From the NCBI GenBank assembly GCA_001917435.1, contig MNEA01000021.1:1-64000 (forward strand): a stretch of DNA of 64,000 nucleotides. The letters run 5' to 3'. Below the pieces are notes generated by a model that made no database searches, was not told the DNA's origin, and was given only the letters and a program-made list of their open reading frames with translations. Positions 1 through 64,000 of this stretch are shown piece by piece (within the stretch, counting starts at the first letter, position 1; the number at the start of each line of letters is the position of its first letter). The position numbers and the translations under genes were made by a program. This stretch comes from Acidobacteria bacterium 13_2_20CM_2_57_6 (GTDB lineage Bacteria > Acidobacteriota > Terriglobia > Acidiferrales > UBA7541).

Positions 1-338
1 ACCTCGTTCTTGCCAGATGCGCCTTTGCAGCCGCTCCACTGCTTTAGCTCTATGATGACTGCGTTAGGTGCTTTTTTGCTGTCGTACCCGGTCACAAGGC
101 AGTCAAGCCGCTTGGAGGTGAGTGGGAGTTGAAGTTCCAGCAAAACGCCATGATCGAGCAAGCTTGCTGTTTGAAAAACTTGTGAGACGGCGCGGAGAGA
201 ATTGTTCCAGGAATTCACCTCAGAAACTGGTGGCTGATACCGAAATTCAAGGAAGAAGGCATCTTTTAGCTTCGTGGCAATGCGGTTGTAAGTTGAGTCT
301 TCGATAAGGGATTTTGTGGTGCCGGAATAGAGGCGCAT
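1..338 (-). CDS. DUF2075-type protein, N-terminal part (cut by left edge)
   Basis: Reading the minus strand from ATG at 338 gives 112 codons without a stop to the window edge. The product starts MRLYSGTTKSLIEDSTYNRI, then has NSWNNSLRAVSQVFQ, LLELQLPLTSKRLDC and NAVIIELKQW. Order and wording match the conserved N-terminus of DUF2075 proteins, in which a nuclease-like beta-core carrying the ELKQW motif precedes a P-loop helicase/ATPase domain; that domain would lie outside the window. The start codon is preceded by GGGAAC about 3 bases away, a weak ribosome binding site. Family recognition is from memory of the N-terminal pattern. DUF2075 proteins often occur in accessory or defence regions, but nothing else here says so. 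Confidence 0.65.
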   Translation of the reverse strand, partial: MRLYSGTTKSLIEDSTYNRIATKLKDAFFLEFRYQPPVSEVNSWNNSLRAVSQVFQTASLLDHGVLLELQLPLTSKRLDCLVTGYDSKKAPNAVIIELKQWSGCKGASGKNE

Positions 339-589
339 GCGTTCCCAATTATCACATCAGATGCTTCGATTTAAACTATCCAAGTCGAACGGCTTGGGGA
401 ATTCGGTAGTGTCCTAATTTCAAAGACACTACCGGGAATTCCCAACTGTTGACACCCGTACGTAGGCTTCCTAGACTTTCAGCTGGAACGGAATTAAGGA
501 GGCGCGCAAGTCGGTGAGCCTATCGCTCGGGTATTATGGCGAAGTAACTCTCAGGTGATGAGGCGGCGAACCGGCGAGCTATCGTTAAC
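339..589. other. Intergenic region with one perfect hairpin
   Basis: No convincing gene. It contains the inverted repeat at 404-434 between the divergently pointing ends of the DUF2075-type gene and the downstream end of the TIG lipoprotein gene. A short plus-strand open frame at 122-307 is the antisense shadow of the edge gene. Confidence 0.5.
404..434. repeat. Perfect 10-bp inverted repeat
   Basis: Arms CGGTAGTGTC (404-413) and GACACTACCG (425-434) are exact reverse complements with an 11-base loop. AATTC/GAATT pairs flank them, with a 2-base bulge. There is no T-run, so it is not a normal intrinsic terminator. It could be the end of a small mobile or repeat element, or a bidirectional transcription barrier. 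Confidence 0.6.
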
Positions 590-3500
590 CTACATAATTA
601 GCAGACCGCTCTGTAAGAGATAAGTTTCACCACTCGGGTTGGTGAGGAGGATATCAACGGGGCCGGAACCGAGAGTTGGTACTCTCATGGTCAGAGTCTG
701 TTCGTCCACGAAAGTAACAGCCGCCGCCTGACCGCCGATTTGAGCCGTAGTACCAGTGGTGAATCCACTCCCACGAACTTGGATCTGCCCACCGGGTGTC
801 GCTTGCGCTACGCTGATGGACCCTATCGAGAGCGGCGCAGCGCCAAGGTCGACGACAGCTAGGCCCTTGTTGGTCAGAAGGAAAACCCGCCGTCCGCTCG
901 AGTCGATTGCCATGGGTACAGCGGTATTGGAAATCGTTTCCTGCAGCGAGAAGCGCATGCGCAAAACTCCGTGCTGCACGTCAACGATGTCGAAGACATT
1001 AGGATAAGGGAGATAATAGAGGCTGCCGGAGTCGTTTAGCTTCGGTTCCTGAAGCAGGAAAAAGTTAGAAGAGACATCCTGTGAGTAGGCGCCATAGTAG
1101 ATGTCCGGCCGCGCCATGCGGCCGATATTGTGTGCCGCCGAATCGATAAATACCCATTGAGATGCGGCTACGTTACCATCGCCCGAAATCGCGGCACCGT
1201 AGAGCTGATAAGTATCCAAGCCAGACAGTGTTTTCTGCAAAGCATCGTAGATGCAAAACCCGCCACCGCCGAGTGCCACTTTGCTACCGTCACGCGTCGC
1301 GGAAAGATAACCACCGCCAAAGTTTGGACAAGTCTGCGAAGAGGGCTCGAGAACGGCTGTCCGGGCCGTAAGATCTACTTGATAGACGGGACCTCCGGGC
1401 CCACATCCAATGTTTGGGATACCACCAATCGAGACGAAGGCCTGGTTCCCGATAAGGGATGCCACATAGAGTGGGCCCCGGGTGCAACGTGGATCGGCTG
1501 TATTGACAGGGCAATTGGAATCACGTAGCTGTTCGAGGGTGTGTCGGGATTGATCGCTCCAAGGGAACCATCGAGAAGATCCGTGGCTAGCAGGAGCGAA
1601 CCATCAAGCGAAAGCGCCAACCCAGCAAATTGTTTCGAAGCCCCTTGTGCGGGGGGAGTGATCGGAGTGAGGAACTGATTTGAGACCAGCGAGAAAACGT
1701 CTATGTGGTCTCCGGCCGAGAGGTAAAGTTGGTTGCGCCCCGCATCAAATAACACTGCTGTAAAAGAGTCCGCAGATGGATAGTCTTTAACACTCGCTGC
1801 GTAGAACAGTGATTTTGGAAGCGTCGAGGTGCCATCTGGAGTTTGGACATGGATGTCTGCCCATCCTGGAGTTCCAGGGGGTACGTCGAACTTTAGAAAG
1901 GTCGATGGAAACGGAGAACCCGTAAAGGGCAAATACTGCGTCTTCGTCGTAGTGATCGAGGCAGGTGCGCCGCCCACCGACAATGTGCCGCCACTGCCAT
2001 CGAGAGGCATGCCAAAACCTGCAATTTGGCCGGGTGTCCCACCATCTGGCGAAGCGCCCGAGAGCACGTTGTACTGGACATATGGGCCGTAGGAAAAGAA
2101 GTTGGGGTCAAACACCTCGATGCCATCCGGAAAAAGCATCTTAATGCTGACGGGGCCCGGAGTGGTGCTGGGTGGCGAAGTGATTGTCAGTGTGTTCGAC
2201 GAGTCGACATGAGCGGAGCCGCGGTTCGCACCATACCAAACATCTGGAGTTAATGAGAAAGCGTTGCCGAATCCCCCAGAAGTTGTGCCGCCAACCGCTG
2301 GCCCGGAGTATGGTGACATGTGCTGCAGAAACGTAGGGCTCCCTGGCTCGTTGGTCACAAAGTTCTGGAAGAAGGTAGAGTCGTCGAATGCAATTCCGTA
2401 ATCTTCGATACCGAGTACCATCCCAGTGTCATCCACTGCGAAAGGTTCGGGCATATAAAAGGGAGGACTCAGCTCCGTCATCACAGGAATCAGGGGCATC
2501 GCTGGGGCGATGCCGATACTTTTCAGCGAATTCGAGTCAACGGTGTAGATGACTGGCGTAGAGAAAGGCATACAGACTTCGAAGAGATAGGCAGTAGTGG
2601 GGCTAAAAGTCATCCCGCCGCTGAAGAGAGCACCAGGGAAGCCACCCCCGGGGAGTGGTCCTATTGGAGCTAGGTTTCCGTTGAGCATATTAAGGCCTGA
2701 CGCGTCGTAGACAGCGATGCGAGAGGCGTCGAAGTTAACTGCGGCTTCGAGTGCGTAGCCGCCGAGTTGCACGACGCCGCTGATTGTTTTCGATGGCACA
2801 TCGTAGAAGAATGAGTTTCCGCTGGAGTTGTCGGCGATCGAATAGACACGCTGGCCATTGCCGGAACGCAAAATAATTCCAGGAGGAGCGCTTGCACTGG
2901 GTGGCGTAAGAGTGGTTAAGGAATTCGATGTGGGATCCCAGAACGCAAGATAGACCGATCCGTCACCAACCGCATGTGAGAAATTCAATAAAACCCTGCC
3001 GTCCGACAGGGCGTAGAGCTGCCTTCCCTCCCAAGCCTGCGAGCCAAGCGTGATGCCAGAATAAACGGGAAGAAGGTGGCGCTTCACGCCGAAGCTAACT
3101 GGGTCGATCTCGAAGATCTGCTGTGATCCGGTGGCTATCCAGACTCGAGAATTGTCGACTGCCATATCCATGCCGTGAGGATCGGGTATCGGAATGGTCT
3201 TGATGACGGCGTGGGTCGTCGCTGAAATAACATCAATGCGGTTCCAGGAATTGTTGCTCGAGAAGATCAATTTATGTGTGCGATCGTACACCGCAGCATA
3301 GGGCGTAGCTTCGGTAGAGAGATAATCCGTACGATTCTCCGGCAAACTGCCAGTCTTCGGCGAAATATCAGCAAGGAAAGTAATGCTGGACGCTGGTACG
3401 GGAGCTAGCGGCATACCACTAAGAGTCACCTCTGCATTTTGGGCCGCAGCCGCGGTGGAAGCCGCCGTGATCGTCACTGTTCCCGACTGTCCCGGCAGGA

Positions 3501-4116
3501 TCGTGCTTGGGTTGAAGGTGGCTGTAGTGCCGGGTGGGAGTCCACTAATACTCAACGCCACCAAGTACGTGGGAGGGGAAGTTGCATTAAATCCTGTAGA
3601 GAATTGATAGGCCCCCGAGCCTCCGATCGGGACCTGCACTTCAGAAAACAACGGTGAGACAAAATAGAAGGCGGGCAACGGCGTCGTCTGCACGGTGACC
3701 GGTATCGATACGGACGTTGTTGTAGAACCAGCTTGGCCGCTCAGAGTGAGCGTGTACTGACCTGATGCTATGCTTGCCGAAGCTTGAAGCGTGATGGATG
3801 CTCCAGTGGCGGGGACACTGAGGGGGAATGTGGTTGTTGTGGTCAACCCCGCAGGCAAGTTGTTCAAAGTCACTGTTGGCGTAGCTGAGATGTTGGATCC
3901 CTGAGCGGTGACATCTACTACGAGGCTGCTGTTCGGCAAAAGAATTATCGCGGTGGGCGTCACGGTGAGTGAAAGGGAGGCTGGCGTGGGTGCGGGTGCG
4001 GGAGTGTTCGATGAACTTCCTCCTCCGCACGAAACTGCCGTCCAGGGTAGAGACAACAACAATAGCACTCGAATGAGGCCTATGAACTGAGGTGAGGGCT
4101 GCCACACATTAGGCAC
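590..4116 (-). pseudogene. Secreted lipoprotein with Ig-like, beta-propeller and TIG domains, one frameshift
   Basis: Two overlapping minus-strand frames make one protein of about 1,170 residues. The first runs from the putative start at 4116 to about 1510, the second from about 1516 to 590. Just after the start is a hydrophobic stretch ending in TAVSC-GGGSSS, a lipoprotein signal with its lipobox Cys. Then come Thr/Ser-rich Ig-like repeats (about 3.3-4.05 kb), YVTN-like propeller segments such as DPHGMDMAVDNSRVWIA, and IPT/TIG-type domains, the last at the C-terminus (GQIQVRGSGFTTGTTAQIGG). The first frame goes out of register near 1509-1516 (GGGCAAT); shifting one base restores CPVNTADPRCTRGPLYVA followed by the second frame. 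The start is uncertain: a GTG at 4116 or 4107 fits, because residues encoded further upstream do not look coding. Probably surface exposed; ligand unknown. The shift may be a real mutation or an assembly error. Confidence 0.65.
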
Positions 4117-4254
4117 GATTCGTGGGAAATGGAGCACAGCGCACCATTGGGCTGAGCAAAAGAGAAGCCCTTGCAAAAGCAATACCAGGGCGTCCACAAA
4201 TAAATCGGCGGCTAATATATTACAATATTTCTGCGTCATCGAAAATGCTCGACC

Positions 4255-4267
4255 GGCTAAATCGGTT
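4255..4267 (-). promoter_or_regulatory. LacI-type operator-like site upstream of the TIG lipoprotein gene
   Basis: On the minus strand this reads AACCGATTTAGCC, identical over 13 bases to part of the palindromic operator before the LacI gene at 16675. It lies about 140 bases upstream of the proposed start at 4116. I infer that the same regulator may act here; the left half-site is less symmetric than in the 16.5 kb copy. Confidence 0.4.
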
Positions 4268-4681
4268 AAATACCCGTCAATAGACGATGGTCTCGCTAGG
4301 CCGGGAACAAAGAGGCAGACCCAACCCATTGTTGCCCCTGTTGCTGTAGGGTGCAGGCTGCAACCACCCGAGTGTGGTCGAGTGCCAAGGAGTGCTGACG
4401 CCATGCACACTGGTGCGTGGCACGGCTTCTCCGGCGTGAGGTAGAGCCGCGCAAATGACGAGGCCCTCGCAGAACCAGTCCAATAGTGAGTATGGTTCCC
4501 TCGAAGGGCTTGGCGCTTGCACCAATTCAGTTCCAAGCAGAAGTCCTTGCTTTCTCAGGGCGAGAACTCGCGCCTTGGAACAATTGCAGTACCCTTAGAA
4601 CATTCTTGGGGCAAAATCATCTGTCCGACGGCAATATTCAGGAGGCACCAGGTGTAAGGGCAAGTGAATCAACAAGGCTTG

Positions 4682-4728
4682 TGGAGCGGACGATGGGAAT
4701 CGAATCCACATCCGAAGTTTGGGAATCT
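4682..4728 (-). tRNA. tRNA-Gly(CCC) 3'-half remnant, possible attachment site
   Basis: The minus strand reads from an anticodon loop TTCCCAA, through a T-loop TTCGATT with mostly paired T-stem, to the acceptor strand CGTCCGC, discriminator T and an encoded CCA. No 5' half able to pair (GCGGACG) precedes it, and the anticodon stem has mismatches, so it is not an intact tRNA. A fragment that begins at the anticodon loop and runs to CCA is what tyrosine-recombinase elements duplicate when they integrate into a tRNA gene. No integrase is visible nearby. Confidence 0.55.
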
Positions 4729-4857
4729 ACTAATCCCTTTGTTGGTCGGTCAGCTGCGTTCATGCGGCCAAGGCGTCGGCGAAGGAGTAGCGAAAAGGCA
4801 CGGTCAAGATGGCAGTTTCGGTGCATTGCAGCCCCCCGCAACCATTTCGTGATCCGC

Positions 4858-4886
4858 AGGCCGGAATCCAGGATTCCGGCCTTTTT
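4858..4886 (+). terminator. Intrinsic terminator on the plus strand
   Basis: AGGCCGGAAT pairs perfectly with ATTCCGGCCT around a 5-base CCAGG loop and is followed by TTTTT. The T-run is on the plus strand, yet no plus-strand gene ends just upstream. The transcript it served may have been lost with the rearranged tRNA sequence to its left. Confidence 0.75.
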
Positions 4887-5165
4887 CGTGCAACCCCTGG
4901 CGGGCTAGCCATTTCGTCGCACACCGTCTCCAGGAAACCCTTCTCCGCTTATAGAATTAACCACCGCGTCCGCTCCCGCAAGACAGGAGAGGACGGAAAG
5001 ACTTGGCGCGAATATTTTCGATTGAACTTTTTGTTAGCTACGGCGGTGATTGTGAGCACAATCCAGCCCCGTGAAATATCGACGCTTGCTTAGGGTCAAT
5101 TGCTTTTGTCTTGCGCACCGGGGGAAGGAAATCCCCCCGGCGCGTAAGAAATGCCAGAGGGCGGA

Positions 5166-5507
5166 TTACAACAGCTTGATCGAACTTACTTTCAGCGTGT
5201 CGCCCTGCACGTCTCCGCTCACATCCACGCGCAGGTGATCTTTCTTGTCCGAAGCTTTCAGTGCCTCCGCAATCTTTGCGTTCCCCTCCGCGTCGAACTT
5301 CAGGAATTGTTTGTCCTTCGTCACGATGCCAAAGCCACTCGCCGCGCACTTTAGTGCGCAAGCCCGCGGGTGGGAGTCCGGGTCGGCGGCCACCTTCTTC
5401 GAACAGTTCACGTCCACCACCGGCACATCTTTATAGCTCTCTGCAGCACCAAACGCCGGCACCGCACAGAGCCAGGCTACTACTAGAAACGAAGCAAGTT
5501 TTCTCAT
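5166..5507 (-). CDS. Small secreted protein with three conserved-looking Cys
   Basis: 113 residues. A signal peptide (MRKLASFLVVAWLCAVPAFG, cleavage near AAES) points to export. The mature part has Cys35 and the pair Cys50-x3-Cys54 in NCSKK and RACALKCAAS, then a small beta-rich domain ending GDVQGDTLKVSSIKLL, which looks like an OB-like or metal/redox-binding fold. I do not know a named family. It lies 65 bases downstream of the DoxX gene on the same strand and probably shares its ECF-type promoter. A periplasmic stress or metal-related role is inference from that context. Confidence 0.75.
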   Translation of the reverse strand: MRKLASFLVVAWLCAVPAFGAAESYKDVPVVDVNCSKKVAADPDSHPRACALKCAASGFGIVTKDKQFLKFDAEGNAKIAEALKASDKKDHLRVDVSGDVQGDTLKVSSIKLL

Positions 5508-5572
5508 CGTATCCTCCGATTCAGTTTTTTGGTCTTACCGAGTGTAGACTGCTTTTGACCTTAGTGCCCTGC

Positions 5573-5974
5573 TTACTCCCCTTTTGTGCGGGTTTGTTCA
5601 CGCACCGCCGCCAGTTGCGACAGCGCAAACGCACCAATCGCAATCTCGACGTCCCGCATGGCCAGGTCATAGAACATGCCGGTTGTCAGCAGGTTCACCG
5701 CAATGCCGACCAACCAGAGCATAACGATGTAACTTCCGAGTTTTGTCCACCGGCTCAGAACAATCAGCCCGGCTAGAATTTCCACAACACCAACGCCGCG
5801 CATGAAGGTTGTCGTGCTGACCGGCACAATTTTTGTCGCGATGGGGCTGAGGTACATCCCCCAGTCCGTCAACTTATTGAAGAATTTGTCGATGCCTGTG
5901 ATGATGGGCCCCATGCCAAGGCCGATTCTCAGCGCCCACCAGCCGGCATTGAGACGGCCATCGAAGTCTGTCAT
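5573..5974 (-). CDS. DoxX-family membrane protein
   Basis: 133 residues with about four hydrophobic segments (roughly 10-28, 58-75, 78-98, 104-122), the usual size and layout of DoxX/SURF4-like proteins. The start WWALRIGLGMGPIITGIDKFF and the central VGVVEILAGLIVL are typical. DoxX proteins sit in the inner membrane and are linked to redox or oxidative-stress functions; the exact reaction is not settled. GGTAGGAA precedes the ATG. The gene is divergent from the ECF sigma gene at 6150, and both have the same promoter motif at the same spacing, so it is probably a direct target of that sigma factor. Confidence 0.85.
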   Translation of the reverse strand: MTDFDGRLNAGWWALRIGLGMGPIITGIDKFFNKLTDWGMYLSPIATKIVPVSTTTFMRGVGVVEILAGLIVLSRWTKLGSYIVMLWLVGIAVNLLTTGMFYDLAMRDVEIAIGAFALSQLAAVREQTRTKGE

Positions 5975-5992
5975 TTCCTACCCCCACTTAGA

Positions 5993-6019
5993 AGAGCGGC
6001 GAGGGCCCGAATGGTTACA
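5993..6019 (-). promoter_or_regulatory. ECF-sigma-type promoter for the DoxX unit
   Basis: On the minus strand TGTAACC (6019-6013) is followed after 14 bases by CGCTCT (5998-5993), and ATTC follows the first element directly. The identical elements and spacing occur on the plus strand before the sigma gene. The AAC-containing -35 and C-rich -10 resemble ECF promoters. DoxX starts about 19 bases downstream. Confidence 0.6.
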
Positions 6020-6107
6020 GTCATTTCGCGGCCTGAAGTCCTCGGGAATCGATTCCTGGCAAGCCAGGGATCATTGACCACGAGCGCTTTGACTCTAGCA
6101 AGACCCC

Positions 6108-6134
6108 TGTAACCATTCTTCTCCTCCGCGCTCT
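6108..6134 (+). promoter_or_regulatory. ECF-sigma-type promoter, probable autoregulation
   Basis: TGTAACC (6108-6114), 14 bases, then CGCTCT (6129-6134), matching the minus-strand copy at 5993-6019 and sharing the 11-mer TGTAACCATTC. The sigma start codon at 6150 is only about 16 bases beyond the -10, so the transcript would have a very short leader, or the true start codon lies a little downstream. Confidence 0.6.
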
Positions 6135-6149
6135 ATACTTTAGAGAGCC

Positions 6150-6854
6150 ATGGATACCATTGGAATTCTCGAGAAGGCCAAGTTGGAAGGCTGGACCGAC
6201 GAGGAAGTCATCGAGCGGGTGAAAGCCGGCGACACCGCTCTATATGAGATTGTCATGCGCCGCTACAACCAGCGGCTTTATCGTGTCGCCCGCGCAATTC
6301 TGCACGATGATGCCGAGGCGGAAGACGTGATGCAGGATGCATACGTCCGGGCTTATCAGCACCTTAGCCAGTTTGCCGGACGCGCACCGTTTTCCGCCTG
6401 GTTGACGCGCATTGCGGTCAACGAAGCGCTGGCCCGGCTCCGCTCGCGCAGCCGGACCGGGCAATTAGAAGAAGCAGAGCAAGAGGGAGAATTTTTTATG
6501 ACCATGGCTGAAACTTCGCCGGATCCGGAGCAAGGTGCATCCCGGGCCGAGCTTGGTCACCTCCTGGAAGAGGCCGTGCTTGGCCTTCCGCAGCAGTTCC
6601 GCGCCGTGGTCATACTGCGCGACGTCGAAGAATTGACCACTTCAGAGACCGCCGTGGCGCTCGACCTCTCTGAGGAAAACGTGAAAGTCCGCCTCCATCG
6701 AGGCCACGCCTTGTTGCGCGGCTGGCTGTTTAACCGGGTCGGGGCCGAGGCAAAAAATGCTTTTCCATTCATGGGCGTCCGCTGCGATCGTGTTGTTCAC
6801 AGCGTACTTCTGCGACTTGCAAATTTAAGCAGCGATAAGCCCCAAATACACTGA
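6150..6854 (+). CDS. ECF RNA polymerase sigma factor (RpoE-like)
   Basis: 234 residues. Region 2 spans about 24-100, with YNQRLYRVARAIL, the DAEAEDVMQDAYVRAYQHL core-binding/-10 segment and SAWLTRIAVNEALARLR. Region 4 lies at about 145-190 (LPQQFRAVVILRDVEELTTSETAVALDLSEENVKVRLHRG), the helix-turn-helix for the -35. A C-terminal tail of about 40 residues follows, which is not typical. No anti-sigma gene follows, so control may lie elsewhere. A matching promoter motif in front suggests autoregulation and control of the divergent DoxX gene. Confidence 0.92.
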   Translation: MDTIGILEKAKLEGWTDEEVIERVKAGDTALYEIVMRRYNQRLYRVARAILHDDAEAEDVMQDAYVRAYQHLSQFAGRAPFSAWLTRIAVNEALARLRSRSRTGQLEEAEQEGEFFMTMAETSPDPEQGASRAELGHLLEEAVLGLPQQFRAVVILRDVEELTTSETAVALDLSEENVKVRLHRGHALLRGWLFNRVGAEAKNAFPFMGVRCDRVVHSVLLRLANLSSDKPQIH

Positions 6855-6999
6855 CGGTTCTCCCGCTGAGTAACCAGAATCCGACGCAGTCGATCGGCAA
6901 GTCGAAACGCTATCTGATTTTTGCCTTGCTCTATAACGCGGTGACCCATGTTCGGCCGCACACCGAAGGGTCACACCAACAAGCCTGAGTCCGCGGTGC

Positions 7000-7028
7000 G
7001 GGGCACGTCAATGCCGTGCCCCTTCTCT
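7000..7028 (+). terminator. Probable terminator after the sigma gene
   Basis: GGGGCACG (7000-7007) pairs exactly with CGTGCCCC (7015-7022) around a 7-base loop, followed by the interrupted T-run TTCTCTT. It sits about 145 bases beyond the sigma stop codon and before the tonB-like gene. The T-run is weak. Confidence 0.45.
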
Positions 7029-7100
7029 TGTCCAATTGCTTTTCTTTTCCGGACATCGCATAAACCCAGTTTTGCATCTTACTAAGTGAAGGTGAATGAG

Positions 7101-7961
7101 ATGCGTGGTCATCGATCTCCAGTCACCGACGAAGAAGAGCTGCACCTAAGTGCAAATCTCAGCAACTCCTCACCGTCGAATTCTCAACCCTTTCCCAAAA
7201 CGCCAAAGCCATCAGCAAATCTTGCCGCTAGCTTGCTGAGCAATAGTGGTATGAAACCTCCCAGTCGAACATGGAAGGTTTTGCTCTCCTTTCTCGGACA
7301 TAGCGTTGCTTTGACAATCATTATCCTCATTCCTTTGCTATACAGCCACTCGATGGATCTCTCGCAATTCCGAAACACCTTCCTCGTGGCTCCGCCCCCA
7401 CCGCCTCCTCCGTCTGCACCTCGCATAGTGCCAAGCCATCCCGCTTTCCATCTGCGAGAGGCAGAGCTCTATCAACCTCGAGTAATTCCGAGGCAGATTG
7501 CCCAGATCAAAGATGAGCCTCCGCCCTCACAGCCCGCTTTTTCCTGCGTGTCAGGTGGGGTACCTGGTGGAGTACCGGGCGGACAATTGCGTGGTGTCTT
7601 GGGAGGAATTCTAGGCCCTGGAAGCCGCCAACTTGTTCCCCCGCCTCCGCCGAAGCTAATACCCCGCCACGGACCATATCGTGTTGGAGGAAAAGTCCAG
7701 GCGCCCCGCCTTCTACGGCAAGTCCAACCCATTTATCCAATCCTGGCCAAGGTAGCCAGAGTTTCTGGAAAGGTGGCAATCGATTCTGTGATCGACGAGC
7801 AAGGCAACGTCACGCAAATGAAAGTTGTTTCTGGAAATCCCCTTCTGGTGACTGCCGCCCTCAACGCTGTAGAGCAGTGGAAGTACCAGCCCACGCTTCT
7901 CAATGGGCAGCCCATTGCGGTTGATATGGAAGTGACCGTAACCTTTAAACTCGGAGTTTGA
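7101..7961 (+). CDS. TonB-type energy transducer
   Basis: 286 residues from ATG 7101, which has AAGGTG six bases upstream; an in-frame GTG at 7086 is possible. After about 55 soluble N-terminal residues there is one membrane span (LLSFLGHSVALTIIILIPLLY). A periplasmic linker with a run of seven prolines and a Gly-rich GGVPGGVPGG stretch follows, then a C-terminal TonB domain (QPIYPILAKVARVSGKVAIDSVIDE to the end). TonB couples the inner-membrane proton gradient to outer-membrane receptors. The longer cytoplasmic tail before the span is common in acidobacterial versions. No ExbB/ExbD lie nearby. It could serve the receptor encoded 550 bases downstream. Confidence 0.9.
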   Translation: MRGHRSPVTDEEELHLSANLSNSSPSNSQPFPKTPKPSANLAASLLSNSGMKPPSRTWKVLLSFLGHSVALTIIILIPLLYSHSMDLSQFRNTFLVAPPPPPPPSAPRIVPSHPAFHLREAELYQPRVIPRQIAQIKDEPPPSQPAFSCVSGGVPGGVPGGQLRGVLGGILGPGSRQLVPPPPPKLIPRHGPYRVGGKVQAPRLLRQVQPIYPILAKVARVSGKVAIDSVIDEQGNVTQMKVVSGNPLLVTAALNAVEQWKYQPTLLNGQPIAVDMEVTVTFKLGV

Positions 7962-8406
7962 ATCTCGTCAATCGGATCGGTTCTCTGTTGCCGTTGGCGG
8001 TTGGATCATCCGCCAGGGATGCAGCCAAAGCCGTTGTAGCGATCAAGGGCCCAAACGAGCTCTCTTGAAAGTGAGTGCTTGTTATGTTCCAGCATCCAAC
8101 TAGCGTCCACGATCCAAGGTTTCGGTGCGGTTTTTGGGGTCTCCGAACTGTAAGGGCAATTGAGTCATCCAAGACTTAGGGTTTGATCGTTAAACTCATA
8201 ACCAGAAGGTCGTCAGTTCAATTCTGCCCCCCGCAAGCATGGGCGCTGCAAGGAAAATCTTGTAAGCACCCTCCTCATTATTTTACGAGTTGAGCTTCTG
8301 CACGCGGCACTCGGCGTCCCGAACCATTAGTCCCGTCAATTTATTCCGGAAACCCAGCCTCGGGGAGGATTGAAATCAATTGAAATCAATACCAAATCAA
8401 TACTGC
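7962..8406. other. Intergenic region before the receptor gene
   Basis: No protein gene seen. It carries the tRNA-Met 3'-half remnant at 8195-8236 and, just before the receptor promoter, short AAATCAAT direct repeats near 8370-8402. Confidence 0.5.
8195..8236 (+). tRNA. tRNA-Met(CAT) 3'-half remnant, possible attachment site
   Basis: The sequence starts with the anticodon loop CTCATAA (CAT at 8197-8199) and continues with CCAGA and AGG. The T-arm is GTCAG-TTCAATT-CTGCC with one mismatch, and the acceptor strand CCCCGCA plus A follows, ending in GCA rather than CCA. Upstream bases cannot form the 5' half: neither a TGCGGGG acceptor strand nor a TCTGG anticodon stem is present. Like the Gly remnant at 4.7 kb it begins exactly at the anticodon loop, the usual crossover point of tRNA-targeting integrases. 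Confidence 0.55.
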
Positions 8407-8435
8407 TTGACATTTGAAAACACGATGTTTAGACT
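8407..8435 (+). promoter_or_regulatory. Sigma-70-type promoter of the TonB-dependent receptor
   Basis: TTGACA (8407-8412), a 17-base spacer and TAGACT (8430-8435). The predicted start is near 8442, leaving a leader of about 70 bases. The architecture matches the promoter of the receptor at 63484. Confidence 0.65.
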
Positions 8436-8449
8436 CCGCGGCAATGGTA

Positions 8450-8464
8450 GTGAAACGATTTAGC
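8450..8464 (+). promoter_or_regulatory. LacI-type operator candidate downstream of the receptor promoter
   Basis: GTGAAACGATTTAGC, centred on CG at 8456-8457. Its right half CGATTTAGC equals the half-site of the palindrome before the LacI gene at 16675. It lies about 25 bases past the -10, a position where a repressor would block transcription. Confidence 0.5.
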
Positions 8465-8514
8465 TGAGGGTGCTAGGCCATTTGGCAAGTTTTCTTGGGG
8501 TGAAGGAGCGACTC

Positions 8515-11500
8515 ATGAGCCTGTCCAAGATTTTCTTCCGCATCACGTTGTTGCTGGCTTGCGGAGTGTTTTTTGCCGTGGCAGCGCATGCGCAGTTTAA
8601 GGCCAGCATCCAGGGCACGGTCATGGATCCTCAGGGGACAGCAGTTCCCGGCGCTAAGGTCACCGTCACCAATGAGGATACCGGAATCGCCCGCGATACT
8701 GTTACGTCAGACCAGGGCTTCTATCGTATCAGCGAACTGCCACCCGGTAAGTACACGGTTAGTGTCGAAGGGGCCGGATTCAAGACATCGGTTTCAAAGG
8801 GCGTCGTGGTCGAAGCGGAGCAGCCGCGCGGACTCGACATCACGTTGGCGGTAGGTAACATTCAGGATTCCGTCACAGTAACCGCCTCTACCGGGGGACT
8901 GGAGACGGAGAACGCCAACGTAAACACCACGATTGGAACTCAGGAGGTGCTCACGCTGCCTCAATTCGGGAGGGATCCCTACGAACTGCTCCACATGGCG
9001 CCCGGCGTGTTCGGCGACAACGCGCGGCAGGGCAATGGAAATTCTTTCGCTCTTCCTCAGCAGGTTGGGCCGGGCCAATCAAACAGCTCAATCTTCCAGA
9101 CCGAAAATCAGGTACAAATTGTCTCCAACGGTCAGCGCGTAACGGCAAACAATTACAGCCTCGACGGCGTAAGCGTTAATAGCCTGAGTAACGGTGGCTC
9201 CGCAGTTGTCACCCCGAACCAGGAATCGGTCCAACAGATTATTGTTACTTCTGCTTCATACAACGCTGAGCAAGGGCGAAATTCCGGCGCTCAGATCGAA
9301 GTCATCTCCAAGGGCGGCAGCAACAATTACCATGGAAGCGGTCTGATTAAGTTCAATGACAAGGGACTGAATGCTTTCAACAAATTCTACGGAGCAAACA
9401 ACATCCCGCTCAGTCAAATCACTTGCGAGGGTGGCGCATTCAAGATCGTGGCTCAGCATTGCCCGACCAGAAACGACCAGAAGTACCGGGATTTTGCGGG
9501 GAGTCTTGGCGGCCCCGTCATAAAGAATAAGCTCTTTTTCTTCTTCTCCTATGAGGGCCTCCGTCAAACCAATACAGTCGTCAGCCGCAGTGTGAAGCTG
9601 GAGACCCCAGCCTTTGAAAAATACGTCCAGCAGGCCGAGCCGAACAGCATCGCCGCCAAGATTTTCAGCACACCCGGAATCGCGCCGCGGATCACGACGA
9701 CTCTCTCGCAAACTGATTGTTGCTCCCTTATTACAAGTCCGAGCGACCCCAACTATCATCCATTGGGGACGTGGTATCAACCTGGAATCGGAATTGGTCA
9801 GGCCGTCGGCAACGGGCCAGATGGCACGACGGACTGGGGCCTCTTCGACCTCACCAAACCCAATTCGAGCAGCGGCAACCAGTACAATGCTCGCGCTGAC
9901 TACACTCTGGGTGCAAACCAATTCTTTGCTAGCACTTACCTTGTGAACTTGACCAGCGTCAACGGGGGAAATCGGCCCCTTGAAGATGTTGGCTTCGCTC
10001 CGAAGAACTATGTCGGCACGCTCGGGTGGACTCGCACGATTTCTTCCGTCATGGTTAACGAAGCTCGCTTTAATTTCACCCGCTTTGCTTTTGACCAGCT
10101 CCAACCCACGGGCCAGACCAATTATGGCATCCCTCAGATCGAGTTGTTCGATTTCGATGCTGGCGGCTTGGGGGACGCAGGGACTATTATGGGTATCGGC
10201 CAAGCAGGCACCACCCCCGGTAACCTTGCAGAGAACACCTTCGCCTTTCGCGATACGGTGAGCTGGGTGCACGGTGTTCACGCATTCAAATTCGGCGTGG
10301 ACATCACGCGCGAGCAGAACAATGACGACGAGCCTGGCTTTGAGCGACCCAAGTATCAATTCCGCGGCTTGCTCAATTTTGCCAACGACGCCTGTTGCTT
10401 TTTCGAAAATGTCGCCGTGGATCCGAACACTGGCGGCCATCCCAACGGAAGGCGTTATTTCCGCGACGCTGCCTATTCTCTTTTCGTTCAGGATGACTGG
10501 AAACTTCGGCCAAACTTAACGGTTAACCTGGGGCTGCGGTGGGAATATTTCGCGCCACTCTCGGAAAAGAATGGCCTGCTCAGCAATTACATCTTTGGCT
10601 CCCAGGGCTTCGTGAATGGTTCAGTCCAAAGAGTGACGAAGCTCTATAATGCGGACAAAAAGGACTTTGGCCCTCGCATCGGTTTCGCTTGGAGCCCAAA
10701 TGTCTTGGGGAAGAAGACCGTCCTTCGTGGTGGGTTCGGCATCCTTTTCAACCGGCCATTTGAATCTGAATACAGCAATATTCGTCAGGACACACCGCTT
10801 GCCGCTCAGGCGAGTACCTGTTGCTTTTTCGATCCCGGCAAGATTACTGGCCCCCCTCCGGGTTCCGGCATTCTGTACGGAATCGGCTCGAGCACAAGTG
10901 CCACCAGCTACGCGCCCAATCCCAATTTCTCGTTTGGGGTAGCTCCCGATGGAGCCCTCTGCGCCAATGCCGGCTGCACTGCGGTGACTAAGGTTGACAT
11001 CTTTGGAGCCTTGCCTAATGAACCTACTCCGTATGTCTATGTCTATTCGTTACAGACGCAGTTCGAACCCATCCACAATTGGCAAGCCACTATCGGCTAT
11101 CAGGGTAGCCGCAGTCGCAAGCTTGCTCGCACTATCGACCTAAATCGGTTCCACCCGGGCGATACATTTGACGGCAATATGGATGGAGTGCAAAGCGCCA
11201 GCGCGGATGGTGTAGCCTGCGGCTCTACAAATCCCGCCTGCCCTGCGCCCATTGTTGTCGGCAATAACCGCTTTAACAGAGTCTTCATACCTTTTCCTGA
11301 CGTCAACGCTAGCTTCGATGCCCTGATCACTCAACTTTCTCATTCTTTTGCGGGCGGCTTCACCATTTCGACCCTCTATACGTGGAGCCACTCCATCGAC
11401 TTCTCTTCTTACGAGATTGGTTTTCAACAAACCGACCCATTCACCCAATCCATCGACAAAGGCAATTCCGACTTCGACGTGCGCCAAAGCCTGGGCATAT

Positions 11501-12078
11501 CCGGTTACTATGAGCTGCCGCTTTATCGTGGCAGGCATGACCTCATGGGCGCCATCGCCGGCGGCTGGACTCTCGGCGCTGTGTTCACTAAACACACCGG
11601 CTTCTCCTTTACCGCTCTAATTGGGAGTTGTGATACGAATCACGATCTGAACGGTGATGGAGCCTGCCCAGACATGCCCATCGTTTACGCCGGCGGCAAA
11701 ATCGCAAATCCATCTAAGCAGGACTGGCAGAATGGCGTCTTCACCAGCATCGCCGCCAGCTTCCCGGGCTCCACCACAGTCCCCCCGGCATCGCATGGGC
11801 CGGGCTGCCGTTGCCGGAATATTTTTGAAGGGCCTGGATTCACCCAGCTCGACTTGTCCTTCGGGAAAAACTTCCTGCTTCCAAACTCACGCGTGTTAGG
11901 TGAGAACGCCAAGCTCGAGTTCCGCAGCAATTTCTTTAATGCTCTCAATATTTTGAATCTCGAGTCATTGGCGCCTGCCACCGCACCAACTGACGTCGTG
12001 AACGCCGGGCAATTCGGCCGGCCCCTGGATGGTCTCTCGGGCCGCGTCATCGAATTCCAGTTACGGCTCAGCTTCTAG
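8515..12078 (+). CDS. TonB-dependent receptor with carboxypeptidase-regulatory domain (Oar-like)
   Basis: 1,187 residues. ATG 8515 is chosen because AAGGAG lies 6 bases upstream and it begins a signal peptide (MSLSKIFFRITLLLACGVFF...AHAQ). Next comes a carboxypeptidase-regulatory domain (about 30-110: ASIQGTVMDPQGTAVPGAKV...LPPGKYTV), then a plug region (about 135-280, NSLSNGGSAV, NAEQGRNSGAQIEVISKGG), and an outer-membrane barrel ending in an aromatic Phe (FQLRLSF). No SusD-type partner is present. Neighbouring GH144, GH3 and LacI genes suggest glucan oligosaccharides as substrate; this is inference. A promoter and operator-like site precede it and a terminator follows. Confidence 0.93.
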   Translation: MSLSKIFFRITLLLACGVFFAVAAHAQFKASIQGTVMDPQGTAVPGAKVTVTNEDTGIARDTVTSDQGFYRISELPPGKYTVSVEGAGFKTSVSKGVVVEAEQPRGLDITLAVGNIQDSVTVTASTGGLETENANVNTTIGTQEVLTLPQFGRDPYELLHMAPGVFGDNARQGNGNSFALPQQVGPGQSNSSIFQTENQVQIVSNGQRVTANNYSLDGVSVNSLSNGGSAVVTPNQESVQQIIVTSASYNAEQGRNSGAQIEVISKGGSNNYHGSGLIKFNDKGLNAFNKFYGANNIPLSQITCEGGAFKIVAQHCPTRNDQKYRDFAGSLGGPVIKNKLFFFFSYEGLRQTNTVVSRSVKLETPAFEKYVQQAEPNSIAAKIFSTPGIAPRITTTLSQTDCCSLITSPSDPNYHPLGTWYQPGIGIGQAVGNGPDGTTDWGLFDLTKPNSSSGNQYNARADYTLGANQFFASTYLVNLTSVNGGNRPLEDVGFAPKNYVGTLGWTRTISSVMVNEARFNFTRFAFDQLQPTGQTNYGIPQIELFDFDAGGLGDAGTIMGIGQAGTTPGNLAENTFAFRDTVSWVHGVHAFKFGVDITREQNNDDEPGFERPKYQFRGLLNFANDACCFFENVAVDPNTGGHPNGRRYFRDAAYSLFVQDDWKLRPNLTVNLGLRWEYFAPLSEKNGLLSNYIFGSQGFVNGSVQRVTKLYNADKKDFGPRIGFAWSPNVLGKKTVLRGGFGILFNRPFESEYSNIRQDTPLAAQASTCCFFDPGKITGPPPGSGILYGIGSSTSATSYAPNPNFSFGVAPDGALCANAGCTAVTKVDIFGALPNEPTPYVYVYSLQTQFEPIHNWQATIGYQGSRSRKLARTIDLNRFHPGDTFDGNMDGVQSASADGVACGSTNPACPAPIVVGNNRFNRVFIPFPDVNASFDALITQLSHSFAGGFTISTLYTWSHSIDFSSYEIGFQQTDPFTQSIDKGNSDFDVRQSLGISGYYELPLYRGRHDLMGAIAGGWTLGAVFTKHTGFSFTALIGSCDTNHDLNGDGACPDMPIVYAGGKIANPSKQDWQNGVFTSIAASFPGSTTVPPASHGPGCRCRNIFEGPGFTQLDLSFGKNFLLPNSRVLGENAKLEFRSNFFNALNILNLESLAPATAPTDVVNAGQFGRPLDGLSGRVIEFQLRLSF

Positions 12079-12099
12079 TCGTGATTTCCGAACGATAAG

Positions 12100-12129
12100 A
12101 GGGCGGTACCGTAACGTGCGCCCTTTTTT
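12100..12129 (+). terminator. Intrinsic terminator of the receptor gene
   Basis: AGGGCG (12100-12105) pairs with CGCCCT (12119-12124) and a T6 run follows at once. It lies 22 bases beyond the receptor stop codon. Confidence 0.7.
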
Positions 12130-12439
12130 CGTTCTGATCAACGCGCAAAACGAGCATCCGGCCAGGATGCGAGTCCCAAGCAACCATCGGGAGTCGAGGG
12201 GCCTCTCTGCCTCTCATAAGTCTTTTCCTTGCCACACTTATGCGGATTCTGCATCCCGGACCGTTCTGCGGGACGAAACGTGCCGCGGTGTACACCAACA
12301 ATCAATCGCCATAATTCTGGTTCGCTCGGAGGAGTTCTTGCGGACCGAACTTGTAGATCGTCATGGGCGATCCATTCACTCGCTGGCCGGAGCTTGCGAA
12401 CCGGTTTGGGCGTCCTCTTCCATCGCTCGCCTTTCGACC

Positions 12440-12461
12440 TTCAACTGTCGCCTGTCAACCT
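12440..12461. repeat. Intergenic 22-base repeat, copy 1
   Basis: Begins TTCAACTGTCGCC and ends TGTCAACCT. It matches 21 of 22 bases with a copy at 38388-38409, also in non-coding sequence. It contains the near-direct repeat AACTGTCG/CCTGTCAA. Function unknown. Confidence 0.45.
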
Positions 12462-12535
12462 CCCCATCCGCTAAGTCCTTTTTTTCACATTCTTGCGTAC
12501 CCTTTTGCACACATAAAAAACTCAACTCGTTTGTT

Positions 12536-13948
12536 TCAGGCAATTCCGAACTCTTTGCACAAAACACCCGGGGGTGTGGGGATGTCATTGTTAACTAATT
12601 TAGAAATCGCTATTTGAGGGGCATGAAATCCCGCTTTCTGCATTGCGGACTGGGCTTCGGGATTTTTCATGAAGGTGTTCCAAACGAAGCCGCTGCGATG
12701 ATTTTCCGCCATCAGCATGGTGATGCCAAGGTCGATGCCCAGCACGTCCGCGTCATACCAGCCGCTAAGTGGATTGAAAGCATCGATGAAACCGTACTTC
12801 TTCCACACGCGTTCCCGGTAAGGCCCGCGAAGATGGCGCAACACGCGGATGCAATCGTCGAAGAGAAACGGAAGAGAGCCTCCGGTCGCGCATGGCACGA
12901 TGCTTCCATCGATCGGCCCAAGCGGCCCGCCTTGAACCGACGGACCGCCCCACGCGGTATAGCCCTTTACGTAATCCGAAGCACTGATTCCCCAAAGATC
13001 CTCGCTGTAGTCGGGGAAACGGTCGCGCAGCGAGAGGCAAAACAGTTTGTGGGCTTTGGTGGCCTTCACGGAATTCTCAAAATAATCTGCATAGGCATCG
13101 CGCTGGTTCCGGAAATCAAACCAGGCTTGAGAATACTGATGCGTGAAAAGCGGATCGTTGCCGGAAATGTATTCGATTCCTTGATATTTGATTTTCGGCC
13201 GCGTCCACGCATTCCAGGAACTCGGAGGAACCGGATGCGCCGGCGAACCAATCGCCAAAAGATAGATCATCATCAGTTCGCAGTAGTGCTCCCAGCGCGC
13301 ATTGAGAACCCCGGATTCCGGATGCCATCCCATGGAAAGCGTGGAACCGCCATTCAGCATCCACGGCCAGTCCACGCGTTCGTAAATTTTTGTGGCGAGC
13401 TCCTTGATTTGCTGGTCGTCGAAATATTGCCGCGCGGTGAGGACGCCGCACAGCAGAATCGAAGTATCGATGGAAGAGATCTCGCACTTCTCCCAGCGCT
13501 GCCCAGTCTCCATGTGGATGAAGTGATAGAAAAAACCATGTTCGTTGTGCAAATCGTTGGCGAGAAACTTCAGTGTCCTGCGCGCTCGTTCGAGAATCTC
13601 GGGATGTTTTCCGAATTCGCGCTGATCGCCGATGCACAGGCTGGTCAGGCCAAATCCCGTGGCAGCGATACTTGACATTTTTCTCGAATCGTTTCCGTTC
13701 GCCAACGCGCGGTCTTTTACCTGGCCTGTTTTTTCGCTTGCTTCGCTCCAGAAGAAATGGAACGCAGCGCGCTGAATCTCATCGAGTAGTCGTTCGTCGG
13801 TTCCCTCGTAGGGCACACCTGCGGGCTCAGCGAAAGAATTTGCGGCCCGCTGTCCACAAGCAGACAGTGCCGCCAGCGGCGAAGCGAGCAGACCCGTCCC
13901 GCAAATTCTCATCATGTCTCTTCGGCTCAGGAGATTCTTGCTGGTCAT
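12536..13948 (-). CDS. GH144-type endo-beta-1,2-glucanase-like lipoprotein
   Basis: 470 residues from ATG 13948; an in-frame TTG at 13975 would overlap the GH3 stop. The N-terminus has a Tat-like motif (SRRDMMRICGTG) and a lipobox ending LSAC, so it is probably an exported lipoprotein. From about residue 55 it shows the glycoamylase-like fold (PF10091) seen in GH144: RAAFHFFWSEAS, SIAATGFGLTSLCIG, a FPDYSEDLWGISASDY segment and VPCATGGSLPF. Characterised GH144 enzymes cut beta-1,2-glucan to sophoro-oligosaccharides. The GH3 beta-glucosidase gene directly upstream on the same strand would complete hydrolysis to glucose. Substrate assignment is from family knowledge; other PF10091 proteins act on other glucans. 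Confidence 0.82.
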   Translation of the reverse strand: MTSKNLLSRRDMMRICGTGLLASPLAALSACGQRAANSFAEPAGVPYEGTDERLLDEIQRAAFHFFWSEASEKTGQVKDRALANGNDSRKMSSIAATGFGLTSLCIGDQREFGKHPEILERARRTLKFLANDLHNEHGFFYHFIHMETGQRWEKCEISSIDTSILLCGVLTARQYFDDQQIKELATKIYERVDWPWMLNGGSTLSMGWHPESGVLNARWEHYCELMMIYLLAIGSPAHPVPPSSWNAWTRPKIKYQGIEYISGNDPLFTHQYSQAWFDFRNQRDAYADYFENSVKATKAHKLFCLSLRDRFPDYSEDLWGISASDYVKGYTAWGGPSVQGGPLGPIDGSIVPCATGGSLPFLFDDCIRVLRHLRGPYRERVWKKYGFIDAFNPLSGWYDADVLGIDLGITMLMAENHRSGFVWNTFMKNPEAQSAMQKAGFHAPQIAISKLVNNDIPTPPGVLCKEFGIA

Positions 13949-13964
13949 CCGATTTTGTTCGCTC

Positions 13965-16337
13965 TTATGGCGCAATTTCGAGCGTTCTTCCCTCGCCGTG
14001 CGCGGAATCCGGGCTTATCCACACGGTGAGGCGCGCGGGCTCAACCACGAATTTGTTTTGGTCATTCCAGAACGCGAAGTTTTCGGGGCTCAATTCGAAC
14101 GTCACTTCCTTCTTCTCGCCGGGCGCAAGAGAAATCCGCTGAAAACCACTCAGCGCGCGGACCGGCAACGCGACACTAGTTCCCTGCAACCGCACGTAAC
14201 ACTGCACGGTTTCCTCGCCCGCGCGGGTTCCGGTGTTGGTAATCTCGGCGCTCACGGCCAGCGCGCGGTTCGGCTGCGAATCGTTTGCGCGAAGCTGGGC
14301 GTTCAGCGCTTGCGCACTCAATTCCGGCGCGACTTTGGAGAAGGGGCTGCTCGTCTGGGTTGCTCCATACCGAAACGTCGTGTACGTGAGCCCGTAGCCG
14401 AAGGGAAATTGCGGGGTGTTTTGCTCGTCGATGTAACGTGACACGTATTTCTCATCACTGTTTTTCGGTGGACGGGTCAGATCGATGCTGCCAGCCGGCC
14501 GGCCCGTGTTCAGCGCATCGTAGTACAGCGGTTCCTGTCCGACGCTTCGCGGCCAGCTCACCGGCAGTTTTCCACTCGGGCTGACTTCGCCGAACAGAGT
14601 TCGAACCAGCGCAGGCCCAGCCTGAATTCCGGGAAACCAGCCGGCCATAACCGCGGGCACGTGTTCGAACGCCCAAGGAAATGTTAGCGGACGCCCGCTG
14701 AAAAGCAGCAACACGACAGGCTTTCCCGTCGCCACGATTTTTTCAAGTAGCTGCTCCTGGTGTCCTGGCAGCCCCAGATGCGCCCTCGACGCGGCTTCGC
14801 CGTTCATCTCTGGAGCATTTTCTCCCAAGGCGAGGATCACGACGTCGGATTCTTGCGCGGTCTTCACAGCTTCGGCTAATTGCTCGTCCGATCCGCCGAT
14901 GATCTCAGTTCCCTTCGCATAATGAACTCGATCCGCGCCGAGGCGTTGCGTGAGAGCTGTACGAAGCGTGATGACATCTTCAGCACGCCCCTGACCTGCC
15001 CAGGAACCCAGCATGTCGTTCGAATCATCGGCGAGTGGCCCTATCAGGGCGATCCGCTTCACGTCGTTGGATATTGGCAAAACCGACGTTCCGCTGGAAA
15101 AGGCAGCGTTTTTCAGCATGACAAAAGATCGTTCAGCAGCGATGCGCGCCAAGGAAAGACTCTCAGGCCGAAGCATGGCGCTGGCCTCTTTCCCTTCGTC
15201 AGCATAAGGACGTTCGAACAAACCGAGGGCAAATTTCACGCGCAAGACACGGCGGACGGATTCGTCCAAGGCGGCCTCGCGAACCTGACCGGAACGCACC
15301 AATTGCGCCAAGTTCTCGTGATACAGACTGCTCACCATATCCATGTCCACACCGGCGAGAAACGCTTTGCGAGCAGCAGTTGCGCCATCGTTGGCGATCC
15401 CGTGCGCGATGAGTTCCGCGACGGAGGTGTAGTCGCTATCTACAATTCCCTGGAATCCCCACTCGCCTTTCAGAATCTGTTTCAGGGTGAATGGATTCGC
15501 AGTTGAGGGCACGGCATTCAGCGAATTGAAAGCACTCATCAGCGTGGCAGCGCCGGACTCGATCGCGGCATGAAAGGGCGGCAAATAAAATTGTCGCAGA
15601 GTGTGTTCGGAAATTTCCACGGAGTTGTAGTCGCGGCCGCCTTCCGCAGCACCGTAGCCGACAAAATGCTTTGGGCAGGCCGCGATGCTATCAGGGGCAT
15701 CCAGGCGCGCGCCCTGATAGCCGCGGACATACGCGCGAGCGATCGCCGCGCCGAGAAAAGGATCTTCGCCGGAACCTTCGGTCATTCTTCCCCAGCGCGC
15801 ATCTCTGGCGATATCCACCATTGGAGAAAACGTCCAGCGGATGCCGCTTGCGGAAGTTTCACGAGCAGCAACTCGGGCTGTTTGTTCAATCAGAGTCGGA
15901 TCCCAACTGGAAGCCAGCCCCAGTGGAATAGGAAATTCCGTTCGGAATCCGTGAATTACGTCCAAGCCAAAGAGAAGTGGAATGTGCAGCCGGGACTGCT
16001 CCACGGCGATGTGCTGGTAGGCATTGACCTGGCGGGCCGTGGTGATGTTAAAAAGCGCCCCGACTTCGCCTTTGCGGATCATGTCGTCATAATCCGTGCG
16101 GCCGGTTCCAGGGCCCGTGGGCTGTCCGGCCGAATATTGGACGAGTTGGCCGACCTTCTCCTCAAGAGTCATCTTTTGCAGGAGCGCATCAAGTTTTTTC
16201 TCGGAGGCCGGATCGCTCAAACTCGGACGAACGGCGGCGCTTCGGGACGCCACAGCGGGAGATTTGGTTTGCGCCAGGAGCGATTGACAGCTCAGCAAAA
16301 TGCAAGCCACAAACGCGGAACGAACAACCAAGGTCAT
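13965..16337 (-). CDS. GH3 beta-glucosidase, secreted
   Basis: About 790 residues, with a signal peptide (VRSAFVACILLSCQSLLAQ). Starts at ATG 16337, or GTG 16340. The GH3 N-terminal TIM barrel covers about 50-380 with the substrate-binding motif KHFVGYG (about 224-230) and the nucleophile in GIVDSDYTSV (Asp303). An alpha/beta sandwich follows (about 400-620), then a fibronectin-III-like domain at the C-terminus (LSGFQRISLAPGEKKEVTFEL). The layout is that of BglX-type periplasmic beta-glucosidases. It leads an apparent operon with the GH144 gene (16-base gap). A CGATTTAG half-site lies at its start codon. Expected to release glucose from sophorose or other beta-glucosides. Confidence 0.92.
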   Translation of the reverse strand: MTLVVRSAFVACILLSCQSLLAQTKSPAVASRSAAVRPSLSDPASEKKLDALLQKMTLEEKVGQLVQYSAGQPTGPGTGRTDYDDMIRKGEVGALFNITTARQVNAYQHIAVEQSRLHIPLLFGLDVIHGFRTEFPIPLGLASSWDPTLIEQTARVAARETSASGIRWTFSPMVDIARDARWGRMTEGSGEDPFLGAAIARAYVRGYQGARLDAPDSIAACPKHFVGYGAAEGGRDYNSVEISEHTLRQFYLPPFHAAIESGAATLMSAFNSLNAVPSTANPFTLKQILKGEWGFQGIVDSDYTSVAELIAHGIANDGATAARKAFLAGVDMDMVSSLYHENLAQLVRSGQVREAALDESVRRVLRVKFALGLFERPYADEGKEASAMLRPESLSLARIAAERSFVMLKNAAFSSGTSVLPISNDVKRIALIGPLADDSNDMLGSWAGQGRAEDVITLRTALTQRLGADRVHYAKGTEIIGGSDEQLAEAVKTAQESDVVILALGENAPEMNGEAASRAHLGLPGHQEQLLEKIVATGKPVVLLLFSGRPLTFPWAFEHVPAVMAGWFPGIQAGPALVRTLFGEVSPSGKLPVSWPRSVGQEPLYYDALNTGRPAGSIDLTRPPKNSDEKYVSRYIDEQNTPQFPFGYGLTYTTFRYGATQTSSPFSKVAPELSAQALNAQLRANDSQPNRALAVSAEITNTGTRAGEETVQCYVRLQGTSVALPVRALSGFQRISLAPGEKKEVTFELSPENFAFWNDQNKFVVEPARLTVWISPDSAHGEGRTLEIAP

Positions 16338-16553
16338 CACGATTTAGACGCTCCAATGTGTCTGGCAAGACCCAAGACAAGGCGCCTTAAGATCATTAAT
16401 CCGAGACGGCCAAGTCCGCCCAACCAGAAGTGGACGCGCCCGCTCGTAATTCAAGGCAGCAAAAACCGTTGCAAGAATCAAATCTCTTCTCGGAGCCGCG
16501 TATTTCGAGCGGATTCAGGGACGTCTCGAGATGTCCGACTTCGGCGGTAGCAT

Positions 16554-16569
16554 GCTAAACCGATTTAGC
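16554..16569. promoter_or_regulatory. Palindromic LacI-family operator
   Basis: GCTAAACCGATTTAGC has perfect 6-base arms (GCTAAA/TTTAGC) around CCGA, centred on CG as is usual for LacI-family operators. It lies between the divergent GH3 and LacI genes, 106 bases before the LacI start, so autoregulation and control of both directions are likely. Half-site copies occur at 4256, 8456 and 16340. Confidence 0.65.
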
Positions 16570-16674
16570 CCACATATCAAGAGAATGGACAGCCGCGAGC
16601 GTGCCTGGATGATGACGCTCATGGGGCTTGTCGCGGTACGGTCCTTGTGCGAAACTATCCTGCAATACACCCCT

Positions 16675-17751
16675 ATGGCTCGTTCAAAACCCACCTTGGC
16701 CTCTAAGGCGCAGAAGAACGCCAGAGAATGTATCAGTCTGAAGACCCTCGCGGAGCATTTGGGACTCTCGAAGACGGCCGTATCTCTGGTGATCAACCGG
16801 GTTCCGGCTGCCCGATCGATTCCTCAGCGAACGCAGGAGTTGATCCGCGCGGCGGCCCGAGAGCTGAATTACCGGCCGAATCACCTGGCCAGGTCCCTGA
16901 GGCAACAGCGGAGCTATACGATCGGCGTGCTTGTTCCGGAGATCAGCGAAGGGTACGCGGCGCTGGTCATGTCCGGAATTGAAGACCATTTGCTCCAGGA
17001 AGGCTATTTCTATTTTGTAGTGAGCCACCGCCATCGCAGCGAGTTGCTTGAAGAATATCCCCTTTTGCTACAGCAACGAGCGGTGGAAGGCCTGATCGCG
17101 GTGGACACCGCTCTTTCCGAGGGAGTGCAGGTCCCGCTCGTTGCGGTATCCGGCCACCGGGAATTACCAGGAGTAACGAATATCGTACTGAACCACGCAA
17201 GAGGTGCGACGCTCGCGCTGGAACATCTGGCGAAACTTGGACACCGGCAAATGGCCTTCATCAAGGGACAGGAATTCAGCTCTGATACCGATGTGCGCTG
17301 GGATTCGGTGCGCGGGGCCGCCGCAGAACTTGGTGTAGAAATCAAAGACCGGTTGGTCGGGCAACTGGAAGGCGAATCGTCTTCACCTGAACTGGGATAC
17401 CAAGTTGCGCGCAAACTTCTCGCCTCAGGCGAGCCGTTCACGGCTCTTTTTGCGTTCAATGACATTTCGGCGATCGGCGCGATTCAGGCTTTGCGCGAGG
17501 CAGGCCGGCGCATACCGGATGATGTTTCCGTCGTCGGTTTCGACGACATTCAAAGCGCCGCATTTCAGAACCCCGGCCTGACGACCGTCAAACAGCCGCT
17601 CCGCGAGATGGGCGTGCTGGCCGCCCAGACTGTCTTGGAACGCATCAACGCGCCGGTAAAGCATCCCTACCCCAAAGAAATCATTGTTGAACCGGACTTC
17701 GTGGTGCGAGGGAGCACCGGGCCCGCAGCGCGGAACGGCCCTCATAAGTAA
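16675..17751 (+). CDS. LacI-family transcriptional regulator of the glucan locus
   Basis: 358 residues from ATG 16675, chosen because the frame upstream contains the operator and does not look coding. The HTH is near residues 20-65 (SLKTLAEHLGLSKTAVSLVINRVPAAR) and the hinge helix is NHLARSLRQQRS. A periplasmic-binding-like sensor domain follows (IGVLVPEISEGYAALVMSGIEDHLL to PDDVSVVGFDDIQSAAFQNPGLTTV). Divergent from GH3, it most likely controls the GH3-GH144 unit and, through shared half-sites, the receptor at 8515. The inducer is probably a glucan-derived sugar; this is inference. Confidence 0.9.
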   Translation: MARSKPTLASKAQKNARECISLKTLAEHLGLSKTAVSLVINRVPAARSIPQRTQELIRAAARELNYRPNHLARSLRQQRSYTIGVLVPEISEGYAALVMSGIEDHLLQEGYFYFVVSHRHRSELLEEYPLLLQQRAVEGLIAVDTALSEGVQVPLVAVSGHRELPGVTNIVLNHARGATLALEHLAKLGHRQMAFIKGQEFSSDTDVRWDSVRGAAAELGVEIKDRLVGQLEGESSSPELGYQVARKLLASGEPFTALFAFNDISAIGAIQALREAGRRIPDDVSVVGFDDIQSAAFQNPGLTTVKQPLREMGVLAAQTVLERINAPVKHPYPKEIIVEPDFVVRGSTGPAARNGPHK

Positions 17752-17808
17752 CACAGTTCGCCCGAATTTAGACCACAGCCGACATAAAAGGTCGACAAAC
17801 AAAGCGGG

Positions 17809-19533
17809 TTAGGGTACGATCGCGCTCACTTGGTTCGAGTAGGAACTCTCGTTCCCGGCCGCGTCCACAGCAGTTGTCACGTAGTAATACGTACCGCCAC
17901 TCTGCACATTCGCATCGCTGAAGCTGAGTCCCGTAACAAGCAATGAGTTGACCTTTGTGTAAGAGCTCCCGTTCACCGTGCTGCGATAGATGTTGTATCC
18001 CGACACTGAAGAGCTGCTGGCGCCCCATGTCAGAGCTACAGAATGCTGAACCGGGACGACTCCAGTTCCTGATAAGGAGACTGTTGCGGGCGACCCCGTC
18101 GCGTTACTTACGATCGAGATGCTGCCGCTAGCACTCCCCGCCACAGTTGGATGGAATTGAGTGGTAAGAGTAAGAGTCTGCGACGGAGAAAGCGTGACTG
18201 GTGTGCTTCCACCTGTGACTGAGTATCCGGTCCCACTCACTGCAATTTGTGAAATTCCCACTTTGGAATTCCCCGTGTTGGTTACCGTAACGTTTTGCGA
18301 AGAGGAAGATGTGCCCGTCGTGACGTTACCAAAGCTCAGGCTAGTTGGACTGACGTTCAGAGTGTAGGTGGCAGCGACACCAGAACCGCTCAGAGCGACC
18401 GAAGTGGGAGTGGCAGATGCGTTGCTCACGATGGAGATGTTGCCGGAGGTGGCGCCAACCGACGCCGGCAGAAAATTCGCCATGACTGTGGTTTTCTGCC
18501 CTGCGCTCACGCTCAAAGGCGGCGAATATCCGCCGACAGTGAATGCTGTTGAACCGGATGCTGTCACTTGGGTGATGCTCAAAGTGGCCGTGCCCGTATT
18601 GGTGATGATCAAGGCTTGCGATGTGTTCGTGCCGACCGGATCATTTCCGAAGTTGATGGAGCTGGAGCTTACCTGAATGCTCGGTGCCGCAACCGCGCTT
18701 ACTGTCAATGTAGCTGCCGAGCTGGTTGCAGTCCCGCCTGCATTACTTACCAACACCCGGAACGCCAACCCGTTATCGGTGGTCGCCGTTGCCGGCGTCG
18801 TGTAGTTGGCCGAAGTTGCCCCGGCGATGCTTACCCCATTCTTCTGCCACTGATAGCTCAGCGGCGCCGTACCCCCTGCCGATACTGCGAACGTAGCCGA
18901 CTGGCCTGCCACCACAGTCTGGTTCTGAGGCTGCGTTGTGATCGTTGGCGCCGTCGGACCTGAACTTCCCGCACTGAACACCACGTCCACCCAGTAGTTC
19001 GCCCCGTTTGTCGAGTTGGAGTTGGGAAAAACTGTCCCGTTCCCGTACACATACACTCCGTTGCCCGCGCCGTTCCCGTTGGCTAGCGCATGCAACGGAG
19101 CATTATCGACTCCGCTGGTCGCAAAATAGTTCAAGTCGTAACTCCAATGCCCCGTCGTGTAGTAAGAAGCCACATACACGGTGTTGGCATTGATCGCCAC
19201 GGGACTCGAAAACTTTACTTGCTGCCACCCAGAGGCGCTCTCCCCTGTGAACGTGGCCGTGGCCAACAGCGTCCCCGTGCTGCTCCACAGGTGACCCAGA
19301 TGCGTGCCCGTGTTATTTACACCTTTGTAGAAGCGAACGCCGGTGATGTAGCCGCTTACGTCCGACTTAAACGACACGCCTAGTTCCACGGGCCCATTCG
19401 CTCCCGCGTCAATATTCGCCGGCGTCGCCGTGCTCGGCCAAATCGTCTGTTGCGCCGAAGCATGCGAGATGCAACCCAGAAAAAGAAGCAAGAAGACAAA
19501 AATGTGTCTCGTATACTTCAGGGAGTTCGTCAT
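17809..19533 (-). CDS. Secreted DUF4082 / Ig / HYDIN-repeat / fibronectin-III protein
   Basis: 574 residues from ATG 19533, which begins a clear signal peptide (TRHIFVFLLLFLGCISHASAQ). The first 165 mature residues form a DUF4082 domain (TIWPSTATPANIDAGANGPVELGVSFKSDVSGYITGVRFYKG). Next is an Ig-like domain (PTITTQPQNQTVVAGQSATFAV). Two ASPM-SPD2-Hydin type repeats follow (SINFGNDPVGTNTSQALIITNTG; LSFGNVTTGTSSSSQNVTVTNTG), then a C-terminal fibronectin-III-like segment (ALTWGASSSSVSGYNIYRST). DUF4082 is common in secreted carbohydrate-related and adhesin-like proteins. No catalytic domain is visible; binding or adhesion is the likely role. Confidence 0.85.
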   Translation of the reverse strand: MTNSLKYTRHIFVFLLLFLGCISHASAQQTIWPSTATPANIDAGANGPVELGVSFKSDVSGYITGVRFYKGVNNTGTHLGHLWSSTGTLLATATFTGESASGWQQVKFSSPVAINANTVYVASYYTTGHWSYDLNYFATSGVDNAPLHALANGNGAGNGVYVYGNGTVFPNSNSTNGANYWVDVVFSAGSSGPTAPTITTQPQNQTVVAGQSATFAVSAGGTAPLSYQWQKNGVSIAGATSANYTTPATATTDNGLAFRVLVSNAGGTATSSAATLTVSAVAAPSIQVSSSSINFGNDPVGTNTSQALIITNTGTATLSITQVTASGSTAFTVGGYSPPLSVSAGQKTTVMANFLPASVGATSGNISIVSNASATPTSVALSGSGVAATYTLNVSPTSLSFGNVTTGTSSSSQNVTVTNTGNSKVGISQIAVSGTGYSVTGGSTPVTLSPSQTLTLTTQFHPTVAGSASGSISIVSNATGSPATVSLSGTGVVPVQHSVALTWGASSSSVSGYNIYRSTVNGSSYTKVNSLLVTGLSFSDANVQSGGTYYYVTTAVDAAGNESSYSNQVSAIVP

Positions 19534-20164
19534 GGTCGGTATCAGCGGATCGCTTTGAACCGTGGCGGGCAAATTGCTCTCTTCTCTCTTCTGAAACAAA
19601 AATCTAGTGTCAAGTTTCAACACGGGACCTCCGGGTCCTAATTTTTGGCGTTGCGTGAACGCGAGATCGCTTTAACTGGGGATAGGGCGATTGGCGAAGA
19701 GAACGAAAACCGCTAGGTCCTGAGGAACTGGGCTGAAGAGGGCCCACCTGGTTTGGGTATGTCCCTAAATCTGTTCTCTGGGTCCCACTTGCAGGCCGAA
19801 GGTTAGGGGATGGCCGAATTCAAAGCTGTCGGTAGGAAAACGATTTTAGCGTCAGACCATTCACACCGTGAGCATCGGGCGGTGTCCTACACGAGTACCA
19901 GAAAGCCCTGGTGCCGTATCCAGCTCCACGCTAAGTTTCGCCTAAACGAATCCTTTAGCGATACTCAATGCCAGAAACATAGGTCTCGCATTACAATCGA
20001 ATCCATCATTCGCGGCTCTTTTCTAGAACCGGAGAGAATTGAATTTATCGCGCTACAGATTGCCGGACTCGACGTTTATTTATGAACTCGCGATTTTGAT
20101 CGATAATGTTGCCTGGCGCTTTTGCTCAAATTTCTCAGCGGCGTAAAAATCTGAGGAGCACTCC
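19534..20164. other. Intergenic region, no confident gene
   Basis: A 91-codon plus-strand frame at 19810-20085 starts with ATG and has a purine-rich stretch before it. Its composition (His/Arg/Ser-rich, no hydrophobic core) and the lack of any recognised motif argue against a real protein. A GAGGAG ribosome binding site for the next gene lies at about 20152. Confidence 0.45.
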
Positions 20165-20941
20165 ATGGGTCATCCTCTTCTCGATCTCACAAACAAAACC
20201 GCGGTTGTGATTGGCGGAACCAGCGGCATCGGACTGGCGCTCACTCGCGGACTTGCCCAGGCGGGAGCCAACGTTGTGCCCACGGGCCGTCGCGCAGAGC
20301 AGGTTCGCAACGCGGCTGCGCAAGTAGTTGCCCTTGGCCGGCGATCCCTTACGCAAACTTGCGACGTCACCGACAACGCCAGCATCGATCGGCTCTTGCA
20401 GGCCGTGTGCGCTGAATTCGGCAGCGTACAGATCCTTGTAAATTGCGCCGGCCGCACAAAAAAAATGTCCACGCTCGATTTTCCGGAATCCGAGTGGGAC
20501 GCCATCCTGGAAACAAATTTGAAGGGGACATTACGCGCTTGCCGGGTGTTCGGCCGGCATATGATCGAGAAGCGCTACGGCCGCATCATCAATGTGGCCT
20601 CCATTTCCTCGCTTGTGGGGCTGTACCAAGTTGCCGCGTACGGCGCAAGCAAAGCGGGCGTTGCTTCACTGACGAAAGCGCTGGCCATCGAGTGGGCGAC
20701 TTCAGGCGTTTGTGTTAACGCACTCGCTCCAGGTGTATTTCGCACAGACTTGAATGCTACCCTGCTTGACGGAACGGAACGTGGGAAGGAGTTTTTGCTT
20801 CGCACGCCTATGAAGCGCTTCGGCCAGCTCGACGAATTGGCCGGCGCTACCGTGTTTCTCGCTTCCGATGCCGCCAGCTTCGTAACCGGCCACCTTCTTG
20901 TGGTTGACGGCGGCATGCTAGCCAGCGGCGTCAATCAATAA
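20165..20941 (+). CDS. SDR-family oxidoreductase (sugar acid dehydrogenase type)
   Basis: 258 residues, a classical short-chain dehydrogenase. The nucleotide-binding TGxxxGIG variant is GGTSGIGLALTRGLAQAGA, followed by NCAG, the catalytic Ser in INVASISSLVG, and the YGASKAG motif with Tyr and Lys intact. The C-terminal TGHLLVVDGGM is typical of gluconate-5-dehydrogenase/KduD-like enzymes. GAGGAG stands 8 bases before the ATG. Convergent with the MFS-ManD pair, it may be the reductase that turns fructuronate into mannonate in this locus. That step is inferred from context only. Confidence 0.88.
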   Translation: MGHPLLDLTNKTAVVIGGTSGIGLALTRGLAQAGANVVPTGRRAEQVRNAAAQVVALGRRSLTQTCDVTDNASIDRLLQAVCAEFGSVQILVNCAGRTKKMSTLDFPESEWDAILETNLKGTLRACRVFGRHMIEKRYGRIINVASISSLVGLYQVAAYGASKAGVASLTKALAIEWATSGVCVNALAPGVFRTDLNATLLDGTERGKEFLLRTPMKRFGQLDELAGATVFLASDAASFVTGHLLVVDGGMLASGVNQ

Positions 20942-20971
20942 TCCGGCCTGCCTCCTTCGCAAAGGAACTTC

Positions 20972-22318
20972 TCAAGCAATTCTCGCTGGCTCCAACCTCG
21001 GCGCCAGAACATGGATTATGGCAAGCGCCACTAAGTACGTGGCCCCGGCAATGAAGAACGGAATCATGTAACTGCCGGTCCATTGAAGCACGTGGCCGAC
21101 CACCCATGCGATAAGCAACCCGCCGACCGCTCCGGCCATTCCTCCAATTCCCGTCACCGAACCGACGGCCTGAGCAGGAAACATGTCGGATGTTACCGTG
21201 TAAAGATTGGCGGAGAATCCCTGATGGCACGCGGCCGCAAGTCCAATCAGCAAAACAGCTGACCACGTGCTCTCCACTCGATAGGCATATACCACTGGCA
21301 TGACGCCGATTGCGCAAATAAGCATGGCAATCTTGCGACCGGCGTTGATGCTTCGTCCGCTCTTGATCAGGAATGAGGATATCCAGCCGCCGGCAACGCT
21401 TCCGGCGTCTGCGATGACATAGATTGCGATCAGCGGTAGTCCTACCCGCGTAAGTGAAAGGCCATGTTTAGTCTGGAAGAAACCGGGCATCCAGAAAAGA
21501 TAAAACCACCAGATCGGATCGATGAGGAATTTTCCAACGGCGAATGCCCATGTCTGACGAAGTGGAACTAGCCTGACCCACTTGGTTTTTGCCAGATCAT
21601 CTTGCGGATCGCTGCGGATGTAATCCAATTCCTCTTTGGAAACTCTCGTGTGCTCTTCCGGTTTGCGATAAATCATCAGCCAAAACGCCAGCCAGACAAA
21701 ACCGAGAGAGCCGATCCCGATGAACGCGCCTCGCCAGCCCCACCGCACACTGATCCACGCCACCACAACTGGCGCAAGCATGGCACCGACGTTGGTCCCG
21801 GAGTTAAAAATTCCAGTCGCCAGCGCGCGTTCTTTTTTCGGGAACCATTCCGCTACCGCTTTGATGCTGGCGGGAAAAACCGCCGCCTCGCCAAAGCCGA
21901 GAGCGAATCGGGAGACGGCAAAGCCCGTGAGTGAACTCGCCAAGGCTGTCCCCATCGAAGCCAAGCTCCAGAAAATCATTGCCAGAGCGTAGCCCAACCG
22001 GGTGCCCAGGCGGTCAACGAGCCAGCCAACGGCCAGCATGCCCAGCGCATAGGCGGCCTGGAAAACAATCACGAGATTCCCGTAATCGATTTCATTCCAG
22101 CCCAAATCATGCTGCAGGGTTACCCGAAGTACTCCCAGGACATTGCGATCCATGTAGTTCTTGGTCGTGCCGAGCAGCAAGAGCGTACAGATCACCCAGC
22201 GAAAATACCCACGACGGGAAGGAATCTTTGACAATGCTGATTCGCCTCCCGCGGTGCCCGCGGCTGCAATCTGCGAAACGGAAACGCTGGATTCGGAAGT
22301 GGGGCGCGACGGGTCCAT
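20972..22318 (-). CDS. MFS transporter, ACS family (hexuronate transporter-like)
   Basis: 448 residues with 12 expected membrane segments. Typical anion:cation symporter family features are NYMDRNVLGVLRVTLQHDLGW, VGWLVDRLGTRLGYALAMIFWSLASMGTAL and GFGEAAVFPASIKAVAEWFPKKERALATGIFNSGTNVGAMLAP. This group includes ExuT and GudP carriers. It starts 9 bases after the ManD stop on the same strand, so it is in one operon with mannonate dehydratase, which supports hexuronate or hexonate uptake. Confidence 0.88.
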   Translation of the reverse strand: MDPSRPTSESSVSVSQIAAAGTAGGESALSKIPSRRGYFRWVICTLLLLGTTKNYMDRNVLGVLRVTLQHDLGWNEIDYGNLVIVFQAAYALGMLAVGWLVDRLGTRLGYALAMIFWSLASMGTALASSLTGFAVSRFALGFGEAAVFPASIKAVAEWFPKKERALATGIFNSGTNVGAMLAPVVVAWISVRWGWRGAFIGIGSLGFVWLAFWLMIYRKPEEHTRVSKEELDYIRSDPQDDLAKTKWVRLVPLRQTWAFAVGKFLIDPIWWFYLFWMPGFFQTKHGLSLTRVGLPLIAIYVIADAGSVAGGWISSFLIKSGRSINAGRKIAMLICAIGVMPVVYAYRVESTWSAVLLIGLAAACHQGFSANLYTVTSDMFPAQAVGSVTGIGGMAGAVGGLLIAWVVGHVLQWTGSYMIPFFIAGATYLVALAIIHVLAPRLEPARIA

Positions 22319-22327
22319 TGAGCACTC

Positions 22328-23536
22328 CTACCAACTGTGCATCGTCCCATCGAGTTTGCGGTTGATCGGCAAGTATGCTCGACGGTAGGGATACTTGGAC
22401 GCCAAAGCTTCATCAAAATCGATGCCGAGGCCCGGCGCATCGCCTGGATGCATCAAGCCGTCGGAAAAACTGTAGGAATGCGGGAAGACGCGGTCCGTCT
22501 CTTTGGTGTGGTGCATATATTCCTGTATCCCAAAATTATGGACACTCAAATCAAAATGCAACGCCGCAGCCATACACACGGGACTCATATCCGTAGCGCC
22601 GTGGCACCCGGTCCGAACGTGATAGAGTTCCGCCATGCTGGCGATCTTCCGCAGATGCGAAATTCCGCCAGCATGCACAACCGCGGTCCGAATGTAATCA
22701 ATGAGCTGCTCCTGAATGAGCTGCTGGCAATCGTAAATTGAATTGAAGACCTCGCCAATCGCCAAAGGCGTTGTCGTGTGCCGGCGGATGAGGCGCAAAC
22801 TTTCCTGCAACTCCGCCGGAACGGGGTCTTCGAGCCAGAACAGGTGAAAGGGTTCCAGGCTCTTTCCCAGGCGTGCCGCTTCGATCGGTGTCAGCCGGTG
22901 ATGCACGTCGTGCAGTAAAGGAAGATCCTCGCCAAATTCTTTCCGCAGCCGTTCGAATAGTCGCGGCACAAAGTTGAGGTATAGCTCTGAACTCCATGCG
23001 CTTTCGACCGGCGCATCTTTTTCCGCGGGCTCGTAGTACATTTTGCCGCGCCCGACGCCATAGGTGCTCTGCAATCCAGGTATGCCGCTCTGCGCGCGAA
23101 TCGCTTTGTATCCAAGCTTGCGGTACTCGGCGACCGCCTGAACGGTGTCCTCTATGTCCTGGCCACTGGCATGGCCGTAAACCAGAACACCGTCGCGAGA
23201 AGCCCCTCCCAGCAACTGGTAGACCGGCACATTTAACGCCTTGCCCTTGATGTCCCAGAGGGCGGTATCCACCGCCGCGACCGAACACATGGTGACCGGG
23301 CCGCGCCGCCAGTACGCGCCCTTATAAAGGTATTGCCAGATGTCCTCGATTCGCCGCGCGTCACGCCCGATCAAAATTGGAATGACGTGGTCGGAAAGAT
23401 AGCTCGCGACGGCTAGCTCGCGGCCGTTTACCGTCGCATCTCCAAGACCGTAAATTCCATCTTCTGTCGTAATCTTCAGTGTTACGAAGTTGCGTCCCGG
23501 GCTGCAGATAATCACTTTGGCGTCGGTGATCTTCAT
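22328..23536 (-). CDS. manD: D-mannonate dehydratase ManD (enolase superfamily)
   Basis: 402 residues, the standard ManD length. In canonical numbering the acid/base residues Arg147 (GYKAIRAQ) and Tyr159 (QSTYG), His212 (DVHHR) and the Mg ligands Asp210, Glu236 (FWLEDPVP) and Glu262 (AIGEVF) are all at exactly the expected positions. ManD removes water from D-mannonate to give 2-keto-3-deoxy-D-gluconate in hexuronate breakdown. Some family members are low-activity or act on gluconate. The gene heads an operon with an ExuT-like transporter and is divergent from a LysR regulator. A uronate-isomerase-like gene and an SDR complete a plausible pathway. Confidence 0.93.
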
Positions 23537-23820
23537 CGTCGATTGGAATCCTTAGAGTCTCGCGGCCAGGCCAACCGCGAAGGCAATCCAATTCACATCC
23601 CCTGGCTGGCTCGACTCATAAAACAGGCCTGCCTACTCTACTACAGCCTCTGCCCTCGCCGCGAAGGCCGCACACCGAACAACTCGATTCGTTTTTTGAT
23701 AGAGTGGCCTCCGTGTCTGCGCACTCGCCCTTTGGAGCCGCGACAATTTAGGTTCTAAAAATGCAGTAGGCGCACCTGGCCGCCAGCGTTTGCACGGCCG
23801 CATCTCTTGGGAGAAGGTGA

Positions 23821-24711
23821 ATGGACATCCACCAGCTTGAATTGTTTCTCGCCGTCATGGACTCTCCCAGCATGACCCGCGCCGCGGAAAAAATTCACCT
23901 CTCCCCCGGTGCCGTCAGCCTCCAGCTTCATAACCTCGCCGAAGAGCTCCATACCGAACTCTTCGTGCGTCGCGGAAAACGGTTAGTCCCCACACCTGCC
24001 GCATTGCGCCTCGCCGAGCATGCCAAAGAAGTGATCAAGCGCATGGGCCACATCCGGCAGGAATTTGAAAATGATTTGTCCAAGGACGTGCGCCCTTTCC
24101 ATTTCGCCACCGGTGTAACTACGCTTATCTATCAATTGGGCGGCCCGCTTCGTCAACTGCGCAAGCGTTTCCCCAATGCGGAAATCAGCGTAACGGTCGG
24201 AGTCACCGAAGAAATGGTCGCCGGACTTCTCGACCGCCGCTTCGATTTGGCGCTCATCTCTCTCCCCGTTGCCGAGGAAAACCTCAATATCATCCCCCTT
24301 TTTGAGGAAGAGCTTCTCATCGTCCGCCCGTCGGCCAACAAAGTGGGCAGCGGGCACGTCGGCACTTTGCGCGCGGCCGATCTTAACAACGCTCCCTTCC
24401 TGCTCTACCCCAAGCGCAGCAACATACGCCTAATCATCGACCGTTTTTTCCGGGATATTGGCGTTACACCGCATGTCGTGATGGAAGCGGACGACACCGA
24501 AGCGATCAAACGCCTCGTGGAATCGGGTTTCGGCCACTCCGTTCTCCCCGAGCACGCTTTGAGGGGGCGATCACACTTCTTTCAAAAGTTTCGCGTCGGT
24601 GGAAATCGCTTGACGCGAAGCCTGGCGCTCGCAACCGCCCGGACGGATTGTCCGCGCAAGCTGACGGAATCGATCGCTAGTTTTCTCCGGACTGCGCTTG
24701 TCGGGGACTGA
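23821..24711 (+). CDS. LysR-family transcriptional regulator
   Basis: 296 residues. The N-terminal winged HTH is MDIHQLELFLAVMDSPSMTRAAEKIHLSPGAVSLQLHNLAEEL. A type-2 periplasmic-binding-like effector domain starts near residue 90 (HFATGVTTLIYQLGGPLRQLRKRFPNAEISVTVG) and includes LLDRRFDLALISLPV. It is divergent from ManD with 284 bases between them, and convergent with the uronate-isomerase-like gene. The likely role is control of the hexuronate genes; effector unknown. No clear T-N11-A palindrome was picked out by eye. Confidence 0.9.
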   Translation: MDIHQLELFLAVMDSPSMTRAAEKIHLSPGAVSLQLHNLAEELHTELFVRRGKRLVPTPAALRLAEHAKEVIKRMGHIRQEFENDLSKDVRPFHFATGVTTLIYQLGGPLRQLRKRFPNAEISVTVGVTEEMVAGLLDRRFDLALISLPVAEENLNIIPLFEEELLIVRPSANKVGSGHVGTLRAADLNNAPFLLYPKRSNIRLIIDRFFRDIGVTPHVVMEADDTEAIKRLVESGFGHSVLPEHALRGRSHFFQKFRVGGNRLTRSLALATARTDCPRKLTESIASFLRTALVGD

Positions 24712-24742
24712 TGTCGAGGGAAGCGTGGTAAGGCCCGTACGC

Positions 24743-25914
24743 TTATCTTGGGCGGAGGCTTGTCCAGTTCTCGAAGTTTGACCGGAACAGTCGGTTCACG
24801 TCTCGCTGTATATCTCGCAGGCTAATTCCGCGGCCGTCGTCGTAAATCAGCTTGTAGGCATTTGCAAGAATGGGCGCAAGGGTGCGGCGCGTGTTTCGCC
24901 ATTTGTAGATGACCTGTTCGAGCACGCGCGCGTCGGAATGCTGCGGAATGAAACTGGTGCCCAGCAGTTCAATCCTCTCCCGCGTAATTTCCTCCACAAT
25001 CGAAGGATTATTCATGAACCACCAGCATCCGAACGGCATCATGTTATTGAATTTCCGCGCGTACACGCACAGTTCGTGCTGATTCTCGCGGCTGAGTACG
25101 CTCACCAAAAACCTGTTCTCCGGAAAGCTGCGGCACAGATTTTCCAGTGCGCGAAGGTCGGCCCTGCCGACAGCGTCGCCGGCGAGCCGCAGCGCCGGAT
25201 TAACCTGTCGTCGCACCCCGATCATCAGCGACATGGGCAGTCCGAACTCGCGGCAAGACGGAAGCACTGCTTCACCCAGTATTTTGCTCGTTAACCCTGG
25301 CTCGCCAATTGCTGCCAGTGCTTTGGCCACCCCCACAAGATCCGGTCCAGCCGCAGCACGGCATGAAACTGCGCGTGATCTTGGTCGCCGTTCAGCCATA
25401 CTCTCTGCTCTTCTGGGTCCAACGGATCGTTGGTCATCACCACGTCGCTCACACCCGCAATCTCGAAGACTTTGCCAATGTGTTGTTCGATCGATTGGCC
25501 GCTGAAAAACTCCCGCGCGTCTTCGAGGGCCGATGCTCCTGTGGGCAAATCAAGTGCCTGCAGCACGGCTATAATGCCGCGTGTCGATTCCGAGATCGGG
25601 CTGTTTTCCACGAACAGTGCCCGCCAGATCGCGTCCGCCCGCTCCCGCTTCGAGAGCTTCCAATATTGTTCCGGCGTAGTCTTCGACGATCGGAAAAACT
25701 CCGCCTCCAGGTAGTGATATGTCAGGAGTTCATCGATTCCCCAAAGTCCCAGCTTTCCAAACGTCGGCGAAAACAGGTGCGTATGAATATCAACAAACAG
25801 CGTCGAGGCCAGCGTCTGCTCTACCGCGCTATCGATCTGGTCCGTCGTTAGCAAGTCAGCAGCCAAGACTCTGTTGTTCTTTAAATCCGATTGATTGACT
25901 GACGTAGCTCCCAT
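24743..25914 (-). pseudogene. Uronate-isomerase-like (UxaC superfamily) gene with one frameshift
   Basis: Two overlapping minus-strand frames add up to about 390 residues. The first part holds the metal-binding start DIHTHLFSPTFGKLGLWGIDELLTYHYL and ends LDRILWGWPK before leaving the frame. The second carries on as ALAAIGEPGLTSKILGEAVLPSCREFGLP and ends with NNPSIVEEITRERIELLGTSFIPQHSDARVLEQVIYKW. The register changes near 25313-25325 (CCAAAGCACTGG on the coding strand). The family is amidohydrolase-fold glucuronate isomerase, which turns glucuronate into fructuronate. Start taken as ATG 25914. Whether the shift is real or an assembly error cannot be decided here. Uronate isomerase fits the ManD neighbourhood. 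Confidence 0.7.
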
Positions 25915-25968
25915 AGGCAGGTCTGCGCGGATTCTTCCGGGTCCTTGCGCGTCCTTTCCTAGAGTCAA

Positions 25969-26402
25969 CCCGAAGGTACCCGAATCTGCGCTGGCATCCG
26001 GCCGGTTGACGCTCTTAGCTGCTCAGCAGGTGGCGGAATATGAATAAACGCAAGAGCGTTACAGAATATAGAAGCCGCTCCCTCAAAGTGTCAAACCGAA
26101 AAAACTGATGTTAAAATTCAGTGCGGCTTAACGAACCGTTCGCGCGCCCCACAACGTGTAATTTCGCACTCGGATGCTTTCCTGAGATCCTGAGGCTCGC
26201 TTGCCCCCTCGGCTCAAATCAACCGCAATAAACGATTCCTTTAATAATTTTCAACGCTGGAAACTCCTTTCTTGGCTTACTATTGGCTCGTTTCGAGGGA
26301 TACGAACCATAGCGGCCACGCGACGCCACAAGATGAGTTCTGATCGGGGACCGGTATGAATCTGACCGCTCGTTGCAATTCATCGGCATTCCTGGAGGTT
26401 AT
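25969..26402. other. Divergent intergenic region
   Basis: No gene seen. It holds the minus-strand promoter at 26065-26094 for the uronate-isomerase-like gene and an AT-rich stretch (26225-26260) that may carry the promoter of the Gfo/Idh gene. A GGAGG ribosome binding site lies 3-8 bases before ATG 26403. Confidence 0.5.
26065..26094 (-). promoter_or_regulatory. Sigma-70-type promoter of the uronate-isomerase-like gene
   Basis: On the minus strand TTGACA (26094-26089), an 18-base spacer and TATATT (26070-26065). It points toward the gene starting at 25914, giving a leader of about 145 bases. Confidence 0.6.
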
Positions 26403-27833
26403 ATGTATTCACCAAAAGCTTCTCGGCGGGATTTCCTGAAAATCACTGGCGCAAGCGTCGCGGGTACGGCTCTGAGCGTCCCTGCATCGGCATATGCGGG
26501 AATTGTCGGCGCCAACGATCGCGTCCGAGTCGCAATTTGCGGAGTGCGTGGCCGTGGTCACGATCACATCCGCGGCTTTTCGCGTGTTCCCGGAACGGAG
26601 CTCGCCGCTCTGTGCGATGTCGATGAAAACATATTGAACCAGCGCCTCAATGACGTCCAGAAGATGGGTTTGCCAAAGCCAAAATCCTATGTTGATGTTC
26701 GCAAGCTCCTCGAGGACAAAGAAATTGACGCCATCTCCATTGCCACGCCCAATCATTGGCACTCGCTGATGGCCATTTGGGGATGCCAAGCCGGAAAAGA
26801 CGTCTATGTGGAAAAGCCGTGCTCGCATAACTGGTTTGAAGGCCGGCAGCTCGTGCGTGCCGTCAAGAAGTACAACCGGATTTGCCAGCACGGCAGCCAG
26901 TCGCGATCAAATCCTGGCATGATGGAGGCAATCAAGCATGTGCAGGAGGGGACCATCGGCGATGTCTACTTGGCCCGCGCGCTTTGTTACAAGTGGCGCC
27001 CTTCCATAGGACGCGCCACGGAAGAGCCGATTCCTGCCGGCGTTCACTACGACCTCTGGACCGGCCCAGCTCCGATGAAGCCTTTCACCCGCAATCGTTT
27101 TCACTACAACTGGCATTGGATCTGGGACACCGGTAACGGCGAAGTCGGCAACCAGGCCATCCACGAAATCGACATTGCTCGCTGGGGCTTGGGCGTCGGA
27201 TTCCCCGTTTCTGTCGCCGCCATGGGTGGGCATTTTATGTTTGATGATGACCAGGAGACACCCAATACGCTTAACGCGACATTCTGTTTTGAGACTCCCG
27301 GCGGCAAGCGCAAGATGATGGAACTGGAAGTTCGCCATTGGATCACCAATCATGAAGCGCAGATTGGCACAGGCGCTTATGGGGCCAGTGGGGTGCCGGC
27401 TGCGGGACTGACGGCAGCTCCAGCCAAGAAGCCAGCCGACCAGCCACAGTCCTTGGGACCAAAGGACGCCAAATCCAACACCATCGGCAATCTGTTCTAC
27501 GGTTCGAACGGCTATCTCGCTATCGACGGATACGACTCTTACAAGACATGGCTGACGGATCAGGACCAGCCTGGGCCGCAAGGCAAAGCTGCCGGTGACC
27601 ATTACGCGAACTTCGTCGAGTGCATTCGCAGTCGCCGTGCCCAGGACATTCATTCGCCGATTGAAGAAGCCCATATCTCGACCACGCTAGTACATCTAGC
27701 CAATGCCTCATACCGTCTCGGACGCACCGTGCGATTCGATCCAGCGAAAGAGCAGGTCGTTGACGATGAGGAAGCCAACCGTTTCCTGCGTGGCAGTTAC
27801 CGCGCGCCTTACGTGGTGCCGGAAGAAATTTGA
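26403..27833 (+). CDS. Gfo/Idh/MocA-family oxidoreductase, Tat-exported
   Basis: 476 residues from ATG 26403, preceded by GGAGG. The N-terminus is a Tat signal (SRRDFLKITGASVAGTALS). The Rossmann fold follows (VRVAICGVRGRGHDHIRGF) with the family motif EKPCSHNWFEGRQLVRA, and the C-terminal GFO/IDH domain has DTGNGEVGNQAIHEIDIARWGLG. These enzymes oxidise or reduce sugars and polyols with NAD(P); Tat-exported versions are common in Acidobacteria and Planctomycetes and several have tightly bound cofactor. It is followed at 31 bases by a DUF6807 protein, a pairing often seen in sugar loci. The specific sugar is unknown. Confidence 0.88.
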   Translation: MYSPKASRRDFLKITGASVAGTALSVPASAYAGIVGANDRVRVAICGVRGRGHDHIRGFSRVPGTELAALCDVDENILNQRLNDVQKMGLPKPKSYVDVRKLLEDKEIDAISIATPNHWHSLMAIWGCQAGKDVYVEKPCSHNWFEGRQLVRAVKKYNRICQHGSQSRSNPGMMEAIKHVQEGTIGDVYLARALCYKWRPSIGRATEEPIPAGVHYDLWTGPAPMKPFTRNRFHYNWHWIWDTGNGEVGNQAIHEIDIARWGLGVGFPVSVAAMGGHFMFDDDQETPNTLNATFCFETPGGKRKMMELEVRHWITNHEAQIGTGAYGASGVPAAGLTAAPAKKPADQPQSLGPKDAKSNTIGNLFYGSNGYLAIDGYDSYKTWLTDQDQPGPQGKAAGDHYANFVECIRSRRAQDIHSPIEEAHISTTLVHLANASYRLGRTVRFDPAKEQVVDDEEANRFLRGSYRAPYVVPEEI

Positions 27834-27864
27834 CCATTATTGGAGACGGAGGCCGCAGCTAACC

Positions 27865-28929
27865 ATGCGCATTCTCGTTGCCGGTGCATCCCTCATCTTC
27901 GTAGCCGTGTCGGCGTTTCTCGTCTCTCTCGCCTCCGCGGGCCCTCATCCTCCCGACCGCGTTTCCGTGGCCGTCAACGAGGAGGCTCGCCGGGTCGACA
28001 TTTCCATTGACGGCCAGCCTTTCACTTCCTACATCTGGCCCACCACGCTCAAGAAACCAGTCCTCTATCCGCTCCGTACCGCCAAAGGAACCATCGTCAC
28101 TCGCGGCTTCCCTCTCGACCAGCGCCCCGGCGAACGCGTCGATCATCCCCATCACGCCGGCCTTTGGTTTAACTACGAAAATGTAAATGGCATCGATTTC
28201 TGGAACAATTCCGACGCCATCAAGCCGGAAAACGCCCCCAAGATGGGCACCATTCTCCATCGTTCTGTCGTCTCCGCAAAAAGCGGTTCCGATCAGGGCG
28301 AACTCGACGTCGAATGTGATTGGGTCACTTTCGACAAAAAAGTTCTGCTCAAGGAACATACACACTTCGTCTTCCGCGGCGGCCCCGCTTTTCGCAGCGT
28401 CGACCGCATCACCACACTCCGCGCGCTTGACGAAAGAGTTTCTTTCCCCGATGAAAAGGACGGCATGCTGGGCCTTCGTGTTGTTCGCGCTCTCGAAATC
28501 CCCTCTGAAAAACCGGAGGTTTACACCGATGCCAGCGGTCGCGCCACGACCGTCGCCAAGCTGGACAACACCGGCGTCAATGGAACCTACCTCACGAGTG
28601 AAGGCAAAAAGGGCGATGCCGCCTGGGGCACGCGCGGGCGGTGGTGCAATCTCAGCGGTCTCGTCGGCGCCGAGCCTGTCACCATCACCATTCTCGACCA
28701 CCCTGGCAATCCAGGCTTTCCCACCTACTGGCATGCCCGCGGCTATGGCCTCTTCGCCGCCAACCCTCTCGGCCAGAAAGTTTTCAGCAATGGCAAGGAA
28801 GAGCTGAATCTCTCCCTTGCCCCCAATGCCAGCGTCACGTTCCGCTATCGCATCTTGATCTCTTCCGCAATCGCCGCGCCCGAAGCCACCGAAGCAGCCT
28901 ACAAGGATTTCGTGGCGGCCTATCACTGA
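27865..28929 (+). CDS. DUF6807 (PmoA-like) secreted protein
   Basis: 354 residues from ATG 27865, which opens a signal peptide (MRILVAGASLIFVAVSAFLVSLASAG) after GGAGACGGAGG. The body shows the DUF6807 signature: FTSYIWPTTLKKPVLYPLRTAKGTIVTRGFPLDQRPGERVDHPHHAGLWFNYENVNGIDFW, then ATTVAKLDNTGVNGTYLTSEGKKGDAAWGTRGRWCNLSG and VTITILDHPGNPGFPTYWHARGYGLFAANPLGQ. The old name PmoA refers to a methane monooxygenase that it is not. The double His (HPHHAG) and carbohydrate-locus context suggest a sugar-acting enzyme, but no activity is established to my knowledge. Lies between two Gfo/Idh genes. Confidence 0.85.
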   Translation: MRILVAGASLIFVAVSAFLVSLASAGPHPPDRVSVAVNEEARRVDISIDGQPFTSYIWPTTLKKPVLYPLRTAKGTIVTRGFPLDQRPGERVDHPHHAGLWFNYENVNGIDFWNNSDAIKPENAPKMGTILHRSVVSAKSGSDQGELDVECDWVTFDKKVLLKEHTHFVFRGGPAFRSVDRITTLRALDERVSFPDEKDGMLGLRVVRALEIPSEKPEVYTDASGRATTVAKLDNTGVNGTYLTSEGKKGDAAWGTRGRWCNLSGLVGAEPVTITILDHPGNPGFPTYWHARGYGLFAANPLGQKVFSNGKEELNLSLAPNASVTFRYRILISSAIAAPEATEAAYKDFVAAYH

Positions 28930-29084
28930 CTTAAGTCCAACGAGAAGCTCTCGCCTTCAGATCCCGGCTTGTCACGGAACGGAACTCGACGTGTACTCTT
29001 TGCGATACGTTCATTTGGAAAAAGCCAAAATTCCGACTATCCTTCTTCTCTTACTGATCGCTGATAACTGATTACTGATATCCC

Positions 29085-30104
29085 ATGACCATTCACATCG
29101 GCCTCATCGGCGGCGGAAACATCACGGAGACTCACGCCCGAGCTGCTCGCGCCATCCCCGGCGTCGAAATTTCCGCCATCCACGGAACGAACAACGAAAA
29201 AATCGCCCGTCTCTGCCATGAACACGGTGGCACTCCCTATCAAGACTTCGACGCCTTCTTAAGGCATCGTCCCATGGATCTCGTCATCATCGGTTCCCCC
29301 TCCGGACTTCACGCTACCCAAGGCATCGCCGCCACACGTCAGGGCCTCCACGTTCTCTCGGAAAAGCCCATCGAAATCAGCACTGCGCGCACCGACTTGC
29401 TCATCGAAGCCGCAAAAAAATCCAATGTCCAGCTCGGCGTCATTTTTCAAGACCGTATGAAGCCCCACATTCGCCAGCTCAAGAGCTGGCTCGATCAAGG
29501 CCTCCTCGGCAGGCCCATCATCGTCGATGCCCGCGTGAAGTGGTACCGCCCGCCGGAGTACTACTCCAATTCGCGCTGGCGCGGCACATTTGCCCTGGAT
29601 GGCGGCGGCGCCTTGATCAATCAAGGCATCCACACCGTCGACTTGCTCCTCTGGCTGCTCGGTGATGTTGTTCGCGTGCAGGCTCGCACCGGCACGCTGC
29701 TTCACAAAATCGAAGCCGAAGATACCGCCGCCGCTATCCTCGAATTTTCCGGCGGCGCGCTCGGAATTCTCCACGCCACCACGGCCGCCTACCCCGGCTA
29801 TCCTCGCCGCATCGAAATCTCCGGCACCGAAGGCACCGTCATCCTCGAACATGACCGCATCGTCGCCGCCAATCTCCGCACTCGCGCTGCCGCAGAACCT
29901 GCTGCCCTCGACGAAAACCAAAGCGCCTCTTCTGCAGCCGTCACTGACTTCCGCGGCCACCAGGCCGTCCTTGAAGATTTTCTGCAAGCCATCCAGCAGA
30001 ATCGCGTTCCCGCCTGCGACGGCCTCGAAGGCCGCCGCAGCATCGCTCTCGTTGAGGCTATCTACCGCGCCGCAAAAACTCCCGACCGCGTCGCCACCGT
30101 CTGA
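29085..30104 (+). CDS. Gfo/Idh/MocA-family oxidoreductase, cytoplasmic
   Basis: 339 residues, no signal peptide. Rossmann start IGLIGGGNITETHARAARAIPGVEISAIHG, the motif LSEKPIEISTARTDLLIEAAKK, and a C-terminal domain with WRGTFALDGGGALINQGIHTVDLLLWLLGD. The family acts on sugars, inositols and related compounds with NAD(P). It follows the DUF6807 gene by 155 bases and may be co-transcribed. Codons are strongly C-ended, giving long antisense open frames that were rejected. Confidence 0.9.
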   Translation: MTIHIGLIGGGNITETHARAARAIPGVEISAIHGTNNEKIARLCHEHGGTPYQDFDAFLRHRPMDLVIIGSPSGLHATQGIAATRQGLHVLSEKPIEISTARTDLLIEAAKKSNVQLGVIFQDRMKPHIRQLKSWLDQGLLGRPIIVDARVKWYRPPEYYSNSRWRGTFALDGGGALINQGIHTVDLLLWLLGDVVRVQARTGTLLHKIEAEDTAAAILEFSGGALGILHATTAAYPGYPRRIEISGTEGTVILEHDRIVAANLRTRAAAEPAALDENQSASSAAVTDFRGHQAVLEDFLQAIQQNRVPACDGLEGRRSIALVEAIYRAAKTPDRVATV

Positions 30105-30389
30105 AGAACGCAAGTCAGCGGCTGCGGTATATCTTTTCGCTGTTTCCATACCCTTGCGTGGTGAGGGGGAAAATCACTTTCCAAGAATTGTCCACAAAGT
30201 CCTAAACTTTGAGAAGTACCAAACTCTTGGCAAGCAAAGAATGTCAATGACCTAGGCCGCTAAGCACATTGCCCTCCGTATGATAGGTCTACTGCGAGGA
30301 GCCACGATTCCAGTGGGCTGCAAATTGCTCTACGACGGCTGTGATCGCCATCTTGAAACTCACCTCGCAATGGCTGGCAAACAGAAAGG
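30105..30389. other. Intergenic region, nothing recognised
   Basis: No gene, promoter or strong hairpin could be supported by eye. Confidence 0.4.
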
Positions 30390-30746
30390 TTGGGTACCAG
30401 TACGAGAAGAGATCTTCACGTGCTTTGCTACCAGCATCACACGGAGATGCTTTTGGGACTCTCCAATGACCTTGAAGAAGCTCTGCCGTACGCCTGCCAG
30501 GAGCCTGGCTGCCTTATCCGATACGATGGCCCGCGGGGATACTTCCTCGACACAAAAGATACAAACATTATCGGAGCGGAAATCACGCCTCGCGTCAACT
30601 GTTCCAATGATGGGCAACGTATGTATCTAACTGAGGTTACGCCCGAAAGAAGAAATTTCCGCCTGTGGAAATGCCCTGAATGCGATCAGAGCTACATGAA
30701 TGATGAAGATACCTCGGCCGGGCTGGGAAAAAAGATGGGAGCATGA
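30390..30746 (+). CDS. Small Cys-rich protein, zinc-ribbon-like
   Basis: 118 residues, family not recognised by name. Cysteines are arranged as LCYQHH, YACQEPGC (C-x4-C), VNCSNDG and KCPEC (C-x2-C), suggesting one or two metal-binding clusters. I recall similar short proteins with a CYQHH and LWKCPEC pattern in Acidobacteria, without known function. The start is unsure: TTG at 30390 is the first in-frame start after a GAAAGG sequence, and a later GTG is possible. It stands alone between a Gfo/Idh gene and a convergent PilZ gene. Confidence 0.55.
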   Translation: MGTSTRRDLHVLCYQHHTEMLLGLSNDLEEALPYACQEPGCLIRYDGPRGYFLDTKDTNIIGAEITPRVNCSNDGQRMYLTEVTPERRNFRLWKCPECDQSYMNDEDTSAGLGKKMGA

Positions 30747-30802
30747 TCCTCAGCTAGTCCTTCATTGGCGGGTTTGAAATTAAAAACGGTAGCCTTTCGC
30801 GG

Positions 30803-31102
30803 TTAGTAGGGTTTGGCCCACGACTCCACCCTGCCGGCCAGTTCCAGCCCGACGGCAAACCTTTCCTTTCCCTTGGACACTCGTTGGCAGTACACAATGC
30901 GCGCCTGTGACCACACTCCCTCCCCTGCCGAGCTAACCAGTACTAGTAGCCCCGGCTGCAGCTTCTGCTCCATGAGTACGCGCGCCCCATGGGCGCTCAC
31001 GTTTTCAGTCAACAACTTCTCGCTAAGCTTTGGCGCAGCGGGCAAACAAATTTCCAAGCTCACGGTCTTCAGGATCCGTTTTTCGGACCGGCCATTCGAC
31101 AT
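30803..31102 (-). CDS. PilZ-domain protein, probable c-di-GMP receptor
   Basis: 99 residues from ATG 31102. It has both halves of the c-di-GMP-binding signature: RSEKR (RxxxR) near the N-terminus and NVSAHG (NxSxxG) about 30 residues on, followed by the beta-barrel ending RFAVGLELAGRVESW. A stand-alone PilZ domain of this size usually acts as a c-di-GMP adaptor in motility, exopolysaccharide or secretion control. A longer in-frame start at 31144 exists but adds non-conserved residues. Confidence 0.8.
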   Translation of the reverse strand: MSNGRSEKRILKTVSLEICLPAAPKLSEKLLTENVSAHGARVLMEQKLQPGLLVLVSSAGEGVWSQARIVYCQRVSKGKERFAVGLELAGRVESWAKPY

Positions 31103-31415
31103 AGTCCTCCTGGTACCAGAGACCTTGTGAGCCCCGGACACCATATTCTCTCTTGGCCGCGCTCCTGTCTGTTGGGCACCTTATGCATGCGCGTGCGTGG
31201 CGTGATTCGTATTTAGCTGCAGATTCCGTAACTGACCTGTGTCTCCTCGCCCCTTCCAATCGCAGAAATTCAGCCTCGGCGACGGAGCACTCCCCCCAGG
31301 TCGCATTACAATCGCATTACAATATGTTGACTACTATTGTTCAGAGTAGGGGACAAGCGGGCGGAACCCGCAATTCCCCAACGGGTGTTCTCCCTAATCC
31401 TCCGCGCTATCTCGC
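31103..31415. other. Intergenic region with a tandem duplication
   Basis: No gene supported. It carries the exact 11-base tandem repeat at 31301-31322. Confidence 0.45.
31301..31322. repeat. Two exact tandem copies of an 11-mer
   Basis: TCGCATTACAA occurs twice without a gap. It lies about 200 bases upstream of the PilZ start on the minus strand, so it could be a regulatory direct repeat, or simple slippage. Confidence 0.6.
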
Positions 31416-32096
31416 CTATTTGTTGCTAGTTGACTCTGCCCACAACGCCGTCGTCTCGCCCAATTCCCGCAACACCTCCGCGTCGCTCCTCTTCGAACTC
31501 TTCAGCACATGAAAGGAATGATCCGCTGTTTCAATAATGTGCAACGTCGCCCGCGCCCCTAACTTCGTGCACACCGGACGCAGCAGTTTCAGATCGGCAA
31601 GCGTATCCCGCGTTCCTTGCAGGAACAGCATCGGCACCGTGACTTTCGCAAGGTGGTCCGCTCGTTTCGTCCCAGGCTTGTTCGGGGGATGCAATGGAAA
31701 GCTGAAGAACACCAATCCTCGCACGCCATCAAGCAAACGCTCCGCCGCAGCCTGCGAAGTCATTCGCCCTCCCATGGACTTCCCTCCGGCCAACAACGGC
31801 AACTCCGGAGCCGCGTCGGCCGCCGCTCGCACTGCCGACCTCACTGTCGCCGTCAGTACTGCCGGCGCGTCAGGAACCCGCCTCCGTTCCTCCATGTACG
31901 GAAACTGGTACCGCATTGTCGCTACCCCTACGCTCGCCAATTCGTCCGCCAGCTTCGCCATAAACGGGTGACTCATCCCCGCACCAGCTCCATGAGCCAG
32001 CACCAGCAGCCATCGCGCCTTCGCCGGCCGCAACAGCAGCGCCGACACCTTGCCCGCGCCCTCCACTCCAAGTCGCAACTCCTCGCTCGCTGCCAT
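31416..32096 (-). CDS. Alpha/beta hydrolase of the KANL3/Tex30 type
   Basis: 226 residues. The oxyanion-loop motif is LAHGAGAGMSHPFM, the nucleophile elbow is GGKSMGG (Ser107), the acid is Asp164 in GTRDTL and the base is His193 in ETADHSFHV, so the catalytic triad is complete. Size and motifs fit the small dienelactone-hydrolase-like KANL3/Tex30 family. Cytoplasmic, with no signal peptide. Substrate unknown. It lies alone, divergent from PadR. Confidence 0.85.
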   Translation of the reverse strand: MAASEELRLGVEGAGKVSALLLRPAKARWLLVLAHGAGAGMSHPFMAKLADELASVGVATMRYQFPYMEERRRVPDAPAVLTATVRSAVRAAADAAPELPLLAGGKSMGGRMTSQAAAERLLDGVRGLVFFSFPLHPPNKPGTKRADHLAKVTVPMLFLQGTRDTLADLKLLRPVCTKLGARATLHIIETADHSFHVLKSSKRSDAEVLRELGETTALWAESTSNK

Positions 32097-32249
32097 TTCG
32101 CCGCGATTCTAGCAGAACATCCCTGCGTACCAGTGCTCGCCTATTCTGCGCGACATGAACCCATAGGAATGTCCCAACAACGGGATGCTCCACGGCTTAC
32201 CTGTTGCTTTCCCAAAGGAAGTGTGCCATCTTCCTATTGGAAACCAAAA

Positions 32250-32261
32250 TGACGGTGCACC
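32250..32261. promoter_or_regulatory. Perfect palindrome before padR, candidate operator
   Basis: ACGGTGCACCGT is an exact 12-bp palindrome ending 12 bases before the PadR start codon. Self-regulation by PadR proteins through palindromes at their own promoter is usual, so this is a candidate operator. It differs from the common ATGT-N8-ACAT PadR pattern. Confidence 0.45.
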
Positions 32262-32273
32262 GTTAATACTCCT

Positions 32274-32621
32274 ATGAAACAAAAAACCGACGTCCTGCAA
32301 GGCACGCTGGCGTTGATGGTCCTCAAGACTCTCGATGTGCTCGGGCCGCTGCACGGCTATGGAATCGCGCGGCGCATCGAGCAGATCAGCGGCGATCTGC
32401 TGGCCGTGAATCAAGGCACTCTGTATCCCGTGCTGTTGAAGCTGGAGCAAGAAGGGGCGATCGCATCCGAGTGGGGCGCCTCGGAGAATAATCGCAGGGC
32501 GCGCTTCTATCGTCTGACTCGCCAAGGACGCAAACAGTTGCGGACCGAAACTCAAGATTGGGAACAAACCGCGGCAATCATCGGTCGCTTCTTCGATGCC
32601 AAAGCGGAGGATTTGTCATGA
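32274..32621 (+). CDS. PadR-family transcriptional regulator
   Basis: 115 residues, the size of acidobacterial PadR proteins paired with ADOP permeases. The winged helix is LQGTLALMVLKTLDVLGPLHGYGIARRIEQISGDLLAVNQGTLYPVLLKLEQEGAIASEWG, with a short C-terminal helix. Its stop codon overlaps the start of the permease gene by 4 bases (ATGA), so both are one transcription unit. It probably represses this unit in response to an unknown ligand. Confidence 0.92.
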   Translation: MKQKTDVLQGTLALMVLKTLDVLGPLHGYGIARRIEQISGDLLAVNQGTLYPVLLKLEQEGAIASEWGASENNRRARFYRLTRQGRKQLRTETQDWEQTAAIIGRFFDAKAEDLS

Positions 32622-35260
32622 AATCTCTCAGACGGTTTTTCAACCGCGTGGTGAACGTCGTGACCAGGCGAGCGCAAGAAGAGCGCTTGAGGGAAGAAAT
32701 TGAGGAACACATCGCTCTGCAAACCGCCGAAAATCTCCGCGCCGGTTTATCGCCAGGTGAGGCCCGCAGCCAAGCCATGCTCAAGTTTGGCGGCGTGGAA
32801 GCCCTGAAGCAAGACTATCGCGCCGAGCGAGGACTGCTTCTCATCGAGAATCTCCTGGCGGATTTGCGAACCGCAACACGAACGATTTCGCGCATGCCAG
32901 GCCTAGCGGCTGTGATCATCGTTTCGCTGGCCATCGGAATCGGCGTGAATACAACCATCTTTTCATGGATTCAGCTGATCCTGTTCGAACCGATGCCCGC
33001 CCTGAGCGGAGCCGCGAACTTTCTACTGGTCGAGCCTCGCAGGGAGATGGGCGGATATCCAGGCGCTTCCTGGCTGGAATATCGCGACTTGCAGACGCAA
33101 ATCCCCGCGCTCCACGACATCGTGGCATCTCAGATGGTCCCGTTCAACGTGGGAGAGAGGGGCCAGACGGAGCGGACGCACGGGCAACTCGTCTCTGGCA
33201 ATTATTTTTCCGCCTTGGACTTGAAACCAGCAATCGGACGATTCATTCGGCCCGAGGAGGCGGAGCGGCCCGGAACCGAGCCGGTCGTTGTGATTTCCTA
33301 TGATTACTGGCAAACGCGGTTTCGCGGCGCGCCGGAAGCTGTGGGACAAAAATTGCGCGTCAACGACAGCGATCTTATAGTCATCGGCGTGGCACCCAGG
33401 GAATTCCAGGGAACCATGATCCCGTTAAAGTTCGAACTGTGGGTGCCAGCCACGATGGGGCCTGCGTTGCTCGGTCGCGCACTCTACCTCGAAGATCGCA
33501 GCAGCCGCGGTTTTTCGTTGATCGGAATGTTAAGCCCTGGCGCGACACGCGAGGAAGCCCAGGCCGAGTTCAGTACGGCGATGGCCCAGCTTGCGCGCGA
33601 CTATCCTGAGGCCAGCGCCGGAATTAGCGCCGAGATTCATCCATTCTGGAAAGCGCCGCGCGGTCCGCAGCGGTGGCTGATCAGTGGGCTCGCCATCTTG
33701 CAAGGCGTTATGCTGCTCCTGCAGTTGGCGGTCTGCGGCAACACCGCAAACCTCATGCTGGCTCGTGGAAGCACCCGGCAGCGCGAGATGGCCGTGCGCG
33801 TAGCGCTCGGCGCGGGACGCTGGCGCATCGTCAGCCTGGTACTTTCGGAAAATATGCTGCTCGCTTTCCTGGGAGCAGGCCTCGGAGCAGCCCTCGCCGT
33901 TTGGGGCACAACGGCATTGCGCCTTGCGCCAATGATTGGCGCATTTCCGATCCTGTTTCCCACCAGAGTGGATGCATTCACCCTCGCCTTCGCCATGTTG
34001 CTCGGTGTTGGGTGCGGTTTGATCTTCAGCGCGCCGCCGGCGGTCCATCTGGCGCGGCTGGATCCGCAGGAGGGGCTTCGCTCCAGTTCCAACACATCGC
34101 CGCGCAGCCGTGCGCGCAAAGTTCTCATGGGCGTGGAAGTCGGACTTGCGATGGTCGTCTTGATCGCCGCGGCGCTCTTTCTCGAAAGTTTTCGCTCGGC
34201 TCGTCAAACAGATCCGAGATTCCGCCCGGAGGGCGTTTTGCTGGCCGCCTACGACTTAAGCGGACGGAATCCCGACGAGGCGTCCGAGCGCGAATTTGCT
34301 GCGCGCCTGCTGGAACGGCTGCGGTCTTTGCCGGACGTCGAGGCCGCCGCCATCGCAACAAATGTTCCGCTGGACTTGCATGGAATTGAGGCGCGGCCTT
34401 TCACTGTGCAGGGCCGCGTACGCACGGAACCGGGGCAGGATCGAGCGATTTCCAATACGGTGACGCCGGGATACTTCAAGGTGATGGCCATCCCGCTCCT
34501 CGAGGGAAACGACTTCGCCGACATGAGGGATAAGGCGGCACCCGCACAGGCTATCGTCAATGAGGAGTTTGTCCGCCGTTACTTGGATGGCGCGAATGCG
34601 ATCGGCCGCCGCATACAGACGCGTGCGGGAAGCTTCTTGATCATCGGCGTGGCGCGCAATTCGGTCTACGACGCATTTGGCGAGCCCGTGCAGCCAGCAG
34701 TCTATTTCTCGTACCGGGATATTTCAGAGGACCAGGGCGAAATTCATCTGAGGACGCGCAGCGGCAATGAAACCGCTCTGGCCGCCGAGGCGCGTGCCGT
34801 TCTCCGCGATCTCGATCCCATGCTCCCTCTTTACGACGTGCGAACATTTTCCCAGCACATCGAACGAAATCTCTATCTTCGCCGGATTCCTGCGCGGATG
34901 TTCGCCGTGCTCGGGCCACTCCTGCTCGGCCTCGCCGCGATCGGAATCTATGCCGTGGTTTCCTACGCCGTCACTAGGCGAACGAGAGAGATTGGCCTGC
35001 GGCTCGCGTTCGGGGCCACCAGCAGGCGAGTGGTCCTGCAAATTATTCGCGAGAACTTGGGCGCAATCGCCTGGGGCATGGCCATTGGTTGGGTACTTGC
35101 TCTTTTGATTTCTGTTCGCGCGATTACCAAGGGCCCCGTCAACCTTCCGGTTTTCATCGGTGTACCGGCGCTTCTGTTGAGTGTCGCGACGCTGGCTTGC
35201 TGGATTCCCGCACGCAGAGCCAGCCGCATTGATCCCATGGCCGCCCTCCGCCACGAGTAA
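32618..35260 (+). CDS. ADOP-type permease (MacB/FtsX-like, ABC export permease)
   Basis: 880 residues from ATG 32618, overlapping padR. The N-terminal 70 residues are the ADOP-specific soluble segment (RREEIEEHIALQTAENLRAGLSPGEARSQAMLKFGG-like). Membrane segment 1 is near residue 90 (LAAVIIVSLAIGIGVNTTIFSW), followed by a MacB-type periplasmic core domain. A first FtsX three-helix unit lies near 370-490, then a second periplasmic domain and a second FtsX unit at about 770-880 (RRTREIGLRLAFGATSRRVV). Duplicated permeases without their own ATPase are typical of Acidobacteria. A role in export or efflux with a separate ATPase is inferred. Confidence 0.93.
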   Translation: MKSLRRFFNRVVNVVTRRAQEERLREEIEEHIALQTAENLRAGLSPGEARSQAMLKFGGVEALKQDYRAERGLLLIENLLADLRTATRTISRMPGLAAVIIVSLAIGIGVNTTIFSWIQLILFEPMPALSGAANFLLVEPRREMGGYPGASWLEYRDLQTQIPALHDIVASQMVPFNVGERGQTERTHGQLVSGNYFSALDLKPAIGRFIRPEEAERPGTEPVVVISYDYWQTRFRGAPEAVGQKLRVNDSDLIVIGVAPREFQGTMIPLKFELWVPATMGPALLGRALYLEDRSSRGFSLIGMLSPGATREEAQAEFSTAMAQLARDYPEASAGISAEIHPFWKAPRGPQRWLISGLAILQGVMLLLQLAVCGNTANLMLARGSTRQREMAVRVALGAGRWRIVSLVLSENMLLAFLGAGLGAALAVWGTTALRLAPMIGAFPILFPTRVDAFTLAFAMLLGVGCGLIFSAPPAVHLARLDPQEGLRSSSNTSPRSRARKVLMGVEVGLAMVVLIAAALFLESFRSARQTDPRFRPEGVLLAAYDLSGRNPDEASEREFAARLLERLRSLPDVEAAAIATNVPLDLHGIEARPFTVQGRVRTEPGQDRAISNTVTPGYFKVMAIPLLEGNDFADMRDKAAPAQAIVNEEFVRRYLDGANAIGRRIQTRAGSFLIIGVARNSVYDAFGEPVQPAVYFSYRDISEDQGEIHLRTRSGNETALAAEARAVLRDLDPMLPLYDVRTFSQHIERNLYLRRIPARMFAVLGPLLLGLAAIGIYAVVSYAVTRRTREIGLRLAFGATSRRVVLQIIRENLGAIAWGMAIGWVLALLISVRAITKGPVNLPVFIGVPALLLSVATLACWIPARRASRIDPMAALRHE

Positions 35261-35598
35261 AGTGGGACAGCTTTTGGCTGTCCTCCTGTATTTTTTCCTG
35301 TAGGGGCACGATACAACTCGTCCCGAGCTTGTCGGGATCGTGCCCACCGTCATTTCGAACGGAGCAGGCCGACTTTCTCTTCCGCTTTCGCTCTTGCGAA
35401 TGCGTCGGCCTGCGCAGAGAGAAATCTCTCTTCGCCTTCACTCTGCTCACATTTCGAACAATGTGGGAAACCCTCTTCTCTTCAGCCCGGGCGTCCAACA
35501 ACCGCGGGAAACATTTCAACACCGCTCGCCGTTATCTCCAGTAGATCCTTTCCCTAGGCCCCTTACGACAAGGCCCTTTACGACAAAGGAGGGACCAC
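35261..35598. other. Intergenic region with a long hairpin
   Basis: No gene. It contains the hairpin at 35304-35345. AAAGGAGGG just before 35599 is the ribosome binding site of the next gene. Confidence 0.5.
35304..35345. repeat. Nested inverted repeat after the ADOP gene
   Basis: Outer arms GGGCACGAT and ATCGTGCCC pair exactly. An inner pair CCCGA/TCGGG sits inside the loop. No T-run follows, so it is more like an intergenic repeat element or an mRNA 3'-end stabiliser than a classical terminator. Confidence 0.55.
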
Positions 35599-36312
35599 AT
35601 GAGTCCCACCAAGAACCCAGGCCGATTCGCAGGCTTGCTGTATCTCCTCACGTCAATCGTGGGCTTCTTCGCCATGGGCTATGTCCCCAGGAAGCTGCTC
35701 GTCCACGGAAACGCAGCGGCGACGGCCAGCAACATCGCCGCCTCGGAGACGCTCTTTCGCCTCGGCATCGCGGCCCAACTCATCGGCATGGCCGGTTTTA
35801 TCTTCGTGGCCGTGGCTCTGTACGACCTGCTCAAGGGAGTCAACCGCCGGCATGCCTCGCTTATGGTGACATTGATTGTGGTCTCGATCCCGATCGTATT
35901 TCTGAATGAGCTGAACTCCATCGCCGCCCTCGCCCTCGTACGCGGAGCTGATTTCCTATCCATCTTCGAAAAGCCTCAGCGGGAAGCTCTCGCGATGCTG
36001 TGTCTCAATCTGCATCATCACGGAATTGTTGTCGCCGAAATCTTTTGGGGTCTGTGGCTCTTTCCCCTCGCGCTGTTGGTGTACAGGTCGCGATTCCTGC
36101 CGCGCTTACTCGGCGTGTGGCTCGCCCTCGCCGGCGTCGCGTGGGTAATCCTGAGCCTCACGGGCGTACTGCTGCCCCAATATCAGAACAACGTGGATAC
36201 CTACTCTCAGCCCGCCTTCTTCGGGGAGATCGCGTTCATGTTGTGGCTCCTCATCAAGGGCGCCAAGCCCCCAGCTCTGGACCCCACAACCTCATCCTCG
36301 GCGTTTGCTTAG
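35599..36312 (+). CDS. DUF4386 membrane protein
   Basis: 237 residues with about six to seven hydrophobic segments. The start NPGRFAGLLYLLTSIVGFFAMGYVPRKLLV, the central ETLFRLGIAAQLIGMAGFIFVAVALYDLL and the late PRLLGVWLALAGVAWVI are typical of DUF4386. The function of the family is unknown. AAAGGAGGG lies 8 bases before ATG. It stands as a single gene after the ADOP unit. Confidence 0.88.
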   Translation: MSPTKNPGRFAGLLYLLTSIVGFFAMGYVPRKLLVHGNAAATASNIAASETLFRLGIAAQLIGMAGFIFVAVALYDLLKGVNRRHASLMVTLIVVSIPIVFLNELNSIAALALVRGADFLSIFEKPQREALAMLCLNLHHHGIVVAEIFWGLWLFPLALLVYRSRFLPRLLGVWLALAGVAWVILSLTGVLLPQYQNNVDTYSQPAFFGEIAFMLWLLIKGAKPPALDPTTSSSAFA

Positions 36313-36714
36313 GTTGCACTCAAAAACCCGCTCCAGCGGTCTTGGGCTGAGATTCACATTTTCACATTATCCGCCTGAGTCAACCGGTTGGCAGCTGAAC
36401 CCAACATGTATAATGTCCTCGATTTTTAACTTTTTGAGCTATCTGGACATAGTAACTTCGGTGCTCTACAACACTTCAAATACGTCCACGCCGGGTGCCG
36501 CTCCCTACGGTTTTCAGGGTGCGCGTTTTTGTTCTACGAATCCCACAAGTCCACCACGGATGATCGACTTTCCGTATGCATTTGGCGGGTCGTGGATAGA
36601 AGCCGAAAATCCGTTGACAGCAAATCTGGGCGGGCTTACGGTTAGCTGAAATTATGATGCAACTTCGGGCTCCCCGCGCTCGGAAGAGTGGTTAGTTATC
36701 CGAGGAGGACGAAA
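36313..36714. other. Intergenic region holding repeat copy 1
   Basis: No gene. It contains the first of two imperfect direct repeats (36491-36584). GAGGAGG at 36702-36708 serves the next gene. Confidence 0.5.
36491..36584 (+). repeat. Imperfect direct repeat, copy 1 (about 94 bp)
   Basis: Shares CCCTACGGTTTTCAGGG, TTTTGTTCTACGAATC, ATCGACTTTCCG and CATTTG, in the same order and spacing, with copy 2 at 37877-37970. Overall identity is about 80 percent by eye. The two copies flank the secreted-protein gene at 36715-37861. Confidence 0.7.
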
Positions 36715-37861
36715 ATGAAACGGACAGGTTTGTCTTGCTTTTTGCTGATCGCACTACTCGTTGCGCTTGTACTTTCCACGTCGGCGCCCGCGCAGGCGGG
36801 CGATTCCGGATGCTATGCATATCGCCCCAAGTACATCGAAGGCGTTTTTGAAGTGAGGTACGATGCAGGTTGTACGGGGCATGATGAACCGGAACTTGAT
36901 CCCGTCTCCAGCGCCCCGGGCTCCGCGCGAGAACTAACCTGGAAGGTGGTTCTTCCGAGCGACGGCGCATTCCCCGTCTCGGCTACAGGCCCTACTTTTT
37001 GGGTTCGGCGGCACCGTCACTGACGCGAAGAGTTTGTTTGGGCAGGCGTTTGTGGAGCTGCAATTCTACCCGGACGCCATCGTTACCAGTTGCGGCCAAG
37101 ACGGTGGATTCGAGGTGAAGTTCGCCCCCAACACGTATTCCGTATGCTCACCGGTCTGGAGGCTGACCTCTACCGGCCAGACCGGAGTGTTTCACGAGAA
37201 CGCGGCGTTCAACGCCATGCTTACGGATGGGACCGGCCCGAACAACCCACTTATCATGCACGCCGGTGACATCATTACAGTGCACTGGTTTACCACGCCA
37301 GCCCAGGACGGCTTTCATGTGACCGTCACTGACCTAACCACCAACGGCTCGGGCACGATCGTGCTGAATTCGACCAACAGCGGGCCACTCATGCCTGCAT
37401 TCGACACGCAAACCATCGGCAACGCTTTGGGATGGGGCGCCGTGTTCGACACGCCGAACTCGTTTGTATGGGAGATCGGGCACGAGTCCGTCTTTACCGC
37501 TAAAGGAGCCTTTTGCGTGCCCGGGCAGACGGGCTGCGAGTCTTATGATGCCCCAGCGTGGGCCGGCACTTCTCCGATTCAAATCCTGTCCGTCACTTTC
37601 GGCGATGGGTCACAAGCAAAACAATGGGCGGCCGTCAGCGACTTGGGCGGAAAAACTGAAGTCCTGGCAACCTGCTCCGTTTATGGCGGTTCCGACTGCA
37701 TTTATCCGTGGTATTCGTTGGGCAAGACGGGCTTCCACTTCGGCGTCGATTTCCCGGATACCATCAAAGACTTCGGCCAAGCCAACCAATACCAGCAGAC
37801 GACGCAGTGTGGAGGTCCCTTCGGCTCGAATTCAACGTACTGCGACACGATCCTGAAATGA
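36715..37861 (+). pseudogene. Secreted protein of unknown family, one frameshift
   Basis: ATG 36715 follows GAGGAGG and opens a signal peptide (MKRTGLSCFLLIALLVALVL...PAQAG). The first frame runs to GPTFW and ends at 37023. The second frame continues as FGGTVTDAKSLFGQAFVELQFYPDAIV and runs to 37861. The register changes at the TTTTTGGG run (36996-37003); removing one G joins them into about 380 residues. The mature protein is Cys-containing and beta-rich (ICVPGQTGC-like CVPGQTGCESYD, CGGPFGSNSTYC). It recalls an unnamed secreted family with the VELQFYPD signature in Actinobacteria and Acidobacteria, but I cannot name a function. It lies between two direct repeats. Confidence 0.65.
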
Positions 37862-37876
37862 TCTGAGTCGACGCAG

Positions 37877-37970
37877 CCGGGTGGCACACCCTACGGTTTT
37901 CAGGGGGCAGGGTTTTGTTCTACGAATCGTGCAAGTCTACCCGGCATCGACTTTCCGCTGTATTCATTTG
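37877..37970 (+). repeat. Imperfect direct repeat, copy 2 (about 94 bp)
   Basis: Starts 16 bases after the secreted gene ends. Near its start it forms the small hairpin GGGTG-GCA-CACCC, which is weaker in copy 1. Same orientation as copy 1. Confidence 0.7.
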
Positions 37971-38387
37971 TGAAGGAGATGTGGCTCCCAAAATGGGTTA
38001 CCCCACTTTTCCTTTGACTTTTCTTTGTTTTCTGGTATGCTGATTAGCAGGTAAACCTATGTCACATTCTGGGGGTCGACATTATTATTGCATCCGCAGG
38101 CGCCCCCCCACCCCCCCGATAACCCATTTAGAATCGACACCTACAGGGGTGCCCGTAAGTGTCGAGTGTTGATTCTGATATGAAACGACCGGTCAAGCAC
38201 TATCCTCTATTTTGTTTTCTTCCTCCTGCAAGGGATGTCCTGAGCAAGCACACCGAGTCGAAGGATCTTCGTTCCCGACACATCTATCCCATGGAGCATC
38301 GCGAGCGGGAGCGACTCGGTGGAACATGGGCATGCCGCCTGCTCAACTCTTCTCGGCGAACTCCGCGTTAATTCTTTTTCTTCAACT

Positions 38388-38409
38388 TTCAACTGTCGAC
38401 TGTCAACCT
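38388..38409. repeat. Intergenic 22-base repeat, copy 2
   Basis: Differs at one base from the copy at 12440-12461. Both lie in non-coding DNA near the 3' end of a minus-strand gene. Confidence 0.45.
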
Positions 38410-38438
38410 CTGCCAGAAGTTCACGCCTCACGCGCTTC

Positions 38439-39380
38439 TCAATGACCCAGCCGCCGCACACAATCCCGAAGCATCTCCGCCTCCCACGCCGGCCGCCTCG
38501 GATTCTTCGGATGCGTCAGGTCAGAAGGAATGCTCCCAACGAGATGCAGAAACACGGCAGCGGAATGTTTGTACGCCGGAATCGGTTCGCGAAACGCCAC
38601 GTTCCCCAAATATTGCAGCGCATCGGATAGCGCGTAATATACTGGATCGCCTGTCTCCCACAACCGGTCGCGCTCCGCAAATTTCTCTGGAGCGAACGTC
38701 GCCAGTCCCAGTAAATAGTCGGATCCATATTCGATCATGTCGATGCCCAGATCGTTCCCCGTGTAAACGCGGAAATCCGGCCGGTGCGCGCCGCGAAGCT
38801 TCAGCCGCTCGAGTTCAATCAGCCGGTCGAGCGAAGAATGTTTCATCCCCTTGATTTCCGGAATATCCATCAACCGCCGGAAAGTTTCTTCATCAAAAAT
38901 CTCTCCGTTCGTTGCGAACATGGGTCCCAGCTCAAACGCCAGCACGTGCGAATATCCCCTGCACACTGCCGCATAAGTCCCCGCCTTTTCCGCGGAAGAT
39001 TTCCCGTGGAGCCGGCTCGTCTGGAACAAAATCGGAATTCCGCCATGCGCAACAATAGCGTCCATCTGTTTTCGATAAAGCGCGACGACCTCGCCGTCCT
39101 GCCCTTCGATATACGCGCCGCCCACAAAAGGCGCATCTTTGCCGAGCGCCTCCCGAGTCCAGCGCAGTACTTCCAGTTTTTCGGCTTCGCCCAAATAGTT
39201 GACGTATCCAGTGTCCATGTTCACCGCGTTCATCAATCCGGCGCGCTGTGTGGCCTGCAAATGTTTCTGAAAAGCTTCGACTGCGATTCGCCCATCCGCT
39301 TCAAACGGCAAAAGCGCCGCCGCGATTCCCTGCACTTTGCGCCGAAGCTGTCGCCCCTCGGCGATGGATTCCATCTTCAT
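38439..39380 (-). CDS. DapA/NAL-family lyase (dihydrodipicolinate synthase-like)
   Basis: 313 residues from ATG 39380, which overlaps the stop of the upstream flavin oxidoreductase gene as ATGA. The TIM-barrel family is shown by [43 protein letters not shown] and the Schiff-base region [10 protein letters not shown] with Lys180. The usual Tyr of the YNxP motif is replaced ([11 protein letters not shown]), so it is not an ordinary dihydrodipicolinate synthase. It more likely acts on a sugar acid or other keto acid. It is last in a three-gene operon with an MFS carrier and an OYE-type oxidoreductase. Confidence 0.82.
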
Positions 39381-40843
39381 CGCCCCGCCTTCGCAACTCT
39401 TAACTGCTCCGCAAGTTCGGAACTCTTGTAGTAGCTGTCGAGCGGATAGCAGCCTGAAGGCAAACCTTTGCGGGGCGCGGTCGTGCAATCGCTGAACGTT
39501 CTGCAAATTCGCTTATGCTGAATCTCATTTCCTTCCGTGGCATCCCACAGAATCTCGGGATACGCCAATACCATCCGCCCTAACCCTGCGAAATCCGTCC
39601 ATCCTTCGTGCACCGCCGCTTGCGCCACATGCGGCAGAAAATCCTGTAAATAGCTGTATGCCGTTCCTACAAAAATCAAATTCGGAAATCGTTGTTTCAA
39701 TTCTCGCGTAACGCTCATCTGCTGCGCCACGCCAAACAGTGGATCTTCCGGTGGCTGATATCCGTCCGATGGCGGATAAAGCGCCGGCCGCTGAATGTGC
39801 GGATTGTAATAAGGACTCCCCGCCGTGATATTCACCAGGCGAATGTCCAATTCTTCCAGCAACGACAAGAATTGCATCGTTTCCGTCAGATCCATCTGGG
39901 TGGGGTCGCGCTGCTTCACTCCGAATCCCCACCGGTACGGAATCAAATTTTCCCGGGATTCCGGAATTCCCGGCCCCAGTTTTCCATTGCCTGACAAAGC
40001 GGGATCAGGGCGAAACGGCACCGAATCAAATGCAGAAAACCGCACGCCAATGTGCATTCCTGGCGCCATCGACCGGATTCCTTGCACCACTTCTCGCAGG
40101 AATCGCGTGCGATTCTCAAAACTTCCGCCGTACTTCCCTTCCCGCGTATGCGCGCTCAGAAACTCGTGCCCCAGGTAACCGTGGCAATGCTTGACGTCCA
40201 CAAAATCGAAACTTAATTCGTGAGCCATTTTCGCGGCGCGATGAAAATTTTCAATGATGGCTCCAATCTCTCCATCGGTCAGAATCGGATACTCACGAGG
40301 CAATCCCAATCTGCGGTCCAGGATCGGGTGATGATAAAGGATGCACGGCTCCGGCTTGTTTTGCGCGTTCGGCCGGCAAAATCTTCCGGAGTGTGTTAAT
40401 TGCAATCCGATGAGCAGTCCTTCATCCGATTCCGTTGTCCTGCGGTGCTCTTCGATCAGAACTTCTCGCAACTTCGCGATTCCTTTCCGCGTGTGCTCTG
40501 CCGTCACGAGTTGATTCGGATTCGCGCGCCCCTCGTGAGAAACCGCAACGGCTTCCCCTCCCCAAATTAATTTTCCGCCGCTCTGGCCGAATCTTTTCCA
40601 GCGGCGGATGGTGTGCTCGCTGGGATTCCCATCCGCGGTTCCGTCCCAGCCCTCCATGGGCTGAACGGCGATGCGATTGCCGATTTTGATTTCTCCGCGA
40701 ACCAGCGGTTTTCTCAACGATGATTCAGCGCCGCACACAATTTCGCTGTCGCAAGGAATATTCAATCGCAGCGATTGCACGTGCTCCTGAAATCGCGCTA
40801 CGTCCTTCAGAGCTCCAAGACGCAGGATCGGCTTCGCGCTCAT
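39377..40843 (-). CDS. OYE-type NADH:flavin oxidoreductase
   Basis: 488 residues from ATG 40843, overlapping the MFS stop codon by 4 bases. FMN-binding TIM barrel: [37 protein letters not shown], then [39 protein letters not shown], the old yellow enzyme/2,4-dienoyl-CoA-reductase signature. The C-terminus carries Cys in [20 protein letters not shown], reminiscent of the Fe-S binding part of long family members, but the second flavin domain is absent. Likely reduces an unsaturated carbonyl compound taken in by the co-encoded transporter; substrate unknown. Confidence 0.85.
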
Positions 40844-42105
40844 GCGGATTGCTTTCCTCTGGGCAGCATCGCCGCAGACGCCGCGCCCAGCAAACCCAGG
40901 GCGACCAGCACGAGAAAGCCTGCGGAATAACTTCCTGTCGTGTCGCGCAAGCGACCAACGAGCCACGGCGACACTGCTTCCGCCACGCTTCCCGCAGTCA
41001 AAATAACTCCGAGCAGGCGGCCAAGGAGTTGCACACCGAAAATCTCCGCGGTCATCAGCGGAACGATCATATAGTCGCCGCCAAGGCCAATCCCAAACAC
41101 CGCGGCGAAAATGTAGATGGCCGCCGGCGCCCGCCCCGCAAATAACAGCGGAATCGCCGCCGCAACAAGAATGTAAATCAGCACCATGACGTATTTTTTT
41201 GGAAAGCAGTCGGCCAGCCAGCCCATGAGCAGGCGCCCGGCAATGCTGAAGGCGAGGACCAGCGACAAAATGCGCGCGGCCTGGCCTTGCGCGAAGTGAA
41301 GATCGAGACTTAGAAACAGTTTCAAGTTCTGTTGCGCGCCACTGACTGCGGCAATCGAAAACATGCTGCCGAGCGTCAGCAGAAAAAAAGGAACTGTGGT
41401 GAACGCGTTTCGCGCTTCAGTGAATTCAGCGAGCGCAACGGGCGAGACGCTCGTTTTCGCGTGATACGGCTTTTTCGCCTGCGGCGGCTCTTTCGCGAGC
41501 AACGCCGCGGGAAGAGCAATCACCAAAATCAAAAATCCGAGCGCTCGAAGCGCCGCTTGCCAGCCAAAGTGTTGCACCAGAGTGTGCGAAATCCACGGCA
41601 CCGCCGCTCCGCCCAGCCCAATTCCCAAATAAGCAAATCCCATCGCCTTTCCACGGGACCGTTCGAACCAACGCGACAATAGCACCTGGCTGGGCAGCGG
41701 ACCTCCGCAAACGTAACCCAGCGCATTCAGCATGTAGAAAAAATAAAACATGCCCAGCGTCGAGATGCTTCCCAGTCCAATCAGCGCCGCACCCGCCATC
41801 AAAATTCCCGCCAGCATGAGCCGGCGCGGCCCAAAGCGGTCCACCATCCATCCGGCGAAGAATCCGAACAACGGTCCCACCACCAATTTGCTCAGAGCGT
41901 TTCCAGAAGTGACCTGCCCGCGGGTCCAGCCAAACTGCTGCACCATGAAGTCGTAATAAAACGGAAGGCCCCAGAGGGCCATGCCGACAATGCAAAACAG
42001 AACGGTGAATGCGGCCGCTGTGACCTGGAACGATCCACGATTCCATTCGGCCGGCGGAGCAAGGTCTGCGGCAATAAAATTTGCCGAGTTACTCGCCTCT
42101 TGCAT
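40840..42105 (-). CDS. MFS transporter (monocarboxylate/oxalate-formate-like)
   Basis: 421 residues from ATG 42105; a GTG at 42129 is possible. 12 membrane segments are expected. Features include [47 protein letters not shown]-like helices 1-3 and [28 protein letters not shown], typical of the oxalate/formate and monocarboxylate antiporter group. It is the first gene of an ATGA-coupled operon with an OYE enzyme and a DapA-like lyase, so it probably imports their organic-acid substrate. It is divergent from a cupin gene. Confidence 0.87.
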
Positions 42106-42292
42106 AGCTGGCGTGCGAATTTGCGCTGTCACCTGGGTCCCCGTCTGCGTTTCAAATATTGAACGTGAAAATGCGGCTCTTGACAAACTAGGGCATGCTA
42201 AAGATTCTTGGTCTCGAAGTCGAGGAACATCTCCATTCAATGCATTCGAATTCGCTAAACGATGCTTTCACCAGCGGCAAAAGGAGAAAACC

Positions 42293-42733
42293 ATGAGCGC
42301 GACCCGGCGTCAACTATTTTCGATGCTTCCTGTAGTGCTGATCCCTTCCATCCTTCAGGAAGCGGGTACCGCTGCGAAAGAAAACGCAATGCCCTCGGCG
42401 GTGTATCCCTTCGAAAAGCTGCCGGTTCGAACGCCGAACGGCGCGCAGATTCGCAATGTATTGAAGGGCAAGCTCGCCACTGGAGAATCGCTGGAGGTGC
42501 ATGAAACGACGCTGCCGCCGGGCGGCATGCCTCATCCACCACATCATCACGTGCATTCGGAGATGTGGCTCGTCCGAGAAGGAACCGTGGAACTTACCAT
42601 TAACGGCACGAGCTCGCGCTTTGGGCCAGGCTCCGCGGGGTTCGTGCATTCGAACGATGAACACGGGATCAAGAATGTGGGTGATACTCCGGCAACTTAT
42701 TTTGTAGTAGCGGTCGGCCCCGGCGCGAGTTAG
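42293..42733 (+). CDS. Exported cupin protein
   Basis: 146 residues from ATG 42293, preceded by AAAGGAG. A twin-arginine-like N-terminus (SATRRQLFSMLPVVLIPSIL) suggests export. The cupin core has motif 1 HPPHHHVHSEMWLVREGTVEL and motif 2 GSAGFVHSNDEHGIKNVGDTPATYFVVAVG, with His/Glu metal ligands. Possibly a sugar- or acid-binding or isomerising protein. It is divergent from the MFS operon and convergent, at 15 bases, with another cupin. Confidence 0.8.
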   Translation: MSATRRQLFSMLPVVLIPSILQEAGTAAKENAMPSAVYPFEKLPVRTPNGAQIRNVLKGKLATGESLEVHETTLPPGGMPHPPHHHVHSEMWLVREGTVELTINGTSSRFGPGSAGFVHSNDEHGIKNVGDTPATYFVVAVGPGAS

Positions 42734-42748
42734 CCGCAAGGGTGGAGA

Positions 42749-43234
42749 CTAATAGCCCTTCACTTTGACGACCAGGTAATTGAACTGGTGCGCGCCATCG
42801 AGCAGTAGCTGGTGCGGCATCCGCGCCGGGATGCGAACGACGTCTCCGGCGACGAGCTTGCGCCGAAAGCCGCCTTGAATCGTGCCGTTGCGTTTTTCAT
42901 GCGGCGCGACAGTTTCGCCATTCAGCAGCGTTCCGCCAACGACCAACGTCGCCGAGCCGGATTGCACGAAGAAGACGTCGGCTTGAGTCTCGTGCCATTC
43001 GGGTTGGCCGTCCGCTTCCCTGTGAACCAGCAGGAAACTTTCGTTGGGATAATCGGTGAGTTGTTTCACGGCAAGGTGGTGCGGATCGGAGGCCGCATCG
43101 GCGCTCAGAGATTGCGTGACATGACCTAGGGCAGACGCAGACCAATGCCCGACGCCCTCCGGAGTGGGTTCATCGGAGCGCGCGAGCAGAAACGGAATTG
43201 CAAGCAAGGAAAGCAGAGCGAGTTTTTTTGTCAT
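42749..43234 (-). CDS. Secreted cupin protein
   Basis: 161 residues from ATG 43234, preceded by GAGGTG. Signal peptide MTKKLALLSLLAIPFLLARS. Then ESFLLVHREADGQPEWHETQADVFFVQSGSATLVVGG and KLVAGDVVRIPARMPHQLLLDGAHQFNYLVVKV, a cupin barrel with motif 2 around PARMPHQL. It faces the other cupin gene. Function unknown; the pair may be related by duplication but their sequences are quite different. Confidence 0.8.
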   Translation of the reverse strand: MTKKLALLSLLAIPFLLARSDEPTPEGVGHWSASALGHVTQSLSADAASDPHHLAVKQLTDYPNESFLLVHREADGQPEWHETQADVFFVQSGSATLVVGGTLLNGETVAPHEKRNGTIQGGFRRKLVAGDVVRIPARMPHQLLLDGAHQFNYLVVKVKGY

Positions 43235-43275
43235 GCGCACCTCGCCGGGACTCGACACGCCGTTATTTCTTACCA

Positions 43276-43308
43276 CAAAAATCGGGGCGCCCTCGAAAGG
43301 CGCCCCGA
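43276..43308 (-). terminator. Intrinsic terminator of the receptor gene
   Basis: TCGGGGCGCC (43282-43291) and GGCGCCCCGA (43299-43308) pair perfectly over 10 bases around a 7-base loop. On the minus strand TTTTT follows (43281-43277). It lies 24 bases after the receptor stop. Confidence 0.85.
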
Positions 43309-43331
43309 CGTTTCCTCTCTCGTGGAGGGGG

Positions 43332-46300
43332 TCAGAAGAAGAGTTTTAGCGCCAATTGGCCGATGCGCGGGTCGCCAGCCTGGCCTGCCCGAAACGTTCC
43401 GAAAGCGCCGGCACTGAGCTTCTGGAAATTCGTGATGCTTGGCTGAGAGCCGGCGCCTGAGGGCACTTCCTCGTCAAAAAAGTTCACGCGGTTAAAAACG
43501 TTGAAAAATTCAGCTCGGAATTGAAGTCTCCAGCGTTCTGTGAAAGTGAAACTCTTGGAGAGTCCCATGTCCCAGTTGTACTTGCCGGGCATTCGAAAGG
43601 CATTCTTACCTGTAGCACCGTACGTGCCGACTGAAGCCGCGTTCGTTGCAAAAGCGGCCTTGTTAAGCCAGCTCACACAATTTGTCGTGGTGCCGCATTG
43701 GGTTGTGCCGTAAGGACTGACTCCTGCCACCAACGTGCCGCGATCTTGGCCGAGTCCGGTACCGGAAAGTTCCGCTCCCTGCAGAACCGTGAACGGGCGG
43801 CCGGTCTGCGCGGCAACGAGCCCGCTGTACTGCCACCCCCCGAAGGCGTGGTGCAAGAACCCTTTGGATTCGGAGAAAGCAGGAAGCTCCCAAACGAAAG
43901 AAGAGACGAAGCGATGGGTGTGATCAAATTCCGAAGGCCCGCGATCGAATTGATGCCGCAAAGGGTCATCCCACGGGCGAGCGGAGAAGCCAGCATCGAA
44001 ACCTGTGACGCCAGCTACCGGGGGGAGATCGTCGATGCTCTTTGACCAGGTGTAACTACCGAGAATGGTCACGCCGTGAGTCATACGCCTCTCTGCTGAC
44101 AACTGGAGGGAATGGTAGTTGGCGTTGATGTCCTGCGAATCCTGCTGAACCTGGGAAAACAAATTACTCGGAGTAATGCCCAAGGAAGCTGCAATGGCGT
44201 TCAATCTGAGGGTGCCTTTCGTTCCCGTAGGAGAAAAAGGCGCTGGATCTAAGTTCAGCGTTTCCGTGAGGTGCGTGCTGCGGGAGCCGACATAGGCTGC
44301 GCGCACGAGGATGGTGGAGGGCAATTGGCGCTCGATAGCCAGGTTCCAGTTGTAAACGGTGGGGACCTGGTAGTTGTTTGCTGGGTCCCAACTCAAATAT
44401 AGGCCGCCAAGGGCAAATGCAGAGTTCTTAGGCGGCGGAAACGGAGATGGAAAAAGATTGGCCTGCGGGGTGCAATTCTGAGCCGTCTGGGTCGAGGAAA
44501 GGGTGCAAAGCGGATCGGTGAGCGTTCCGGGGTTGACGACGCCAGTGCTGAAAATGAGCTGAGGACTGAAGGGGGTCTGATCCACAAAGCGGTTGTTGAT
44601 GATGCCAGTAATGCGGCTGTTGTAGAAAATGCCGGCTCCGCCACGGATGCTGGTCTTACCATCACCGAAAACGTCATAAGCAAACCCAATACGCGGCGCA
44701 AAATTCTTGAGACTGGCGTTGATTCCATAAGGGGGAACGCCGGGATCACCAGGGAAATACACGCCCGGGGGCGCATTAGGGAATTGCGTCGAACGGACAT
44801 TGGCGCTCAATCCGTCCAGCCGGAACTGTTGGACACGCCCTTTGATTTCTCGCCAAGGAAGAGCCGGTTCGTAGCGGAGCCCGAGATTCAATGTCAGGCG
44901 GTGAGTCACTCTGAAATTATCCTGGGCATATACGCCACCGAAGATGTCGCGGTTGTTCTTGAATTCTCCCGCGCCCTGACGGAACGCAAAGTTGCCGCTG
45001 TAGTCGCAAAGCTTGCCCGCAAGAAAATTATTAAAGACTACTTGACTTGCGGTCTGGCCTGCGCCTGGAGCTGGGTTACAGAAGCTAAATTCCGCGGGCT
45101 GGAAGAACAGGTTGTTTAGATCGATGCGGCTGCGTTCAAGAATGCCGCCAAAACGGAAGTCGTGTTTCCCTTTCACCCAACTGACATCATCGCTCCAGGT
45201 GAAATTGTTTCGGACAAATGCTGCTTGGGGGTTATCACCAAAGCTGAATCCACCGTTCACGCGAATTTGCTGAATCGCATGCGCGGTGGGCTGAAATGGA
45301 ATCATAGAGCCGAGACTCTGAACGCTGGGCACTGTGCTATCCGGACCGCGGCTGGCTTTTTCACGGGCGTAGCTGAATCGAAAATCATTAAGAAGAGAGG
45401 GCCTGAGCACGTGGGACTCGTGAATCAAGTAATTCTGGTTGGCGATCTTCGAACCGTCCGCATATGTCAGAATATTCGTGGGGACAAAAACCGCAGCTTT
45501 GCTGAAATAGTTGTAGTCGTACCGAACCGAGAGCCGGTCTTTCTGACTAAAAGCATGGTCCACCCGGCCGAGTACCTCGTTGAAATTCTGCCTATCCGGC
45601 CGGACAAAAGTGACGGAACGCGAAGTAGGCTGGAGGGGAAGAAGCGGCAGCAGATTTGCAAAGAAAAACGTCTTGTCGTGAATAATGGGACCGCCGACGG
45701 TTCCTCCGAACTGATTGCGTTTGAGCTGATCCCGCCCGTTGTCTTTGAGGTTGAAAGGCGCAAAGAAGTTCCTGGCGTTGAAAACGGAATTGCGCAGAAA
45801 CTCAAACACATCGCCGTGAAAATTGTTGGTGCCGGATTTGGTGATGACATTCACTACCGCTCCGGCGTTCTGCCCGTATTCCGAACTGTAGTTACTGGTC
45901 TGGACGCTGAACTCCTGAAGCGCGTCGGGAAACGGAAACGGCTGATTGACGTTAGTGTATTCGTCTACGTAGTTTCCGCCGTCGAGCTGGTAGCTGACCA
46001 TATCCTGGCGCGCGCCGTTGGCCGAAATCGTGACGGCCCCGGGAAACGTCTTTGTCGTGCCTTGGTCGGCGCCTCCATTGGCAGAGTACACAGCGCCCGG
46101 CACCAGCAAAGTGAGCTTCGCCGCGTTGCGGCCCTCCAGAGGCATCTCAACTAGGCGCTGTTGTTCGATGACCTGTTTCAACGTTGAAGTGGCGGTGTCC
46201 ACCTGCAGCGCGTTTCCAGAAACCACAACGACTTCGGTCGTCATGCCCAGCTTCAAGCCGACGTTCACCGTGAGGGTTTGATCCGCAAGCAGGACGATTC

Positions 46301-46571
46301 TGGATTCCCTGGAGGTGCTAAATCCGTTTGCTTCGACCGACAGGTCGTAAGTTGCCGGCTGAAGAGAGGGGATGACAAAGAGGCCCTCCGCATCCGCGAG
46401 AGCCGTGCGGGAGAAGCCAGTCCCCACCTGGAGAGCAGTCACTTTGGCATTGGCGACGGAAGCGCCTCCGGGGTCGGTGATCCTGCCAGCGATGCTGCCT
46501 AGACCCTGCGCTTGCGAAGAAACCGCAACGAACAGGAGAACAAGAAGAACAAACAAGACATGCTTCTTCAT
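43332..46571 (-). CDS. TonB-dependent receptor with carboxypeptidase-regulatory domain (Oar-like)
   Basis: 1,079 residues from ATG 46571, which starts a signal peptide (MKKHVLFVLLVLLFVAVSSQAQG) after GAAAGGG. Regulatory domain about 25-105 (GSIAGRITDPGGASVANAKVTALQVGTGFSR...LQPATYDLSVEANGF). Plug with VEMPLEGRNAAKLTLLVPGAV and NYSSEYGQNAGAVVNVITKSGTNNFHGDVFEFLRN, then a large barrel with LNLGLRYEPALPW and a C-terminal aromatic (LALKLFF). It is a nutrient receptor of unknown substrate, divergent from an MFS carrier; the nearby dehydrogenases suggest a sugar or sugar acid. Has its own promoter and terminator. Confidence 0.93.
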   Translation of the reverse strand: MKKHVLFVLLVLLFVAVSSQAQGLGSIAGRITDPGGASVANAKVTALQVGTGFSRTALADAEGLFVIPSLQPATYDLSVEANGFSTSRESRIVLLADQTLTVNVGLKLGMTTEVVVVSGNALQVDTATSTLKQVIEQQRLVEMPLEGRNAAKLTLLVPGAVYSANGGADQGTTKTFPGAVTISANGARQDMVSYQLDGGNYVDEYTNVNQPFPFPDALQEFSVQTSNYSSEYGQNAGAVVNVITKSGTNNFHGDVFEFLRNSVFNARNFFAPFNLKDNGRDQLKRNQFGGTVGGPIIHDKTFFFANLLPLLPLQPTSRSVTFVRPDRQNFNEVLGRVDHAFSQKDRLSVRYDYNYFSKAAVFVPTNILTYADGSKIANQNYLIHESHVLRPSLLNDFRFSYAREKASRGPDSTVPSVQSLGSMIPFQPTAHAIQQIRVNGGFSFGDNPQAAFVRNNFTWSDDVSWVKGKHDFRFGGILERSRIDLNNLFFQPAEFSFCNPAPGAGQTASQVVFNNFLAGKLCDYSGNFAFRQGAGEFKNNRDIFGGVYAQDNFRVTHRLTLNLGLRYEPALPWREIKGRVQQFRLDGLSANVRSTQFPNAPPGVYFPGDPGVPPYGINASLKNFAPRIGFAYDVFGDGKTSIRGGAGIFYNSRITGIINNRFVDQTPFSPQLIFSTGVVNPGTLTDPLCTLSSTQTAQNCTPQANLFPSPFPPPKNSAFALGGLYLSWDPANNYQVPTVYNWNLAIERQLPSTILVRAAYVGSRSTHLTETLNLDPAPFSPTGTKGTLRLNAIAASLGITPSNLFSQVQQDSQDINANYHSLQLSAERRMTHGVTILGSYTWSKSIDDLPPVAGVTGFDAGFSARPWDDPLRHQFDRGPSEFDHTHRFVSSFVWELPAFSESKGFLHHAFGGWQYSGLVAAQTGRPFTVLQGAELSGTGLGQDRGTLVAGVSPYGTTQCGTTTNCVSWLNKAAFATNAASVGTYGATGKNAFRMPGKYNWDMGLSKSFTFTERWRLQFRAEFFNVFNRVNFFDEEVPSGAGSQPSITNFQKLSAGAFGTFRAGQAGDPRIGQLALKLFF

Positions 46572-46762
46572 TTTCTGCCTACCCTTTCGAGGCGTGCCGG
46601 AACGAGAGTCCGGGCCGGCCCGACGAATGACCATCGAATGCGGCAGTCCTCGACGAAATAGCCGCGCACAAAACCCCAAAGCTGAATTGAACGAAGAACT
46701 CACCCGACGATTACTTTGGCCGATCGTCACACTCAGCCTTTTGAATCGTGGTATTGGAAGGG

Positions 46763-46791
46763 ACATTAGGAGCGCAAGAGCCGTTAGTCAA
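46763..46791 (-). promoter_or_regulatory. Sigma-70-type promoter of the receptor gene
   Basis: On the minus strand TTGACT (46791-46786), a 17-base spacer and TAATGT (46768-46763), giving a leader of about 185 bases to ATG 46571. Confidence 0.5.
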
Positions 46792-46802
46792 TCTGGAAAT
46801 TT

Positions 46803-46817
46803 TAAAGCAGTGCTTTA
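46803..46817. promoter_or_regulatory. Perfect 15-bp palindrome in a divergent intergenic region
   Basis: TAAAGCA-G-TGCTTTA has exact 7-base arms. It lies 12 bases upstream of the -35 of the receptor promoter and 116 bases before the MFS start. The position suits a regulator acting on both genes. Regulator unknown. Confidence 0.5.
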
Positions 46818-46932
46818 GCCAGACTAAATCAGAGGCGCTTGCAAGTTCAGTATTGTCAAACATGATTGTGGAGTTTTCGGTGGGCGTGCGGGCGGGATAC
46901 GCTATGATGGCCCCCGCAAACGGCCGCATTCC

Positions 46933-48228
46933 ATGCCACAAACAGAGCTTCGCAGCGAAAAAATACCTCGCCGGCGGTGGACGATTGCGCTTCTGTTAGG
47001 CGCCGGAATTCTGGTCAATTATTTTGATCGCGTGAATCTTTCCGTTTCGCGGGATGCGCTCGAAGCTTCGTTTGGAATTTCCGCGGTGATGTTCGGGTAC
47101 CTCTCAAGCGCATACAACTGGACGTACGCAATGCTCCAGCTGCCTTCCGGGCTGCTGCTGGATCGCTTTGGCGTGCGCCGCGTTGGAATCGTCAGCACGG
47201 TGATTTGGAGCGTAGCTTCTTTCGCCGCAGCCATTTCCACGGGCGTTGGCAGTTTGTTTGGGGCGCGTTTCCTCCTGGGGATCGGCGAAGCTCCGACATT
47301 TCCGGCGAATGCGAAAGCGACCGGCTACTGGTTCCCCAAAAACGAACGCAGCCTGGCCACGGCCATGTTTGATTCTGCGGCGAAATTTTCTTCGGCGGTT
47401 GGAATACCCGTGCTGGGCCTCTTGTTGTGGCGATTCGGCTGGCGATGGAATTTTGCGGCGACCGGCATCATTAGTCTTCTGTATTTCGCGCTGTTCTATG
47501 CCATCTATCGAAATCCGAGCGAGGATAAATTACTGACAGCCGCGGAGCGCGAGTTCATCGCCAGGGGCGGAGCGCAGCCGGAAGATCGCGCGAGAGCCGC
47601 CAAAGGAGCTCCTCTCGTCTACTTGCTGCGACAGCGTAAAGTGTGGGGCTTGGCCCTGGGTTTCGCGTCGTACAACTACACTTTCTATCTGCTCTTGACC
47701 TGGCTGCCCTCTTATCTCTCGTCCAGCCTGCACGTGGACTTGCTGCATTCGGCGCTCTATACCAGCGTGCCCTGGTTGTTCGCAACGTTTACCGACCTTG
47801 TGGTGGGTGGGTGGCTCGTGGACACATTGGTCCAGCGGGGATGGAGCGCAACACGAGTTCGACAAGTGGTGCTTGTCGGCGGAACAGCTTTCGGTCTGGG
47901 GATTCTCGGCACCGCGCACGCGCACAGTCCTGTCACCGCACTTTTTTGGATCAGCATGTCGATCGGAGGATTGTCCGCGGCTTCACCGGTGGGATGGTCG
48001 ATCCCGTCGCTGATTGCGCCGCGAGAAAGCGTTGGCACGCTCGGAGGAATTCTCAATTTCTGCAATCAACTTGCCGGGATTGCTGCGCCGATTTTTACGG
48101 GCTATATCGTACAAGCGACACATTCCTTCGCCGGCGCGTTTATCGGCGCAACAGCTTTTCTGGTTCTGGGGATCGGTGGTTACGTATTTTTGCTGGGGCG
48201 GATCGAAGCGATCCCTGAACCGGCATAA
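46933..48228 (+). CDS. MFS transporter, ACS family (organic acid/sugar acid)
   Basis: 431 residues, 12 membrane segments expected. Early motif LVNYFDRVNLSVSRDALEASFGIS, then LPSGLLLDRFGVRRVGIVSTVIWS and LLGIGEAPTFPANAKATGYWFPKNERSLATAMFDSAAKFSSAVG, typical of the anion:cation symporter group (ExuT, GarP, TsaT-like). Divergent from the receptor at 46571 and convergent with the SDR gene. Probably carries a hexuronate or hexonate across the inner membrane. Confidence 0.88.
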   Translation: MPQTELRSEKIPRRRWTIALLLGAGILVNYFDRVNLSVSRDALEASFGISAVMFGYLSSAYNWTYAMLQLPSGLLLDRFGVRRVGIVSTVIWSVASFAAAISTGVGSLFGARFLLGIGEAPTFPANAKATGYWFPKNERSLATAMFDSAAKFSSAVGIPVLGLLLWRFGWRWNFAATGIISLLYFALFYAIYRNPSEDKLLTAAEREFIARGGAQPEDRARAAKGAPLVYLLRQRKVWGLALGFASYNYTFYLLLTWLPSYLSSSLHVDLLHSALYTSVPWLFATFTDLVVGGWLVDTLVQRGWSATRVRQVVLVGGTAFGLGILGTAHAHSPVTALFWISMSIGGLSAASPVGWSIPSLIAPRESVGTLGGILNFCNQLAGIAAPIFTGYIVQATHSFAGAFIGATAFLVLGIGGYVFLLGRIEAIPEPA

Positions 48229-48270
48229 AATAAATTTCCAAGAGCGCGACGTGCTCTGGAAAAGTTTGAT

Positions 48271-49083
48271 CTAGCGGGAGTCTGGAGGCTTCTCTGGGGA
48301 CGCGGCCAGGGCGCGGGTTGCGCCGGTGGAGATTCCGCCGTCCACCAGCAAAGTTTGCCCCGTCACGTAGCGGCTGGACTCCGCCGCAAGGAAAACCATA
48401 GCAGCGTCTAGATCATTCGGCTGGCCGGGGCGTTTGAGCGGAATGCGATCGCAGAGATACTCGACCCACTCTTTATTCTCGTAAAGAATTTTATTTTGTT
48501 CGGTGCGAAACCATCCTGGGGCCAGGCAATTCACGGTGATGCCGTGTTTGCCCCAGTCGTCCGCGAGGCTCATGGTCAACTGACGGATTCCGCCGCGGCT
48601 TGCACCGTAGGGGCCCAGTCCGGCGTATCCGGCAACGCTGGTAACCGAGCCAATGTTGATGATCCGTCCATAACGCCGCGGAATCATGAGGCGGGCCACG
48701 GCTTGGGCGACAAAAAAACTGCCGCGCAGATTGGTATCGAGAATCAGATTCCAATCCTCCCACGTGACTTCAAGGGCGGGCTTTCGGACATTGCATCCGG
48801 CGTTGTTCACCAGAATATCAATATGAGCGAAAGCGGATTCGGCGTCGGCGACCATCTGCTGAATGCTCGAAAGATGGCGGACGTCGAGCTGCAGCGAAAC
48901 AGCGCGGCGCCCGAGGGATTTTATTTCTGATTCAAACGTGAGCAAGTGGTCGCGATTGCGGCTGGTGAGGACGAGGTCGGCGCCAGCTTTGGCCAGGGCA
49001 CGGGCCAGATTCTGGCCGAGGCCGCGGCTGGTGCCGGTCACAATAGCTACGCGGCCGGTAAGATCGAAGAGCTCGTTCTTCAT
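48271..49083 (-). CDS. SDR-family oxidoreductase with Arg in place of the catalytic Lys
   Basis: 270 residues. TGTSRGLGQNLARALAKAGADLVLTSR is the nucleotide-binding motif, NNAG follows, and the catalytic Ser is in NIGSVTSVAG. The YxxxK motif reads YGASR-GGIRQLTMSLA: the Lys is an Arg (codon CGC). The C-terminus VTGQTLLVDGGIS is normal. Close to gluconate 5-dehydrogenase-like SDRs. The Lys lowers the Tyr pKa and binds the ribose of NAD(P), so activity may be altered. It starts 10 bases after the alcohol dehydrogenase stop, and both are one operon. Confidence 0.87.
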   Translation of the reverse strand: MKNELFDLTGRVAIVTGTSRGLGQNLARALAKAGADLVLTSRNRDHLLTFESEIKSLGRRAVSLQLDVRHLSSIQQMVADAESAFAHIDILVNNAGCNVRKPALEVTWEDWNLILDTNLRGSFFVAQAVARLMIPRRYGRIINIGSVTSVAGYAGLGPYGASRGGIRQLTMSLADDWGKHGITVNCLAPGWFRTEQNKILYENKEWVEYLCDRIPLKRPGQPNDLDAAMVFLAAESSRYVTGQTLLVDGGISTGATRALAASPEKPPDSR

Positions 49084-49093
49084 GGAAATGAAA

Positions 49094-50137
49094 TCACAAA
49101 ACAGTTCCGGGAGTGAGGACGACTTTCATCAGGTTTGGCTCGCGCGAGTACAGCCGCTCAAACCACTGTGGCCCGTCATCGAGAGGGGCGATGGCGGTGA
49201 TAAGCGGTTTTACTTTGATGGCGCCGCTGGTCAGCAGCTCGATGGCCCGAGGGTATTCTCCGGCAGAGGCGCATGAGCCTTGGAGGCGAACCTGGCGCGT
49301 CACGGCTTTTTGCAGCGGCAAGGTTACTTCAGGAGTGATATTGCCGACCAGAGTGACTGTTCCACCCTTGCGAACAGAATTTACGGCGGCGCGGACAGTT
49401 GCGTCAATGCCGACGGCTTCAACGGCAACGTCGACGCCGGCGTTGTTCGTGAGGCGGAGAACTTGGGAAACTAAATCATCGCCAGTGGCATGCAGAGTTT
49501 CGGTGGCGCCGACTTCTTTAGCAAGTTTCAAGCGCGAGGCATCCACGTCGGCAACGTATGCGGTTGAACAGCCAGCGGCGCGCAGGGCTTGCAGGGTGAG
49601 CAGCCCAATCATTCCAGCACCCAGAACGAGAGCTTGATTGCCGGAAGAAATTCTTGAGAGCCCCACCGCGTGAACCGCGACGGCTACGGCCTCCAGCATG
49701 GCCGCTTCGGAAAAAGAAAGACTGTCCGGCAAGTGATACACAATTCGCTGCGGAACAATCACGTATTCCGCGAAAGCCCCTGCACAACTGTAATCGGAGC
49801 AGGAAACTCCGAGCACGCGGCGTTGGTCGCAGAGATTGATTTCTCCGCGAGCGCAATAGCGACACGTTCCGCAAGAGATCGTCGAATCAAAAGTGACTCG
49901 ATCGCCTTCGGCCCATCCGGTTACTTGCGGTCCGACTTTCGCGACGCGGCCGGCAGCTTCATGGCCCATAACGATTGGCGGAATGCGCCGGCCGGAGGAG
50001 CCGTCGTAGCCATGCACGTCGCTGCCGCAAATACCGCAAGCCGCAACCTTGACTAAAATCTCACCCGGCCCGGGAACGGGGTTGGGAAGATCGGTAATCT
50101 CCAGATGACGGTATTTTGAGAGCAGCAGGGCCTTCAT
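49094..50137 (-). CDS. Zinc-binding medium-chain dehydrogenase (L-idonate/threonine/sorbitol type)
   Basis: 347 residues from ATG 50137. Catalytic zinc site in AACGICGSDVHGYDG and GHEAAGRV. The structural zinc loop is CGTCRYCARGEINLC with four Cys, and the Rossmann fold begins VLGAGMIGLLTLQALRAAG with Asp in VADVDASR, pointing to NAD preference. The family oxidises polyols and sugar acids. Encoded just ahead of an SDR on the same strand, a typical pair in gluconate/idonate-like routes; the carrier at 46933 could bring in the substrate. Confidence 0.9.
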   Translation of the reverse strand: MKALLLSKYRHLEITDLPNPVPGPGEILVKVAACGICGSDVHGYDGSSGRRIPPIVMGHEAAGRVAKVGPQVTGWAEGDRVTFDSTISCGTCRYCARGEINLCDQRRVLGVSCSDYSCAGAFAEYVIVPQRIVYHLPDSLSFSEAAMLEAVAVAVHAVGLSRISSGNQALVLGAGMIGLLTLQALRAAGCSTAYVADVDASRLKLAKEVGATETLHATGDDLVSQVLRLTNNAGVDVAVEAVGIDATVRAAVNSVRKGGTVTLVGNITPEVTLPLQKAVTRQVRLQGSCASAGEYPRAIELLTSGAIKVKPLITAIAPLDDGPQWFERLYSREPNLMKVVLTPGTVL

Positions 50138-50433
50138 AGAGATGTCAGGATCACGGGGCCAGTTTCTTCCAAAGGCGAATCTGTGCAACTTTCCGCTTCT
50201 CTTATGCCTGACGTCCGAGAAAATGTAAAGTTCTGAGGCGCGATCCACAGGATGGCTCCCGCCTGTCAGCGATGCGCCCGGTCCGTACCGGGCGTTGCGG
50301 GGGGGCATGGCGGCGGATAGAATGCCTACCAAGGCGCCGCTGAGGCATAACCTTGGTCAACAGGTTGGTCGGCAGAATTGAGACGGCCCGCATGGCGAAT
50401 TTTTCGCGCAAAGCCCTCGCTGCAACGAGGCCA
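50138..50433. other. Divergent intergenic region
   Basis: Separates the dehydrogenase operon and the TPR gene at 50434. No clear promoter elements or hairpins were found by eye. Confidence 0.4.
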
Positions 50434-51939
50434 ATGAAAAAACAATTTCTTGCGGCCCGGATCGCTGCAGTTGGCGCCCTGCTGGGTATTTTTGCTGAGG
50501 TGGCCTGCGCGCAAAGTACTTCTCCATCGCAGGCGCAAATGAACACCGTACAAGGCACGGTGCGGAGTTCGGCTGGAGAGTCGCTCGCGGGAGTAGTCGT
50601 GCGGCTGGAGGAAAAGGAGCAGTCCATCTCTTTCGAAACGAAATCCAACATGAATGGGAGTTTTGTTTTTTCAGAAGTGAGGCCGGGCGTCTACACAGTT
50701 AGGGCGGAAAAATCGGGATGGCGTGAGTGCGTCTCGAATCCGCTAGTTCTAAATGCGGGAGACAAGAAACGCGTTGATCTGGTCCTTGAATCCTTGGCTG
50801 CGGATCATGCCGGAGCTCCTGGCACATCCAGTTCTTCCAAGGCTGCGGCAGCGGCGATGGAATTTGACGACAGGCCGAACTTCACGATCGCCGGAGTTAC
50901 GGATTGGAATAATGCAGGGATGCATGGATCGGACGTGAATGTACGAACGAGCGAAGCTTTGGCAAAGGAAACGTTGGCGCTCAAAAACAGCGGGCTGGTT
51001 GAAAGTTCCGCAGTGGATAGCAAAGCTGGAACGACGTCCCTGAACTCCGTCGAATCCAAGGGACAATTGCTTGGAGCTCGTGAGAATGCGCGAAGGATGC
51101 TGGCGAAGGCGGATACTGCCGACGGGCATCGGCTGCTCGGCGAACTTAACGAACGATTGGGTGACCCGCTGGAAGCGGTGCGCGAACATGAGCGGGCGGC
51201 TCACATGGACCCGAGCGAGCAGAACTATTTCGAGTGGGGGACCGAGCTCCTGCTTCATCGAGCGGACGAACCAGCCGTAGAAGTCTTTACGAAGGGGTCG
51301 CACGCGCATCCGGAGTCTGCGCGAATGCTGGCGGGACTGGGGGCGGCGCTCTTCACCGCGGGCAATACGGAGGAAGCGGCGCGGCGGCTCTGCGAAGCCT
51401 CGGACTTGAAGCCGACAGATCCTACGCCCTATGTTTTCCTGGTAAAAATGGCGAAGGGGACGCCCGCTCTGCCGCCCTGCGCGGAACAAAAGCTGGCACG
51501 CTTTGTGAGAGAACAGCCTGAGAATGCTTTAGCGAACTATTATTATGGTGTGGCACTGTGGAAGCGCGACCGAGGATCAGAGAATGCGGCAGGCTTGCAG
51601 CAAGCCGAAACGCTGTTCGAAAAAGCGGCGAGCATCGATCCCCAACTTGGCGAGGCTTATCTACAACTGGGGATTTTGCATTCCGAGCGGGGCGATTTCC
51701 AGCAGGCGATTCGCGATTACAAGAGGGCGATCGAGGTGAGCCCGCGACTTAGTGAAGCTCATTACCGGCTGGGTGTAGCCTACCGGCGAACCAAGGAAGA
51801 ATCGAAGGCGGAGGAGGAGTTTCAAGAGTACGAGAAAATGGAAAAAGCGGAGACCGCTGAAATCGAACGCCAGCGGCGGGAACTTAGGCAATTTCTGGTC
51901 ATTTTAAAGGAGCAACCGGCATCTTCTTCGTCTCGTTGA
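50434..51939 (+). CDS. Secreted protein with carboxypeptidase-regulatory and TPR domains
   Basis: 501 residues from ATG 50434, preceded by AACGAGG; the signal peptide is MKKQFLAARIAAVGALLGIFAEVACAQ. A carboxypeptidase-regulatory-like domain (NTVQGTVRSSAGESLAGVVVRLEEKEQSISFETKSNMNGSFVFSEVRPGVYTVRAE) follows. A linker leads to TPR units (ADGHRLLGELNERLGDPLEAVREHERAAHMDPS; EAYLQLGILHSERGDFQQAIRDYKRAIEVSPRLSEAHYRLGVAYRRTKEESKA), ending in a charged coiled region (EEEFQEYEKMEKAETAEIERQRRELRQF). Probably a periplasmic scaffold. Its gene ends 13 bases before, and faces, the minus-strand FG-GAP/TPR operon, suggesting a shared task. Confidence 0.85.
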   Translation: MKKQFLAARIAAVGALLGIFAEVACAQSTSPSQAQMNTVQGTVRSSAGESLAGVVVRLEEKEQSISFETKSNMNGSFVFSEVRPGVYTVRAEKSGWRECVSNPLVLNAGDKKRVDLVLESLAADHAGAPGTSSSSKAAAAAMEFDDRPNFTIAGVTDWNNAGMHGSDVNVRTSEALAKETLALKNSGLVESSAVDSKAGTTSLNSVESKGQLLGARENARRMLAKADTADGHRLLGELNERLGDPLEAVREHERAAHMDPSEQNYFEWGTELLLHRADEPAVEVFTKGSHAHPESARMLAGLGAALFTAGNTEEAARRLCEASDLKPTDPTPYVFLVKMAKGTPALPPCAEQKLARFVREQPENALANYYYGVALWKRDRGSENAAGLQQAETLFEKAASIDPQLGEAYLQLGILHSERGDFQQAIRDYKRAIEVSPRLSEAHYRLGVAYRRTKEESKAEEEFQEYEKMEKAETAEIERQRRELRQFLVILKEQPASSSSR

Positions 51940-51952
51940 AAATTAAAATCTC

Positions 51953-53755
51953 CTATTTTGACTTGGCGTTGACGGGTGCGACGATCCCGGCGCCTTCGCG
52001 GATTGTCAGGATCTGATTGGCTTTCACCTGCTTGAACTGTTCGACCTTCTGAGTAGTGGGCCACTTCACTTCGATAAGATCGACCATTTGAGATTTTCCC
52101 AAGCCGAAGTGCAGTCGCAGGTCGTTCTGTGACATGACGCTGGAGCCACTGTGGACTTCGTCGATCTGGGCATGCTTGCCAGTGACAACGCGGACGCGAG
52201 CTCCAATGGCGGTGCGATTGCACTTTGTGCCGATCAGCTTGATCTTGATCCAATTCTGCTGGTTGCCGCCGTCATTGCGAAGGAGCGAAGGTGGGTCGTT
52301 CATATTCAGGACCAGAGCGTCGATGTCGCCATCGTTGTCATAGTCGCCGAAGGCTGCGCCGCGGCTGGAGAAGCGCTCGCTGATCCCGGGCCCCATTTCT
52401 GACGAGACGTCCTTGAAGCGACCATCACCAAGATTCTTGTAGACCAGTCGCGGATTCTTGTAGGTCTGGCCAAGCTCGTGGCCTTCGATTTCCGGGTAGA
52501 CGTGTCCATTGATCTGCAGGAGGTCCGGCCACCCATCATTGTCGTAATCAAGAAAGCCGCAACCCCAGGCGACGTATTGGTTGTTGATGCCGATGCCCGA
52601 GGAAAACGTGACGTCGCTGAAGGTTCCGTCGCCGTTGTTGCGGTAGAGATTGCAGGTGTCGTCTGCGAAGTTGGTCTTGAAAATGTCAAACCATCCGTCG
52701 CAGTCGTAATCGGCAACCGCGACGCCCATGCCGGCTTGTTCGTGGCCGTTTTCGCTATAAGCGCAGCCGGCGATCACCGCGACATCGGTAAAGGTGCCGT
52801 CGTGATTGTTGTGGAAGAGGATGCTGGGCTCGGAATCCACGGCGACGTAAATATCGGGCCAGCCGTCGTTATCGAAATCATAGGAGACGGCGGTGATGGA
52901 ATAGCGCGGTCCGGGCTTCAGAATTCCGGATTTCGCGGAGACGTCGGTAAAGGTGCCGTCGCCGTTGTTGTGGAAGAGAACGTTGGTGTCGCCGGTTAAG
53001 CCGCGCGGGCCGCACATTACCGGAACGCCCTTCCACTGGCACTGCGTGGGTTCACTCTTGGAGGGAGTTTTCTCGGGATCGAGCTTGATGTAATTGCAAA
53101 CGAAGAGATCGAGGCGGCCGTCGCGGTCGTAGTCTAGCCAGGTGCAGCCCGCGCCCCAACGAATTTGTTCGTCGTAGACACCCGCTTTGCGCGTGACGTC
53201 CGTAAAAGTGCCGTCGCCGTTGTTGTGAAACAGGATGTTGTGTCCCCAGAAGCAGCAGAAGAGATCGTCCGAGCCGTCGTTGTCGTAATCGCCGACGCAG
53301 ACACCGGTCTGCCAGCCGGTGCGGGCGAGGCCGGATTTTTCGGTGACGTCTGTGAAGGTTCCATCACGATTATTTTTGTACAGATGAGAAGTGGGGGCTT
53401 TGCCGGCGGGCCAGTCGGTATTGAAGCGCGTTCCGTTGGTGAGATAGATGTCCAGCCAACCGTCAAGGTCATAATCGAAAAAAGCGAGGCCGCTGCCCTT
53501 GGCTTCAATGATGTATTTCTTGTGATCGGCGCCGCCCCAGACATTGGGAATGGTCAGGCCGGCCTCGCGAGCTACGTCGACGAACTGAACCGGAGACGTT
53601 GGCGGTGAATTTGAAATGGACGGATCGGGAAGAGTTGCCGCGTCGAGGCGAATCGAGCTGCGCCACTTCCAGAGCGGAGTTGTAAGGGCGTCGAGGAGTG
53701 AGCTGCCGAGAACTACAAGAGATGAGCCGAGAAAATGCCGCCGCAGAAGATTCAT
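51953..53755 (-). CDS. FG-GAP/ASPIC-UnbV (CRTAC1-like) secreted protein
   Basis: 600 residues. The N-terminus MNLLRRHFLGSSLVVLGSSLLDAL is a signal, possibly Tat. About eight FG-GAP/VCBS repeats follow, each with a calcium-loop D-x-D-x-D-G core (FFDYDLDGWLDIYLTNG, VGDYDNDGSDDLF, LDYDRDGRLDLFVCN, AVADYDCDGWFDIF) and an LF/LYHNNGDGTFTDVT link. These would fold as an integrin-alpha-like propeller. The ASPIC/UnbV domain is at the C-terminus (KCNRTAIGARVRVVTGKHAQIDEV...LRLHFGLGKSQMVDLIEVKWP). Last gene of a four-gene operon, coupled by ATGA. Function of such proteins in bacteria is unknown; extracellular Ca-dependent binding is likely. Confidence 0.92.
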   Translation of the reverse strand: MNLLRRHFLGSSLVVLGSSLLDALTTPLWKWRSSIRLDAATLPDPSISNSPPTSPVQFVDVAREAGLTIPNVWGGADHKKYIIEAKGSGLAFFDYDLDGWLDIYLTNGTRFNTDWPAGKAPTSHLYKNNRDGTFTDVTEKSGLARTGWQTGVCVGDYDNDGSDDLFCCFWGHNILFHNNGDGTFTDVTRKAGVYDEQIRWGAGCTWLDYDRDGRLDLFVCNYIKLDPEKTPSKSEPTQCQWKGVPVMCGPRGLTGDTNVLFHNNGDGTFTDVSAKSGILKPGPRYSITAVSYDFDNDGWPDIYVAVDSEPSILFHNNHDGTFTDVAVIAGCAYSENGHEQAGMGVAVADYDCDGWFDIFKTNFADDTCNLYRNNGDGTFSDVTFSSGIGINNQYVAWGCGFLDYDNDGWPDLLQINGHVYPEIEGHELGQTYKNPRLVYKNLGDGRFKDVSSEMGPGISERFSSRGAAFGDYDNDGDIDALVLNMNDPPSLLRNDGGNQQNWIKIKLIGTKCNRTAIGARVRVVTGKHAQIDEVHSGSSVMSQNDLRLHFGLGKSQMVDLIEVKWPTTQKVEQFKQVKANQILTIREGAGIVAPVNAKSK

Positions 53756-55536
53756 TTGTTCGGGACCCTGGGAAAATTGCGCGGAACAATTCCTACGCCT
53801 TCCTTGACGGCGATGATCTTGTCGACGGGCACATTCGCCAGTTTATCCACCTGACCGCTCGGCCAAGCGATCTCCAGAGACTCGATCTTCGTTCGCTTGC
53901 CCAAACCAAAATGAACGCGCGGATCACTAGCCGACATGTAGCTCATGCCGCCCTTGGACTGCTCGACGTGCGTGACGCCCTCGGAAGTCAGCTTAAGGGA
54001 AGAACCGATGCCATCGCGATTGGATTTTGTGCCGATGAGCAGAACTTCCAGCCAATGATTGAGGTTTCCGCCATCGTTACGCAGGAGCTCTGGAAAGTCG
54101 CCGCGATTGTTAATGGCGATGTCGATGTCACCGTCATTGTCGAAATCCGCGGTGCCCAGGCCGCGGCCGGCGATAGGGCGAACGAAGCCCGGGCCCAAAG
54201 AGTCTGAAACTTTTTCGAACTGGCCTTTCCCCAAATTACGGAACATCAGCAATGGCTCTTTGTAAGAAACTTCGCTGTGATAGAGATTCACGTTGTCAAG
54301 CATGGCGCCATTCAGTTGCAAGATGTCGGGCCAGCCGTCGTTGTCGTAATCCAGAAATTTCATGGACACGCCGCTCAGGAGAATGGCCTTGTTGCCGATG
54401 CCCGAGCGGTAGGTGTAGTCATCGAACGTTCCATCCCGGTTGTTGTGGTAGAGGCGATTCAATTCAAAATCAAGGTGCGTGACGTAAACATCCTGCCAAC
54501 CGTCTCCGTCCACATCGGCGGCGTCGATCCCCATTCCTGCTTCGTAGCGGCCGTCCTCACTTGCCGCCAGGCCGGAAATGAAGGAAACATCCTGAAACGT
54601 TCCGTCATGTTTATTGATGAACAAAAAATTCGGCCAAGTGTCATTCGCGATGGCGATGTCCGGCCAGCCGTCGTTGTTGAAGTCTGCGAGCACTACACCC
54701 ATGCCTTTGGATTCAGGCTTGCCAACACCTGAAGAATCGCTGACGTCGGTGAACGTGCCGTCGTGATTATTGTGATAGAGTTTGGTCTTCTGCCCCTTGT
54801 AGTTGCCCGGATTGCAGTACGAGCGGTAGCCGGGACGACGCTCGCCACACCACAGATTCGTTTTCGGCGTCCACTCGATGTAATTCGTGACGACCAAGTC
54901 GAGCCAACCATCCTTGTCGTAGTCAAACCAACCGGCACTGGTGGACCACTGGCCTTCGTCCGCAACGCCGGCCTTCGCAGTGACGTCGGTAAACGTTCCG
55001 TCGCCGTTATTGTGATAGAGGATCGCGCGCCCATAGCCAGTTACGTACAGATCGGGGTAGCCGTCATTGTCATAGTCCGCGACGGCAACGCCCTGACCGT
55101 AATGCCCCTCCCCGCCCACACCGGCTTTTTCCGTAACGTCCGTAAATGTTCCGTCGCCATTGTTGTGGTAGAGCGCCGAATGCAGAGGATGCGGTGGTTT
55201 GTAAATATCAGTGGCGGCCGATTGGACGAAGTAGAGATCCATCAGGCCGTCCTGATCGTAGTCAATCCAGCCGACGCCGGTGCCCATGGTTTCGAGGTAA
55301 TACTTCTCGTCCGTTTGCGTGGAATCCTGGCGAAACGTGATTCCCGCGGACTGCCGAATGTCCGTGTAGCGGACGGTGATTCGCGCGTCCTGCATTTTAG
55401 GAGCTTGCCCAGTGGAACTCTTTAGTTGGATGGCGGCAACACTCACAGCGCTGAGCGCAAGGATTGCGCTCCAGTTGCTTGTAAGCGCGAATGCCTTGCT
55501 GATCGTTGCGCTTTTTCCCGTTCCCTGTCTGCTCAT
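53752..55536 (-). CDS. FG-GAP/ASPIC-UnbV (CRTAC1-like) secreted protein
   Basis: 594 residues, paralogue of the protein encoded next. One hydrophobic N-terminal segment (NWSAILALSAVSVAAIQL) is a signal or anchor. FG-GAP repeats: GWIDYDQDGLMDLYFVQS, VADYDNDGYPDLYVTGYG, WFDYDKDGWLDLVVTNYI, LADFNNDGWPDIAIANDT, AADVDGDGWQDVYVTHLD, FLDYDNDGWPDILQLNG, TADFDNDGDIDIAINNRG. The C-terminal ASPIC/UnbV domain is KSNRDGIGSSLKLTSEGVTHVEQSKGGMSYMSASDPRVHFGLGK. Start and stop overlap its neighbours on both sides as ATGA, indicating translational coupling in the operon. Confidence 0.92.
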   Translation of the reverse strand: MSRQGTGKSATISKAFALTSNWSAILALSAVSVAAIQLKSSTGQAPKMQDARITVRYTDIRQSAGITFRQDSTQTDEKYYLETMGTGVGWIDYDQDGLMDLYFVQSAATDIYKPPHPLHSALYHNNGDGTFTDVTEKAGVGGEGHYGQGVAVADYDNDGYPDLYVTGYGRAILYHNNGDGTFTDVTAKAGVADEGQWSTSAGWFDYDKDGWLDLVVTNYIEWTPKTNLWCGERRPGYRSYCNPGNYKGQKTKLYHNNHDGTFTDVSDSSGVGKPESKGMGVVLADFNNDGWPDIAIANDTWPNFLFINKHDGTFQDVSFISGLAASEDGRYEAGMGIDAADVDGDGWQDVYVTHLDFELNRLYHNNRDGTFDDYTYRSGIGNKAILLSGVSMKFLDYDNDGWPDILQLNGAMLDNVNLYHSEVSYKEPLLMFRNLGKGQFEKVSDSLGPGFVRPIAGRGLGTADFDNDGDIDIAINNRGDFPELLRNDGGNLNHWLEVLLIGTKSNRDGIGSSLKLTSEGVTHVEQSKGGMSYMSASDPRVHFGLGKRTKIESLEIAWPSGQVDKLANVPVDKIIAVKEGVGIVPRNFPRVPNK

Positions 55537-58088
55537 AGTGTCCGGTCAGCGAGGGACAACGCGAGTTGAAGTAATTGCTGCCGGGCAACCATTGGCAGGG
55601 GTTCGCGAAGCGAAGACGACCTCACCGGAGCCTTGGCCAGAGCTTCTTCAATGCGATTCACATCCAGGCCGCCCGCAGCGTTGCTGCCCTTGAAGCGATT
55701 CAGCACTTCGCGGGCTTTGGCGATCTCTCCGGTTTGATAATAAAAAACGCCCAGCGCGGAATAACTTCCTGGCCATTCCGGCAAAAGGTCTACGGCACGC
55801 TCGAGGTTATCCTCGGCTTGGGGCGTCTTCCCTTCCAACACCGAGACAATTCCCAAGCCCCAGAGGATTTTTCCGGAACTGGGGATTCGCGCCAGGCTTT
55901 TCCGCAAAGTCTCTTCGGCGCCGCCGACATTATTTTCGCGGAGTTCCACGAGAGCCAGCGAGAGGCAATACTGGTCGTTGTCAGGATTTCGGCGAATGGC
56001 TTCCTGGAAGATTTCTTTGGCGCGGGCCGTTTCGCCGAGATGCGCGTAGATGTCGCCGACCAGCGCCAAGTAAGCATCATCCTGCTGGCCCGACGCCGAA
56101 ACTTGCTTGGAGGCTTCAAGCGCTTGCGCATAGAAGCCTTTGCGGAAATAAGCGTCGGTCAAATCAAATTTCACGTCATCAGAATCCGGATTGGCACGCA
56201 AGGCCGATTGGAAATGCTGGATGGCGTCGTCATACAAACGGTATCGAGCAAGCAGAACACCCACCCCGGTTTGCGTGCGGTAGTCGCCCGAGCTGATCTG
56301 GTCAAGCCGCGCAATTGTTTTTCGCGCATCTTCGAGTTTGGCCAGCTTCAGATAAGTCTCGGCTAGAAGATAGAGGTCTTGCGGCTGGTCCGGGTGTTTC
56401 TGAATCTGCTCCGTCAGCTCGGTCAAGTCCAACTCCGTTCGAGCCCGGGGCGAAAGGCTGGAGCGATTATTGAGGTAATCGAAAAGATGTTGATACGGGT
56501 AAGGGCCGGGCGAAGCGTCCTTCGAGAGTGTTTGAAAGACATTCAGATCCCTTTGCGCCGCCGCAAGCTGATGGAGGCTCCTCTCCACCATGGCGAGCTT
56601 GTAATATCCGGCAGCGGCGTTGCGGCTGACTTTTACATATCGTCGAAGCAGGTCGGCGGCCTCTTCCAATCTCTTGTCGGCGATTCGCAGATTGGCCAAC
56701 TCCAAGAGCGCTTCAGAATAATCAGGATTCGACCGGAGAGCCTGCTGAAACAGCTCTTCGGCCCGCGCGTGATTTCCCTGGCGCTCCTCGATGTAGCCCA
56801 TGTTAAATAGGCACGAAGCGTTGTGCGGATCCTTCTTGAGTCCCTCCTGAAAGTACTTTCGGGAGTCATCGAATCGCCCCAGGTGACGATAAGAGAGTCC
56901 CATGAATGTATAAGATCGCGGCGACGGATCCAGTTGAATCAAAGTCTTGAACTCTTCGATGGCTCTTTCGGCTTTGCCGGACATGAAGTAGCTCTCGCCC
57001 AATGCGGCATGCAGGTCGACTCGTTGGGGCGCAATTTTCAAGCCTGATTCCAGAAGCGGGATCGCATCTTCAAAATAATTCTGCGACATGCTGACGCGCG
57101 CTAGGAGAAAAATGATGTCCGTATTCTGGGGAGCCAGCTTGTGCGCGCGAATCAGCAGGTCCAGAGCATCGACTGCCCTCGTCTGATCCGCATAAACTTG
57201 CGCCAATAGATACAGTGTCTCGGGTGAATCCGGTTTCAGTTTCAGCGCTCGATTCAGCGCCTGCTCGGCTTTCGTGTATTCGCGGCCTCGAAGATAGGTC
57301 TGTCCAAGATTGAACAGAATCTCAAAAGTCTCCGGCTGCAACGCAATGGCCTTTTCCAGCTCGAGTTGGGCGGCCGGGTATTGCTTTTCAGAAGCGAGTA
57401 GCACGCCTAGTGTGAAATGCAATTCGACGTTGTCTTTATTATGGGTGGATAGCTCGGTTGCCGCTTTTAGGCCTTCGACAGTCCTGCGCGCCTGGAGAAG
57501 GGCGCGAATGAGGTTAAAGCGAGTCTGAACGTTCGCGGGGCGCACGCGCTGAAAGTGGGAAATGGCTTCCGCAGGCTGACCCTTCGCCGTCAGTACCAGA
57601 CCCAAGTTGTAGTTGCCATCGCGATTCGCAGGATCGAGGCGCAGGACCGTTCTGAACTCCTTCTCGGCTAGGTCGGGCTTTTCCTCGGCGACATACACGT
57701 TCCCAAGGTTGATGCGAGTTCTCGTCGAGTTGGGGTCAAGCTTTAATGCATGCTGAAAGGCTTCCAGTGCGTTGGCGTAATCCTTCTGATCGCTGCAGAT
57801 AATCCCCAATAAATTGTACGCCTCAACGCTGGAAGGATTTCGCTGAAGCTCTTCCTGGATCTTTTCTTTGGCTTGTTCGGTCAAACCTTGGCGGAGGAGT
57901 TCTTCTATTTCCGGAAAATGCGACTGGCCTTTCACAGCCTGCGCGGCATTTTCCCCGGTAGGAGCGGTTTGCTGCGCTTCGGATACGCTCGAAGAGAGCA
58001 GAATCACGCTTAACACAAGGATTCCGCTAAACCTGGGCCTTCTGCGCTCGAACCTGGACGAATGGCGCATTGAAATATTGAACTTCAT
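55533..58088 (-). CDS. Secreted TPR-repeat protein
   Basis: 851 residues. A signal peptide (SGILVLSVILLSSSVSEAQQ) lies at about 20-40. Nearly all the rest is TPR, around twenty units, for example SVEAYNLLGIICSDQKDYANALEAFQHALKLDPNSTRTRINLGNVYVAEEKPDLAEKEF and NASCLFNMGYIEERQGNHARAEELFQQALRSNPDYSEALLELANL. It would form a long superhelical scaffold in the periplasm or on the cell surface. Lies between the fusion protein gene (43-base gap) and an FG-GAP gene (ATGA overlap). Encoded with propeller proteins, it may bring them together; this is inference. Confidence 0.9.
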   Translation of the reverse strand: MKFNISMRHSSRFERRRPRFSGILVLSVILLSSSVSEAQQTAPTGENAAQAVKGQSHFPEIEELLRQGLTEQAKEKIQEELQRNPSSVEAYNLLGIICSDQKDYANALEAFQHALKLDPNSTRTRINLGNVYVAEEKPDLAEKEFRTVLRLDPANRDGNYNLGLVLTAKGQPAEAISHFQRVRPANVQTRFNLIRALLQARRTVEGLKAATELSTHNKDNVELHFTLGVLLASEKQYPAAQLELEKAIALQPETFEILFNLGQTYLRGREYTKAEQALNRALKLKPDSPETLYLLAQVYADQTRAVDALDLLIRAHKLAPQNTDIIFLLARVSMSQNYFEDAIPLLESGLKIAPQRVDLHAALGESYFMSGKAERAIEEFKTLIQLDPSPRSYTFMGLSYRHLGRFDDSRKYFQEGLKKDPHNASCLFNMGYIEERQGNHARAEELFQQALRSNPDYSEALLELANLRIADKRLEEAADLLRRYVKVSRNAAAGYYKLAMVERSLHQLAAAQRDLNVFQTLSKDASPGPYPYQHLFDYLNNRSSLSPRARTELDLTELTEQIQKHPDQPQDLYLLAETYLKLAKLEDARKTIARLDQISSGDYRTQTGVGVLLARYRLYDDAIQHFQSALRANPDSDDVKFDLTDAYFRKGFYAQALEASKQVSASGQQDDAYLALVGDIYAHLGETARAKEIFQEAIRRNPDNDQYCLSLALVELRENNVGGAEETLRKSLARIPSSGKILWGLGIVSVLEGKTPQAEDNLERAVDLLPEWPGSYSALGVFYYQTGEIAKAREVLNRFKGSNAAGGLDVNRIEEALAKAPVRSSSLREPLPMVARQQLLQLALSLADRTL

Positions 58089-58131
58089 CCTCCAATATGA
58101 TTCCCCGAGCGCTCTGATCGCAGTTGCAAGG

Positions 58132-61100
58132 TCACTGTAGCATCTCCAGTTCTTTCTGAGCCACCTTGTGCTGCGGTTGCTGTTGCAGCAGCGCCAGTAA
58201 GACCTCTTTGGCTTTCTGCTTTTCTTCCAAAATCACGTATAAATGGGCCAGGTTGAGATAGGCCTGGTCAAAGTTCGGAGCTACGCGAATACAGGTCTTG
58301 AATCGCTCTTCCGCGTCCGAGTTGCGCCGTTCACGGACAAACAGGACCCCAAGATTGTTTAGCGCGTCGGGATAATCCGGCCGCAGGCTCACTGCGTTTT
58401 CCAAGTATCGCGCGGCCTTTTCGAGCTGGTTTTGACGCGCGTAGAGCATTCCGAAGCTGTAGTTGACCTCCGGATCATCCGGGCTAATTTCCAGCGCGCG
58501 GCTCAAGAGTTTTTCCGCTTCGTCGAAGTCACCCTGCCACCGATAAACGTTGCCGAGGTTCGTGAGCGCGATGGCATAGCTTGGCCTCAAGCTCAAGGAA
58601 TGTTTGAACCTGCGGATAGCTTCGTCACTCAGTCCTTCCTGCGCGGCTACCATTCCTAGATTGTTCCACGCTTCTGGATAATTCGGACGCAGCTTCGTCG
58701 TCTGTTCGAGATAGTGCCGGGCCTCACGCAGATCGTTTTTTCGCAGATACAGGGTGCCAAGATTGTAGAAAGCTTCAGGATCTTCCGGCTTGGCGGCGAT
58801 GACTTGCTTGAACGACGCTGCCGCCTGCTCCAAATATCCGTGCTGGAACATCGCCACCCCGTAAGTGAAATCGTTACGCTGAAACGCACCCTGATAGAGC
58901 ACTCCATTGAAAGGAAGCGCCCTCTGAATGCGCTCGGCTTGCGTACGCGGGAGCGATTTCAAATCCTCCGTCAGCCGTTCGGGATGCGCCGGCCCCTGAT
59001 AAACCTTGACAATCATGCCGTCCTTGTCGAGCAAGAGAGAAGCCGGGATGGGCAAATCCCGGCGGCGGTCGAATAGGTAGCGATAAATAATGTTGTAGAT
59101 GCCGGCTACCTCCCGGGTGGCGAATACGTTCGGGAAGCTAAGCGCTTCTTTTGCAGCGAACGTTCGCGCAGCCTGGGCATCGCCAAGATCATCGACGTTA
59201 ATGCCAAGAATGCGAAGGCCGCCATCTGCTAGAACTGACTTGTACTTTTGTAGAAGTCGCAACTGTTCGCGGCAGGGCGGCAAAGCGGCTGCCCAAAAGT
59301 GGAGAAGTACCGTGCCGCCTCGGAACGACCGCAGTTCCTGCGTATTGCCGGTGACGTCGGGTAAGGAAAACTCGGGCGCGCTCAGAGGTTCAATGAGCCA
59401 TGTTTCCGCCAATGAAGGCAGAAGTTCCCGCTTCTGCGGCTCGCCGGCTCGCGTATAAGAAGGCGGCGAAGCCCCAAAGGGTTTGGCCATAACTTTATCG
59501 GAGCCTTCCTGAATTTCAATTCGATGGTCAACAGGCAAATGCTCGAAGGCCTGGGTTAGCCCGCTGGGCCAGCGAATCGAGGCTCGTACAGTTCCTTGGG
59601 CTGTTCCAACGCCAAAGAAAAGCTCCTTACTGTGCTGCGACAAAAATCCCGAGCCTGCCTGCAAATACTTGGTCTGCCGATGCGCTTCATTTTCGACTGT
59701 AACCGCAGCACCGATCGCATCGCGATTACTCTTCTGCCCGCGCAAGCGGAAGGCGATCGACTGTCCGATGCCCTGCATCGAGTTACGCAAGATTCGCAGT
59801 TGCGGGGCATTCCGGTTTTTCAGGACGACTTCCAATCGTCCATCCCGGTCCAAGTCGGCAAGCGCAAACGCCCGGCTGTCCTCAAGAAAATCCAATCCCA
59901 CAGTCCCAGAGACTTCCGAGAATGTTCCGTCGTGATTATTCGCGTAAAAAACATTCCTCTCGCAGCCACTCCAGGAGTTGTCCGACCGGATCAGCTCATT
60001 GATGGCGTTCCATCCCTGTTCGTAGCGCAATGACGGTGTTTGGCTCTGCGGCGATTTCGTCACCAACTGCCGCCAGAAAAAACTCGCAAGGTCGTTCTTA
60101 TCACGTGCGGAATTCTCTGCACTGGAAACGTAGCCATTCGCAATGTATAGGTCCAAATAACCGTCTTGATCGAAGTCCCACGCGTCCGAGCACCAGGCCC
60201 AGCGGCCCATCTCGACGCCCGTTTCGTTGCTTACGTTCTGAAACTTCCCGTTTCCCTGATTGCGATACAACGAATTGCCGCGCGCGTGCCGACGATAAAG
60301 CGTACGGACGCCCTCCGGCTCCTTTTCATGGAAGCGCTCTTGTTCTGAAACTCTTATGCCCGCGGCAGACCACATTGCAGCACTATAGATGTCCGGTTTC
60401 CCGTCGTTGTCAAAATCGAACCAGATAGCGCTCATTCCCGCACCGACATCCTCGACGCCTGCTTCTGCGGAGACCGCGGTGAACTTTCCCCCACCATTAT
60501 TGCGGTAGAGGTTGTTTCGCCCGAAGTCGTTAGCTACATACAGATCTGGAAGACCATCATCGTTGTAGTCGCCCCAGGCGCACGCGAAGGTGTACCGGTC
60601 GTTATCCACGTTCAACCCTGTAGCTTCTGTTCGATCCTGAAACGTTGCATTTCCCTCGTTGTGGAGCAGAAAGTTCGGTGGACCATTTCTCGCGTCAAAA
60701 TAAGGTGCGGGATAGCGGTATTGGTCGAGCCCCGCGTAATAGCTGTACAGGCAAAAATAAATGTCCAGCCGTCCGTCCCCATCATAATCAGCAATGGCAG
60801 CATGGGTGAACGTCCCCTGCGGAGGCTGAACAAACTGGAAGGCCTTCCGTTTTAATGAGTACGTTCCGTTTCCTTGGTTCAGGAAAAGCAGCGGCCCGCT
60901 GCCGCAGACCACGAGGAGGTCTTGGAGCCCTTTGTTCTCGAAATCCGCGAACAAAGCGCAAGCCGTACTGTCCAATACACCCACTCCGGCCGTCTCAGTC
61001 ACATCCTCGAACGTGCCATCGCCGCGATTGCGATAGAGCCGGTTCGGAAGACCCGCAGGCTGGCAGACGTAGAAGTCTTCCAAGCCATCGCCGTCAAAAT

Positions 61101-61983
61101 CTCCCATGGCCAAGCCGTTGTTCCCATAAACGTCGATCCCGCACGCTCCGTCCAAAACCGTGCGCCAATAATCAACACCGTGAACCATCTGATTTCTGTA
61201 CGATTCGGTTTGCCCCAAAGCGTGTGTAGTAATGTCAATGAAGACAGTCCCGCGCGTCCGGCTCAGGTTTTCTTCGCTCGCCGCCCATCGAATGACTCGC
61301 CATGCGTTGGAATCATCGCGCGTCCACTCGGTCTTCCAAATCCCAATGCGTTCTTCGCGCACCATATCCGCCCGCGTGCCAACCAGGTCATACCGAATGT
61401 CGATGTGCACCCCCGGCGATGAACCACTCGTTTCCTGGATGCCGACGATTTCGAACTCAGCCGTCTCCAGCCGCGAAATCGGAGCCAAGTAGTTCTTCAT
61501 CTCCTGGAGAAATCGCTCGCGGCTCGCTACCGCATTGGCCGAAAACGATCTACGAAAAACATCGATGCCGTTCCCTGAACGCAAAGTTTTTTCTTGAGTC
61601 GGAATCAGCGAACCAGCCTCAATCGAGGCGTCCAGGAATTTCGCCACAACGGCGAGATCCGGCGGTGAGGACTTAAGAGCTTCGCTCCATTCACCGAGGA
61701 GCCGCATGATTTCAAACGCGTACTTTTCCGTGACGTACTCGTCGGAGCCCGGAACCACGCGGCTCAATACGTCCTCCAGCGGCGACTTCGCGGGATAGAG
61801 CGGCGTGAGGCGAAAATCAGCGAGGGGGAAACTGGCGCTGCGATTTCCGGGTTGCTCGTGGCGTACTGATGGAAAACAAATCCCCCGAATAGGCGCGGGA
61901 AGAAAAAGAAGCGGCGCCCACCGCATGCCTCTCAAGAAACTCCGGCGTGAGAAACCGCCCTTTTCGTCTTTGCCACGCGCCAT
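58132..61983 (-). CDS. FG-GAP/ASPIC-UnbV, redoxin-like and TPR fusion protein
   Basis: 1,283 residues. Tat-type signal (SRRSFLRGMRWAPLLFLPAP). An N-terminal domain of about 250 residues is followed by FG-GAP repeats (about 285-720: NNGLAMGDFDGDGLEDFYVCQ, IADYDGDGRLDIYFCLYS, WGDYNDDGLPDLYVANDFG) and an ASPIC/UnbV domain (about 750-820). A thioredoxin/AhpC-TSA-like domain lies at about 865-1000 (APEFSLPDVTGNTQELRSF), then TPR (about 1030-1283). The redoxin active site reads FWAAALPPCREQ where FWATWCPPCREE is usual, so the attacking Cys is Leu and only the second Cys is left. First gene of the operon, 76 bases after a LacI gene on the same strand. Confidence 0.9.
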   Translation of the reverse strand: MARGKDEKGGFSRRSFLRGMRWAPLLFLPAPIRGICFPSVRHEQPGNRSASFPLADFRLTPLYPAKSPLEDVLSRVVPGSDEYVTEKYAFEIMRLLGEWSEALKSSPPDLAVVAKFLDASIEAGSLIPTQEKTLRSGNGIDVFRRSFSANAVASRERFLQEMKNYLAPISRLETAEFEIVGIQETSGSSPGVHIDIRYDLVGTRADMVREERIGIWKTEWTRDDSNAWRVIRWAASEENLSRTRGTVFIDITTHALGQTESYRNQMVHGVDYWRTVLDGACGIDVYGNNGLAMGDFDGDGLEDFYVCQPAGLPNRLYRNRGDGTFEDVTETAGVGVLDSTACALFADFENKGLQDLLVVCGSGPLLFLNQGNGTYSLKRKAFQFVQPPQGTFTHAAIADYDGDGRLDIYFCLYSYYAGLDQYRYPAPYFDARNGPPNFLLHNEGNATFQDRTEATGLNVDNDRYTFACAWGDYNDDGLPDLYVANDFGRNNLYRNNGGGKFTAVSAEAGVEDVGAGMSAIWFDFDNDGKPDIYSAAMWSAAGIRVSEQERFHEKEPEGVRTLYRRHARGNSLYRNQGNGKFQNVSNETGVEMGRWAWCSDAWDFDQDGYLDLYIANGYVSSAENSARDKNDLASFFWRQLVTKSPQSQTPSLRYEQGWNAINELIRSDNSWSGCERNVFYANNHDGTFSEVSGTVGLDFLEDSRAFALADLDRDGRLEVVLKNRNAPQLRILRNSMQGIGQSIAFRLRGQKSNRDAIGAAVTVENEAHRQTKYLQAGSGFLSQHSKELFFGVGTAQGTVRASIRWPSGLTQAFEHLPVDHRIEIQEGSDKVMAKPFGASPPSYTRAGEPQKRELLPSLAETWLIEPLSAPEFSLPDVTGNTQELRSFRGGTVLLHFWAAALPPCREQLRLLQKYKSVLADGGLRILGINVDDLGDAQAARTFAAKEALSFPNVFATREVAGIYNIIYRYLFDRRRDLPIPASLLLDKDGMIVKVYQGPAHPERLTEDLKSLPRTQAERIQRALPFNGVLYQGAFQRNDFTYGVAMFQHGYLEQAAASFKQVIAAKPEDPEAFYNLGTLYLRKNDLREARHYLEQTTKLRPNYPEAWNNLGMVAAQEGLSDEAIRRFKHSLSLRPSYAIALTNLGNVYRWQGDFDEAEKLLSRALEISPDDPEVNYSFGMLYARQNQLEKAARYLENAVSLRPDYPDALNNLGVLFVRERRNSDAEERFKTCIRVAPNFDQAYLNLAHLYVILEEKQKAKEVLLALLQQQPQHKVAQKELEMLQ

Positions 61984-62059
61984 TCTTAGCTGTCCATGTA
62001 TCGATGACTCAACTTTTGCATGCTAGCACCCGGGTGTGACCGCTCCAAATACTAGGCAG

Positions 62060-63064
62060 TTATTCAGAAGGCGCGGGGCCCGAGGAATCTCCCAGGATCA
62101 GCTCAGCGGGGATCTGATATTCCTTGCCTTGAGGATCAGCGGAGCGGGAGAGTTCATGAAGAGCGTCGGCCGCCATTTTCCCCAGCATATCCCGGTGTAC
62201 GTCTACGGTCGTGATTGAGGGATTGCTATATTCGGCCAGTCGTGTGTTGTCGAAGCCGGTTACAGAAACATCTTGCGGGACACGGCATCCGGCTTTCAAC
62301 AACCCCTTGATCACTCCAACCGCGGTGAGATCGTTGACGGCCACCGCTGCCGTGGGCCTGGGAGATAACTTTGCGATTGCCAGCCCCGCTGCTAATCCGC
62401 CCTCGAAGCGCAAATCACCACGCAGTATCGGCCCCGGCTCGAGCCCCAAATCCTGCATACACTTTTCATATGCTTGCAACCGGGCCAGGTTGGACTTGAG
62501 CCTCGGCCTCCCAGCGATGAAGGCGATTCGCCGATGTCCGTTGGAATGGAGATATTTGACGATCTGTTCGACTCCAGAGAAATAATCGATTCTCAAGTTG
62601 CTCATGTAACTGCGTACCGGCGCGAGGTCGAGGAAAGTGACGGCAATTCTTCTACGGGCAAGTTCGTGGATCAGTCGTAAGCTGATTTCCGAGGTCATTA
62701 CCGCTACACCGCGGACGTTGTGCTCCATCATTCTCTCGGCAGCTTCCCTGGTTCTGCGAGGGTCGTAATTTGTATCACTGAGAATGGCGTCGTAGCCCAG
62801 CTGGCGCGCGCGCACTTCAAAACTCTTGACGACTTCAGGGAAAAACGGATTCTCGATGTCAGACACGATGATGCCGAGTGTTCGGCTGTCGTGCGAAGCA
62901 AGGTGCCGCGCATGCACGTTCGGGAAATAGCCGAGACGCTTGACGGTCGACAGCACCAGCAGATGCGTACGCCGTCCCACCTTGCCTGTCTTGTTCAGGA
63001 CGTTGGAGACGGTGGCGGTGGAGACGCCGGCAGCCTTGGCGACATCACGAATCGTTAGACCCAT
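62060..63064 (-). CDS. LacI-family transcriptional regulator
   Basis: 334 residues. The HTH begins at residue 4 (TIRDVAKAAGVSTATVSNVLNKTGKVGRRT), with the hinge helix HARHLASHDSRT. The sensor domain runs from LGIIVSDIENPFFPEVVKSFEVRARQLGYDAILSDTNYDPRRTREA to DVSVTGFDNTRLAEYSNPSITTVDV. It is divergent from the receptor at 63484, whose promoter is followed by an operator-like TTAAGCGTTTAA, and it lies upstream of the FG-GAP/TPR operon on the same strand. It probably controls the receptor and possibly the operon, in answer to a sugar. Confidence 0.92.
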   Translation of the reverse strand: MGLTIRDVAKAAGVSTATVSNVLNKTGKVGRRTHLLVLSTVKRLGYFPNVHARHLASHDSRTLGIIVSDIENPFFPEVVKSFEVRARQLGYDAILSDTNYDPRRTREAAERMMEHNVRGVAVMTSEISLRLIHELARRRIAVTFLDLAPVRSYMSNLRIDYFSGVEQIVKYLHSNGHRRIAFIAGRPRLKSNLARLQAYEKCMQDLGLEPGPILRGDLRFEGGLAAGLAIAKLSPRPTAAVAVNDLTAVGVIKGLLKAGCRVPQDVSVTGFDNTRLAEYSNPSITTVDVHRDMLGKMAADALHELSRSADPQGKEYQIPAELILGDSSGPAPSE

Positions 63065-63163
63065 ATCTGATTATTTTATTGAACCGCTCTCACTTGGTTC
63101 TGATCTGTTTCCTGCATCCGAGAGTAGGTTAACCACCGGGGAAGTATAGATGAAAAAAATTGC

Positions 63164-63192
63164 TTGACAAGACGCAATGAACGGTGTATTAG
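63164..63192 (+). promoter_or_regulatory. Sigma-70-type promoter of the right-edge receptor
   Basis: TTGACA (63164-63169), a 17-base spacer and TATTAG (63187-63192). Same layout as the receptor promoter at 8407-8435. Confidence 0.65.
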
Positions 63193-63203
63193 GTGTCGCA
63201 CTA

Positions 63204-63219
63204 GGTTAAGCGTTTAAGC
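63204..63219 (+). promoter_or_regulatory. LacI-type operator candidate
   Basis: GGTTAAGCGTTTAAGC, centred on CG at 63211-63212, with the quasi-palindrome TTAAG-CG-TTTAA. It lies about 24 bases past the start of the -10, nearly the same offset as the operator candidate before the receptor at 8515. The divergent LacI gene is the likely partner. Confidence 0.5.
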
Positions 63220-63483
63220 AGTTTGGGGGCCCGAATGGTATCGCGTCGTACATCCATTCCGGCGCTCAAGGGTCTCAAGAAAAACATCCGTTGGTGCCGC
63301 GGAGCGGGGTCCGTCGTCGCTTCGCGTTCGATCGACCATTTGGTCAAGCCGCCGTCCGCAGAGACTGTTCGAGGGCTCGCGGGAGCGCGTTTTGTTTCCT
63401 TCACGGTCGAGGAGTTGGCTCGGGGTGAAAGCGCTTGCAAGAATTGCTGCGCATTGGTGCAAACAGATTGAGGAGGAACGGTT
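63220..63483 (+). other. Long leader of the receptor, with a possible small open frame
   Basis: If transcription starts near 63199, the receptor has a leader of about 285 bases. It contains an open frame from ATG 63235 to 63471 (78 codons) that ends 12 bases before the receptor ATG. The peptide is basic, ends with CKNCC and has no recognised motif. It may be a leader peptide or chance. AGGAGG at 63471-63476 is the receptor ribosome binding site. Confidence 0.35.
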
Positions 63484-64000
63484 ATGAATCGGAAGGCCAT
63501 TTCATCCGGGTTCCTGCGAGCATCCTTGACGATGTCGACCGTGCTGTTGCTTCTGTTCCTTTGTGCGCCGCCTCTCCATGCGCAAGTGGACACCGGCACG
63601 ATCCTGGGGACGGTAACAGACGCCTCAGGGGCAGCAATCAGCGGCGCCAAGGTGACGCTGACTAACGAAGGCACAAGCGCCGCTCTTTCCACGACGACCG
63701 CCCCGGATGGAAGCTACAAGTTTACGCCAGTCAAAATTGGGAGCTACAAGCTAACGACATCCTTCCAAGGCTTCCAAACAATCACTCAAACGAACGTCGT
63801 GGTCAACGTCGGTACGGATGTAGTGATCAATTTCAATCTCAAGCCCGGCGCGGTGACGCAAACCGTGGAGGTCGTGGCGGCAGTTCCTGTGCTGCAAACG
63901 CAAAACGCTTCGGTGGGTCAAGTCGTCGACTCTCGGAGCGTAAATGATCTCCCGCTCAATGGCCGGAACTTCACGTTCCTGGCACAGCTGTCCGCCGGTG
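63484..64000 (+). CDS. TonB-dependent receptor with carboxypeptidase-regulatory domain, N-terminal part (cut by right edge)
   Basis: 172 codons visible, open to the edge. ATG 63484 follows AGGAGG. Signal peptide MNRKAISSGFLRASLTMSTVLLLLFLCAPPLHAQ. Then comes a carboxypeptidase-regulatory domain (TGTILGTVTDASGAAISGAKVTLTNEGTSAALSTTTAPDGSYKFTPVKIGSYKLTTSFQGF) and the beginning of the plug (VEVVAAVPVLQTQNASVGQVVDSRSVNDLPLNGRNFTFLAQLSAG). The NDLPLNGRNF motif is typical of Oar-like acidobacterial receptors. Divergent from LacI. Confidence 0.93.
   Translation, partial: MNRKAISSGFLRASLTMSTVLLLLFLCAPPLHAQVDTGTILGTVTDASGAAISGAKVTLTNEGTSAALSTTTAPDGSYKFTPVKIGSYKLTTSFQGFQTITQTNVVVNVGTDVVINFNLKPGAVTQTVEVVAAVPVLQTQNASVGQVVDSRSVNDLPLNGRNFTFLAQLSAG

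Follow-up and report, generated by a model that had tools for sequence, protein, structure and literature searches.

Organization of the Sigma/doxX Locus

The 64-kb window, that is, the whole stretch of DNA analysed, contains an ECF sigma factor gene and a doxX-like gene in divergent orientation. The sigma gene (6150..6854, plus strand) encodes a 234-aa protein of the NCBIfam PRK11922 family that matches Pfam Sigma70_r2 and Sigma70_r4_2 as well as NCBIfam sigma70-ECF and PRK11922 above cut-off. As an ECF protein, it contains sigma-70 regions 2 and 4 only, without region 1.1 or 3, and solved ECF sigma factors match its residues 19-195. Its C-terminus carries a conserved tail, FPFMGVRCDRVV (6762..6797, plus strand), whose pattern FxFxGxRCDRxV is common to orthologues and distant relatives and includes one nearly invariant cysteine, Cys212 (codon 6783-6785). 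An AlphaFold2 model of the protein was set aside, as its mean pLDDT was 54.7 and the tail, below 50, could not be placed. Past the sigma gene, a terminator-like hairpin (7000..7022, plus strand) precedes a TonB-like gene, and by inspection the region 7086-12078 (plus strand) comprises this gene and a large one whose product looks like a TonB-dependent receptor of acidobacteria; this neighborhood is not conserved in orthologous loci.

On the opposite strand, the doxX-like gene (5573..5974, minus strand) encodes a 133-aa DoxX/MauE-like membrane protein assigned through sub-threshold Pfam matches: its match to MauE falls just under the cut-off (E 5e-5), and its orthologues show sub-threshold matches to both MauE and DoxX (3e-4 for DoxX). 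It is followed by the gene for a small 113-aa protein (5166..5507, minus strand) with a signal peptide recognized by inspection, in which Cys35, His46, Cys50, and Cys54 are invariant. This secreted protein matches no family and probably has an OB fold, since its predicted structure (pLDDT 77.8) is OB-like. No close solved relative of the predicted fold was found; its fold matches are OB-fold proteins only, at Z scores no higher than 6.4. They include SilF (metal binding) and NlpE beside many unrelated OB proteins, and such matches to a predicted model are a hint to fold, not to function. A strong 13-pair hairpin directly past the secreted-protein gene (5114..5144, minus strand) is the probable end of the doxX operon and, together with the hairpin after the sigma gene, suggests that doxX and the secreted-protein gene form an operon and that the sigma gene is a single-gene unit.

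The Two-Box Motif Between the Divergent Genes

The earlier note had described the motif TGTAACC-N14-CGCTCT as present once per strand between the sigma and doxX-like genes, and this is what the interval holds: site 1 lies on the minus strand (5993-6019; TGTAACCATTCGGGCCCTCGCCGCTCT) and site 2 on the plus strand (6108-6134; TGTAACCATTCTTCTCCTCCGCGCTCT). With spacers of 10 to 20 bases allowed, the window contains exactly these two matches, whereas its dinucleotide shuffles gave a mean of 0.01 matches and none of 100 contained two, which bears out the view that the pair is hard to explain by chance. The 11-base identity between the two sites, TGTAACCATTC, is specific to the source genome. The predicted promoter of the sigma gene consists of a -35 box TGTAACC (6108..6114, plus strand), conserved in 30 orthologous pairs, and, 15 bases past it, a predicted -10 box GCTCT followed by ATA (6130..6134, plus strand). 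The predicted doxX promoter has its -35 box TGTAACC at 6013..6019 (minus strand), likewise conserved in orthologous pairs, and its predicted -10 box GCTCT 15 bases further on (5993..5997, minus strand). Each gene starts approximately 16-18 bases past its TGTAACC-N15-GCTCT element, and the two -35 boxes, in opposite orientations, form an inverted repeat, TGTAACC...GGTTACA. An ECF sigma factor is expected to read its own promoter through -35 and -10 boxes spaced by about 15-17 bases, and the corresponding sequence elements are present and conserved here. A sigma-70 promoter scan of the region gave no match.

A scan of the source genome, suggested in the same note, recovered the two known sites and no third exact match anywhere in an assembly of 4.46 Mb that is 82% complete. 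When up to two mismatches were tolerated, 80 places matched compared with 149 for a reversed control pattern, and one- and two-mismatch matches were no commoner than those of the control; no further regulon targets are therefore claimed in this genome, where the regulon was searched for by pattern only. The regulon detectable from sequence is the sigma factor, the DoxX/MauE-like membrane protein, and the secreted protein at the same locus.

Conservation Across Orthologous Loci

Of 61 genomes, 11, the source genome among them, encode an orthologue of the doxX-like protein, and sigma orthologues are found in nearly the same genomes of this set; across the phylum, a sigma match at E <= 1e-44 is present in 31 of 396 genomes. 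The intergenic regions of the orthologous loci carry TGTAACC-N15/16-RCTCT toward both genes in nearly every locus. For closer comparison, the 61- and 396-genome sets supplied 30 sigma/doxX pairs in divergent orientation, representing many acidobacterial families, and dinucleotide shuffles served as the reference for the site scores (maximum 12). On the sigma side, all 30 loci scored 10.9-12 against a shuffle mean of ∼8; on the doxX side the range was 9-12, with two loci (L043 and L164) individually not significant. The outcome that the earlier note gave as refuting, a motif missing near orthologous pairs, was therefore not observed: the motif is present on the sigma side throughout and on the doxX side nearly throughout. 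The boxes first described were slightly misdrawn: the consensus of the 30 pairs is TGT[A/C]ACC-N15/16-[A/G]CTCT, and neither the leading C of "CGCTCT" nor the "ATTC" after TGTAACC is conserved in orthologues.

Across the 60 sites, G2, T3, A5, and C6 of the -35 box are invariant, as are the third and fourth bases (T and C) of the -10 box, and the spacer is 15 bases in 49 sites and 16 in 11; each site is the best-scoring one of its region, so that selection somewhat favors invariance, and the shuffles were selected likewise. At position 4 of the -35 box either A or C occurs, and the two sides of a locus mostly agree (23 A/A, 4 C/C, and 3 mixed; Fisher p 0.003, shared ancestry ignored). The distance from the motif to its own start codon is mostly held, commonly at 15-23 bases in the 30 pairs, and the interval between sigma and doxX ranges from ∼100 to several hundred bases, reaching 1191 in one locus. 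Neighbors beyond the sigma, doxX, and secreted-protein genes are not conserved. The sigma/doxX arrangement itself is kept across Acidobacteriota and would amount to a rather ordinary kind of bacterial stress switch.

Strict motif matches in the 61 genomes fall at sigma/doxX loci in 11 of 13 cases. In nine sigma-bearing relatives there are 16 motif matches, 11 at sigma/doxX loci and one at a sigma paralogue, compared with 23 matches for the reversed control; additional exact matches in relatives lie mostly within coding sequence. One genome, G025, has lost the sigma gene and kept the doxX site (L124, G025:C57, 8518-8732): no sigma gene lies between the thiolase gene and doxX, and the sigma-side -10 box has decayed. 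In another genome, G030, the sigma reading frame is broken, possibly through an assembly error.

The Motif at Paralogues and Distant Relatives

A second sigma factor in genome G033, 53% identical, has TGTAACC-N15-ACTCTAT right upstream and no doxX, and a sigma homologue with 47% identity on a plasmid of Planctomyces sp. SH-PL62 has TGTAACC-N15-ACTCT upstream (L138, 2813-2839). The presence of the motif ahead of a doxX-less paralogue and a planctomycete homologue indicates that it follows the sigma family, which supports, at the level of sequence, the proposal that it is the recognition sequence of the adjacent sigma factor. Beside the planctomycete sigma gene, which precedes them, lie genes for a nitrite/sulfite reductase and a phosphoadenylyl-sulfate (PAPS) reductase (L138, 3809-6380). 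Rhizobial-type sigma relatives have GGGAACC-N15-CATCT/C at the corresponding place, and two tailed acidobacterial sigma factors (L153 and L154, about 400-1460) have TGTAACC-N15-CATC upstream and are divergent from genes that by inspection are DUF4142-like and cupredoxin-like. No motif was found at some more distant tailed sigma factors, L161, L167, L168, and L170, nor at the related tailless sigma factors L104 and L169.

In L125 (G033:C4) and L150 (G314), the motif precedes a sigma gene of the paralogue group, a DUF3857-type gene comes next, and there is no doxX. The DUF4142-like and cupredoxin-like pair of L153 and L154 matches the gene pair of the rhizobial sigma loci L139 and L141.

Proposed Divergent Promoters and Alternative Explanations

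The reading best supported by these data, to which we assign a probability of approximately 0.9, is that sites 1 and 2 are divergent promoters recognized by the product of the ECF sigma gene at 6150-6854. Each site mostly keeps its distance from the start codon of its own gene, whereas the separation of the two sites differs among loci, a pattern that fits two promoters and not one operator. The occurrence of the motif in 30 of 30 pairs, at the paralogue, and at the planctomycete homologue makes autoregulation together with control of the doxX and secreted-protein genes, as proposed earlier, the best reading of these predicted promoters. Under this model, the active sigma factor would direct RNA polymerase to both elements; activation of its own promoter would amplify its synthesis, and the doxX-side promoter would switch on the DoxX/MauE-like protein and the co-directional, secreted, cysteine-containing OB-fold protein. 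The points that count against the sites being promoters of this sigma factor are the doxX site retained without sigma in G025, the weak doxX-side sites of L043 and L164, and the motif-less sigma loci L161, L167, L168, and L170.

A different reading of the same letters would take TGTAACC...GGTTACA as an inverted-repeat operator through which a separate transcription factor controls both genes, and the opposed -35 boxes do form such a repeat. The two sites lie at very different distances from each other in different loci, however, on which ground the dyad operator was rejected; a second box is kept 15-16 bases downstream of each -35 box, as is the distance to its own gene, and the sigma paralogue has a lone site, all of which renders this explanation scarcely credible. 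It is similarly improbable that the promoters are real but depend chiefly on some other sigma factor, such as a second ECF, of which the adjacent sigma gene is only one target. The doxX site retained in the sigma-less G025, a similar motif before a DoxX-ECF-anti-sigma operon of G107 whose ECF is only 33% identical, and the near-identical -35 box read by ECF16 sigma factors all speak for it, but the motif seldom occurs outside the genomes and loci that have the present sigma factor, and it precedes both the paralogue and the planctomycete homologue of that factor. That the identity of the two sites reflects chance coincidence or local duplication has a negligible probability: few bases are involved and the 11-base identity occurs only in the source genome, yet no shuffle of 100 held two matches, and loci throughout the phylum retain the pair with spacers that are unrelated, so that the comparison of orthologues already refutes it.

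No recognizable anti-sigma gene occurs among the scanned neighbors in the source and orthologous loci, which leads to the hypothesis that sigma activity is probably controlled by the single-cysteine C-terminal tail or by an unlinked partner. The output would most likely be an envelope redox, sulfur, or metal protection module. A broader and rather doubtful extension is that the whole sigma family, from Acidobacteriota to planctomycetes and rhizobia, works as a one-protein switch that needs no anti-sigma factor. The tail with its cysteine would itself detect an oxidant, a sulfur species, or a metal, and the sigma factor would turn on exchangeable modules for envelope protection: DoxX with the OB-fold protein here, and DUF4142 with cupredoxin, or genes for sulfite reduction, in other members. 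From one branch of the family to another, the promoter boxes would have shifted. For a family of ECF sigma factors of which no description was found in the literature searched, and in a phylum with few genetic tools, the locus supplies a specific promoter consensus together with a minimal regulon of two operons. It represents a compact sigma-promoter pair, apparently without an adjacent anti-sigma factor, and the cysteine tail and associated envelope genes raise the question of direct redox or metal sensing by the sigma factor.

Comparison With Known ECF Systems

In Caulobacter crescentus, the ECF16 sigma factor SigF responds to metal stress and uses GTAACC-N16-CGAA promoters, with DoxX in its regulon; NrsF (DUF1109) keeps it in check, and DUF692 (MNIO) genes are among its targets (PMC3511200). 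The -35 box is common to SigF and the locus described here, whereas the -10 box is CGAA in SigF and RCTCT here, and the small protein is unrelated in family matches. In Brucella melitensis, the autoregulated ECF16 system BcrS/bcrXQP has TGTAACC promoters in both directions between the sigma gene and a divergent target operon (PMC8315932), a pair much like the predicted one, but its -10 box is GCGAAA, its target is a methionine-rich peptide operon, and its sigma operon includes a cognate anti-sigma gene. EcfF-OsrA of Bradyrhizobium japonicum, also ECF16, is autoregulated; its -35 box is GTAAC and its spacer 14-15 bases long (PMC3420878). It differs in its -10 element, (c,t)CG(t,a), and in its adjacent anti-sigma factor OsrA. 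Against the ECF16 promoter tGTAACc-N16-CGAA, the present sites agree in the -35 box and have RCTCT as the -10 box in all loci. The 82%-complete source genome has no PF06532 match for NrsF (DUF1109), for which a Caulobacter control genome was positive, and no PF05114 match for the MNIO (DUF692) gene of the bufferin/gig operon, for which controls were likewise positive. On these tests, with its own form of -10 box and neither an NrsF nor an MNIO gene found, the system falls outside ECF16. It would nonetheless work like ECF16 systems, with which it has the -35 box and the architecture in common.

Regulation of DoxX gene clusters by an ECF sigma factor has also been reported for Haemophilus RpoE2 (PMC7907618). 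A similar promoter-like site accompanies a second ECF-DoxX operon in G107, where TGTAACC-N15-GCTCTAA (L188, G107:C3:670682-670708; position 1527, minus strand) precedes a different DoxX-type gene, followed by genes for an ECF sigma factor (33% identity) and, by inspection, a zf-HC2-like anti-sigma factor.

ECF groups without an anti-sigma factor include those regulated by C-terminal extensions, such as the metal-sensing CorE type, which has a cysteine-rich C-terminal domain and a CXC motif in the linker (PMC8999054). The present family differs from CorE: its tail, ∼40 residues long, has a single conserved cysteine, and the alignment shows no CXC. The tail may sense a signal directly. PRK11922-family sigma factors of rhizobia, Microvirga, Mesorhizobium, and Planctomyces belong to the same protein family, and nearly all have an RCDR-type tail. 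The doxX/secreted-protein pair lies directly beside the sigma gene in none of the annotated PRK11922-family relatives examined, and the literature searched yielded nothing useful on DUF4142 with sigma factors. Several of these relatives adjoin DUF4142/cupredoxin or sulfite-reductase genes; the Planctomyces member has promoter boxes as found here, and the rhizobial-type members apparently have GGGAACC-N15-CATCT/C.
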